Assembly: GCA_030765585.1 (NCBI GenBank)
Contig: JAVCCJ010000058.1
Span: forward strand, 1-43,564
Length of the DNA stretch: 43,564 bases
Direction: 5' to 3'
Source of the DNA: Candidatus Zapsychrus exili
Lineage (GTDB): Bacteria > Omnitrophota > Gorgyraeia > Zapsychrales > Zapsychraceae
This document shows, in pieces, positions 1 through 43,564 of this stretch (within the stretch, counting starts at the first letter, position 1; every line of letters begins with the position of its first letter). A model generated the notes under the pieces. That model did no database searches. It was not told the DNA's origin and saw only the letters and a program-made list of their open reading frames with translations. The position numbers were made by a program, and so were the translations under genes.

Positions 1-957
1 ACCTATTTTCTCTGCTGATTGGGCTACTTCATCTATTTTTGCTATACATGGATTTGCGTTTGGCTCAATTATATAAACCTTTCCTTCAGATGTCACTCTT
101 ATATCAAAGCGTAAATAGCTTTTAACATTAAGTGCTCTATACGCACGTTTACATATATCCTTAATTTCGTCAAAAACCCCATCAGCTAATTTTGAAGCAT
201 AAACACTTTTGATACCCCACTTGTCCCGATAGTTATCATCCCATTTAGCCTTATAAGTTGCAATACGAGAATCTTCTGGGAGCTCCCCAAACTTCATTTC
301 TCTTGGAGGCAACACAGTAAGCTTCTTATTTCCCATAACAGTAATATACAGCTCTCTTCCTTCGATATATTCTTCAGCTATCGCATCCATATTCATATTT
401 TCATGTATAAACTTTACTCTTTGTAAAAATGCATCTTCAGTCTCGACTATAGATGCCTGAGAAATTCCACGAGAAGCTTCTTCACATAATGGCTTTATTA
501 TAAGAGGCAATTTTAATTTCTTTGGTAACCAAAGTCTTCTTCCTCTATAAAAAGCATAAAAATTAGGAATTTTTATCTTATGGAAACTTAATATTTTTTT
601 TGTCAAACCCTTATTATTACAAACAAAAATGTTTTCTGAAGTTGCTCCGGTGTAAGGAATTTCCAGCATCTCTAAAAGCGCTGCTACATTCTTTTCAAAA
701 TAAGACCTATCATTAAATACTTCAGCTAAATTAAAAATTACATCAGGCCTATTTTCTTTTATTTCTTCGAACAAAGGATTAATTGTATTACATATACCCA
801 AAAGACTTATCTCATAGCCATTGCTCTTAAGAGCATCATATACATCATTTTCCGTATACATATTATCAGAATCAGCAAACTCTTCTTTATAATCATAGCC
901 ACGTGGCTTGTTATATGGACTGCTAAAAAGCATCAGAACTTTAAGTTTTTTACGCAT
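1..957 (-). CDS. ATP-grasp ligase, D-Ala-D-Ala ligase-like (C-terminus cut by window edge)
   Basis: The frame is open from an ATG at 957 to the window edge, giving 319 residues with the C-terminus missing. The protein starts MRKKLKVLMLFSSPYNKPRG and has the layout of the D-alanine-D-alanine ligase family: an N-terminal Rossmann-like part, a central ATP-grasp segment (LIIKPLCEEASRGIS, near residue 150) and a metal-binding strand, YIIEPNANPC, near residues 295-304. The family joins a carboxylate to an amine through an acyl-phosphate. Whether the substrate here is D-Ala or another amino acid cannot be read from the sequence. The start overlaps the 3' end of the zinc peptidase gene by 8 nt, so the two are translationally coupled. 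It is unlikely to be the cell-wall Ddl, because it is paired with a peptidase and not with mur genes. Confidence 0.8.
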   Translation of the reverse strand, partial: MRKKLKVLMLFSSPYNKPRGYDYKEEFADSDNMYTENDVYDALKSNGYEISLLGICNTINPLFEEIKENRPDVIFNLAEVFNDRSYFEKNVAALLEMLEIPYTGATSENIFVCNNKGLTKKILSFHKIKIPNFYAFYRGRRLWLPKKLKLPLIIKPLCEEASRGISQASIVETEDAFLQRVKFIHENMNMDAIAEEYIEGRELYITVMGNKKLTVLPPREMKFGELPEDSRIATYKAKWDDNYRDKWGIKSVYASKLADGVFDEIKDICKRAYRALNVKSYLRFDIRVTSEGKVYIIEPNANPCIAKIDEVAQSAEKIG

Positions 958-2014
958 CAATTTTACCTTTTTTCTTTTTCTTATCCCCTCTAAAACTTCC
1001 TGTATACAAATAATTCATAATCAAAGCAGATGTATACACCGACAAGTTCATCGCAATTACAAAATCATCTTGCACTGAAACAAGATTTAATTCTTTACTT
1101 CTTTTTTGTATATCTTTTAAAAAGTCATTTATTACATATTTTTTCTCTCCTGAATATTTTGAAACACTATTTAATACGCTTGTTCTATATTTCCTTATAA
1201 CATCCCTTGCTTTTATACTTTTCTTATTCTCTTTTGTTTGATCTGCAAAATTCTTTCTTAAAAAATCATCATGGAAATCTGGAAATTCTTCCTCCCAAGA
1301 ATGTCTCTTGCGCTTATAATGATTCTTTAATGTTGAACGTAGAGTTGATAAACTCCAATACTTATTGCTACTTTTAACCATGGTCTCTTTTTCACTTAGC
1401 TCATCCATCAGGGAATCAACGTATTTTATTTTTTTTAAAGCACCCCATCCCTTATAATGCATTCTCCAATCTAAATGAGGAGTAAGCCAAACAGCAAAAG
1501 TTTCAACAAAATCCTCATCAGGATGATATTGCGCATAGTAGCCATCTAAGTGTTGTACATAATTTTTACTATACGGTCTATATTTGTACGTGTCCTTATA
1601 TTCTTTATCTGACGGACCAAAAAGTCTTTGCCATATTTTTCTTTTATGGAGCTTATATGCATGAGAAATAGCATGACCTGCTTCATGTCTTAAAAGTTTC
1701 ATGCACCATTGTTTTATTCCGCCTTCTACTTCTAACATAAACTTCTTCTCAAGCTTCATAAGAGATGGATGTGCCAAATAAAATGGAATACCTATGCATG
1801 TTTCACCCTCTGGAGTCAGCCATTCATCCGCCAAATAACATTTTGGCCTAAAAGATATGCCCTTATTTTCCAGTTCTTTATATAATTCATCTATACATTC
1901 CTCTAGCCACGTACCTTCTATTCTTATTGGAAGATCGCATATGCGAAGATCTAACAATTCTTCTTCTAATATTATATCTAAATTAATTTTATTTTTTTTT
2001 GCTTTTAAAATCAT
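950..2014 (-). CDS. putative zinc-binding metallopeptidase
   Basis: This 354-residue protein has no signal peptide or membrane segment, so it is probably cytoplasmic. Residues 109-114 read RHEAGH, an HExxH-type zinc site (H110, E111, H114). Acidic residues E167 and E171 in DEDFVETFAVWL are candidates for the third ligand, as in gluzincin-like peptidases. The Lys-rich C-terminal third (residues about 215-350) has no domain I recognise. The gene lies directly upstream of, and overlaps, an ATP-grasp ligase. Families pairing a putative zinc peptidase with ATP-grasp peptide ligases are known from comparative genomics of amidoligase clusters, so a role in making and trimming a small peptide or peptide tag is a reasonable inference. 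The zinc-peptidase assignment is fairly firm; the substrate is unknown. Confidence 0.7.
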   Translation of the reverse strand: MILKAKKNKINLDIILEEELLDLRICDLPIRIEGTWLEECIDELYKELENKGISFRPKCYLADEWLTPEGETCIGIPFYLAHPSLMKLEKKFMLEVEGGIKQWCMKLLRHEAGHAISHAYKLHKRKIWQRLFGPSDKEYKDTYKYRPYSKNYVQHLDGYYAQYHPDEDFVETFAVWLTPHLDWRMHYKGWGALKKIKYVDSLMDELSEKETMVKSSNKYWSLSTLRSTLKNHYKRKRHSWEEEFPDFHDDFLRKNFADQTKENKKSIKARDVIRKYRTSVLNSVSKYSGEKKYVINDFLKDIQKRSKELNLVSVQDDFVIAMNLSVYTSALIMNYLYTGSFRGDKKKKKGKIDA

Positions 2015-2103
2015 TTTACTTTTTCTTTTAAAACCTTTTTATAATCACCTGTCCTATTACAGACAATACCGTAATCGCAATAAAATGTTCCAAATTTTGA
2101 CAT
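2011..2103 (-). pseudogene. short ORF or 3' remnant coupled to the metallopeptidase gene
   Basis: An open frame runs from just after a stop at 2169-2167 to a TGA at 2013-2011, overlapping the peptidase start as ATGA. From the only ATG (2103) it encodes 30 residues, MSKFGTFYCDYGIVCNRTGD and ten more. The frame stays open upstream for another 21 codons (ending ...NASCAIKF) without an ATG, GTG or TTG. The composition looks like real protein (Cys, Tyr, Gly pattern) rather than random AT-rich sequence. It may be the C-terminal stub of a decayed gene that once headed the peptidase/ligase cassette, or a tiny real gene. I do not recognise the family. Confidence 0.35.
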
Positions 2104-2247
2104 AAATTTAATAGCACAACTTGCATTTTCAACAACTAAATCATATTTTTCTAGCTTTAAATATATTTAAGGAAAAGAATAATAATTGATTTCTTATTCG
2201 TAATTAATTAAATCAAAAAATAATATCAGGAAGGAATTTAATTTTTT

Positions 2248-2763
2248 TTAGTATAAATAACTTTCTAACTGAGACCAGGTCTTTTTACCGACAATACCAT
2301 CGCTTTTAAGCCCATGATCACTTTGAAAATCTTTTATAGCCTGCTTAGTTTGTGTTCCGATATTTCCGTCTATTGTTCCATAATAATATCCTGCATTTTG
2401 CAATGCTTTTTGAATATCTTTAAGACTAGCCGTAACAAGAACAATGCCTTTCTTTGTTGGCTCTTTCTTGAAGCTTTCGTAAGAAGTCGATACCTCTACA
2501 ACTGTTGGTTTTTCAATAGAAACTTTATCTTTTTTAGGTAACTCTTCTTTTTTGCTAACACCAGCTTTAACTCTAAGTTCTTCAACAATATCTTTCAACT
2601 CATCTATTTCTCTATCTTTCTCTTGAAGCTCACCTTCTATCGCAACAATCCTTCTCTGTATCTTAGGCAAATAATAAACGCTCTCCGCATTTTGCTGTGT
2701 AGTAGTAAAGCAACCCGAAAAAGACAACACAATGATAAAACATAAAAATAATCTCAAAAACAC
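2248..2763 (-). CDS. lipoprotein with C-terminal peptidoglycan-binding domain
   Basis: This 171-residue protein starts with a lipoprotein signal peptide, MFLRLFLCFIIVLSFSGC, with lipobox LSFSGC and lipidated Cys18. Residues about 35-70 are a charged heptad-like coiled coil (VEELRVKAGVSKKEE region), followed by a Lys/Glu/Val-rich linker. The C-terminal 65 residues match a PG_binding_1 fold: IQKALQNAGYYYGTIDGNIG, then TQTKQAIKDFQSDHGLKSDG and IVGKKTW. It is probably an envelope lipoprotein tethering a membrane to the cell wall. It is the second gene of a two-lipoprotein unit, 11 nt after the upstream lipoprotein gene. Confidence 0.8.
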   Translation of the reverse strand: MFLRLFLCFIIVLSFSGCFTTTQQNAESVYYLPKIQRRIVAIEGELQEKDREIDELKDIVEELRVKAGVSKKEELPKKDKVSIEKPTVVEVSTSYESFKKEPTKKGIVLVTASLKDIQKALQNAGYYYGTIDGNIGTQTKQAIKDFQSDHGLKSDGIVGKKTWSQLESYLY

Positions 2764-2774
2764 CCATACCTCCT

Positions 2775-3473
2775 CTATTCTAAATCTTTGACTTTCATAA
2801 GCTCAATTAAAATTTTTTCTATTATATTTGGATACCTTTTGTGAAACATTTCTATACCTTCTTTTTCTTCATCAAGTATTTCTATAACATATTCAAAACC
2901 AGGTCTTATAACAGGGACACCTCCGAGTTTTATTTTTTCTTTAGTGCCTAAGACATTTAAAGTTCCTATATATGTAATTTTATTTGGTGTAACCTTAAAA
3001 CCTACATCAATAAGCTCTGTGGCCATTGTTGATCCAATAGGAATCGAAATAGATGAAATGCTATATTCTCCTACTGGAAGCTCTACATAAAAATATCCAG
3101 GCTTAACGGTTTTTACATCCCAAGGGAATGGTGTCTCTTTTTCTTTATCTCCCCCTATGTAAAGTTGAAATCTTTTTTTTTCATCTTCTGTATTTTGAAA
3201 AAGCAACTTAACAAAACTCGCTTTTAATACTCCTTGAAAATTAGTCTTACCAAAAACAATTCCTCTTTGTTCTTTGTATTCCTCTATTTTTTCATCTTTG
3301 ACATTTTCAAGTTCAGCGGAAGCTTGCACCTCTTCCTTATCTAGTTTAATGTTTTTTTGATCTTCTTCAATTATAGATTCCTGAACAACTTTATAGGCAG
3401 GAGTTGTTTTATTCAAAGAAGCGCAACCAGATATAAATACAAGTACAACTAAGAATATTAGAGTTCTTTTCAT
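2775..3473 (-). CDS. lipoprotein of unknown function
   Basis: This 232-residue protein begins MKRTLIFLVVLVFISGCASL, a textbook lipoprotein signal with Cys17. A charged linker (residues about 30-70) leads to a beta-rich domain with GYFYVELPVGEYSISSISIP near residues 127-146. That segment resembles the carboxypeptidase-regulatory or DUF2846-like beta-sandwich pattern often seen in small envelope lipoproteins. I do not recognise a specific family. The gene lies 11 nt upstream of the peptidoglycan-binding lipoprotein and is probably co-transcribed with it, suggesting a shared envelope role. Confidence 0.65.
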   Translation of the reverse strand: MKRTLIFLVVLVFISGCASLNKTTPAYKVVQESIIEEDQKNIKLDKEEVQASAELENVKDEKIEEYKEQRGIVFGKTNFQGVLKASFVKLLFQNTEDEKKRFQLYIGGDKEKETPFPWDVKTVKPGYFYVELPVGEYSISSISIPIGSTMATELIDVGFKVTPNKITYIGTLNVLGTKEKIKLGGVPVIRPGFEYVIEILDEEKEGIEMFHKRYPNIIEKILIELMKVKDLE

Positions 3474-3608
3474 AATTATAAAAATTAAATTTATCTTAAT
3501 AGAAAGATATATATTATTAGGATTTAGCTAAAAAATAGAAATATTAAATTTTAAGCTTATTTAGCTTAACAAATAAGAGGGTGTTTTTGCAAGCAAATTA
3601 AATAAAAA

Positions 3609-3641
3609 AATGGCGTAAGGTTTATCAAGCCTTACGCCATT
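3609..3641 (-). terminator. Rho-independent terminator
   Basis: A perfect 12-bp inverted repeat (AATGGCGTAAGG at 3609-3620, CCTTACGCCATT at 3630-3641) has a 9-nt loop. Read on the minus strand it is followed by an uninterrupted T-run (reverse complement of 3601-3610). It lies just downstream of the small gene ending at 3672 and separates it from the lipoprotein pair. Confidence 0.85.
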
Positions 3642-3671
3642 CATAAGTAAACGCGCTTAAAGCGCATCTAC

Positions 3672-4025
3672 TCAAGTCAGAATCGCTGACTTTTTGGGGG
3701 AGAAGATATTCTTTTTCCAGAAAATCTGTATATTTAAAGTGTGCTGAAAGCTCACATTTAAAACCACTCTATTGTGTGTCATATAGAAATCCCCTACGCA
3801 ACGTAAATTAACTCTTTCTATTTGCTTTTTTGTATCAAATGACTTTGTTATATATATTTGAGGTGTATCCGTTTGTCCCTCTATCTTCTTTGTTTCAGAT
3901 ACATTGTATAAAAACCCCTTACGAACATGAGTAATGCACTCTTTATCTTCCATTTTCTGGATTATAGAAAGCTCTTTTGTTCCTTTTTCATAATTTTTCT
4001 TTTTTCTAAATATTACTCTTTTCAT
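3672..4025 (-). CDS. hypothetical protein, single-gene transcript
   Basis: The preferred start is the ATG at 4025, preceded by AGGGG 9 nt upstream; an in-frame ATG at 4073 would lie upstream of the predicted transcription start. The 117-residue product begins MKRVIFRKKKNYEKG and is basic, with no signal peptide or membrane helix. The middle contains a beta-like ITHVRKGFLYNVSETKKIEG segment. I recognise no family. The last 20 codons contain a small hairpin. A promoter-like pair at 4064-4091 and a terminator at 3609-3641 bracket it, which argues that it is a real, separately controlled gene despite the lack of homology. Codon use is like its neighbours. Confidence 0.45.
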   Translation of the reverse strand: MKRVIFRKKKNYEKGTKELSIIQKMEDKECITHVRKGFLYNVSETKKIEGQTDTPQIYITKSFDTKKQIERVNLRCVGDFYMTHNRVVLNVSFQHTLNIQIFWKKNIFSPKKSAILT

Positions 4026-4063
4026 CTCTTTATCCCCTGTGTTTATTATCTCTTTATAGTAAA

Positions 4064-4091
4064 AGTATATCATCTGTCACTCCCCTAACAA
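4064..4091 (-). promoter_or_regulatory. sigma70-type promoter for the 3672-4025 gene
   Basis: On the minus strand TTGTTA (4086-4091), a 16-bp spacer and TATACT (4064-4069) lie about 40 bp upstream of the ATG at 4025. The position supports the shorter start codon choice for this gene. Confidence 0.6.
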
Positions 4092-4224
4092 GACGATACG
4101 GCGTATAATAGGAAACCGCTTTCTTTATAAAGTCTCCGACGATAAACTAAAGAGTTGGATATAAAGCTTAAATAAAAAGATTCTATTTTAAACTAACAAA
4201 AGGTAAGAATTTGGGACATCTAGA

Positions 4225-4869
4225 CTAGCTTTTAGAAGGATTCTGACCTCTTTTTCTCCTAAAATGAAGAGGTACTCGAGGTTCTTCTTTGGCAAGAAGC
4301 CTCTTTATATTAGCTTTATGTCGTATTACTACAAATACGCAAAAAGCAACACCAAGCAATTCTATTTGAAAAGGCTGGTCTGTTAAAAGCATGTAGATTG
4401 GCAGAGATATAGCAGCTATTATTGAAGAAAATGACACAAATCTCGTAATAAGAAAGATTGTTATCCAGGTAAGCAATGTAAGTCCCAAAACAGGCCTTAT
4501 TGTTGAAACTTTTATCGTAAGACCTATAAGTACTCCTAAACTTGTAGCAACGCCTTTTCCGCCCTTAAATTGAAGAAAACATGTCCAATTGTGACCAATT
4601 ACAACAAATATAGCCGCTATTATGCGCATAATTACCTGAGGAATGCCTAAAATATCGGGAATAAGAGCAACAACAAATACGCCCTTAAATATGTCCAGCA
4701 AAAGAACAATTGAACCTGGCCCTTTCCCTAGCACTCTAAAAACATTTGTTGCTCCTATGTTACCAGAGCCATGCTGACGTATATCGATATTTTTATACAT
4801 TTTGCCAAAAATATACGCACTAGGAATAGAACCTATTAAATAGCTTAAAATTATATTAAAGACAATCAC
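4225..4869 (-). CDS. plsY: glycerol-3-phosphate acyltransferase PlsY
   Basis: This 214-residue integral membrane protein (about five to seven hydrophobic segments) carries the PlsY signatures HGSGNIGATNVFRVLGKGPG (residues about 33-52) and GHNWTCFLQFKGGKGVATS (about 92-110). PlsY transfers an acyl group from acyl-phosphate to glycerol-3-phosphate, the first step of phospholipid synthesis in most bacteria. The start is a GTG at 4869 with GGAGG six bases upstream; it overlaps the pgsA stop by 4 nt (GTGA). The C-terminal tail (about 20 residues, basic) extends slightly past the usual end. It is the last gene of the long minus-strand run, with pgsA just upstream. Confidence 0.95.
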   Translation of the reverse strand: MIVFNIILSYLIGSIPSAYIFGKMYKNIDIRQHGSGNIGATNVFRVLGKGPGSIVLLLDIFKGVFVVALIPDILGIPQVIMRIIAAIFVVIGHNWTCFLQFKGGKGVATSLGVLIGLTIKVSTIRPVLGLTLLTWITIFLITRFVSFSSIIAAISLPIYMLLTDQPFQIELLGVAFCVFVVIRHKANIKRLLAKEEPRVPLHFRRKRGQNPSKS

Positions 4870-5432
4870 AATCTTCCTCCAGCGTTAATCAATTTAATGC
4901 CCTTTCTAATATAATCAATTCCAGATATAACTATAAAAAACAACATAACATACCAAACTACAAAAGAAAAAGACCATTGAAGTAATATGCTTATAATAGC
5001 CAATATTTCTACAAATGTTGTTGCCTTGCCCCAAATTGTTGGCTCAACCTCTAATCTGCCATTTACCACATAAAGTATCATTGCTCCAAGTATGAGTATT
5101 ATGTCTCTGCTTATTACTGCAATCACAACCCAACCAGGAAATCTTATAACATCAGCCCAAAAATTACCTTTATAGAAAAGACATACAAAAGCGCTTATCA
5201 AAAGAAATTTATCTGCTAAAGGATCTAAAATTGCTCCTGCTTTTGTCTTTTGGTTTCTTGTTCTTGCAATATATCCATCAAAGACATCCGAAATTACTGC
5301 AAATAAGAAAACTCCCAACGACACAAAACGTAAAAAATCATTTTGTTTAGAATAATAAAGAACAGTTCCTATAAAAATAGGCACTGCAATAATTCTTGCA
5401 ATTGTAATTTTATTAGCAAAATTTAATGACAC
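4866..5432 (-). CDS. pgsA: CDP-diacylglycerol-glycerol-3-phosphate phosphatidyltransferase
   Basis: The protein has the CDP-alcohol phosphatidyltransferase motif in DVFDGYIARTRNQ followed by GAILDPLADK (D..DG..AR....G...D...D, residues about 54-80), in a membrane protein with several helices. It fits PgsA, which makes phosphatidylglycerophosphate from CDP-diacylglycerol. I chose the GTG at 5432 (188 residues, MSLNFANKITIARI): it follows GGAGG and overlaps the preceding stop by one base, whereas the ATG at 5447 has no usable ribosome binding site. It sits directly upstream of plsY, so the two form a phospholipid pair. A different CDP-alcohol transferase cannot be fully excluded. Confidence 0.88.
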   Translation of the reverse strand: MSLNFANKITIARIIAVPIFIGTVLYYSKQNDFLRFVSLGVFLFAVISDVFDGYIARTRNQKTKAGAILDPLADKFLLISAFVCLFYKGNFWADVIRFPGWVVIAVISRDIILILGAMILYVVNGRLEVEPTIWGKATTFVEILAIISILLQWSFSFVVWYVMLFFIVISGIDYIRKGIKLINAGGRL

Positions 5433-5800
5433 TAATCCTCCACCCATTCCAATCTAACACCTGTATCTGGGCAAATCTCTAAATGAGAAGCATAACGCTT
5501 ACCTGTAGCCGGAGAATACTTAAAACGTAACACTTGTCCATCTTTAGAATTTGTAATTGACTCTATCGCAGATTTTGCCTGCTCATCGTTTCTGACATCG
5601 CTTGCTATTTTTCTTAATTCTTCATCATCTACTACGTCTCCCTTTAACGCTTCTGCTACAGACAAAAGAGCAGTCGAGACATCTTCTGCTGTTTCTTCAT
5701 CACTTCTATTTATAATGGATGTTTTATTATTTTTTACAGAAGCTGTTTGGCATCCGATAAAACAAAAAATAATAAGGAAGAAAAAAAATGCTTTTTTCAT
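5432..5800 (-). CDS. small lipoprotein
   Basis: The protein starts MKKAFFFFLIIFCFIGCQTA with a lipobox (CFIGC, Cys17) when begun at the ATG at 5800; an upstream in-frame TTG at 5812 overlaps the lepB stop and is a possible alternative. The mature part is about 105 residues and acidic, with a helical, Asp/Glu-rich middle. It ends in a compact segment, KYSPATGKRYASHLEICPDT followed by GVRLEWVED. The single Cys in that tail and its Tyr/His content could suggest a small binding domain, but I recognise no family. It lies between lepB and pgsA and is probably co-transcribed with them. Confidence 0.6.
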   Translation of the reverse strand: MKKAFFFFLIIFCFIGCQTASVKNNKTSIINRSDEETAEDVSTALLSVAEALKGDVVDDEELRKIASDVRNDEQAKSAIESITNSKDGQVLRFKYSPATGKRYASHLEICPDTGVRLEWVED

Positions 5801-5808
5801 AGAATGTT

Positions 5809-6393
5809 TCAATGAAGTGTTTTTATTCTATTAGGTGGCCAGTAGATAAATTCAGCACAGCCAACAATATTTTTAATAGGAACAAATCCCCAATACCTGC
5901 TATCATGACTTGATGCACTATTATCTCCTAAAACAAACACGTATCCTTCTGGTACCATCACTTTATTTCTTGCTAAGCCGTATTGACCTCGGTTGTAATA
6001 ATATATATCTTTTATTTTTGAATTTAATATAAGCTCACCGTCAATATATATATCACCATTTCTTATTTCAACAGTTTCGTTTTCAAACGCTATCAATCTT
6101 TTTATGAAGTCTTTCTTTGGGTCATCAGGAAATTCAAATACAATTATATCGCCTCTTTTCGGCTCTGAAAATCCTAAGATACGCTTTCTTGTGATAGGGA
6201 TATTCGGTCCATATCTGAGCTTATTAACCATAAGCCTGTCTCCCTCAATCAAAATTGTGCGCATTGATCCGCTTGGTATTTTAAAAGCCTGAATAAAAAA
6301 CGTACGAATAAACATAGCTAGCACAAATGCTATTAAAATAGACTCCGCCCATTCACGTATTGCTGGTTTATTTTTTTCTATCCAATTTCTCAT
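5809..6393 (-). CDS. lepB: signal peptidase I
   Basis: Signal peptidase I cleaves signal peptides outside the cytoplasmic membrane using a Ser/Lys dyad. The start chosen is the ATG at 6393 (MRNWIEKNKPAIREWAESIL), giving 194 residues with one N-terminal membrane anchor, a size typical of the family; the longer frame would run into lepA. The catalytic Ser lies in KIPSGSMRTIL and the Lys in GDRLMVNKLRYG. Later boxes PKRGDIIVFEFP, DFIKRLIAFENE and FVLGDNSASSHDSRYWGFV are present. It sits between lepA and a small lipoprotein gene; lepA-lepB linkage is common in bacteria. Confidence 0.95.
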   Translation of the reverse strand: MRNWIEKNKPAIREWAESILIAFVLAMFIRTFFIQAFKIPSGSMRTILIEGDRLMVNKLRYGPNIPITRKRILGFSEPKRGDIIVFEFPDDPKKDFIKRLIAFENETVEIRNGDIYIDGELILNSKIKDIYYYNRGQYGLARNKVMVPEGYVFVLGDNSASSHDSRYWGFVPIKNIVGCAEFIYWPPNRIKTLH

Positions 6394-6445
6394 ATTTAAA
6401 TTATAAATTAAAGTCCACGTTTTACAAACAAACTTTATTTTTTGT

Positions 6446-8236
6446 TTAAAGTTTAAGTGCTGCTGAAAAAGCTTCCTGCGGTATTTCAACATTACCTATT
6501 TGTTTTAATTTTTTCTTACCTTCTTTTTGTTTTTCCCATAGCTTTCTTTTTCTCGTAATATCTCCACCATAACATTTAGCTGTTACGTTTTTGCCAACTG
6601 ACTTTACTCTAGCACTTGATATAATGCGACCGTCGCATGTTGCTTGTATTCGTATTTCAAATAATTGTTGTGGAATAAGCTCTTTAAGCTTTGTAACTAA
6701 TGCTAATCCCTTTTCGTATGCATTATCTTTATGTATTAAAAAAGAAAACGCATCACAAACCTTATCATTAATTAAGATATCAAGCTTGGATATCTTAGTT
6801 GGTAAATATCCTTTAAATTTATAATCTATAGAACCATATCCGCGAGTTATTGATTTTACCGTATCATTAAAATCAACGATAACCTCAGAAAGCGGAATAT
6901 CAAAAATGATTTTCATTCTATCTGACACATATTCACTTGATACAAATATCCCTCTTTTTCTTTTACTTAATTCCATTACTCCATCCATATGCTCGACAGG
7001 AGTGAATATTGATACGGTCAGATACGGCTCTTTGGCTTCTTTTATAATAGAACCATCTGGCAGTTCTGCAGGATTTTCTAAATCTATAATTTCGCCATCT
7101 TTTTTCTCTATCTGAAACCGAACATTAGGCGTAGTTAGAATAAGATTTAAATCATATTCTCTCTGCAAACGTTCTTGCACTATATCCATATGAAGCAAAC
7201 CTAAAAAGCCACACCTAAAACCATTACCAAAAGATTGGGATGTCTCTGGTTCAAAAACAAAACTAGGATCACTCAAACGTAATTTATCAATTGCTTCTCT
7301 TAAGTCCATAAAATCTTTTGTATTAACAGGATAAACTCCGCAAAATACAAGAGGATTTAAACGCCTATATCCTTCTAGCGGCGCGTGACAAGGCCTTGCG
7401 CTTTCGGTAATAGTATCTCCGACTCTAATTTCTTTTGGTTCATGAATATTGCATGTTATGTATCCTACTTCTCCAGCTGTCAGCTGTTTTACTTTAATTG
7501 CTTCAGGAGCAAAAATACCAATCTCTTCGACATTATGCTCTTTATTCATATGCATCATTTTTATTCGAGTATTTCCTTTTATCGTACCATTAACAATACG
7601 AACATAAACTATAATACCTTTATATATATCATATTTCATATCAAAAATAAGGGCGGAAAGTGGCTCATTGTCATCACCTTCTGGATACGGCATAAACTTT
7701 ACAACTTTTTCAAATAATTCTTTTATTCCAATGCCTTCCTTTGCAGATACGCATTGTATATCTTGGTCATCAAAATTTAACATCTCCATCAATTGAAGCT
7801 TGGCATGATCTAAATCAATAGTCGATATATCAATTTTATTTAAAACAGGTAAGATTTCTAAATTATTATCAATTGCTAAATAAAAATTAGCAACTGTTTG
7901 TGACTCTACTCCCTGAGAAGAATCTACAACCAACAAAGCACCCTCACAAGCTCTTAAAGACTTTTCTACCTCATAAGAAAAGTCAACATGACCTGGAGTA
8001 TCAATCAAATTAAATAAATATTCTTTGCCATCATCAGCTTTATATTTAAGACGAACAGCAGAAGCTTTAATGGTAATACCGCGCTCACGCTCTAAATCCA
8101 TATCATCTAAAAGTTGATTCTTAAATTTTCTCTCATCAATTGCTCCTGCAAAAAGCAAAAACCTATCAGCCAAAGTAGACTTGCCATGATCAATATGGGC
8201 AATTATAGAAAAGTTTCTAATTAATTTTTTATCCAT
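6446..8236 (-). CDS. lepA: elongation factor 4 (LepA) GTPase
   Basis: This 596-residue protein is essentially full family length. G motifs are present in order: AHIDHGKSTLADRFL (G1, residues about 13-27), ERERGITIKAS (G2), DTPGHVDF (G3) and NKIDIST (G4). The LepA-specific C-terminal domain is present, with KCYGGDITRKRKLWEKQKEG near residues 556-575. EF4 acts on stalled or back-slipped ribosomes. It is downstream of cmk with a 63-nt gap and upstream of lepB. Confidence 0.97.
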   Translation of the reverse strand: MDKKLIRNFSIIAHIDHGKSTLADRFLLFAGAIDERKFKNQLLDDMDLERERGITIKASAVRLKYKADDGKEYLFNLIDTPGHVDFSYEVEKSLRACEGALLVVDSSQGVESQTVANFYLAIDNNLEILPVLNKIDISTIDLDHAKLQLMEMLNFDDQDIQCVSAKEGIGIKELFEKVVKFMPYPEGDDNEPLSALIFDMKYDIYKGIIVYVRIVNGTIKGNTRIKMMHMNKEHNVEEIGIFAPEAIKVKQLTAGEVGYITCNIHEPKEIRVGDTITESARPCHAPLEGYRRLNPLVFCGVYPVNTKDFMDLREAIDKLRLSDPSFVFEPETSQSFGNGFRCGFLGLLHMDIVQERLQREYDLNLILTTPNVRFQIEKKDGEIIDLENPAELPDGSIIKEAKEPYLTVSIFTPVEHMDGVMELSKRKRGIFVSSEYVSDRMKIIFDIPLSEVIVDFNDTVKSITRGYGSIDYKFKGYLPTKISKLDILINDKVCDAFSFLIHKDNAYEKGLALVTKLKELIPQQLFEIRIQATCDGRIISSARVKSVGKNVTAKCYGGDITRKRKLWEKQKEGKKKLKQIGNVEIPQEAFSAALKL

Positions 8237-8299
8237 TTTATTAAAAAAATAAGATAGAGATTACCTCTACTCTCTACCCTCTATTTTTATCCTCTATAT

Positions 8300-8986
8300 T
8301 TATTGATTAATGTATCCAAGCATCTTATTAACTACTTCTTCAATAGATAAATCCGTAGAATCTATAACAATCGCATCTTCTGCTTTTTTTAAAGCTCCAA
8401 CTTCTCTTGTTAAATCTTTATTATCACGATCCTTAACTTCTTCTAAAAGCTTTACAGGATCTACCTGATTTTGCTTTGCTTGCCACTCTTTGAATCGTCT
8501 TTTAGCTCGTTCGTCAACATTGCCATCAAGATAAAACTTTTTAAATGCATTTGGAAAAACAACTGTTGTTACATCACGACCTTCAACAACAACGCTTTTT
8601 GTATTCCCAATATCTTTCTGCAAAGAAACCATAACTTCACGAACTTTAGGAACACGTGCAATATAAAATGTATTATTTGTGACCTCTAAAGTTCTTATCT
8701 CCTGAGTTACGTCTTCTCTATCTAAAAATACTTTAGATGACTGACCTCCACCCTCTAAATCAATTTTAGTATTGTTAGCCAATTTAGCTAAATCTTCTTC
8801 GTTTTCTAAATTAACTCCAAGACGTAGAGCTTTAAGCGTAATTGCCCTATACATTGCACCAGTATCTAAATATGAAAACCCTAAAAGATCTGCCAGCCTC
8901 TTTGCAACCGTACTTTTTCCAGCACCTGCAGGACCATCAATAGCAATAACTTTTATATTTTTACAATTATCCTTGTTGCAATGCAT
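8300..8986 (-). CDS. cmk: cytidylate kinase
   Basis: Cmk phosphorylates CMP/dCMP. This 228-residue protein has the P-loop IDGPAGAGKSTVAKRLA (near residues 16-32), then YLDTGAMYRAITL, VVVEGRDVTTVVFP and RAKRRFKEWQ, the family's nucleotide and CMP-binding motifs. A short N-terminal extension, MHCNKDNCKNIK, precedes the P-loop strand, and there is no other start codon before it. The first 20 nt overlap the end of tyrA, an arrangement that suggests translational coupling. In many bacteria cmk is close to aroA or tyrA, which fits the aromatic genes upstream. Confidence 0.95.
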   Translation of the reverse strand: MHCNKDNCKNIKVIAIDGPAGAGKSTVAKRLADLLGFSYLDTGAMYRAITLKALRLGVNLENEEDLAKLANNTKIDLEGGGQSSKVFLDREDVTQEIRTLEVTNNTFYIARVPKVREVMVSLQKDIGNTKSVVVEGRDVTTVVFPNAFKKFYLDGNVDERAKRRFKEWQAKQNQVDPVKLLEEVKDRDNKDLTREVGALKKAEDAIVIDSTDLSIEEVVNKMLGYINQ

Positions 8987-9827
8987 CTCTTTTTTCTTTT
9001 GCTCTAGTAAAATATTCGGTTACTTTTTTTTGATTACGACTAATAATAGCTGCTCTAAAATCAGAAAGCGATTTAACAAGCTCATCGAGGGATTTTATAA
9101 CATTCTTGTCATTAGATAAACAAATATCATTCCACATCTGTGGAGATGATGCTGCAACTCTAGTTGTATCGCGAAGCCCACTTGACGCATATTGTAAGAA
9201 TTCCTTAGGTACTGTGTTTATCAAGCCAGAAGCAACCAAATGAGGCAAATGACTAATATAAGAAAGAATTGTATCATGCTCGTCAGGAGGCAAATATTTA
9301 ACTTTTGCTCCAATTTTAGTCCATAAAGACTTAACTCTTTCCTTCGCACCTTTATTTGTTTTATCAACAGGAGTCATTATACACAAGGAGTCGTTGTATA
9401 AGTCTGCTGTAGCATAATCTACTCCTTTTTTCTCAGAACCTACTATGGGATGAGATCCGACAAAACAATTAGTAGATGTTAATAATTTATCAGATGCAGC
9501 TACTATACTTGCTTTTACAGATCCAATATCAGTTACAATACAGTTTCTTTTAATATAAGGATTCACTGCTGACATTAATTTTATGATAGATTCAACAGGA
9601 GCCGCTAAAACAACTAGGTCTGCATTATTCACTGCTTTTTTAACATCTAGATAACCTACATCAATTGCTTTTTTCTTTATTGCAGTTACTATTGTTGATT
9701 GTTTTTTAGATAAGCCTACTACTTCTTTTGCCAATTTGTTCTTTTTTATAGCCATTCCCAATGAACCGCCCATCAATCCAACACCAACAATTGTGACCTT
9801 CCTAAACAAGCGAGTGTTTAAAATCAT
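8967..9827 (-). CDS. tyrA: prephenate (or arogenate) dehydrogenase
   Basis: The enzyme makes the tyrosine precursor by NAD(P)-dependent oxidative decarboxylation. This 286-residue protein opens with a Rossmann motif, TIVGVGLMGGSLGMAI (residues about 12-27). It then shows VVLAAPVESI, VTDIGSVKASI, FVGSHPIVGSEKKGVDYA and LSYISHLPHLVASGL, the conserved TyrA blocks. No chorismate mutase or ACT domain is attached. It lies 1 nt after aroF and overlaps cmk. The choice between prephenate and arogenate specificity cannot be made from sequence alone. Confidence 0.93.
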   Translation of the reverse strand: MILNTRLFRKVTIVGVGLMGGSLGMAIKKNKLAKEVVGLSKKQSTIVTAIKKKAIDVGYLDVKKAVNNADLVVLAAPVESIIKLMSAVNPYIKRNCIVTDIGSVKASIVAASDKLLTSTNCFVGSHPIVGSEKKGVDYATADLYNDSLCIMTPVDKTNKGAKERVKSLWTKIGAKVKYLPPDEHDTILSYISHLPHLVASGLINTVPKEFLQYASSGLRDTTRVAASSPQMWNDICLSNDKNVIKSLDELVKSLSDFRAAIISRNQKKVTEYFTRAKEKRDALQQG

Positions 9828-9828
9828 A

Positions 9829-10851
9829 TTATGCCTTTATCTTTCTGCCCACAGAGTTTGCGACTTTTTCTAACTCTTCCATAAGGCTTGTAAAATTCTC
9901 AGGTAGAAGCGATTGTTGTCCATCACTCATCGCCTCTTCTGGATTAGGATGAACTTCTATCATCAAGCCATCACACCCAGCAGCTACAGCAGCTTTTGCA
10001 ACGCCAGGTACTATTCCCCACTTTCCTGTTCCATGGCTTGGATCAGCTATAACAGGCAAATGAGACAATTGTTTAACAACAGGTATTGCATTTATATCAA
10101 AAGTATTTCTTGTGGCTGTTTCAAAAGTTCTAATTCCACGCTCACATAAAATTACATCAAAATTTCCATTTGATAAAATATATTCTGCTGACATAAGCCA
10201 TTCTTTTATTGTTGCAGATGGCCCTCTCTTAAGCATTACAGGTTTTTTCGTTTTTCCTATTTCATTAAGAAGAGAAAAATTTTGCATATTACGCGCACCT
10301 ATTTGCAATATATCAATATATTTTGACACAAGCTCAACATGACGAGGGTCCACAACTTCACTTATTGTTGCCATACCAAATTCTTTTCCTACATCATATA
10401 AATACTTCAAGCCTTCTTCTCCAAGACCCTGAAAGTCATATGGAGATGTTCTTGGTTTAAACGCTCCCCCACGAAGTATATTAGATCCTGCCTTTTTAGA
10501 GTTCTCAGCAATTGAACGAAGCAGTTCAAAACTTTCCACAGAACAAGGTCCAGACATTACAACAATCTCTTTTCCTCCAATTTTAATATCATCATTAATT
10601 TTAACTATAGTGTCTTCTTTTTTAAACTCTCTTGATACAAGCTTATACGGTGCTAAAACTGGTATTACTTGCTCTACTCCAGGGTAGACTTCTAAAGGAG
10701 TTACTCTAAGAACATCTTCAGGACCTATAAAACCTATAACTGTTCTTTCAGCTCCGCGAGATATATTTGCTTTAAGACCCAAATTTTCGGTCTTCTCAAC
10801 TATATGGGCTATTTGATCTTCTGTTGCATCAGGGCTTAATACCACTATCAT
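9829..10851 (-). CDS. aroF: 3-deoxy-7-phosphoheptulonate synthase
   Basis: DAHP synthase catalyses the first step of the shikimate pathway (PEP plus erythrose-4-phosphate). This 340-residue protein has an N-terminal ferredoxin-like/ACT-like domain (residues 1-70, [20 protein letters not shown]) seen in the type I beta (AroF/AroA-Q related) group. It then shows [60 protein letters not shown] and [13 protein letters not shown]. The ATG overlaps the hisC stop as ATGA. It is positioned between hisC and tyrA in the aromatic block. Confidence 0.95.
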
Positions 10852-11933
10852 AATATTTCCTCCAAAGATTTAATAAATCTTCTATTTTCTTTTTCTTTTC
10901 CAATTGAAACACGAATGAATCCTTTCATCTTCCAAAATTTCATATCGCGAACAATAACACCTTTCTTGAGTAACTTTTCAACTACCAAAGATGAATCTTG
11001 TTTTGTATCTATAGGTATAAAGTTAGTAGGTGTTTCTATAAAACTTAAATTTAATCTTTTTAAATTCTTATAAAGAAACTTCCTTTGACATTCAATTTCT
11101 TTCAATATTTTCCCATAATACTTTTTATCTTTTAAAACTGCTATTGAAGCCGCTTGTGCAATTGAGTTAATATTAAACGGTTCTCGAATCCGATTTAAAA
11201 GACCAATAAGCTCACTATTTGCTATTCCGTATCCTATGCGAAGTCCGGCTAGTCCATATAGCTTAGAGAAAGTTCTTGTAACGATAACATTTTTGTTTTT
11301 CTTTAAAAGTACTATTGAATCTGGATAATCAGCTGATTTTACATATTCAAAATATGCTTCATCTAAAAATACAAGAATATCCCGACGTACAGACCTTAAA
11401 AGAAAATCCAACTCTTTTTTATTTAAACATGCACCACTTGGATTGTCTGGATTACCTAAAAATATAATCTTAGTTTTTTTGGTAACCGCATTCTTTATTT
11501 GCTTAACGTCATATTTAAAATCTTTTAACTTAACCGCCTTTACTTTTGCTCCTTCAATTTTAGATGCAATTTCGTACACTAAAAATGACGGATCAGCTAT
11601 AATTACTTCATCACCTGCATTAACAAAACTACGTATGACAAGAATGATTATCTCGTCAGATCCATTACCAAATATAAGTTGATCTTCTTTTACTTTTAAA
11701 TGTTTAGCTACTGCTTTTCTTAAATAAAAACATCCACCATCTGGATAGCGATTAACGCTTAAAGATGCCTTCTTCATGGCATCTAAAACCATCTTAGATG
11801 GTCCATAAGAATTCTCATTAGACGCCAATTTTATTATGTCCTTTATTTTATATTCTCTCTGGACTTCCTCAATTGGCTTACCAGGAACATAAGGCTTAGC
11901 AGAAAGTATTGTTTTTTTAACTGTTTTTCTCAT
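10848..11933 (-). CDS. hisC: PLP-dependent aminotransferase, HisC family
   Basis: This 361-residue type I aminotransferase shows [61 protein letters not shown] and the PLP-lysine block [18 protein letters not shown]. It belongs to the histidinol-phosphate aminotransferase family. With pheA, aroF and tyrA directly beside it and no other his gene nearby, it may act as the aromatic aminotransferase that finishes phenylalanine and tyrosine synthesis, or serve both pathways. That role is inferred from position only. Confidence 0.9.
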
Positions 11934-11936
11934 TTT

Positions 11937-12998
11937 TTATTCTGACATTGGATAAGAACCAACAACTTTTAAATATTTACACATTACTTCAAGTTGTTCT
12001 AAAGCTTTTTTTACGTTTTCATCCTCTCTATGACCTTTAAAATCTACAAAAAAGTAATAATCCCAAGCTCGTTTTTTCGAAGGTCTAGATTCTATTTTTG
12101 TTAAATTAATTCCATTATTACTAAAAGGCATAAGCATATCATGCAAAGCCCCTACTTTATCTTTTATAGAAAACAAGATAGATGTCTTGTCGTCACCTGT
12201 AGTAGGAACATCTTGTTTAGATATTATAAAAAATCTAGTCCTATTATGAGCTACGTCTTGAATATTAGCTTTTATTATAGGTACTTCATAAACACGCGCT
12301 GCCATACTTGATGCAATAGCGGCTGAATAACGCTGCTTTGCAACCTTTTGTGCTGCCTCTGTTGTCGATGCAACCCAAATCTGACCCACATCTGGCATAT
12401 TAGTGCTAAGCCAATTTCTGCATTGCCCAAATACTTGTGGATTTGAATATATAGTTTTAATATCTTTTAAGTTTTCTTTAGACAAAAGATTATGTTCAAT
12501 CTTTAAAGTAGTTTGTGCACAAATTTTAAGCTCAGAATCTACCAACAAATCAAATGTGTGTGTTACAGCTCCTTCAACAGAATTCTCAATAGGCACAACA
12601 CCATAATCACATTCGCCATGTTCAACCTTTTGAAATACCTCTAAAATACTACTGCATGATCCATAGCTTACTTGTGAGCCAAACTTTTTGTTAGCTGCCA
12701 TATGAGTAAACGACCCTTCTGTGCCTAAATATGCTATTTGCAATTGTTTCTCTAAAGACAATGATCCTGACATAATCTCTCTATAAACAGCCTCCAAGGC
12801 ATCATCTCCTATGGGGCCATTATTTAATGCCTTTACACCATCTAAAACTTCTTTTTCTCTATTAGGCGCATAAATACTCTTATTGTTTTCTATCTTATCT
12901 TTTCCAATCGCAAGGCTTACGCCCGCGCGATCATTGATCAGTGAAACTATTTTCTTGTCTATTTCATTAATCTTTTTTCTTAATTCTTCTAGACTCAT
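11937..12998 (-). CDS. pheA: bifunctional chorismate mutase/prephenate dehydratase
   Basis: The protein converts chorismate to prephenate and then phenylpyruvate. An AroQ-type chorismate mutase occupies residues about 1-85 (LEELRKKINEIDKKIVSLIN). The dehydratase follows, with AYLGTEGSFTHMAA, VPIENSVEGAVTHTFDLL and NRTRFFII. A C-terminal ACT domain (LFSIKDKVGALHDMLMPFSN, then IESRPSKKRAWDYYFFVDF) should give feedback control by phenylalanine. I chose the ATG at 12998: an AAGGAG site lies 8 nt upstream, whereas the in-frame GTG at 13007 would abut that site. Length is about 353 residues, normal for the family. Confidence 0.95.
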   Translation of the reverse strand: MSLEELRKKINEIDKKIVSLINDRAGVSLAIGKDKIENNKSIYAPNREKEVLDGVKALNNGPIGDDALEAVYREIMSGSLSLEKQLQIAYLGTEGSFTHMAANKKFGSQVSYGSCSSILEVFQKVEHGECDYGVVPIENSVEGAVTHTFDLLVDSELKICAQTTLKIEHNLLSKENLKDIKTIYSNPQVFGQCRNWLSTNMPDVGQIWVASTTEAAQKVAKQRYSAAIASSMAARVYEVPIIKANIQDVAHNRTRFFIISKQDVPTTGDDKTSILFSIKDKVGALHDMLMPFSNNGINLTKIESRPSKKRAWDYYFFVDFKGHREDENVKKALEQLEVMCKYLKVVGSYPMSE

Positions 12999-13003
12999 AT
13001 ATA

Positions 13004-13735
13004 TCACTCCTTCTCTTCTTCGTTATTTTCTTCAACATTTTCTATAACATCGGATTCTTCTGCCTGCTTTTCTTCTGTTTGCTCAGTCGCTTTTTCTATT
13101 TCTTCAATTCTTGATTCCTCGTCTTTTGGTTCTTCAATATTTGTCAAATCTTTTTCTTCTTCTGGCAGAAGATCAGAAAATTCTTCTAATTTTGGCAAAT
13201 CTTCTAATGACTTAAGTCCAAAATATTCCAAAAACTGTCTTGTAGTTCCATAAAGATACGGCTTACCTGGTACATCTTTACGACCAACAATTTTAATAAG
13301 CTCTTTATCTAATAAATTTACAACAACTCCATCAGAATTAACGCTTCTTATATTCTCTATGTCAGATCTCGTAACAGGCTGCTTATATGAAATGATGGCT
13401 AAAGCTTCTAACGCTGGCTTTGACAATTTTTCTTTATGTTTCGTTTTATAAAAGTCTTTTATATAAGAAGCATAGCTCGAATTACTTAACATTTGATATC
13501 CGCCTGCTATTTCCACTATTGTCATTCCAGCATTTTTTTGTTCATATTCATCCTGCAATACTTTAATAGTTTTCTTTATCTCAGATGGAGTGACTGTCTT
13601 AATAACTTTCTTAAATTGATCTAAAGTTATAGATTTCTCGTTAACAAACATTAACGCTTCAATGGCACCTCTTACATAATTAGACTGTTGTTGATCTGTA
13701 TTAGCAGCTGTGTTATCAATTGTTTGATTTTCCAT
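13004..13735 (-). CDS. scpB: segregation and condensation protein B
   Basis: ScpB is the kleisin-interacting subunit of the SMC-ScpAB condensin. This 243-residue protein has the two winged-helix modules (GAIEALMFVNEKSITLDQFK, KHKEKLSKPALEALAIISYK, QPVTRSDIENIR, VGRKDVPGKPYLYGTT, FLEYFGLKSLEDLP). After residue about 185 it carries a very acidic Glu-rich tail of roughly 55 residues. scpA is not adjacent and not in this window, although scpA-scpB pairing is the usual arrangement; smc is about 10 kb away. Confidence 0.93.
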   Translation of the reverse strand: MENQTIDNTAANTDQQQSNYVRGAIEALMFVNEKSITLDQFKKVIKTVTPSEIKKTIKVLQDEYEQKNAGMTIVEIAGGYQMLSNSSYASYIKDFYKTKHKEKLSKPALEALAIISYKQPVTRSDIENIRSVNSDGVVVNLLDKELIKIVGRKDVPGKPYLYGTTRQFLEYFGLKSLEDLPKLEEFSDLLPEEEKDLTNIEEPKDEESRIEEIEKATEQTEEKQAEESDVIENVEENNEEEKE

Positions 13736-13740
13736 TAAAC

Positions 13741-14364
13741 TTATACCCTTTGTTTATAGATTTCGTTTAATAATTCTTCTGTTGTTTTAATATCTGGTCC
13801 TCTTTCAATTGCCTTTTTAATCATCGCATTAGCTTCTTGCTTCTTATACTGAAGCTGAATAAGAACATTAAGCGCTTCTTCTTGCCAATCTATTGAAACT
13901 GGACTTAAATCAGAGGCTAACTTTTCGTCGCGAATCAAACCAAAACGACCCACTTTACCTTGCAGCTTTGCAACTATTTCCTTTGCACGTTGCAAGCCTA
14001 TTCCAGGCAATGTTTTTAAATAGCTAAAATCTTCTCTATCAATAGCGCGAGTTATTTCACTAATTGGTTTGTTCAACGCTTTGATTGCTGCTCTTGGACC
14101 TATGCCAGACACTTTAATAAATTGCAAAAAGAAATCTTTTTCAATTTCATTTATAAAGCCTATTAGAATAGGATTCCCGCTTGATTGATTAAGTTGAAAA
14201 TAATGATAAACTATCAGTCCTATATTATTGTTTTCATCTAACGTCTCTTCTATCCTATTTAAAACAGAAGCTGATACAACGATTTCATAAAATAACCCCG
14301 AAACATCAACCACTACAGACTGTTCTTTTTTCTCAACAAGCTTACCCTTTATTTTAACTATCAT
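13741..14364 (-). CDS. ruvA: Holliday junction DNA helicase subunit RuvA
   Basis: RuvA binds Holliday junctions and loads RuvB. The 207-residue protein has the N-terminal OB domain (MIVKIKGKLVEKKEQSVVVD), tandem helix-hairpin-helix motifs (FIKVSGIGPRAAIKALNK, LKTLPGIGLQRAKEIVAKLQ) and the C-terminal RuvB-contact domain (residues about 155-207). Its ATG overlaps the ruvC stop by 4 nt. ruvB is absent from the window. Confidence 0.95.
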   Translation of the reverse strand: MIVKIKGKLVEKKEQSVVVDVSGLFYEIVVSASVLNRIEETLDENNNIGLIVYHYFQLNQSSGNPILIGFINEIEKDFFLQFIKVSGIGPRAAIKALNKPISEITRAIDREDFSYLKTLPGIGLQRAKEIVAKLQGKVGRFGLIRDEKLASDLSPVSIDWQEEALNVLIQLQYKKQEANAMIKKAIERGPDIKTTEELLNEIYKQRV

Positions 14365-14843
14365 ATATTTCTACTCTCAATCTGTGCATAACCTAAAGCA
14401 AGCGCCAAAGCATCGCTTGCATCTAATGTAAGCTTTTCTTCATTAACTTTAAAATAGTTTGAGACAGCTCTTCTTGTCTGTATTTTAGTTGCACTACCAT
14501 TTCCAAGAAGGGCTTTTCTAATTCTTTTTACGCTATATTCTACAAGCTCAATTTTTCTTTGTGCACATAGCAAGCAAACAGCGCCTCGAACATGCCCTAA
14601 AATACTTGCAGTCATAGGATGTTTATGGTGTGCATATAACTTTTCAAGGATAAGGACATCAGGATTGTGCTTAGAAAGTAACTCATTTAGAATTGTATAG
14701 ACCTTATTAATTCGATTTTGAATTAAATCTTTTTGTTTAGGATTAATGGTCCCTACTTCAACTAGGCTAACGCCTGAAGGAATAGTTTCAATAAAACCAT
14801 AACCGGTTGTTTTCATGCCCGGATCAATTCCTAATATTTTCAT
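14361..14843 (-). CDS. ruvC: crossover junction endodeoxyribonuclease RuvC
   Basis: RuvC cuts Holliday junctions. This 160-residue protein shows the acidic active-site residues in GIDPGMKTTGYG (Asp7), LILEKLYAHHKHP and DASDALALALGYA near residues 141-153. It follows yebC by 3 nt and is followed by ruvA, the common yebC-ruvC-ruvA order. Confidence 0.96.
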   Translation of the reverse strand: MKILGIDPGMKTTGYGFIETIPSGVSLVEVGTINPKQKDLIQNRINKVYTILNELLSKHNPDVLILEKLYAHHKHPMTASILGHVRGAVCLLCAQRKIELVEYSVKRIRKALLGNGSATKIQTRRAVSNYFKVNEEKLTLDASDALALALGYAQIESRNI

Positions 14844-14846
14844 TTT

Positions 14847-15599
14847 TTATTCTTCAGCAAGTCTTTCCATTTCTTCATCAGAAATATCAAAATTTGCATA
14901 AACATTCTGCACGTCTTCTTGTTCTTCTAAAGATTCCATAAGCGCTAAAAGTTGTTTAGCGTCATTTCCAACAATTTTTACAATAGTGCTTGGCAACATT
15001 GTCATCTCAGCAGTTACCATTGGTATTTCTTTTGCCTTAATCGCATCTTTAACAGCCTCAAGAGTAGATATCTCGCATGTAATTTCATGTTGATCTCCAT
15101 CTGAAGCTATATCTTCTGCTCCAGCATCAAGCGCGATTTCCATAAGTTCATCTTCGCCTACTTTGTCTTTTTCAATGGCAATAAAGCCTTTTTTTGCAAA
15201 TAGAAACGATGTGCTTCCTGGACCAGCTAAACTTCCATTTTTCTTAGACAAAATATTTCTAATTTCAGCTGTTGTACGATTTTTATTATCAGTTAAACCT
15301 GTAATATACAGAGCAACTCCTCCTGGCCCATAAGCATCAAATGTAACCTCTTCATAAGTTACACCAGGAAGCTCTCCAGTACCTTTCTTAATAGCATTAT
15401 CAATGTTATTAGAAGGCATGTTTATTAATCTCGCCCTATCCATAGCAGAACGTAACGCTGCATTTGTTTCTGGGTTTCCTCCACCAGATTTTGCTATAGC
15501 AGTAATTTCTCTAATCATTTTAGTAAAAGCCGCACCTCTTTTAGCATCAGTAGCAGCTTTCTTGTGTTTAATACTTGCCCATTTAGAATGACCTGACAT
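14847..15599 (-). CDS. yebC: YebC/PmpR family protein
   Basis: This 250-residue protein starts MSGHSKWASIKHKKAATDAK (ATG at 15599, with GGAGG about 8 nt upstream). It is full length for the YebC/TACO1 family, with AYGPGGVALYITGLTDNKNR and GSLAGPGSTSFLFAKKG. Family members have been described as DNA-binding regulators and, more recently, as translation factors helping ribosomes through proline stretches. The upstream in-frame region to 15644 lies in a repeat and is not coding. It heads the yebC-ruvC-ruvA group. Confidence 0.95.
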   Translation of the reverse strand: MSGHSKWASIKHKKAATDAKRGAAFTKMIREITAIAKSGGGNPETNAALRSAMDRARLINMPSNNIDNAIKKGTGELPGVTYEEVTFDAYGPGGVALYITGLTDNKNRTTAEIRNILSKKNGSLAGPGSTSFLFAKKGFIAIEKDKVGEDELMEIALDAGAEDIASDGDQHEITCEISTLEAVKDAIKAKEIPMVTAEMTMLPSTIVKIVGNDAKQLLALMESLEEQEDVQNVYANFDISDEEMERLAEE

Positions 15600-15617
15600 T
15601 TTTAATCCTCCAATTTT

Positions 15618-15676
15618 CGTAGTGGCAACCCATATGATTACCAATTATTCTGGCGAATACAAAATTCGCCCCTACG
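15618..15676. repeat. small palindromic dispersed-type element
   Basis: The tract begins CGTAGTGGCAAC and ends with an imperfect inverted copy (TTCGCCCCTACG). It contains a 7-bp hairpin, GGCGAAT at 15652-15658 with ATTCGCC at 15664-15670. The GGGGCGAA...TTCGCC-type sequence resembles small palindromic elements scattered in many bacterial genomes. It lies between rnpB and yebC; there is no T-run, so it is not a classical terminator. Confidence 0.5.
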
Positions 15677-15700
15677 GTTTTATTTATTAATTATAATAAT

Positions 15701-16076
15701 AAAGCAAGACAATAAGCCGAGTTCTGTAAGTCTTCATAAAATTTTGCATTTAGTTTTTCCTTAATGCAAAATTATAGAAGACAGATGATCATTCCACTAA
15801 CTTTAAAGATTGCTCTTTAAACTCTTGCAGCCTACCCGGAAATACAAACGAAGCGAGTAACTTCGTATTAATCGTTAAGATTAATTCTTCCCCTATTTGG
15901 CATTGCTCCATGTAGAGATTGCTCGTTTCACTCCTCATAATGAGGCATCGTCACTGTAGCTCTAATCCTACCCGTAAACGGATGTCCTGAAATTAACAGG
16001 ATACATTACTCTTTGGAGCTCGGACTTTCCTCCTCAACGTACTTAAACGTCGAGGTAATCATCTCGTCTTGCTTTT
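15701..16076 (-). ncRNA. rnpB: RNase P RNA, class A
   Basis: This is the catalytic RNA of RNase P, which trims the 5' ends of tRNA precursors. On the minus strand the 5' conserved region GAGGAAAGTCCGAGCTCC (ending near 16015), the internal GCCAAATAGGGG, and the 3' conserved ACAGAACTCGGC (15716-15727) are all present in order. The ends are set by helix P1: AAGCAAGAC at 16074-16066 pairs with GTCTTGCTT at 15710-15702. Length is about 375 nt, normal for class A. The first 70 nt or so overlap the end of rnhA. I see no convincing promoter of its own, so it may be processed from the operon transcript. Confidence 0.95.
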
Positions 16077-16470
16077 TTTTCAAAGAATTTCTCGCTAAAC
16101 TATCAGCTTCCTTATTTTTCTCTCTAGGAATATGAGTAATTTCTACTAATTTAAAATTTCCTAAAAGTGCCTTTAGCTTTCGAAAAAGAACAATTAACTT
16201 CTTATTTTTTATCTTATATTGACCAGTAACTTGTTTAGCCACCAATTCACTATCCGTATAAATCCTTAACTCTTCTGCCTTAAGAACAGCTGCTTCTTCT
16301 AAGGCACAAATTAAACTCGAATACTCAGCAATATTATTTGTAGCAAAACCTATTGGTTTAGATATCTCTTTTATAATATCATCACCTTTTTTTATAACAA
16401 CACCAACGCCAGCCTCGCCCGGATTTCCGCTACAAGCTCCATCAACAAATATCGTAAGTTTATCGCTCAA
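16006..16470 (-). CDS. rnhA: ribonuclease HI family protein
   Basis: RNase HI cuts the RNA strand of RNA-DNA hybrids. This 154-residue protein carries the four acidic residues: D10 (FVDGACSGNPG), E49 (NIAEYSSLICAL), D73 (IYTDSELVAKQ) and D123 (REKNKEADSLAR). The start is a TTG overlapping the previous stop (TTGA). The catalytic domain ends near residue 130; residues about 133-154 (ending YVEEESPSSKE) are encoded by the 5' part of rnpB and are probably a non-catalytic tail. The compact form with GACSGNPG and no C-terminal basic lid resembles the RnhA-like proteins of Gram-positive and deep-branching bacteria. Confidence 0.9.
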   Translation of the reverse strand: MSDKLTIFVDGACSGNPGEAGVGVVIKKGDDIIKEISKPIGFATNNIAEYSSLICALEEAAVLKAEELRIYTDSELVAKQVTGQYKIKNKKLIVLFRKLKALLGNFKLVEITHIPREKNKEADSLARNSLKKKQDEMITSTFKYVEEESPSSKE

Positions 16471-17192
16471 TCTTGATCCTCAAAATACAAAATCCTAGAA
16501 CACATATCACATTCAACTATTGTATCAGCTATTTTAACCTCATTTATCGTTTGAGGCTTTAAATTCATATAACAACCTCCACAAACCTGACCATTAACAG
16601 AAACAACAGCAAGGCCTTCCTTATGTCTCAATATTCTCTCATATCTTAACAACGAATCTTTATCTATTTCAGGGACTATGACTTCTTTTTCAGCCTCAAG
16701 TTCAGAGACCTTGGATTTTATCTCTACAACATAATATTCGACTTCTTTTTTCTTATTTAAATAATTCTTCTCTTCTTGATCTACATTTTGCTTTTCTTTT
16801 TCAATTTCAACACTTGCTGCATCCGCCTCATCATATGATAGCAAAATATCCTCTTCAATTATAGACTTATCAGCTTTAATACTTTCTATCTCTGTAATTT
16901 TCGCTGTATACTCTTTGTTAGTTTTTATTTGCGAAAGCTGCGTATTCGATTTTGTTATCTCATCTTCTTTGCCTTGTAAATCTAACTCTTTCTGTTTGCG
17001 ATGAAGTTGAATATTTTTAAACTTTTCCTCTAAATTTTTAAGAGTTTCTTTTTTAAGCTCAAATTGCTCTTTTAACTCTTCAATAAATGCAGGCTTTACT
17101 TCTAACTCTTTCTTAAAATTATAAATCTTTCCATCAATTTTTTGTAACTTTACTAACTTTTTAACTTGATCTTTTATAGAGATTTCAGACAC
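16467..17192 (-). CDS. coiled-coil protein with C4 zinc ribbon
   Basis: This 241-residue protein is a long antiparallel coiled coil (residues about 20-180, rich in Lys/Glu/Gln). It ends in a zinc ribbon with C204, C207, C228 and C231 (VCGGCYMNL and VECDMCSRILY). It matches the C4-type zinc ribbon family formerly called DUF164, which is widespread and often next to rnhA-like or nif3-like genes. The start is a GTG at 17192 with AAGGA upstream. Function is not firmly known; nucleic-acid or protein scaffolding roles have been suggested. It overlaps rnhA by 4 nt. Confidence 0.85.
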   Translation of the reverse strand: MSEISIKDQVKKLVKLQKIDGKIYNFKKELEVKPAFIEELKEQFELKKETLKNLEEKFKNIQLHRKQKELDLQGKEDEITKSNTQLSQIKTNKEYTAKITEIESIKADKSIIEEDILLSYDEADAASVEIEKEKQNVDQEEKNYLNKKKEVEYYVVEIKSKVSELEAEKEVIVPEIDKDSLLRYERILRHKEGLAVVSVNGQVCGGCYMNLKPQTINEVKIADTIVECDMCSRILYFEDQD

Positions 17193-17236
17193 TGTTAATA
17201 ATCCTTTTTATATGAAGTTTTATTTTTATATTAAAC

Positions 17237-17310
17237 TGGGCCCACAGGGACTCGAACCCCGGACCAATTGATTATGAGTCAACTGCTCTAACCGACTGAG
17301 CTATGGGCCC
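17237..17310 (-). tRNA. tRNA with CAU anticodon (Ile2 or elongator Met)
   Basis: The minus strand folds into a full cloverleaf: acceptor GGGCCCA with TGGGCCC, D arm GCTC...GAGC, anticodon arm GTTGA-CTCATAA-TCAAT, and T arm CGGGG-TTCGAGT-CCCTG. The anticodon is CAU. The C4-G69 and C5-G68 acceptor pairs and the ATTGGTC variable region resemble tRNA-Ile2, which needs lysidine at the wobble base, but elongator Met cannot be excluded. It is not the initiator: the acceptor end is fully paired. The CCA end is not encoded. Confidence 0.93.
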
Positions 17311-17355
17311 TAGAAAAACAACAAAATGTGCTAAAGAAGAGCAAATTTGAATTAC

Positions 17356-17384
17356 AGCATAACATAACAATCTTTAACTTTCAA
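17356..17384 (-). promoter_or_regulatory. sigma70-type promoter for tRNA and downstream run
   Basis: On the minus strand TTGAAA (17379-17384), a 17-bp spacer and TATGCT (17356-17361) lie about 46 bp before the tRNA 5' end. No terminator is visible between the tRNA and the zinc-ribbon gene, so this may also feed the long run through rnhA, rnpB and yebC. Confidence 0.65.
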
Positions 17385-17425
17385 CACATTTAAGGCTTCT
17401 TGAAAAAATATCAGAAACTCAAAAA

Positions 17426-17470
17426 AAATGACTGTTTTTGGCAAAAATAAAGCACAAAAAACAGTCATTT
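17426..17470 (-). terminator. Rho-independent terminator of the cvpA-nif3-dnaG-rpoD operon
   Basis: AAATGACTGTTTTT (17426-17439) and AAAAACAGTCATTT (17457-17470) form a 14-bp stem. On the minus strand it is followed by a run of T (17421-17428 complement). It is about 80 bp past the rpoD stop. The remaining bases of the 17311-17549 gap hold only the tRNA promoter. Confidence 0.8.
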
Positions 17471-17549
17471 ATTATAATATAATTTGTATATAAATATTAC
17501 TATTAAAAGAACTCTACTTTTAAACATAGCTCTTTAAGCAACAAGAGAG

Positions 17550-19139
17550 CTAAATAATCTCATCTCCCTTAGCTGCCATATCTAAAAACTGCTTTACTCT
17601 GCGAGATCTTGTAGGATGACGCAATTTGCGAAGTGCCTTAGATTCAATTTGGCGAACACGTTCGCGAGTAACATTAAATTCGCTTCCTACTTCTTCAAGC
17701 GTACGAGTAGTACCATCATGGATACCAAAGCGTAATTCTAATATTCTACGCTCTCTATCTTCTAACGTATTTAAAACACTGGTAATTTCATCTTTAAGCA
17801 TTGACTGCAAAGTAGCATTTGCAGGAGATACTGCCTTCTTATCCTCGATAAAATCTCCAAAATGAGTATCTCCTTCATCTCCAATAGGAGTCTGAAGAGA
17901 AATAGGAACTTGCGAGATTTTTAAAATCTCCTTAACCTTTCCTACTGGTATTCTCATTTGTTTAGCAATTTCTTGAGCTGTTGGTTCTCTACCGTATTCC
18001 TGAACAAAAAGACGTGAAACACGAATAATCTTGTTAATGGTTTCTGTCATATGGACAGGGATTCGTATAGTTCTTGCTTGATCAGCAATTGAACGAGTGA
18101 TGGCTTGTCTAATCCACCAAGTTGCGTAAGTTGAAAACTTATATCCTCTTGCATATTCAAACTTTTCAACAGCACGAATAAGACCCATGTTTCCTTCCTG
18201 TATAAGATCCAAGAAAGAAAGGCCCCTATTTATATATTTCTTTGCAATACTAACAACCAATCGAAGATTAGCTTCAACCAACAATTTTTTTGCTTTGTTA
18301 AACTTTGATTGACGCACACGAATTACTCGCAATTGATCCTTAACAACAGCAACTGTTTGCCCCAACTCCTTAAGAAGCTTCGTTTTGTCCTTACGAAGTT
18401 GTACTACATCTATATTCTTCTTTTTAGACTTTAATGTTTTTTCAATCTTTTCAATCTTAGAAATTATTTTCTTAAGACCAGCTACACGACCTTCATTAAA
18501 AGCTGCAGTAAGCTTAAACTTTGCCAATATAACTGCTGACTTATCAGAACCAACTCTTGTATTGCTAACATCTCTTCTAATCTTATCAAGTTCATTAATA
18601 AGTTTCGGACGCCTTTCAAGCTCATCTTTTACAACATCTTCAACATTTATCTCTTCATTTAATACTCTACCTATCATTTTAAGCGCTTCTCTTCGAGCAT
18701 AGGCGGTCTTATAAAGAGACTCTGCAAACTTAATTTCAGCTTCTTCAATTCTTTTAGCCAAACTTATTTCATTTTCTCTTGATAGTAGAGGAATTGACCC
18801 CATCTGCTTTAAATACATCTTAACAGGATCGTCTAATGGAATAAACTTGTCAGAATAAACATCATCTTCTTTGTTTTCTCCCCTTATACGTTTTATCTCT
18901 TGCTCTCTAGATTCCTTGTCTACTTTTTTAGACTCTCCAGCTTCTTCATCAGACTCTATTATTTTGATATCTTTTCCATCTAAGATATCAAAAACTTTAT
19001 CGATTTCTTCTGACGATTCTGCAGTAGCAGAAAGAGCCTCGTTGACTTCGTCATAAGTAAGAAAACCTTTTTTCTTCCCTAGAACAAGTAGCTTATCGAC
19101 ATCTTTTTTTAATTCGTCTTTTTTAGTGACTTGTTTCAT
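17550..19139 (-). CDS. rpoD: primary RNA polymerase sigma factor (sigma70/RpoD)
   Basis: This 529-residue primary sigma factor has a region 1.1-like N-terminus ([20 protein letters not shown]), and region 1.2 with [21 protein letters not shown] charged non-conserved insert is followed by regions 2.1-2.4 ([40 protein letters not shown]), region 3 and the region 4 HTH ([20 protein letters not shown]). The start is taken at the ATG at 19139, preceded by GGGAGA; the TTG at 19151 upstream overlaps that site. It lies directly after dnaG, the classical macromolecular-synthesis-operon order, and ends at a clear terminator. Confidence 0.97.
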
Positions 19140-19152
19140 ACATTCTCCCAAT

Positions 19153-20934
19153 TTATTTCTTAATTAAAGTATTAAATTCTCTTGTTAACTCATCGAGCCT
19201 TGAAGTATTGCCAGCGCTTTCAGCTTCGCGAATCTTTTCTAATAGATCCTGTCTTTTTAATTTAACTTTATCGCTTTTAATACGGTTTACACAATCTCGA
19301 TACATTTTTTCTTTATCGCCTATCATCATTTCGTCTTGATTCATTAGAGCAGAGATCATTTCTTGTGTGTTTTGATCATCATATTTGTTGATCAAACTTG
19401 CGAAACTTATCTTCTTACCCTTAGAATACAAATCATAAATCTCAGATATAACATTTCTTATTCTTACATCCTGAAAATCGTCTAAAGAGATATCATCTTT
19501 TATTCCTTTGATGTAGCTCTCCTCTTCTAACAATAATCTTAAAATATTTGTCTCGACCGCCCTTAAATTCTCATTCTTTTCTTTACTTTTTTGTTCTCTA
19601 TTCTTAAAACCTACATCGTTGGGCGTTTTACTTATTTTCTTCAATTCTAATAATAAAGACGATTCAGGTACTCCTAAAATCTTACTAAGCTTACTCACGT
19701 AAGTTGAACGCACGACCTCATTATCAAACTTACTTATAGTTATAAGCATCTCTGATGAGATATGCGCCTTACCTTCAATTTCTTTTATATTATAACTTTC
19801 AGATAAAGTGTTTAACTTATAATCAAACAATTCTACTGCATTAGTTATCTGCTCTTTAAAAGAATCCGCTCCATATTTTCTTATAAAAGAATCAGGATCA
19901 TCATTTTCGCTTAATTTCACTACCTTAACAAACATACCCTCTTCAACAAGCGCATCAAGACTACGCATCATAGCAGCTTGTCCGGCCTTATCTGTATCAA
20001 AAAGCATGACAACGTTTTTAGTATATCGTCTAATCAATCTAATTTGATCAGTTGTAAGCGCTGTTCCTAAAGAAGCTACAATATTGTTTATACCATTTTG
20101 ATATGGCATAAGACAATCTAAATAGCCTTCAGTTATAATTACAGAATCTTGCTGACCTATAGCTTGTTTCGCCAAATGAAAACCATATAGATGATGCCCT
20201 TTTGTATAGACAATTGTTTCTGGCGAATTTATATATTTAGCTCCCTTTTCGTCGCTTTCTAAAGCCCTTGCACCAAACGCTCTGCAATGTCCTCTGGTAT
20301 CAAAAATAGGAAAAATAATCCTGTTTCTGAACCTATCATAATATCCTTCTCTATTTTCCCTAGAGATAATTAATCCGGCCTTTTCTATAAGACCTAAAGT
20401 AATTCCTTTTTCTTTTAAATGTTCTAATAAACCATCCCAACTATCAGCAGCAAAACCTAATTTAAATTGTTTTACAGCATCTAAACTTATATCCCTATCT
20501 TTTAAATATGCTCTAACTTTCTCTATTTCCTTCGATTTGTCAGAAAGCAAAATTTTATGAAAATAATCAGCTGCTAAATCATTTACTTCAAAAATCTCTT
20601 GGCGAACATTACTGCTGCCCTGATCTTTTGAATAAGAATTTTCAGGAACAGAAATACCTACTTTTTTTGCTAATATTCTTATAGCCTCAGGAAAATCAAT
20701 TCTTTCCTGTTGCATAACAAACGATACCGAATTGCCTCCTACGCCACAACCAAAACAATGAAAAATTTGTTTATCAGGATTCACAACAAAAGATGGTGTC
20801 TTTTCATTATGAAATGGACAATTAGTCTTAAAATTTCTACCAGCTCTTTTTAATGGAACATACGCTGATATAACTTCGACTATGTCGCTACGATCAATTA
20901 CTCTTGCAACAATATCTTCAGGAATAAGACCCAT
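19153..20934 (-). CDS. dnaG: DNA primase
   Basis: DnaG makes RNA primers for replication. This 593-residue protein has the N-terminal CHC2 zinc finger (C39, H42, C60, C63 in [11 protein letters not shown] and [11 protein letters not shown]), and the RNA-polymerase core with YFHKILL and [20 protein letters not shown]. The Toprim motifs are [11 protein letters not shown] and [13 protein letters not shown], followed by a C-terminal helicase-interaction region (about residues 440-593). The ATG overlaps the nif3 stop by one base (TAATG), so translation is coupled. Confidence 0.97.
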
Positions 20935-21887
20935 TATCGCTTAAACCTCCTGTAGCCAGAACATTCTAAAATATCAAGTTTTTCTTTTTTTGTCACTTTG
21001 TCTAAAAGCAAATTAATACCTAAATTATCACTTGCTATATGACCTGCAATTATAACGTTTAAATATTCAGATTTAGCTTTCTTAAAATGCTCTTCTGATA
21101 AATGCATACATACAAGCGTTTTTATACCAAGTTGTGACATCCTTGGGAAAATATCCTTAGACCCTTCTGTGCCACCTGTCATATCGACAAAAACTTTCCC
21201 CGCCTTATCTTTAGGATTTCCTATAAGAATTTTTGGTCCAGCATTATTAAAAGCAGCTTCTTTATATTCTGGTTCTTTTAACAAAAAACTTACAACAGCT
21301 TTTAAAGTCATTGGCTTTGTTTTATCCATCATCTTTTGTAGGAAAGAAGCTACATGATTATCTGCTGGAGTATGGCAACACATAAAAGGCATTTTAAGAA
21401 GCCTTGCTACATCTGTGCTTCTTTGATGATTTGAACCATGCACTCTTCGCGAAACTTTATCAATTCTCTTATCCATTAAGTCCTTTGCAACATCAAGTTC
21501 AATACCTAAGTTAGACAACACATCTGTTTGCAGATTCATAACATCATAAAAACTAGCCCATGCCCGACCTTCAGGATGGTGTGCTAAAACCAAATCGACA
21601 GTCTTACCTTTTTGAGCAAGTCTGTCTGCCAAGAGTATCTCGCTTGGATCTATATCTATACCCACCAACACCCTCTTTATGTCTTTGGTCAAACTACCAA
21701 ATAATATTCGAGTATCAGAATATGGATTAGTTAAACTTTCTTTGTCAAAGAACTTTTTTAAATTTGATTCTAAACTTTTATATTCTTTTTTCTTATTTAA
21801 AAGATATTTGTTTATCTGGTCTTTTTTTCTTAAATCTGTTTTTATGCCTTCATCAATACAAATCTTATAAATATCTTTTAATTTCAA
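20934..21887 (-). CDS. NIF3/DUF34 family metal-binding protein
   Basis: This 317-residue protein carries metal-ligand motifs of the NIF3-like (DUF34) family: LVLAHHPEGRAWASFYDVM, MPFMCCHTPADNHVASF and IAGHIASDNLGINLLLD. The family is dinuclear-metal and very widespread. It was once labelled GTP cyclohydrolase I type 2, but its true role is unresolved, so no gene symbol is given. The start is a TTG at 21887 (AGAGA upstream). It lies between cvpA and dnaG, overlapping dnaG by one base. The N-terminal 60 residues are a Lys-rich helical extension not seen in short family members. Confidence 0.85.
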   Translation of the reverse strand: MKLKDIYKICIDEGIKTDLRKKDQINKYLLNKKKEYKSLESNLKKFFDKESLTNPYSDTRILFGSLTKDIKRVLVGIDIDPSEILLADRLAQKGKTVDLVLAHHPEGRAWASFYDVMNLQTDVLSNLGIELDVAKDLMDKRIDKVSRRVHGSNHQRSTDVARLLKMPFMCCHTPADNHVASFLQKMMDKTKPMTLKAVVSFLLKEPEYKEAAFNNAGPKILIGNPKDKAGKVFVDMTGGTEGSKDIFPRMSQLGIKTLVCMHLSEEHFKKAKSEYLNVIIAGHIASDNLGINLLLDKVTKKEKLDILECSGYRRFKR

Positions 21888-21909
21888 TCTCTAAATCCTT
21901 TATTAATTT

Positions 21910-22521
21910 CTATTTTGGATACACTACAACATCTATTGTTCTAAGCTCTTCTGGTTTCTCTGTCTGTTTTGGCGGAGTTTCTGCCATTACTTCAAAAACT
22001 TTTTCATTAACAATTTCCCCTGGCGTAACTTTACCAATAAACTTATCATAAGAAAATCTATAAATTGCAGGAGAAAAACCCTTTATAAAACGTCCGCTAA
22101 AAGAACCTTGTGCAGCGCCTGCCAAAAAAGATATATCTGACAACATAAAACCAACTATAACAATACTGCAAACAAGAATACCTCTTATTGAAGCAAAAAA
22201 CAAGCTTCCGTACTTGCTTAAGACAGCAAAACCTTCTGGCCTTATAATAGATTTCCACCCGCTAGATAACAATAAAAACAAGAAATAAACCCAAAATATC
22301 AAGATTAAGAACGATATAATCTCAGGTGTAGCATCTGGAAAAAGAATACTACGCGTAATAATACTATAAAATTGTAAATAATAGTGTAATGATACCACTA
22401 TTCCAAAGAAAATACCTAGGAGTTTAAAAAGCTCAATAGCAATATCACTCTTTTTTCCGACGTATATACACCGAAAAATGATGGCAACCATTAATAGGTC
22501 TACCCAGCTAAATTTCAACAT
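21910..22521 (-). CDS. CvpA family membrane protein
   Basis: This 203-residue protein starts MLKFSWVDLLMVAIIFRCIY and has four hydrophobic segments (residues about 8-25, 32-50, 64-87 and 100-124). It then has a soluble tail with FIKGFSPAIYRFSYDKFIGK. That is the layout of the CvpA/colicin V production family (WVDLLMV...R...G...G). Its role is uncertain; CvpA homologues are linked to envelope integrity. It is the first gene of the nif3-dnaG-rpoD operon, behind a near-consensus promoter. Confidence 0.8.
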   Translation of the reverse strand: MLKFSWVDLLMVAIIFRCIYVGKKSDIAIELFKLLGIFFGIVVSLHYYLQFYSIITRSILFPDATPEIISFLILIFWVYFLFLLLSSGWKSIIRPEGFAVLSKYGSLFFASIRGILVCSIVIVGFMLSDISFLAGAAQGSFSGRFIKGFSPAIYRFSYDKFIGKVTPGEIVNEKVFEVMAETPPKQTEKPEELRTIDVVVYPK

Positions 22522-22565
22522 ATAATGTTCCTAATTTAGGGAAAGTTTATGTGTAGAGTGGTGAA

Positions 22566-22594
22566 AGTATAACACACGAAAAACCCGATGTCAA
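22566..22594 (-). promoter_or_regulatory. near-consensus sigma70 promoter for cvpA-nif3-dnaG-rpoD
   Basis: The minus strand reads TTGACA (22589-22594), a 17-bp spacer and TATACT (22566-22571). This sits about 45 bp upstream of the cvpA ATG, with no competing signal in between. Confidence 0.85.
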
Positions 22595-22603
22595 GGGAGC
22601 TTC

Positions 22604-22634
22604 TAGGGCTTTAAAAAAATACTTTAAAGCCCTA
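22604..22634. promoter_or_regulatory. 12-bp perfect inverted repeat between divergent promoters
   Basis: TAGGGCTTTAAA (22604-22615) is matched by TTTAAAGCCCTA (22623-22634) around a 7-nt centre. No T-run follows on either strand, so it does not look like a terminator. It lies about 10 bp upstream of the cvpA -35 box and about 53 bp upstream of the cyclase -35 box, the place expected of an operator. Confidence 0.5.
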
Positions 22635-22686
22635 AATTATTGACAAATAGTAACTTATAGAAAAACCTCTACCATTACAGTTTATC

Positions 22687-22715
22687 TTGACAAGTGAGCT
22701 TTTAAATGTTATCTT
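22687..22715 (+). promoter_or_regulatory. sigma70 promoter for the diguanylate cyclase gene
   Basis: TTGACA (22687-22692), a 17-bp spacer and TATCTT (22710-22715) lie about 70 bp upstream of the ATG at 22787. Confidence 0.7.
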
Positions 22716-22786
22716 TCATCGCATAGAAGTTAATCCTATTTATATTAAAATATTTTATAAAATAATTAGTATTAATAGACAAGGTT

Positions 22787-23962
22787 ATGGAAGAAAGTAT
22801 TTACACAGATAAAGAGTCTTATCAAGAAAAGTTTCAGAGAGCTCAAAGAGACCTAGCAGTTCTTTATGAAGTCAGCAACGCTATGCGAACGACTCTTGAC
22901 CTTAATCATGTACTATATATCATTCTTACTGGCGTAACAGCTCATACTGGTCTAGGCTTTAATAGGGCTACATTATTTCTAGTTAATGAAAAAGATCAAC
23001 ATTTAGAGCCAAGGATGGCGATAGGTCCTGAATCAGGCGAAGATGCACAAAGAATCTGGTATAACATTCACGAGTACAATCATGGGCTTGATGACCTGAT
23101 TAAAAAAGAAAAACTTAACGAAAATATAAACCAGTCAACACTATACAAATCTATCAAGCAATTAAAGATACCTCTCTCTGAGGACAATCTTCTATCAAAA
23201 GCATATCATTCAGGAGTTCCAACACACATAACTCAAGACCAAATTTATCAATACTCAAGCGATAGATTTTTACAAGTATTTCAAACAAATGCTCTTGTTA
23301 TTATGCCTCTTAAAAGAAAAAACAAGGTAAACGGGCTTATTGTTGCTGACAACCTTTACACTCAAAAACCTATCTCTGAAGACGATCTTAAAATATTTGT
23401 TATGCTTGCAAACCAAGCTGGACTAGCCATTGAAAACTCAAGACTATACGAAATGACCATTCACAAAAGTCGGACTGACTCTTTGACATCATTATGGAAC
23501 CATGGGTATTTTCAAGAAGAGCTTACTAAACAAATAGAGATACATAATAACAATAAAAATCAACTAAGCCTTCTTATGATAGATATGGATAACTTTAAGG
23601 GCTTAAATGATGAGTATGGACATCAATACGGAGATACCATACTAAAAGAAATTGCTATGATTTTAAAAGACTCTTCTAGGGATGATGATTTCGTCTGTAG
23701 GTATGGTGGTGAAGAATTCTCTATAATCTTGACACAAACAAACAAAGAACAAGGATATGCTATTTCTGAAAGAATTAGACGAAAAATAGAAAAAAAAGAG
23801 TTTAATAAACCAAACTCGGAAGAAAAACTTCATGTATCTGTTAGTATTGGACTATCTACTCTTCCCGATGATGCAAGCAACAAAGAAAATCTAATATCCA
23901 GATCAGATAAAGCAATGTATATCGCAAAATTTAGCGGAAAGAATCAGACAATTACAGCTTAA
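22787..23962 (+). CDS. GAF-GGDEF diguanylate cyclase
   Basis: The protein would make cyclic di-GMP from two GTP. Its 391 residues start with a coiled segment (about 10-35) and a GAF sensor domain (about 36-215, AMRTTLDLNHVLYIILTGVT through VMLANQAGLAIENSRLYEMT). The GGDEF domain (about 225-390) follows: DSLTSLWNHGYFQEEL, LLMIDMDNFKGLNDEYGHQY and the active-site RYGGEEFSIIL. An RDDD sequence exactly five residues before GGEEF fits the inhibitory I-site, so product feedback is likely. No membrane segment is visible, so the sensor is cytoplasmic. It is monocistronic, divergent from cvpA, and ends at a strong hairpin. Confidence 0.93.
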   Translation: MEESIYTDKESYQEKFQRAQRDLAVLYEVSNAMRTTLDLNHVLYIILTGVTAHTGLGFNRATLFLVNEKDQHLEPRMAIGPESGEDAQRIWYNIHEYNHGLDDLIKKEKLNENINQSTLYKSIKQLKIPLSEDNLLSKAYHSGVPTHITQDQIYQYSSDRFLQVFQTNALVIMPLKRKNKVNGLIVADNLYTQKPISEDDLKIFVMLANQAGLAIENSRLYEMTIHKSRTDSLTSLWNHGYFQEELTKQIEIHNNNKNQLSLLMIDMDNFKGLNDEYGHQYGDTILKEIAMILKDSSRDDDFVCRYGGEEFSIILTQTNKEQGYAISERIRRKIEKKEFNKPNSEEKLHVSVSIGLSTLPDDASNKENLISRSDKAMYIAKFSGKNQTITA

Positions 23963-23968
23963 AATTTA

Positions 23969-24010
23969 GCCCCGTCAGAAAATAAAATTTATTCTATTTT
24001 CTGACGGGGC
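23969..24010. terminator. terminator-type hairpin between converging cyclase and smc genes
   Basis: GCCCCGTCAGAAAATA (23969-23984) and TATTTTCTGACGGGGC (23995-24010) form a perfect 16-bp stem with a 10-nt loop. It lies 7 nt after the cyclase stop and about 35 bp past the smc stop; the flanks are only moderately T-rich on either strand. It probably serves both converging transcripts. Confidence 0.75.
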
Positions 24011-24044
24011 TCTCTCAATCTTTTGTGGATAGTAATACCCTATT

Positions 24045-27000
24045 TTAAACTCCTACTGCCACTTCTTCTTTCTTTCCCTGTTTTTTATCCTCAGAAAACT
24101 TAACAGAAACAATTCTGGAAATTCCTGTTTCTGGCATAGTAATTCCATACATAACATCAGAGATAGCTATTGTCTTTTTATTATGTGTTATCACTATAAA
24201 CTGTGCTATTTTTGCAAAGTCTTTTAAAAGATAGCTAAACCTATCTACATTTGCCTCATCTAATGCAGCATCAATTTCATCAAGCACACAGAATGGGCTT
24301 GGATTAACCTTAAACACCCCAAAAATAAGTGCTATCGCTGTAAGAGTCTTTTCTCCACCAGAAAGCAAACTAATGCTTTGTGGTTTCTTCCCAGGAGGTC
24401 TTGCTACGATATCAATACCGGACTCCAAGACATTGTCTGGGTCGAGCAAGACCAACTGGGCTTCTCCTCCTCCAAAGAGCATTCTAAAATAAATTCTAAA
24501 CTCTTCGCCAACCTTAGTGAATGTATCCATAAACATTCTTCTAGTTGAACGATTTATTTTGTTTATAGTACTCATCAATTGTGATTTCGCTTCTATCAAA
24601 TCACTTTGTTGCTTCGTTAAAAATTCAAATCTCTCTTTTAATTCTTCATATTCTTCAATAGCAACTAAGTTAACACTTCCATAAGAATCACATCTTTTCT
24701 TAAGTTTTATAAGACCATTACTAGCTTCTTCTATGTCTATGTCGTCTTCTTCTAGCAAAAACTCGCAATTAAACACTTCTTCTTTTTTAACAGGCGCTTG
24801 TGTTTCTTCTTGTAGCTCCCCCTGTGATTCCAGTTGTGGACCCTCTAAAGGTCTTAGATGAGGTCCATATTCTGGTCCTAGTTCAGCATCGCTTACTTCT
24901 TTCAATTGCTTATCTTGAGCAGCAACCTCTTCCTGCGATTCTTCTCCCTTAGCTTCTTGCAAGACATCTAAAGCAACCTGCCTTTCTGACTCTTCTCTTT
25001 CTAATCTTTGCTGTTTAGCTTTTTCTAGAGCTTCATCAAAATCCATTTTATATGTCTGAACAAGACGATCTTTTATACTCTGAGACTTAAATGAAAATTC
25101 TTGTTCATTAAGCTCCTGACCATGTCTTTCTTGTTTTAGTTCATCTAATTTAGTTTCTAGTTCTTTCATTCTAGAACGAGAATTATTTATACTTCTTCCA
25201 ACTTCTTCCTTTTGAATTTCTTGCTCAGATAAAACAACTCTTAAAGAGTCCTTCTTTATTTTTACTTCTTCGTTTTCAACGCTTAATTTTTCTATCTCTC
25301 TTCGATATTCTTCGTTCTTCGCACCATAACCTGAATACTCATCCTCTATTTTCTTTATTTCTTCAAGCCAACTATCTAAGGACTCCGAAAATGTTGTTTC
25401 ATTATCTTGATTTACTCTCAATTTATCTCTTTGAGAGTTAAGCTCTGTTTCAAGCTGAGCAATAGACACCGTAACGTCTTCTTTTTCTTTCATCTTTTGA
25501 TTAATAGATTCTTGCCCGCCCTTAATTGCATTCTGCCCTGAACCTATGTCTTGATTGACGGTATCAAGCTGATAATTTATTTCTTCTTCTTTCTTTCTTG
25601 TGCTAGAAAGAAGTTCTCTTACTTCTTCGGTTTCAGAATCAACTAACTCTAATTCTCCTGATAATTTATTAATTTCTTCTAATACATCTATTTTTTGAGA
25701 TTCTAAAATTGAATAATCTTTTTCTTTATTCTGAAGATCCTCTATTATTCTTCTTAAGATATTCATTTCATCTTCAATTCGTGCCTTAAGATTCTCTGCT
25801 TGTGATAATAATTGAACTATTTCTCTTTCGATTTCTTCCATTTGAGAAGATATATTCTGAGGGTCTAGTTCAATAAACTTTGTTTCACAAATAACCTCAA
25901 ATAAACCCGACAAATTACTAATCTCTTCTACTCTATAACTTAAGCTCTTTTTAAGAGTCTCGAATTTTTCGGAGCTGAGGGGCAAAACTTCTTTGACCTT
26001 ACCAATAATCCCGGTATGATGCTCCAAAGGTGGTGCTTGCGTTATGAATCGCCCCTCAACTACTGGATCCGGCATGTCTTGATACTGGACATGCAGCTTC
26101 TCTATAAACTCTTTCTGCGACTTAAGAAAGAGTTTCTTTTTATCTAATGTATCAATTGATTCTTCTACCCTAGCTAAATCTTCTCTCAATCCATCTATTT
26201 GACTTCCCTTGTTTTCTTTTTCTAAATCTAACTCACCTACAACAATCTTTAATCCATTAATTTGACCTTCAACGCTTTCAAATTTTTCATTTATATCTCT
26301 TTTTTCATCTAAGACCTTTTGATTTTCTATTTCTAATCTCTTCTTTCTTGCTAAAGCACCCTGCATTTCTTTAATAACGTCAGTAAGCTCATTACGAAGG
26401 TTGACTTGTTTAGATGTTAAAACAAAAATTCTTTCTTCAGTTTCTTTTATTCTTGATCTTTCGCTCTCTATAGCTCTTTCTATTCTAGATAAATTATCTC
26501 TTTTATTAAAAAGTACACTCTCATCTTCCAAAATTTTTTCATTTAAGAAAATAGTATCTTGCCTTAACTCTTCAATCTTTGTTTGTTGATTTTTGCAGCG
26601 CTCTATTAGTTGCTCTTTTTGTTCCTCCAACTTCTCTGCGTTCTTAATCAAATTGTCAATACGCTCTTCATTAAACCCAATCTGCCTACTATTTAAATCA
26701 ATTTGACTCTCAAGCTTTATATCCTCAGATCTAATATCACCTATTTTTTCATCAATCTCACCTAGATGATTAATTTCATTCGTCAAAGTCTCTGAAACTT
26801 CATCAATACCCAAATCAAATTGAGATTCTTTCTCTCTAATAGACGACAACCTTTCGCCTAAAGTGCTTTTTTGTCTTTGTATACCACCTAATTGATTCTT
26901 TGCTACTCTTAACTCAAGTGTCTTTAATTTCTCAAATTCACCTTTATATTTTCTTGCCTTATTAGCTTGACGCTCTATTGAACCTATTTGCCTTTTTACT

Positions 27001-27590
27001 TCAACAGCTATATCATTTATTCTAAGAAGATTGTTCTCAGTGTCCTTAAGCTTATTCAACGCTTCTCTCTTCTTTGCCTTATATCTTGTAATTCCAGAAG
27101 CTTCATCAAAAATCATTCGTCTTTCTTCTGGTTTAGCACTTACAACCAAATCAACTTTTCCTTGTTGAATCATAGAATATGCTTCAGCTCCAATTCCTGT
27201 ACCCATTAAAAGCTGTTGTATGTCTTTAAGTCGCGCTGTTTTCTTATTAAGCAAATATTCGCTTTCGCCAGAACGATGCAGTCTTCTTGTAATAATTACT
27301 TCTTTCTCATCAATATCAAATGCGCCTGTCTTATTAGAGAAGTGCAAACTAACTTCAGCAAGATTAACGGGAGGCCTCTTATCAGTTCCACTGAATATTA
27401 CATCTTCTCTTGCTGATGCTCTCAGCTCTTTTATGCTTTGTTCTCCTAATACCCAACGTATCGCATCAAAGACATTGCTTTTGCCGCATCCGTTAGGACC
27501 AACAACAGCTGTAATTCCAGATTCAAAATTAAGGACAGTCTTGTCAGCGAATGATTTGAATCCAAATATCTCTAATTTTCTAAGGTACAT
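24045..27590 (-). CDS. smc: chromosome segregation protein SMC
   Basis: SMC is the ATPase of the bacterial condensin. This 1181-residue protein starts at the ATG at 27590 (GGAG seven bases upstream). The N-terminal head has Walker A GPNGCGKSN (31-39) and the C-terminal head LSGGEKTL (1076-1083) and Walker B CVLDEIDAAL (1101-1110). Coiled arms run about 170-500 and 585-1000. Oddities: the centre (about 501-585) lacks the usual GY.G..G hinge signatures and is only about 85 residues, and the C-terminal arm has a Gly/Pro/Gln-rich insert (about 884-940, e.g. LGPEYGPHLRPLEGPQLESQ). It follows a tiny HTH gene by 9 nt; its partner scpB is about 10 kb away. Confidence 0.95.
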   Translation of the reverse strand: MYLRKLEIFGFKSFADKTVLNFESGITAVVGPNGCGKSNVFDAIRWVLGEQSIKELRASAREDVIFSGTDKRPPVNLAEVSLHFSNKTGAFDIDEKEVIITRRLHRSGESEYLLNKKTARLKDIQQLLMGTGIGAEAYSMIQQGKVDLVVSAKPEERRMIFDEASGITRYKAKKREALNKLKDTENNLLRINDIAVEVKRQIGSIERQANKARKYKGEFEKLKTLELRVAKNQLGGIQRQKSTLGERLSSIREKESQFDLGIDEVSETLTNEINHLGEIDEKIGDIRSEDIKLESQIDLNSRQIGFNEERIDNLIKNAEKLEEQKEQLIERCKNQQTKIEELRQDTIFLNEKILEDESVLFNKRDNLSRIERAIESERSRIKETEERIFVLTSKQVNLRNELTDVIKEMQGALARKKRLEIENQKVLDEKRDINEKFESVEGQINGLKIVVGELDLEKENKGSQIDGLREDLARVEESIDTLDKKKLFLKSQKEFIEKLHVQYQDMPDPVVEGRFITQAPPLEHHTGIIGKVKEVLPLSSEKFETLKKSLSYRVEEISNLSGLFEVICETKFIELDPQNISSQMEEIEREIVQLLSQAENLKARIEDEMNILRRIIEDLQNKEKDYSILESQKIDVLEEINKLSGELELVDSETEEVRELLSSTRKKEEEINYQLDTVNQDIGSGQNAIKGGQESINQKMKEKEDVTVSIAQLETELNSQRDKLRVNQDNETTFSESLDSWLEEIKKIEDEYSGYGAKNEEYRREIEKLSVENEEVKIKKDSLRVVLSEQEIQKEEVGRSINNSRSRMKELETKLDELKQERHGQELNEQEFSFKSQSIKDRLVQTYKMDFDEALEKAKQQRLEREESERQVALDVLQEAKGEESQEEVAAQDKQLKEVSDAELGPEYGPHLRPLEGPQLESQGELQEETQAPVKKEEVFNCEFLLEEDDIDIEEASNGLIKLKKRCDSYGSVNLVAIEEYEELKERFEFLTKQQSDLIEAKSQLMSTINKINRSTRRMFMDTFTKVGEEFRIYFRMLFGGGEAQLVLLDPDNVLESGIDIVARPPGKKPQSISLLSGGEKTLTAIALIFGVFKVNPSPFCVLDEIDAALDEANVDRFSYLLKDFAKIAQFIVITHNKKTIAISDVMYGITMPETGISRIVSVKFSEDKKQGKKEEVAVGV

Positions 27591-27599
27591 AAAATTCTC

Positions 27600-27773
27600 C
27601 TATTCCTGGTTGCTATCAAGCCAAGCATCTATTTTTTCTTTCTTAAATCTCCATTGACCAACAGTTTTAATGGCAGGGATCTTTCTCATCTTTACCCATT
27701 CGTAAATAGTTCTCCTCTTTACGCGTAGGTAATCAGCAACTTCGTCTATTGTCATTAGTTCTTGAAATTGCAT
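27600..27773 (-). CDS. small helix-turn-helix (excisionase/AlpA-type) DNA-binding protein
   Basis: The ATG at 27773 opens a 57-residue frame ending at a TAG (27602-27600). The sequence includes MTIDEVADYLRVKRRTIYEW followed by VKMRKIPAIKTVGQWRF and KKEKIDAWL. This is the HTH_17/excisionase-type winged helix found in MerR-like and phage Xis proteins and in many stand-alone chromosomal regulators. An AGGAG lies 14-15 nt upstream, a little far. It is 9 nt upstream of smc and its stop overlaps the region carrying the smc ribosome site, so the two should be co-transcribed. It could autoregulate the operon through the repeat tract upstream, but that is inference. Confidence 0.85.
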   Translation of the reverse strand: MQFQELMTIDEVADYLRVKRRTIYEWVKMRKIPAIKTVGQWRFKKEKIDAWLDSNQE

Positions 27774-27845
27774 TTCTGTGTTTCTTCTCCTCTGGTAAGT
27801 AAGCGTTAAGTTCTGACATTCAAGTTTCGCAACGTCGCAATAAAC

Positions 27846-27874
27846 AATTTATTACATATCTTTACACTTGTCAA
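27846..27874 (-). promoter_or_regulatory. probable promoter for the HTH-smc operon
   Basis: On the minus strand TTGACA (27869-27874), a 17-bp spacer and TAAATT (27846-27851) lie about 70 bp upstream of the HTH start codon. Confidence 0.5.
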
Positions 27875-28077
27875 CACTTTTGTCACTTTTTTTCTGTATT
27901 AGCCTAGATTAGACTATTATCGACTATTTACATCAACATCATATCGTTTAAATCACTTTAAATCAATTGTAATTCTTTGTTTTACATTTACTTACATTTA
28001 TTACCATATATAGCTTATCTTTGCATATACTTACATAAAGTTACATATACTAACATATGATGACATATTATGACATT
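27851..28077. repeat. AT-rich tract of 10-bp-phased short repeats upstream of HTH-smc
   Basis: The 515-bp gap 27774-28288 has no gene. Within it, ACAT/ACAC cores recur every 10 bp. Six consecutive units at 28021-28080 read TTGCATATAC, TTACATAAAG, TTACATATAC, TAACATATGA, TGACATATTA and TGACATTAAA. Two more are at 27981-28000 (TTTACATTTA, CTTACATTTA), and a weaker set at 27851-27880 overlaps the promoter spacer (ATTACATATC, TTTACACTTG, TCAACACTTT). The part 27910-27970 keeps the phase less clearly. I see nothing else in 28081-28288 except a weak AT hairpin near the etfA stop. Confidence 0.6.
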
Positions 28078-28288
28078 AAAATAACGCTTTTAGGTGAGAA
28101 ATTGAATAAAGACAGTGTTTATTACGGGATTTATTAGTTACCTATATATTAAGGAAGGGACTGTTGAAGTTTTCTGTAGAGCTAAAATTGCTTATTGTAC
28201 TTCTAAATTAAGAAAAAGCTTCCTATTGCCATAGTCCACAAGATAGACTACAGGATTATTGCAATTTTTTATCAAAAATTACAATCGC

Positions 28289-29485
28289 TTATTTATTTAA
28301 AGCTTCTTTGAATTTGCGCGTCAAAAGAGGAACGACTTGGAAGACATCTCCGACTATACCAAAAGTCGCAACACCAAATATAGGTGCATGAGGATCTTGA
28401 TTGATTGCTATAATAATATCAGCAGACTGCATTCCAACTAAATGCTGAATTTGTCCTGATATTCCACAAGCAATATATATCTTAGGACAAACTGTCTTAC
28501 CAGTTTGACCAACTTGATGAGAATATGGTATCCAACCCGCATCAACTGCAGCACGAGATGAACCAACAGCGCCACCTAAAACCTTAGCCAATTCTTCTAT
28601 CATCGCAAAGTTTTCAGGAGCTTTTATTCCACGACCACCTGAGACAATAATATCGGCTTCAGTTAAGTTAACTGTTGAAGTCACTTCTTCTACGATATCT
28701 AAAATCTTTGTTCTAGATTTATAAAGACTTTTACTAAGCGTTTCTTCTATTATCTCACCCTTGCGAGTAGTATCTAATTCACTTTCTTTAAAAACTTTAT
28801 GACGAACCGTTGCCATTTGTGGTCTATGATTCTTACTAAGAATCGTTGCCATAATGTTTCCACCAAAAGCAGGTCTAGTTTGAAGCAAAAATCTTTCTTT
28901 TTCATCAACATCTAAAGCAGTACGATCAGCAGTCAAACCAGTATGAAGTTTAACCGCAACACGCGATACAAGTGATCTACCAATAAAAGTAGCGCCACAT
29001 AATAAAATTTCAGGCCTATATTTTCTGACCAAATTAACTAAAGCATTTGTATACGGCTCGTCGAGAAAATGTTCTAACTCGGGTGCGTCTATTAAATAAA
29101 CCTTATCTGCTCCGCGATGAATCAATTCTTTCGCTTTATCTTTTACATCTTTTCCTAATAATACACAACAAAGTTCAGTCTTTAGTTTGTCAGCAAGCTC
29201 GCGACCTTTTCCTAATAGTTCATAAACAACAGGTTGAACAGCACCTCGCTTTTGTTCGCCAAATACCCAAACACCTTTATATTCTTCTAAGTGAGGAGTT
29301 TTAGACGCTTCTCTTTTAATTTCAATTGCATCGAAATTACAAGACTCTTCACAAGCGCTACATAAAGTACATTTATCATAATCAATAACTGCTTTTTTTG
29401 ACACCATTGATATTGCTGCAAATGGACACGCCTTGACACAAAGTGAACAGCCGGTACATTTATTTTTTATAATTTTAATGCTCAT
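28289..29485 (-). CDS. etfA: electron transfer flavoprotein alpha subunit with N-terminal ferredoxin domain
   Basis: This 398-residue protein is a fusion. Residues about 1-62 hold two 4Fe-4S motifs, CTGCSLCVKACPFAAI and CTLCSACEESCNFDAI. The EtfA part follows, with the C-terminal FAD domain in SGGRGIKAPENFAMIEELA, VGSSRAAVDAGWIP, QVGQTGKTVCPKIYIACGIS and AINQDPHAPIFGVA. Such fused EtfA subunits occur in anaerobes, for example in the caffeyl-CoA reductase-Etf complex, where the extra clusters serve electron transfer to ferredoxin. The start overlaps the etfB stop (ATGA). No obvious terminator follows; a weak hairpin lies at 28257-28283. Confidence 0.93.
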   Translation of the reverse strand: MSIKIIKNKCTGCSLCVKACPFAAISMVSKKAVIDYDKCTLCSACEESCNFDAIEIKREASKTPHLEEYKGVWVFGEQKRGAVQPVVYELLGKGRELADKLKTELCCVLLGKDVKDKAKELIHRGADKVYLIDAPELEHFLDEPYTNALVNLVRKYRPEILLCGATFIGRSLVSRVAVKLHTGLTADRTALDVDEKERFLLQTRPAFGGNIMATILSKNHRPQMATVRHKVFKESELDTTRKGEIIEETLSKSLYKSRTKILDIVEEVTSTVNLTEADIIVSGGRGIKAPENFAMIEELAKVLGGAVGSSRAAVDAGWIPYSHQVGQTGKTVCPKIYIACGISGQIQHLVGMQSADIIIAINQDPHAPIFGVATFGIVGDVFQVVPLLTRKFKEALNK

Positions 29486-30267
29486 TGTAATATTCTATCC
29501 TTTAATTCATTAACTAATTTTGTTGTGGCTTCTTCTGGTTCTGTTTCATAAATTTCGCCTCTTGGTCTTGCAGGTGGAGTGAAAACTTTAGAAACCCATG
29601 TCGGAGAACCTGTTAATCCTAAACGATCTTCTTCTGTATCTAAATCAATTGCATTAAGCGTTTTTATTTGTAATTTTTTAGCTGCCATACGTCCTTTTAG
29701 AGAAGGTATTCTTGGTTCATTTATTTCTTTTACAACCGTGATAAGACAAGGTAATGAAGTCTCAAGTATTTCAAAGCCTTCTTCTGTGCTTCTTTCAATA
29801 ACTGCTGTTTTTTCTTTTACATCTTCTATTTTTTTAACATAAGTAGCTTGTGGAATGTCTAGCTGAGTTGCTATTCCAGGACCAACCTGAGCAGTATCTC
29901 CGTCGGAAGCCTGCTTTCCACAAATTATAATGTCGTATTCTCCAATTTTTTTAATAGCGGCCGCTAAAGTATAGCCTGTTGCAAGAGTATCTGACCCTGC
30001 AAAAGCTCTGTCACTTACAAGATAAGCCTCATCGCACCCCATAGATACTGCTTCTTTTAAAGCAGACTCTGCTTGAGGGGGTCCCATAGTAAGAACAGAT
30101 ACCTTTCCACCATGTTTTTCTTTCAAGCGTACGCCTTCTTCTATGGCATACATATCAAAAGGATTTATGACTGAATCAACCCCTTCACGAATCAACGTAT
30201 TTGTTTCTGGATCAATTTTTACCTGAGTCGTATCAGGAACTTGTTTTATACATACAATTATATTCAT
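29482..30267 (-). CDS. etfB: electron transfer flavoprotein beta subunit
   Basis: This 261-residue EtfB has MNIIVCIKQVPDTTQVKIDP, DSVINPFDMYAIEEGVRLKE, VLTMGPPQAESALKEAVSMG and the nucleotide-site loop IICGKQASDGDTAQVGPGIA. It pairs with the ferredoxin-EtfA fusion to form an FAD-containing heterodimer receiving electrons from, or giving them to, the acyl-CoA dehydrogenase encoded just upstream. In bifurcating Etfs the beta subunit binds the bifurcating flavin together with NADH; the sequence is compatible with that, but a non-bifurcating role is also possible. Confidence 0.94.
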   Translation of the reverse strand: MNIIVCIKQVPDTTQVKIDPETNTLIREGVDSVINPFDMYAIEEGVRLKEKHGGKVSVLTMGPPQAESALKEAVSMGCDEAYLVSDRAFAGSDTLATGYTLAAAIKKIGEYDIIICGKQASDGDTAQVGPGIATQLDIPQATYVKKIEDVKEKTAVIERSTEEGFEILETSLPCLITVVKEINEPRIPSLKGRMAAKKLQIKTLNAIDLDTEEDRLGLTGSPTWVSKVFTPPARPRGEIYETEPEEATTKLVNELKDRILQ

Positions 30268-30347
30268 TGTTTCTACTCCAAATTATATTTAAGTGATCGG
30301 CGATCTGTTGTCGGTCATCGATAAAAATTTTTACTAATTACCTATGT

Positions 30348-31493
30348 TTAAAACCCCTTCTTGATCATATCTAAGGCGATAATGCTTCTTTGAATTTGAT
30401 TTGTTCCTTCATAAATTTGAGTAATCTTTGCATCACGCATAAACTTCTCTGCTGGATACTCTTTAATATATCCGTATCCACCAAAAATTTGAACTGCATC
30501 AGTTGTTACTTTCATAGCTACATCAGATGCAAACATTTTTGCCATTGACGATGTTCTTGTAACATCTTTTACTCCTGCATCAATTTGACGAGCAGAAGCA
30601 TAAACTAAGGCACGTGCTGCTTGTACTTGAGTTGCCATATCAGCTAACATAAATTGAAGCCCTTGAAAGCTTGAAACTGGCTTACCAAACTGAACTCTTT
30701 CTTTTGAATATTGTAAAGCTGCCTCCAATGCTCCTTGAGCAATTCCAACAGCTTGAGCACCAATTCCTGGACGAGACATATCGAAAGTTTTCATTGCGGT
30801 TATAAAACCTTGTCCTTCTTTGCCTAGTAAGTTTTTTGCAGGAACTTTACAATCTTGAAAGATAAGTTCTCTTGTAGCAGATGCTCTGATACCAAGCTTT
30901 TCTTCTTTTTTACCATATGTAAAACCAGGTGTGTCAGCATCAACTATGAACATACTTGCTCCACGAGCACCCTTAGATTTATTTGTCATGGCTACAATTG
31001 TATAAATTTCAGCTTCACCACCATTTGTGATAAAACATTTTGTTCCATTTAAAATATAATTATCACCATCTTTTTTAGCAGTTGTTGCAATAGCGCTTGC
31101 ATCAGAACCAGCTCCTGGCTCTGTGATTCCATATGCACATAAAGCACCTTTTACTATTCTAGGTAAATATCTTTCCTTTTGCTCATCGTTTGCAGCAACT
31201 AAGATTGGATCAACGCCAAGTGCAGTACCTGCAAAAGCAAGAGCTATGCCAGCACAACCTCGAGACAATTCTTCAACCACTATACATAAATCTAAAATTC
31301 CACCACCCATTCCGCCATATTTCTCGTCAATATAAACACCAAAAAGATCAGACTCTTTCATGACTTTAACAATGTCATGCGGAAATTCTTCTGATTCGTC
31401 TAGCTCAGCTCTAACAGGAATAATTTTTTCTTCTACAATCTCTCTACATAGATCTCTAATCATAACCTGTTCTTCTGTAAGTAAATAATCCAT
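30348..31493 (-). CDS. acyl-CoA dehydrogenase family protein
   Basis: This 381-residue flavoenzyme shows YGITEPGAGSDASAIATTAK (FAD/substrate block), a C-terminal helical domain with RVQFGKPVSSFQGLQFMLAD, and QIFGGYGYIKEYPAEKFMRD. The catalytic Glu lies in QIYEGTNQIQRSIIALDMI. The short-chain (butyryl/crotonyl) type is likely from the overall pattern, but chain length is not provable. It is 80 nt upstream of etfB and probably in the same transcript. In strict anaerobes such a trio often reduces crotonyl-CoA or another enoyl-CoA while bifurcating electrons to ferredoxin. Confidence 0.93.
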   Translation of the reverse strand: MDYLLTEEQVMIRDLCREIVEEKIIPVRAELDESEEFPHDIVKVMKESDLFGVYIDEKYGGMGGGILDLCIVVEELSRGCAGIALAFAGTALGVDPILVAANDEQKERYLPRIVKGALCAYGITEPGAGSDASAIATTAKKDGDNYILNGTKCFITNGGEAEIYTIVAMTNKSKGARGASMFIVDADTPGFTYGKKEEKLGIRASATRELIFQDCKVPAKNLLGKEGQGFITAMKTFDMSRPGIGAQAVGIAQGALEAALQYSKERVQFGKPVSSFQGLQFMLADMATQVQAARALVYASARQIDAGVKDVTRTSSMAKMFASDVAMKVTTDAVQIFGGYGYIKEYPAEKFMRDAKITQIYEGTNQIQRSIIALDMIKKGF

Positions 31494-31558
31494 TGTTGTC
31501 TCCCTAAAATATCTTTATATTATTAAATTATTAGTATTTAAAGTTCCAAAACTGTCAC

Positions 31559-31588
31559 ATATTACCATAACACTCATAAAAAAGGCAA
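31559..31588 (-). promoter_or_regulatory. possible promoter for the acyl-CoA dehydrogenase-etfBA unit
   Basis: The minus strand has TTGCCT (31583-31588), an 18-bp spacer and TAATAT (31559-31564) preceded by TGG (extended -10). It lies about 65 bp upstream of the start codon. Confidence 0.45.
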
Positions 31589-31643
31589 TATTTTTTTACT
31601 ATATTTTAAATTCTGTCTTTTAGCCACTTTTTGCACTATAATT

Positions 31644-32852
31644 TTAAGAAACAGATGCTCTTTTAGGAACAATAACTATTCCAGATGCGGTCAGAATAAA
31701 TCTCTTTTTATCTAACGCCAAATCGTAGCCTATGGTAGTGTTAGGAGGAACGGTTACCTCTTTATCTATAATAGCATTCTTTATCTTAGACCCCTCACCA
31801 ATAGTAACGCCTTCCATTATTACAGAATTCTTAATTTCTGCCTTATCTCCAATTACAACGTTCTGCGACAAAACAGATTTTTCAACCTTGCCGCCTCTTA
31901 CAACGCATCCTCCAGATACCATAGAATTTATAACGCAACCTCTACTTGACTCTGTATTTGACATTTTAATAGGCGGGTATTGTTCATGAAACGTTCTTAC
32001 AGGCCATGTTTTATCATAAAGATTAAACTCTGGCTTATTTTCTAACAAGTCCATATTTGCTTCATAATAAGCGTCTCTTGTCCCAATATCTCTCCAATAT
32101 TCAGGAGTACCTTCTTCATCGGTAAAATTATAAACATAAACATTCTTTTTATCTTGAAGCATTTGCGGAATAATATTCTTTCCAAAATCGTGGCTAGATA
32201 AAGGCTTTTTAGCGTCTGTTCGAAGTTCATCTAAAAGAGAATCCTTACTAAACACATAGATACCCATTGATGCAAATATTTCATCAGGATCAGCAGGTAT
32301 GACTTTAGGATTTTTTGGCTTTTCTTGAAATCCTAAGACTTGATTATTTTTATTTACCTCTATTACACCAAAATCGGTAGATGTTTCTTTTGGCATAGGT
32401 ATACAAGCAACTGTCATATCTGCGCCATTTTCTTTATGAAAATCTATCATTTTGCCATAATCCATCTTATAAATATGATCACCAGCTAATACAAGAATCT
32501 GCTCTGGGTCACACTCCTCAATAGCATATATATTTTGATAAATTGCATCTGCGGTGCCTTTATACCAATCATCACCTATTCTCTGTTGTGCGGGAATAAT
32601 ATCAATAAATTCTCCTAACTGATTTGAAACAACGTTCCAACCAGCCAAAAGATGCTTTTGAAGAGAAAATGATTTGTATTGAGTTAAGATGTAAATCCTT
32701 CTGAGACCAGAGTTTATGCAATTACTTAGAGTAAAATCAATAATACGATATATTCCTCCAAAAGGTACGGCAGGCTTTGTTCTGTCGCGAGTAAGTGGGT
32801 CTAATCTCTCGCCTCTTCCTCCAGCTAGTATAAACGTTAAAATATCGCGCAT
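31644..32852 (-). CDS. glgC: glucose-1-phosphate adenylyltransferase
   Basis: GlgC makes ADP-glucose for glycogen synthesis. This 402-residue protein has the nucleotidyltransferase signature LAGGRGERLDPLTRDRTKPA, then VPFGGIYRIIDFTLSNCINS, WYKGTADAIYQNIYAIE, ILVLAGDHIYKMDYG and FASMGIYVFSKDSL. A C-terminal left-handed beta-helix follows (hexapeptide repeats, e.g. VVIGDKAEIKNSVIMEGVTI). Length is normal. The ATG at 32852 is preceded by AAGGA and a strong promoter about 50 bp upstream. No other glycogen gene is in the window. Confidence 0.96.
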   Translation of the reverse strand: MRDILTFILAGGRGERLDPLTRDRTKPAVPFGGIYRIIDFTLSNCINSGLRRIYILTQYKSFSLQKHLLAGWNVVSNQLGEFIDIIPAQQRIGDDWYKGTADAIYQNIYAIEECDPEQILVLAGDHIYKMDYGKMIDFHKENGADMTVACIPMPKETSTDFGVIEVNKNNQVLGFQEKPKNPKVIPADPDEIFASMGIYVFSKDSLLDELRTDAKKPLSSHDFGKNIIPQMLQDKKNVYVYNFTDEEGTPEYWRDIGTRDAYYEANMDLLENKPEFNLYDKTWPVRTFHEQYPPIKMSNTESSRGCVINSMVSGGCVVRGGKVEKSVLSQNVVIGDKAEIKNSVIMEGVTIGEGSKIKNAIIDKEVTVPPNTTIGYDLALDKKRFILTASGIVIVPKRASVS

Positions 32853-32899
32853 ATGGTTCCTTTTATTAGTAGTATTATTATTTAAATATATGAAGGGGT

Positions 32900-32928
32900 A
32901 TTATACACACGGACAGATAGATTTGCAA
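32900..32928 (-). promoter_or_regulatory. strong sigma70 promoter for glgC
   Basis: The minus strand reads TTGCAA (32923-32928), a 17-bp spacer and the consensus TATAAT (32900-32905), about 48 bp before the glgC ATG and just past the preceding gene's stop. Confidence 0.8.
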
Positions 32929-32959
32929 CACTATTTAAGCCAGAAGAATTATTTGTCTT

Positions 32960-35272
32960 CTAGTCTAATTTATCTAGCTTCTTCTGCACTTCTTTATTTC
33001 TAGGATTAATCTCTAAAGACTTCTTGTAATTAGCCTTAGCTTCAGCAACATCTCCTGCCGCATCCGAAACATCGCCTAACTTATAATAAACAATATCAAG
33101 CTTTTTTTTGGAAGATAACAATATTTTATATATTTCTTGCGCCTTTAAGTAGGCTTCTTGGTCATAGACGATGTCTCCAATATCTATTATGTCCACAAAT
33201 GCTTCTGGGGCAACAATATGCACTCTTTTTAATACCACAATAACCTCATCTAACTTATCATTTTCTGCATATGCTTTTGCCAAGAAAAAGTAAGCTTTTG
33301 GGTCTTTTGGCCACATTTCTATTATTTTCCTATATTCCTTAATAGCATACTCGTATTCTTTCATCTCTAAATAGGCCAATGCCAAATTATGCCTATCTTT
33401 TTTCTTACCACCAGATAAAGAAGCTGCTATTCGAAAACTTTCGAACGCCCTATCGTAATCCTTTTTCTTTGAATATATCTTCCCCATTATTCTGTAAAGC
33501 TCTGGATAATTAGGTGCCATTTTAAGAGCCTCTTTAATCTCTGCCATTGCAGCATCATATAAGCCCAAACTTTCTAAAGTAAACGCTCTATAATATTGAT
33601 GGCTAGGTTTTACCTGCTCAACGCCTATTTTAAACAAATCTATTTCTGGCGGCTTATACCTGGAAAGTTTTATGCGAAATTTTTTAATAATCTCTCTATT
33701 CTCTTTTACATTCTTTAAAAAGATAACCGCATCATAATCAAAATAAACAATGACCCAATCTTTGTTATTATAAAAATAATTTACTATTGGCTTAGGTATT
33801 CTTTGACGTATTGAATTTAAAAAAGCTCCTGTTATGTTGTATTTCTTTATAACGCTGTCAGTTAATTCTTTTGGACCGTTTTTCCAAATATTACGATACA
33901 TCTTAAAGAATTTTGCACCATGAACTTCTGTTCTGCCGTCAATAAATACCTTAATATCTGGATAAGTTCTTCCCAACAGATATGCTCCCGAATTAAAATC
34001 ATTAAAGAAATTTCCTCTTATATTGTTATCAACCAAGAAATCAGCTGCCTTATGAGGAAGTCCTAATCTTGATATACCTCCAAACTCGCTTTTGCGCTGA
34101 TATTTATCAAAATCATAATATGAATTTCGAGAAACATTTTCAGAATATTGCATAATCCAAGCTAAAAGAGCAATATTTAAAGCTATCAAGGTTACATATT
34201 GAAACTTTTTATGCGAGAATTTTATTGGAAATATATCATTAAAAGATACATTTGTAGAATTAGTTACAAAAACAAGATAAGCGGCAAAAGCAAAAAACGA
34301 AATATTTCTAACAGCTCCCAGAGAAAACACAAGAAATATAATCCAAAGTAATAATGCACTAATATCGATTTTTCTTCTATTGATAACAAAAGAAAAGAAA
34401 GATAATATTATTGTAAGCTTATAATATCCAAAGCGATTCATATCAAACAGGGTTGCTCTTGTTATAGGTTTTTGCAACTCTTGAATGAAATCAAAAAATA
34501 TTTTATTTTCTCCAGATAATGAGAAAAATACTTTAACTGGATACAATGCACCAGCGACAACACAAGGATTAAAAAAGCATGCGAAAATTGTTATTATAAA
34601 AAGTATTTTAAGCCTGCCATATTCAACATTTGTCAAACGTCCTGATTCATTCCATTCTGCGGGAAGTTTAACATGTCTTTTAATAAATTCAGAGAATATA
34701 CCTACAAAAATAAATAGCGGACCAAAAAAGAAAAACCCATGAATATTCGACCAAAGAACCTGAACAATAAACAAAACTGGCAGAGACCATTTTTTATCTA
34801 TATGCAAAGATAAAATAAAAATATATATTGTAAAAAATAAAAGACTAAAAAGATCTGGTCGCGTAGTAAACCTATGCTGATAAACTAAAAATACTATAAG
34901 TAAGAAAAATGTTGTAATAAATTGTCTATTTTTATTGTATCCGACTAAAAGAAGCATAAACATTGTCATTGTGACAACTGCAATCTGCATCTTTATAACA
35001 CCGTCGGGACCCCAGGTATTAAAAATATTGTAAACAATTACCTGAAATAACCATTCATGATTAATCCATGATTTACCAGCAATCGAAAAAGACAAAACAT
35101 CAAAATCAGGAACAAAATGATTTATTGTTATAAATTTCCCCATGGCTAGATGAAGCCATATATCTAGATCTTTTATCTCTACCCCCGCAACATAAACAAG
35201 CAAACCAAATAAAGCGCCTAAAGGTAATAGCCCAAAAAAATAGTTTGTTTTTTGCCAGAACTTATTATTCAT
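32960..35272 (-). CDS. multi-pass membrane protein with C-terminal TPR repeats (paralog 2)
   Basis: This 770-residue protein has a membrane domain of about ten helices (residues about 10-385). A soluble region follows with GNFFNDFNSGAYLLGRTYPD and KVFIDGRTEVHG, then at least five TPR units from about residue 555 to the end (e.g. SHQYYRAFTLESLGLYDAAM, AYFFLAKAYAENDKLDEVI). The first outside loop has KDLDIWLHLAMGKFITINHF and GKSWINHEWLFQ, an acidic-then-His motif reminiscent of GT-C membrane glycosyltransferases. That identity is a guess: no lipid-sugar donor motif is diagnostic. It overlaps its tandem paralog upstream by 8 nt. Confidence 0.65.
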   Translation of the reverse strand: MNNKFWQKTNYFFGLLPLGALFGLLVYVAGVEIKDLDIWLHLAMGKFITINHFVPDFDVLSFSIAGKSWINHEWLFQVIVYNIFNTWGPDGVIKMQIAVVTMTMFMLLLVGYNKNRQFITTFFLLIVFLVYQHRFTTRPDLFSLLFFTIYIFILSLHIDKKWSLPVLFIVQVLWSNIHGFFFFGPLFIFVGIFSEFIKRHVKLPAEWNESGRLTNVEYGRLKILFIITIFACFFNPCVVAGALYPVKVFFSLSGENKIFFDFIQELQKPITRATLFDMNRFGYYKLTIILSFFSFVINRRKIDISALLLWIIFLVFSLGAVRNISFFAFAAYLVFVTNSTNVSFNDIFPIKFSHKKFQYVTLIALNIALLAWIMQYSENVSRNSYYDFDKYQRKSEFGGISRLGLPHKAADFLVDNNIRGNFFNDFNSGAYLLGRTYPDIKVFIDGRTEVHGAKFFKMYRNIWKNGPKELTDSVIKKYNITGAFLNSIRQRIPKPIVNYFYNNKDWVIVYFDYDAVIFLKNVKENREIIKKFRIKLSRYKPPEIDLFKIGVEQVKPSHQYYRAFTLESLGLYDAAMAEIKEALKMAPNYPELYRIMGKIYSKKKDYDRAFESFRIAASLSGGKKKDRHNLALAYLEMKEYEYAIKEYRKIIEMWPKDPKAYFFLAKAYAENDKLDEVIVVLKRVHIVAPEAFVDIIDIGDIVYDQEAYLKAQEIYKILLSSKKKLDIVYYKLGDVSDAAGDVAEAKANYKKSLEINPRNKEVQKKLDKLD

Positions 35273-37481
35273 TGTTTTTAATCTCTTCTAATTTTTTAAC
35301 TACATCAATATTATCTGAATCTGATTCAATTATAAGATTATAAATTTCTTTCGCATAAGAAATTTCACCATTCTCTAAAAATAAATCTGCAACTTCAACC
35401 ATCTCATCAATCATACGAGAGGTGATGTCGTACGCCTCTTTAAATGTTTCGTATGCTTTCTCGTACTCTTTTTCCTTAATATAAAGCAGGGCCCTAAGAA
35501 ACAGTCCTTTTGCATTTTTAGGATTGCTATCTAATACTATCTGGCACTGTTTCTTAGCCTCTTCTATTTTGTCTAATTTATAAAAACATAACGCCAAATA
35601 ATATCTAATTTCTCTGCTATTCACATTAAGAAGCTTTGCTTTCCTTAAATTCTCAAATGCACTTTGTAACTTATTTTCTTTTAAATCAATTTTTCCTAAA
35701 AGCTTATATGCTGCTGAATAACGAGGTTCAATACGAAGAGCTTCTTTTATTTCAGACCTTGTGTGATCATACAATTTAAGACCATAATAGGCGGCTGCTC
35801 TATTTACATACCTAAATGGCGTAACATTCTTCGCTCCCAAACGAATCAAGTCAGCTGGCTCTGTGTTTGCTTTGCTCAGATCTATTTTATGGACTTTAAT
35901 CCATTCTTTGTTTTCTTCTATATCCTTTAAAAATACCGCACCATCATAATCAAAATAAACTAAAACCCAATCTTCACTTTTATAAATATAATATAATATT
36001 TTTTCAGGAACAGGATCGTATATCCACGTAAAAAATACTCCTGTTATACTATGCTTTTCAACCAACTGATCAAATAATTCTCCATCTCCTCTTTTTACAT
36101 CTCTGTATTCCTTAAAAAACTCCGTGCCATACATTTCAGTTCTGCCGTCAATAAATACCTTAATATTAGGATAAACCCTACCAATGAGATATGCACCTGC
36201 GTTAAAATCATTAAAGAAGTTTCCTTTTATATTATTTTTCTTTAAAAAATCAACAGCCTTTGTTGGAAAGATTCGTAAAGATACTCCGCCAAATTCACTT
36301 TTACGCTGATATTTATCAAAATCAAAATATCCCCTCAATGATAAAGTTTGAAAATACAACATAATCCAAAATATTAAAGAAACTTTTAGAATTATAATCA
36401 GAATTTCTTTAAATTTATCATTTCTCTTTAATGCAGGAAATAAAATATTAAAAGTTAAATCATGCGTATTTGCAAGAAACGCAAAATATGCCATTATGGC
36501 AAAAAATACTAAATTACGAATTGCACTTAAAGAAATAACTAAGAAGATTATCCACATAAAAAGAACTGTTATGTCAATCTTGCGACGATTATACACAAAA
36601 GATAATGCAGAAAGAACAATCGTCATCTTAAAGAATGGATATGATCTTAAAGAAAAAATATTGCTCAAAAGAATTGGACGAGCCAACTCCCTTATGCTTT
36701 CAAAGAATATCTTAGATTCTCCTGGTACAGAGCTAAGTATTCCAAAAGGATACAGCGCCCCTTTTATCCCATAAGGATTAATAAGGCATGCGAGATAAAC
36801 TGCTAAAAATATTTTCTTAAGTAAATTATACTCGTCATCATCAAGCCTTCCAATATTATTCCACTCAAACGGAAGCTTCACTCTTCTCTTTATAAATTCT
36901 GATACTATTGCCAATAGAACTATTGCAGGTCCAAGAATAAAAAATCCATGAATATTGCTCCATAAAATTTGAATAATAACAAGAATGAATAAAGAGCTTT
37001 TCTTACCCAATGAAGATGACAAAATGCATACATACAAAACAAAGAAAAGAAAGCTAAAGATATCAGGTCTTATTGTAAGACGTGTTTCGTATACAAGAAG
37101 CACCAGAAGAAGGAAAAAAGTTGGTAGGAATTGCTTGTCCCGATTGTATCCTAAAAGCAGCAAAAATGTAAAGGTCAGAACAACTACAATTACCTGAAGA
37201 TTGATTAACCCGTCTATTCCACCTAAGCCGTGGGCAAAATGAAGAACAGTCTGAAACAACCACTCATGATTAACCCAAGGCTTACCTGCTATCGAACAAG
37301 AAAAAATATCAACCTTTGGAATTGATAAATTCTCGACTATATGTTTGCCTGAAGATAAGTGAAGCCAGAGATCCATATCCTTGATTTCAATATTGGCCTC
37401 AAAAACAATAAGCCCGAATAACAAAAGAATAGCCAAAAGCCCCACAAAAAAGCTAATTTTTTTAAAAAACCAATCACTCAT
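35265..37481 (-). CDS. multi-pass membrane protein with C-terminal TPR repeats (paralog 1)
   Basis: This 738-residue protein is colinear with the downstream gene product. Shared blocks are EIKDMDLWLHLSSGKHIVEN, GKPWVNHEWLFQTVLHFAHG, FDFDKYQRKSEFGGVSLRIF, GNFFNDFNAGAYLIGRVYPN and KVFIDGRTEMYG. About ten membrane helices are followed by TPR units from about residue 550 (e.g. YVNRAAAYYGLKLYDHTRSE, AKGLFLRALLYIKEKEYEKA). The start is the ATG at 37481; the stop region overlaps the next gene. A role in building or transferring a surface glycan is possible by analogy with GT-C proteins, but no substrate can be named. Confidence 0.65.
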   Translation of the reverse strand: MSDWFFKKISFFVGLLAILLLFGLIVFEANIEIKDMDLWLHLSSGKHIVENLSIPKVDIFSCSIAGKPWVNHEWLFQTVLHFAHGLGGIDGLINLQVIVVVLTFTFLLLLGYNRDKQFLPTFFLLLVLLVYETRLTIRPDIFSFLFFVLYVCILSSSLGKKSSLFILVIIQILWSNIHGFFILGPAIVLLAIVSEFIKRRVKLPFEWNNIGRLDDDEYNLLKKIFLAVYLACLINPYGIKGALYPFGILSSVPGESKIFFESIRELARPILLSNIFSLRSYPFFKMTIVLSALSFVYNRRKIDITVLFMWIIFLVISLSAIRNLVFFAIMAYFAFLANTHDLTFNILFPALKRNDKFKEILIIILKVSLIFWIMLYFQTLSLRGYFDFDKYQRKSEFGGVSLRIFPTKAVDFLKKNNIKGNFFNDFNAGAYLIGRVYPNIKVFIDGRTEMYGTEFFKEYRDVKRGDGELFDQLVEKHSITGVFFTWIYDPVPEKILYYIYKSEDWVLVYFDYDGAVFLKDIEENKEWIKVHKIDLSKANTEPADLIRLGAKNVTPFRYVNRAAAYYGLKLYDHTRSEIKEALRIEPRYSAAYKLLGKIDLKENKLQSAFENLRKAKLLNVNSREIRYYLALCFYKLDKIEEAKKQCQIVLDSNPKNAKGLFLRALLYIKEKEYEKAYETFKEAYDITSRMIDEMVEVADLFLENGEISYAKEIYNLIIESDSDNIDVVKKLEEIKNNE

Positions 37482-37701
37482 TTTTTATCTTCTATCTGCT
37501 TGCTATTAAGAATCTACTGTTTTAATAATGTACTTTAAATCTTTTTTATCATATAATATATTTACTTATATATCTAGCGGTTTAATAAATTAATATTCTT
37601 ATTATTTATTGCTAGAGATTGCGACCCTATCTAATAAAAGAATTTGTTGATCGCAATACTATAAAAAATAAAAATTATTAATAATATTAATGGAGAATAT
37701 T

Positions 37702-38091
37702 ATGCCAATAGAAGCGAACACTGACGCCCTTATCCAAGAATTAGAACAATTTAAAAAAGAAAAAGAACAAATACGCAAATTGATAGGTCAAATTGGTGGG
37801 TCGAAAGCAAACAACTTAGACAAAATAACAAATATTATCTTTATTGTCGCGCTTTGCAGCTTATTTAGTTTAGATCTTCTTAGACATGTTTTTGGTGTAC
37901 ACGTCCCTATTCCGTCGATGCTTTCTTTAGAAATGGGACTTCTTCTAATATCAATTAAAATCATCTGGATGATACACAAACAAACTAAAGTAGAACATTT
38001 TCAATTCTGGATTCTTAATTCAATAGAATTTAGATTAAATGAGATTTCAAAAGAGATAAGAAGCATTGAAAAGAAGCCGGAGCAAAACTAA
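37702..38091 (+). CDS. small two-helix membrane protein, unknown
   Basis: I chose the ATG at 37702, which has GGAG 7 nt upstream inside ATGGAGAATATT; an in-frame ATG at 37690 overlaps that site. The product has about 129 residues. A Glu/Lys-rich helical segment (residues about 8-35) is followed by two hydrophobic helices (about 43-64 and 73-92), with a short loop VFGVHVPIPSMLSLE between them. A C-terminal charged helix (EFRLNEISKEIRSIEKK) ends it. Both flanks look coiled-coil, so it may oligomerise at the membrane. I do not recognise the family. It faces the nitroreductase gene and is divergent from the membrane-TPR pair; a possible TTGCTA-17-TAATAA promoter lies within 37600-37650. Confidence 0.55.
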   Translation: MPIEANTDALIQELEQFKKEKEQIRKLIGQIGGSKANNLDKITNIIFIVALCSLFSLDLLRHVFGVHVPIPSMLSLEMGLLLISIKIIWMIHKQTKVEHFQFWILNSIEFRLNEISKEIRSIEKKPEQN

Positions 38092-38105
38092 TAGCAACTT
38101 TGCTT

Positions 38106-38645
38106 TTATAAAACCTGAGATATTTCATCTAGCGATTTACGTATTTTCTCACAGTCTACATCTTCAGCAGGATATCCCATACTTAAAATAGTATCTACCC
38201 TCTTGCCTCGTGGTATTTTAAACATCTTTTTAACCGCACGTTCATTAAACCATCCTAGCCAACAAGTCCCTACTCCATCCTCGGCTGCTTGTAAAACAAA
38301 ATGCTCTGTCGCAATGGCGCTGTCAATTAGACTAAAACGAATACCGCGGAAGAATGCACCTAATTGAGCCACAAATTTAGAAGATTCACGCACAACCACT
38401 ACCAAAACAGACGCATCATTTGCAAAGGTATTCATTTTATAAATACCGGTGAAGGCTTTACTTACCAACTCTTCCTTTAGTTTTGGAGTTTTGACAACAA
38501 TAAATTTCCAAGGCTGAGAATTACAAGCTGATGGCGCAAGGCGTGCGGCCTCAAGGCACCTACTAATTACTTCATCTGATACAGGGCGCGCAGAGTCATA
38601 TTTGCGGCAACTGTATCTTTTTTTAACTAAATCTAAGAAATTCAT
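38106..38645 (-). CDS. nitroreductase family protein
   Basis: This 179-residue FMN-binding oxidoreductase has the N-terminal block VKKRYSCRKYDSARPVSDEV, then LEAARLAPSACNSQPWKFIV and AIATEHFVLQAAEDGVGTCW followed by LGWFNERAV. The last is the nitroreductase signature around the flavin site. Length is typical of the small NADH-dependent members. The physiological substrate is not predictable. It lies downstream of oppF, separated by a twin hairpin (38743-38811), and ends 14 nt from the converging small membrane protein gene. Confidence 0.88.
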   Translation of the reverse strand: MNFLDLVKKRYSCRKYDSARPVSDEVISRCLEAARLAPSACNSQPWKFIVVKTPKLKEELVSKAFTGIYKMNTFANDASVLVVVVRESSKFVAQLGAFFRGIRFSLIDSAIATEHFVLQAAEDGVGTCWLGWFNERAVKKMFKIPRGKRVDTILSMGYPAEDVDCEKIRKSLDEISQVL

Positions 38646-38742
38646 CTTATTTTACCACTTTTTTGTTGTAAGTTGTTTACTCTCAATATCTTAAGCTATT
38701 GTATTTTGCCACCATTCCTTCCAATCGACGTCCTTTAAAAAC

Positions 38743-38811
38743 ACTCGCCACAGTAGCAAGTGTGGCGAGTAGCGACTTCAGAAACACTGGCCACAGTGGC
38801 CAGTGTTTCTG
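38743..38811. repeat. two related strong hairpins downstream of oppF
   Basis: Hairpin 1: ACTCGCCACA (38743-38752) with TGTGGCGAGT (38761-38770). Hairpin 2: CAGAAACACTGGCCAC (38779-38794) with GTGGCCAGTGTTTCTG (38796-38811), a perfect 16-bp stem around one base. Both carry the core ACACTSGCCACAG. No T-run follows, so they may stabilise the opp message or stop transcription inefficiently; they may also be a repeat element. Confidence 0.65.
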
Positions 38812-38820
38812 AGAATACAA

Positions 38821-39813
38821 TTACTCTAGCACAAAATGCCCTTCAGTGCACTCGATCAGCTTAGAACCTAGACTTAAAACAATCTCTTTTTCGCGTTTAA
38901 TTGCCTTGTAGTCAATAGCAGCTGACAGGAGTTCTTTGGTGTAATCGTGCATTGGATTATTGAATATCTCATCTGAGTTTGAATACTCAACAATTTTACC
39001 TTTGTACATTACAGCAATTCTGTCACATATTTTTCTAATAACCCTTAAATTATGAGATACAAACAGATACGTAACATTAAATTGCTTTTGCAAATCTAGC
39101 AATAAATCCAAAATCTGTTGTTGAATAATAACATCTAAAGATGATACTGCTTCATCTAAAATAAGCAGCTTTGGATTCATTACAAGCGCACGCGCGATTG
39201 CAATCCTTTGACGCTCACCACCTGAAAATTCGTGAGGATAACGATCTAAAATATCTGTTGGCAATTTAACGGCCTTTAGCATCTCAATTATCTTCTTCTC
39301 TACAACCTCTTTGTTTGTCATCTCTGTACCCGCGCTTGTCATCCCTGTACCCGCGCTTGTCATCCCTGCGAAGGCAGGGATCTCCTTCAGAGAATCAGCA
39401 GGCTTAATTTCTGAGATTCCTGCTCGCCTCGAGTCGAAGCCGCGGGCCTTCACAGGAATGACAAATGTATTATTCACCGCGCTTAATCCTTCAGAGATAA
39501 TATTTCTAACAGTAAACCTTGGATCAAGACTACTGTAGGGGTCTTGAAAAACCATTTGAACATTTGAGCGAAAATTCTTAAGCTCAGCACGTTTAGCGTT
39601 TGTCAAATTCTCTCCATCAAAAATAATTTCTCCAGCGTCCAAAGACAAAAGTTTAATTATTACTTTTGATAAAGTTGTCTTGCCGCATCCAGACTCACCA
39701 ACAAGACCTAGATTCTCCCCTTCTTTTATTGAAACAGTAACATCGTCAACAGCCTTTATCGTAGACTTTTGTTCCTTAAAATATTTTTTTATGTTTTTAA
39801 GCTCTAGTAACAT
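38821..39813 (-). CDS. oppF: oligopeptide ABC transporter ATP-binding protein OppF, with in-frame repeat insertion
   Basis: This is the second ATPase of a peptide transporter. Started at the ATG at 39813 (GGGA upstream; an in-frame TTG at 39834 is less likely) it has 330 residues. Walker A is GESGCGKTT (39-47), the Q-loop VQMVFQDPYSSLDP, the signature FSGGERQRIAIARAL, and Walker B LLILDEAVSSLDV. Between the Q-loop and the signature, residues about 117-165 are an insertion (KEIPAFAGMTSAGTGMTSAG and flanks) translated from a palindromic repeat at 39317-39463. Removing it restores the usual spacing (EGLSAVNN joined to TNKEVVEKK). The usual OppF C-terminal extension is shortened. It is the last gene of the operon. 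Confidence 0.9.
   Translation of the reverse strand: MLLELKNIKKYFKEQKSTIKAVDDVTVSIKEGENLGLVGESGCGKTTLSKVIIKLLSLDAGEIIFDGENLTNAKRAELKNFRSNVQMVFQDPYSSLDPRFTVRNIISEGLSAVNNTFVIPVKARGFDSRRAGISEIKPADSLKEIPAFAGMTSAGTGMTSAGTEMTNKEVVEKKIIEMLKAVKLPTDILDRYPHEFSGGERQRIAIARALVMNPKLLILDEAVSSLDVIIQQQILDLLLDLQKQFNVTYLFVSHNLRVIRKICDRIAVMYKGKIVEYSNSDEIFNNPMHDYTKELLSAAIDYKAIKREKEIVLSLGSKLIECTEGHFVLE
39317..39463. repeat. 147-bp palindromic repeat element inserted in frame in oppF
   Basis: The element starts with two 21-bp units (GTCATCTCTGTACCCGCGCTT at 39317 without its last base counted as new, and the near-identical copy at 39338), then GTCATCCCTG at 39359. It ends with CAGGAATGAC, an inverted match of that start (GTCATYCCTG). 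Its core has GCGAAGGCAGGGATCT. The length is 49 codons, so it leaves the frame intact. A sister element with the same 21-bp spacing lies at 42985-43165. Confidence 0.7.
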
Positions 39814-39950
39814 TTTAATAAATCCCAACCTCAAAATTCAAATATCCACCGTTCATCTTACGATGAATGGCGAGACCTCAACAAAATTTACAAATTTTGG
39901 CGGGCCACTTTATCACCCTACCTGACGGCAGCGGACTTACCACTAGCTTT

Positions 39951-40022
39951 TCCTTCTCCCTCTTGGGGAGAAGGTTGGGATGAGGGGCCCCTCACCTTAG
40001 TCCTCTCCTCGAAAGGGAGAGG
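39951..40022. repeat. compound palindromic repeat between oppD and oppF
   Basis: The 326-bp gap 39814-40139 has no gene. It holds CCTTCTCC/GGAGAAGG (39952-39959, 39967-39974), the perfect palindrome GAGGGGCCCCTC (39982-39993) and CCTCTCC/GGAGAGG (40002-40008, 40016-40022). The two halves are roughly inverted copies of one unit. CCCTCTCC...GGGAGAGG-type elements are dispersed in many bacterial genomes. Confidence 0.6.
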
Positions 40023-40139
40023 AAAACTTTTCATTGAACCACACCTACTACAACAACAGTTCCTTCTTTTATTCTTTTCTTACCACCTGTCTGATTGCAT
40101 TAGGCAAGCAAAAATTTTACAATATCTAAATCTTAGATT

Positions 40140-40919
40140 TTACTTTATTGCGTTTAAAAGTTCCTTTGTGTATTGTTGTTGTGGGTTGTTAAGCAATTCT
40201 ACAACGGACGCCTTCTCAACTATTTTACCTTCTTTCATTACAATTGCCTCGTCTGCCAAATGCTCAACCAATCCCAAATCATGTGTAATTAAAATAATTG
40301 AAAAATTAAGCTTTACTTTTAAATCTTTAAAGAGCTCAATAATTCTCGCCTGAAGAGTTACATCTAAATTACTTGTCGGCTCATCTGCTATTAATAGCTT
40401 TGGATTAGACGCAATTGCAACTGCTATCATCGCACGCTGACGCATTCCACCGCTTAACTGATGCGGATAATTTTTTGATACTCGCACTACATCTTCAATG
40501 CCAACTACATCAAGCAATTCTAAAACTCGTGCTTGTCTCTGTTTCTTATTTAAATTTGTGTGGTATTGCAGCACCTCATTAATTTGAAAACTTATTGTAA
40601 AAAGCGGGTTAAACGCATTTAACGGCTCTTGAAAAACCATCCCTATTTCTTTACCACGAATGTTTTGCATTTGTTTTAGCGAAAGTTTAAGGAGAGGTTG
40701 AGATTCGAACTCAAGGGTACCAGACTCTATTTTTAATGCATCTGAAAGCAAACGCAAAATAGACAACGCGCAAGTTGTTTTCCCTGAGCCAGACTCTCCA
40801 ACCAAAGCAGTAATAGTGTCTTTTTTAATATCAACACTGATATCGTCTAAGATGCGTCTTTTCTTATCTTTATCTTGTACAGAAACTATTAAATTTTTAA
40901 TGCTAATAATATTTTCCAT
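40140..40919 (-). CDS. oppD: oligopeptide ABC transporter ATP-binding protein OppD
   Basis: This 259-residue ATPase has Walker A GESGSGKTT (about 37-45), Q-loop GMVFQEPLNAFNPLF, signature LSGGMRQRAMIAVAI, Walker B LLIADEPTSNLDV and the H-loop LITHDLGLVEHL. It powers uptake of peptides with OppF, OppB and OppC. It is shorter than typical OppD (about 320 residues) because the C-terminal oligopeptide-transporter extension, including its Cys-rich part, is missing. It starts 1 nt after oppC stops. Confidence 0.92.
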   Translation of the reverse strand: MENIISIKNLIVSVQDKDKKRRILDDISVDIKKDTITALVGESGSGKTTCALSILRLLSDALKIESGTLEFESQPLLKLSLKQMQNIRGKEIGMVFQEPLNAFNPLFTISFQINEVLQYHTNLNKKQRQARVLELLDVVGIEDVVRVSKNYPHQLSGGMRQRAMIAVAIASNPKLLIADEPTSNLDVTLQARIIELFKDLKVKLNFSIILITHDLGLVEHLADEAIVMKEGKIVEKASVVELLNNPQQQYTKELLNAIK

Positions 40920-40920
40920 C

Positions 40921-42015
40921 TTAACTTTTAGTTCCTTTCATTAATGGGTCAAGGCAATCTCGTAAAACATCACCTACTACATTGAAGCTCATGACGGTCA
41001 TAAAAATAAAGAAACCTGGCACCAAAACCCAAGGATGAAATTTAATGTGTGCAATTCCCATTGAGTCTGAGAGCATGTTTCCCCAACTAGCAATTGGATC
41101 TTGAATACCTAAGCCGATCAAACTAAGAGCTGCCTCACCTAAAATATAGCCCGGAATCGAAAGCATTATTGCAACAATCGAGTAGGACACTGTGTGAGGT
41201 AAAATATGTCTTACAATTATTTTAAAATCTGAAACACCAATGGCACGTGCCGCCAAAACATATTCACGCTCTCGTAAAGAAATTGCCATTCCTCGAATAA
41301 TACGCGCTAGTCCTGCCCAACCAATAAAAGACAAAATTACTACAATTGATAAATAAACTTGAAAAGAATTAAAATTGTCAGGTACCGCTGATCGAAGTGC
41401 CAACATCAAATAAAAACCTGGAACCATCATAAACATTTCACACACGCGCATTATGATATTATCAATCTTGCCGCCGTAATACCCAGCGATACCGCCGACA
41501 AGAAGCCCCAAAGTAAATGATATTGCAACGCCAATAAGTCCTATTGATAAAGATATCCTAGCGCCGTAAAGCAAGCGCGAGAAAAGATCGCGGCCCCTAG
41601 AGTCAGCTCCAAGCAAATACAATCTTCCAGGAGATTCAACTCCAAATAAACGTCTATTAATTGGAACAATACCTAAGAACTTGTGTTGATCAGATTTCAC
41701 AAATATCTTTAAAGAATACTTAACTTTTTTATCTTGCTCGTAAACACGCTTATGAAACTTATCAAAACTAAATGTTTGTCCGTAGACAAATGGCGGGTTA
41801 AGTTTTCCATCGTGCACAACGTGAATCTTAGTAGGCGGTGCATAAGAATGATTTCTATTTTCATCCGCGTAATGATAAGGAGACAGAAAATCTGCAGAGA
41901 ACGCAGAAGAATAAAGAACTATCAAAATCCAAAGGCAAATTAAACCTCTCTTTGATCTCTTAAACTCTCCTAAAGCGAGCTGAAACTGACTTAAATGTTT
42001 TGTTTTATTTTTCAT
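40921..42015 (-). CDS. oppC: oligopeptide ABC transporter permease OppC
   Basis: The ATG at 42015 gives 364 residues (MKNKTKHLSQFQLALGEFKR). An in-frame TTG at 42042 is the alternative. An N-terminal membrane helix is followed by an unusually long periplasmic segment (about 45-135, with NHSYAPPTKIHVVHDGKLNP). The permease domain follows, with LLGADSRGRDLFSRLLYGAR, ISLSIGLIGVAISF and the ATPase-contact EAA loop REREYVLAARAIGVSDFKII. The start overlaps oppB by 11 nt. The long insert before the permease core is as seen in the YejE/AppC-like group. Confidence 0.92.
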   Translation of the reverse strand: MKNKTKHLSQFQLALGEFKRSKRGLICLWILIVLYSSAFSADFLSPYHYADENRNHSYAPPTKIHVVHDGKLNPPFVYGQTFSFDKFHKRVYEQDKKVKYSLKIFVKSDQHKFLGIVPINRRLFGVESPGRLYLLGADSRGRDLFSRLLYGARISLSIGLIGVAISFTLGLLVGGIAGYYGGKIDNIIMRVCEMFMMVPGFYLMLALRSAVPDNFNSFQVYLSIVVILSFIGWAGLARIIRGMAISLREREYVLAARAIGVSDFKIIVRHILPHTVSYSIVAIMLSIPGYILGEAALSLIGLGIQDPIASWGNMLSDSMGIAHIKFHPWVLVPGFFIFMTVMSFNVVGDVLRDCLDPLMKGTKS

Positions 42016-42973
42016 AACGAATTCTTGGATCAGATGCTGCAAGCAAGCAATCTGATATTAAATTTCCTAATAAAAGTAAAGTACCTCCCATTAACATACT
42101 AGACATCACTAAATAAATATCTTTTGAACGAACAGCTGTTAACATCAGCGACCCTAACCCCGGCCAATTACAAATAATTTCAATGAGTGCCGCTCCTCCA
42201 AGCAAGCTTGAAAGCTCGTATCCAAAAAGTGTAATCAAAGGATTAATTGCGTTACGAAGCGCGTGGCGATAGTAAACAACATTTTCAGGTAGACCTTTAG
42301 CGCGTGCAGTTAAAATATATTGTTGTCTCAATGTTTCTAAAAAGTTTCCTCTCATAATTCGCTGCAACGCACAAATAGAACCTAGGGAAATAACAACTGT
42401 TGGTATTGCTAAATGTTTAAGTAAGTCAACAAACTTACCTATTGCTGAAAACTCTTGATAGTGTGCAGAATGCATTCCTCCTAAAGGCAAGACTCCGATT
42501 CTGCTAGCAGCATACAAAAGAAGAATTGCCAAAAAGAAGCTAGGAATTGACAATCCCGCAAAAGACATAAATGATAAAACTTTATCAACAAGCTTACCTC
42601 GTCGAACAGCTGCCCAAATTCCCAAAGGAATTGCAAACATCCAAGTCAAAAGCATACTTGATAGCGACAAGATAAAAGTATTTATCAGTCTAGTCTTTAG
42701 TATTCGAGATACTGGGACGTTGTAGAAAAACGAATATCCAAACTCGAGTTTAAATATATTCTTGACCCAAATAAAATACTGTACCAACATTGGTTTATCA
42801 AGACTGTAAAGTTCTTGATAGCGCTCTATTGTCTCGCTTGACACCTGAGGATCAAGTTTTAGCGAATCAAAGAAATTACCAGGTGTCATCTGCATCAATA
42901 CAAATGTCAAAAGTGACATTGCAAGTAGCAATGGAATGGCAATTAATATTCTTTTTAAAATATATTTAATCAT
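42005..42973 (-). CDS. oppB: oligopeptide ABC transporter permease OppB
   Basis: This 322-residue permease has the standard start MIKYILKRILIAIPLLLAMS, SLDKPMLVQYFIWVKNIF and FGYSFFYNVPVSRILKTRLI. The EAA-type loop is YILTARAKGLPENVVYYRHA, followed by LRNAINPLITLFGYELSSLL. Six membrane helices are expected. It pairs with OppC to form the channel. A 318-bp repeat-filled gap separates it from oppA. Confidence 0.94.
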   Translation of the reverse strand: MIKYILKRILIAIPLLLAMSLLTFVLMQMTPGNFFDSLKLDPQVSSETIERYQELYSLDKPMLVQYFIWVKNIFKLEFGYSFFYNVPVSRILKTRLINTFILSLSSMLLTWMFAIPLGIWAAVRRGKLVDKVLSFMSFAGLSIPSFFLAILLLYAASRIGVLPLGGMHSAHYQEFSAIGKFVDLLKHLAIPTVVISLGSICALQRIMRGNFLETLRQQYILTARAKGLPENVVYYRHALRNAINPLITLFGYELSSLLGGAALIEIICNWPGLGSLMLTAVRSKDIYLVMSSMLMGGTLLLLGNLISDCLLAASDPRIRYEK

Positions 42974-42984
42974 TTTATTTCTCT

Positions 42985-43165
42985 GTCATTTCTGTATTCA
43001 TATTTTTCATCCCTACGTCCACATTTGTCATCCTTGGCGAAGGCACGTAAAGTCCCGTTGGGACCACGTCCCTTTACGGGCAGGGATCTCCGCTTTTTAT
43101 TAACTGTTTTCACGCCATTCTGAGATTCCTGTATTTTTGGCTCACGCCAAAAAAACTGGAATGAC
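42985..43165. repeat. palindromic repeat element between oppA and oppB (sister of the oppF insertion)
   Basis: GTCAT/TTCAT units start at 42985, 43006 and 43027, exactly 21 bp apart, as in the oppF copy. The core has GGCGAAGGCA, a hairpin CGTAAAG...CTTTACG, then GCAGGGATCTCC and GAGATTCCTG. The element ends in CTGGAATGAC (43156-43165), an imperfect inverted match to GTCATCCTTG at 43027. Confidence 0.65.
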
Positions 43166-43200
43166 AGTAAAGAAGCGGGAATGGCAGAATCATTTTATTC

Positions 43201-43280
43201 TTTTGCCTTCATCGCTTCGCTCGCCACGGCGCAAGCCTTACGGATTTCGCTACGGCGAAGCAGAGCTCCTCGCAATGACA
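43201..43280. repeat. second dispersed-type repeat between oppA and oppB
   Basis: Read on the minus strand it begins GTCATTGCGAGGAGCTCTGC and continues through CGCCGTAGCGAAATCCG. The GTCATTGCGAGGAGC start is characteristic of a dispersed palindromic repeat seen in several bacterial phyla. Together with the preceding element it fills the 42974-43291 gap; I see no gene there. Confidence 0.55.
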
Positions 43281-43291
43281 AATCCTTTTTA

Positions 43292-43564
43292 TCACTTATC
43301 ATTAATCTTAATATAAATCTCCTCTAAATTATGAAATGCACCGCCGTAATTGGTTGGGTCGAGATTACCAAACTTATTTCTAACTGCAAAGATATTGCTA
43401 GACAAAACAGTGTAGATTAAAGGCAAGTTGTCTGAGACAATATACTGAAACTCATCATAAAACACTTTTCGTTTATCCTCATCTAACTCTTGAACAGCCA
43501 AATTAAATATTTCGTCAATCCGCCTCTCCCACTCTGTCGCGGGTTCTTTTTGCCCTGGGTTCCA
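43292..43564 (-). CDS. oppA: oligopeptide-binding protein OppA, C-terminal end (N-terminus beyond window)
   Basis: The frame is open from the window edge to the stop, 90 residues, beginning WNPGQKEPATEWERRIDEIF. The tail ends FGNLDPTNYGGAFHNLEEIY followed by IKINDK. This is the C-terminal lobe of family-5 solute-binding proteins: the block RKVFYDEFQYIVSDNLPLIY is the usual ...R...Y...Q.i..e..P.i. pattern. It is the extracytoplasmic binding protein for the OppBCDF permease encoded downstream. The start codon and signal peptide lie outside the window; a TTG within it is not a real start. Confidence 0.85.
   Translation of the reverse strand, partial: WNPGQKEPATEWERRIDEIFNLAVQELDEDKRKVFYDEFQYIVSDNLPLIYTVLSSNIFAVRNKFGNLDPTNYGGAFHNLEEIYIKINDK

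Follow-up and report, generated by a model that had tools for sequence, protein, structure and literature searches.

BldC of Streptomyces (PDB 6AMA, 6AMK) is a small protein with a single winged helix-turn-helix (HTH) of the HTH_17 group. It binds direct repeats head to tail, reads an AT-rich minor groove together with a YpG step, coats promoters, and strongly distorts and shortens the DNA (PMC5859096). Phe21, Trp31 and Leu43 form the hydrophobic core of the head-to-tail contact, position 43 being charged or polar in classical MerR proteins (PMC5859096). Apl of phage 186 also binds direct repeats one turn apart, with one monomer per repeat and weak single sites; neighbouring monomers cooperate strongly, and the protein spreads into non-specific sites and represses promoters (PMC7498355).

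The locus described here resembles the BldC system in the type of protein, in having oriented direct repeats of the AT-rich plus YpG type, and in promoter sites that vary in length. It departs from it in the unit, a 10-bp ATGTAA in place of the 9-bp AATTN4C of BldC, in the number of repeats, about 23 against the 2–4 of described BldC sites, and in scope, since one dedicated operator linked to smc was found here whereas BldC has a regulon. Direct repeats one helix turn apart are likewise shared with Apl and related recombination directionality factors. Those, however, are phage or element proteins that act at att sites with an integrase, while here a chromosomal gene is fixed beside smc: no integrase or att linkage of the kind expected for TIGR01764 proteins was seen, and smc lies downstream of the HTH gene in 79/79 orthologous loci with enough contig to check. 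The excisionase RdfS (PDB 8DGL) has the same HTH_17 fold and forms a helical head-to-tail filament, but it carries an extra N-terminal oligomerisation helix, has no consensus motif and serves in mobile-element excision (PMC11963761). Classical MerR regulators (SoxR, BmrR) have the winged-HTH fold in common with the present protein; they are symmetric dimers on inverted repeats in 19–20-bp spacers, with a coiled coil and, in many cases, an effector domain, whereas the present protein has 57 residues in all, a promoter spacer of 17 bp, and direct repeats in one orientation.

The smc locus and its small HTH protein

The window (the whole stretch of 43,564 nucleotides that was analysed) is contig C85, one of the 129 that make up a 2.04-Mb genome. 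This genome and most of its relatives are metagenome-assembled, and nearly all of the relatives that bear a name belong to Candidatus Omnitrophota. The smc operon region lies on the minus strand, with the HTH_17 gene first and then, after 9 bp, smc (Table 1); the two presumably form one transcription unit. A gap of 515 bp separates the HTH gene from its upstream neighbour, a ferredoxin-ETF alpha gene ending at 28289. Elsewhere in the window, at 39315–39368, a 21-bp unit (TTGTCATCCCTGTACCCGCGC) is repeated in tandem, in 2.6 copies that are 96% identical.

Table 1. Features of the hth-smc region, in window coordinates
Feature	Position	Strand	Remarks
smc	24045..27590	-	TIGR02168; starts 9 bp past the HTH stop codon
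57-aa HTH_17/excisionase-family protein, proposed to bind the operator	27600..27773	-	profile, structure and fold matches
hth-smc promoter, sigma-70-type	27846..27874	-	TTGACA 27869-27874, 17-bp spacer, TAAATT 27846-27851
Whole tract, proposed operator: 23 consecutive 10-bp units in one register	27850..28079	-	G at constant phase in every unit
ATGT unit in promoter spacer	27854..27857	-	shares the array register; offset +17 from -35
Degenerate units, TpG/CpA phase retained	27880..27979	-	lag 10 z 5.0; 10/10 rows in phase, shuffle maximum 9
Second cluster, clear units (ATGGTAATAAATGTAAGTAAATGT)	27980..28010	-	row display and pattern search
Strong block, six units at exact 10-bp steps	28021..28080	-	proposed nucleation site

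Gene content around smc varies among the relatives. In several of them a gene named by eye as acyl-carrier-protein-like separates smc from the HTH gene; such a gene is upstream of smc in L135, L136, L141 and L142, and it directly precedes smc in some genomes that have no HTH orthologue. In L089, an intein of about 545 residues, which carries a LAGLIDADG endonuclease domain as well as splicing domains, splits the SMC Walker A motif (GPNGCGK; locus L089:2693–5170). The insertion in the SMC of L100 starts at the same place, and insertions in L079 and L099 were judged solely from an equal shift of the SMC match.

Pfam HTH_17 matches residues 6–55 of the 57-residue protein with 67 bits, and the excisionase family TIGR01764 scores 62.3 bits, above its domain cutoff of 28.8. 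Three further profiles score below their cutoffs: NCBIfam NF033787 for BldC (30.3 bits, E 2.8e-7; curated cutoff 77 bits), the MADS1 defence protein NF047737 (75.0 bits; curated cutoff 80 bits) and Pfam MerR (20.8 bits; cutoff 28.2). The best PDB sequence matches are two BldC-DNA complexes. The AlphaFold model (pLDDT 87) has BldC as its closest fold (Z 8.8 and 8.5), with RdfS (Z 8.6) and other excisionases near it in a ranking where Z differences under 1 are ties.

Like members of the BldC family, the protein is a single small MerR-like winged HTH. Leu16, Trp26 and Val38 align to Phe21, Trp31 and Leu43 of BldC, and their positions are invariant or at least 90% conserved in an alignment of 22 sequences; as judged from this alignment, the hydrophobic positions of the BldC head-to-tail contact are present. 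Arg30, by which BldC reads the G of the YpG step, corresponds to Glu25 here and to Asp in relatives. Because of this replacement, TpG must be read through another contact than in BldC, and the invariant Arg21 is a candidate for the role. In its mode of action the 57-residue protein is probably similar to BldC and Apl, although we do not file it as a member of the BldC family.

A tract of 10-bp units in one register

The sequence-only reading had reported a 10-bp-phased tract of short repeats just upstream of the hth-smc promoter and proposed autocorrelation against shuffled sequence as a check. Over 27851–28077 the identity at lag 10 is 0.59 (z 8.5), whereas 1000 dinucleotide shuffles reached at most z 4.7, whatever the lag, so the phasing is confirmed. 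Lags 20, 30 and 40 give the next peaks, and the neighbouring 28081–28288 gives no lag-10 signal. When 27850–28079 is written in rows of ten bases, 23/23 rows carry a C (G on the minus strand) in one two-base phase; in 3000 shuffles the mean was 10.8 rows and the maximum 16/23. The degenerate part 27850–27979 taken alone has 13/13 rows in phase (maximum 12 in 3000 shuffles).

The unit in the sense of the genes is ATGTAA/ATGTCA. The six units in a row that had been noticed at the distal end are found on the plus strand as GCAT at 28023 and ACAT at 28033, 28043, 28053, 28063 and 28073; in gene sense the block reads ATGTCA, ATGTCA, ATGTTA, ATGTAA, ATGTAA and ATGCAA. The tract does lie beside the promoter, yet 'just upstream' has to be corrected, as it runs through the promoter at 27846–27874. 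A unit lies in the spacer at 27854. Weaker units are present as had been said, and the register is continuous over 27850–28079.

The tract in the window repeats every 9.9–10.0 bp, and 10.5 bp gives no peak. On DNA of 10.5 bp per turn, a step of 10.0 bp would rotate each unit by about 17 degrees relative to the last, so that the row of units would complete about one revolution by the end of the tract. The proposal of binding on one DNA face thus holds locally, but over 230 bp the units drift by about one helical turn, a geometry that would suit a filament of superhelical form and not attachment to a single fixed face.

Conservation across Omnitrophota

Orthologues of the HTH protein were found in 57/190 sampled genomes of the phylum (E below 1e-18), and 81 distinct regions upstream of orthologues formed the comparison set. 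They were divided by sequence motifs at the recognition helix into group A (VK[KR]RT) and group B (V[TS]RRT). The combined lag-10 z over 37 group-A upstream regions is 10.7, and lags 30, 40, 20 and 50 are among those that rank after it; these related sequences are not independent samples. Pairs of ATGT at exactly 10 bp number 44 in group A against 1.3 expected, and 45 in group B against 0.3 expected; in the opposite orientation there is 1 such pair in group A and 0 in group B. Within 800 bp upstream of smc there are 0 exact 10-bp ATGT pairs in eight genomes in which no HTH orthologue was found, at E below 1e-12 in incomplete genomes. The array is therefore present in relatives with the same HTH-smc order, where the sequence-only reading had said that it should be sought.

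The layout of the array follows the protein. VK[KR]RT proteins go with long arrays, V[TS]RRT proteins with two strong units, and in loci whose protein has Leu in the wing (GLW) the array is lost. The group-B operator is nearly invariant, ATGTTAAAGAATGTAAAGATTTTCC-TTGACA, with tATGTtAAagAATGTaAAgATTtTCCTTGACA as a nearly fixed block; it occurs in 41/44 loci, and its second unit lies 14–15 bp before the -35. Seven of the 30 group-A GQW loci have no ATGT pair at 9–11 bp, and the seven GLW loci have isolated units at most. In the GLW subgroup (L027, L068, L071, L093) a single ATGTCA element, ATGTCAAAGAAC-like, stands 68–105 bp upstream of the -35 and seems to replace the lost array.

These comparisons bear on whether the DNA could be curved intrinsically, or whether an AT-rich, UP-element-like tract could be phased by chance. 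The tract is 76% A+T, and AT-rich DNA is common upstream of promoters. Yet the period summed over 30 group-A relatives peaks at 9.8–10.0 bp (z 11–13) and gives z 1.5 at 10.5, what is conserved is a TpG step and not an A-tract, and the one-orientation ATGT pairs exceed shuffles more than 30-fold. Intrinsic bending, which had been offered as one explanation, is disfavoured by the period and by the conserved TpG, and curvature or chance is hardly credible. Fourier power at 9–12 bp is equally high in other regions of the window and is not distinctive alone; the claim is therefore carried by the lag, register and comparative tests.

Phase-locking to the promoter

A TTGAC-type promoter match is found in 79/81 orthologous upstream regions, and the units keep phase with it. 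In group B 77/90 ATGT occurrences fall in one phase relative to the -35, and in group A 83/130 fall in two of ten phases; counted by locus, 23/28 group-A loci fall in four adjacent phases. TpG steps outside ATG are also enriched in phase, which supports the weak intermediate units. Sixteen of 28 group-A loci have TG at promoter positions +18/+19, and 12/28 have the full ATGT there. This TG lies 2 bp off the position of an extended -10 TG, and it therefore reads as an operator unit.

The position of the units relative to the promoter matters for the sign of regulation. Taking the observations together, the tract is probably the operator of hth-smc, on which the HTH protein would assemble cooperatively and repress its own gene and smc. 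The same operator and protein could instead serve activation, the filament wrapping or bending the DNA toward RNA polymerase or contacting the edge of the -35, with positive feedback or a growth-linked switch as the result. The strong group-B units are immediately upstream of the -35 at a spacing of 14–15 bp that hardly varies, a position typical of activators; they end just before the -35 and not over the promoter, which also suits activation. The -10 of group A (TAAATT/TAAAGT) is poor, and distortion and shortening of DNA are known for BldC (PMC5859096). Units in the window and in most group-A loci, however, enter the promoter spacer, and protein bound there should block the polymerase; moreover, the -35 is a perfect consensus, as suits a repressed promoter. 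Activation is thus unlikely, if still the most serious competitor. Repression by coating is likeliest in the window because the anatomy of the units matches the nucleation and spreading of Apl (PMC7498355).

Strong copies of the array are confined to one promoter

A four-unit ATGT search of the 2.04-Mb genome with up to 2 mismatches returned the tract as the only array, and three-unit patterns outside it were as frequent as in the reversed control (7 vs 7). In the group-B genomes every operator match with at most one mismatch is at the HTH gene, and five members of the phylum without an HTH match, when searched, gave no operator match with fewer than three mismatches. L134, L137 and L138 have a few four-unit matches away from the HTH gene, near genes that by eye are queD/queC-like, murI-like, aminotransferase-like and Bax1-like. 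Few in number and beside unrelated genes, these matches were set aside as chance or, at most, minor targets. An RNA element in the tract was also rejected; Rfam gave no RNA family, and the array is mostly upstream of the -35.

That another regulator and not the neighbouring HTH protein binds the array is improbable. Several other HTH_17 proteins are encoded in the genome, and the link between the HTH protein and the array comes from position and comparison. Against this, the array co-occurs with the HTH gene, its layout varies with the recognition-helix and wing sequence of the HTH protein, and strong copies are confined to the hth-smc promoter; moreover, the upstream DNA of seven HTH_17 paralogues of the same genome, read by eye, shows no comparable array. 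One of the other HTH_17 genes, C48:52167-52322 of the same genome, encodes a second paralogue about 46% identical, which is kept in many relatives (L002 and equivalents); its upstream DNA in this genome is without a comparable ATGT array.

A loading or segregation site had also been suggested. Apart from its adjacency to smc, nothing in the locus points to SMC loading or chromosome segregation, although spreading is known from ParB and other DNA-binding proteins that form filaments. The array has an orientation and keeps phase with the promoter, it is tied to the HTH gene, and it was not seen upstream of smc in the eight genomes in which no HTH orthologue was found. The parS palindrome TGTTTCACGTGAAACA occurs on another contig at C77:6954 with a 2-mismatch copy 35 bp away at C77:6989, and parS has no match in C85; the pair (C77:6954-7004, L202) suggests a canonical ParB loading site there. 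A loading function for the array is accordingly very improbable.

Proposed mode of action

Under the operator reading, each 10-bp unit (AT-rich plus TpG, consensus ATGTAA/ATGTCA) would take one HTH_17 monomer, adjacent monomers touching head to tail. Binding would start on the strong distal units at 28021–28080 and 27980–28010, and the filament would then spread over the degenerate units into the promoter spacer. The units at 27880–27979 are proposed to be weak sites that are filled through such cooperative spreading. Above a threshold concentration the -35 and -10 would be coated and both hth and smc repressed, and the outcome would be a steep negative feedback on condensin dosage.

Cooperative binding by the HTH protein had been put forward from the position of its gene beside the array. 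The co-occurrence of gene and array, the match of layout to protein group, the phase-lock and the predicted BldC-like fold all agree with it, and from them we infer direct binding by the 57-residue protein, its cooperativity and spreading, and repression rather than activation.

More tentatively, and with greater doubt than hope, the system may be a condensin-dosage switch in much of the phylum. A filament of about 23 sites would nucleate distally and zip into the promoter, the length of the array and the strength of its units would set a counted threshold for smc, and the filament might possibly organise the DNA of the locus.

Operators of the BldC/excisionase type are known already; new here are the unusual length and the tie to condensin. 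Literature searches found no description of a dedicated smc regulator in Omnitrophota, and the finding proposes such a regulator, along with the operator that it would use, in a lineage most of which is uncultured. With it, the direct-repeat binding mode of BldC and the excisionases would gain a new operator consensus and a natural array of unusual length. Evolved operators of about 23, 2 and 0–1 clear units, each with its matching protein, would offer a system for the study of cooperativity and of site-number thresholds.
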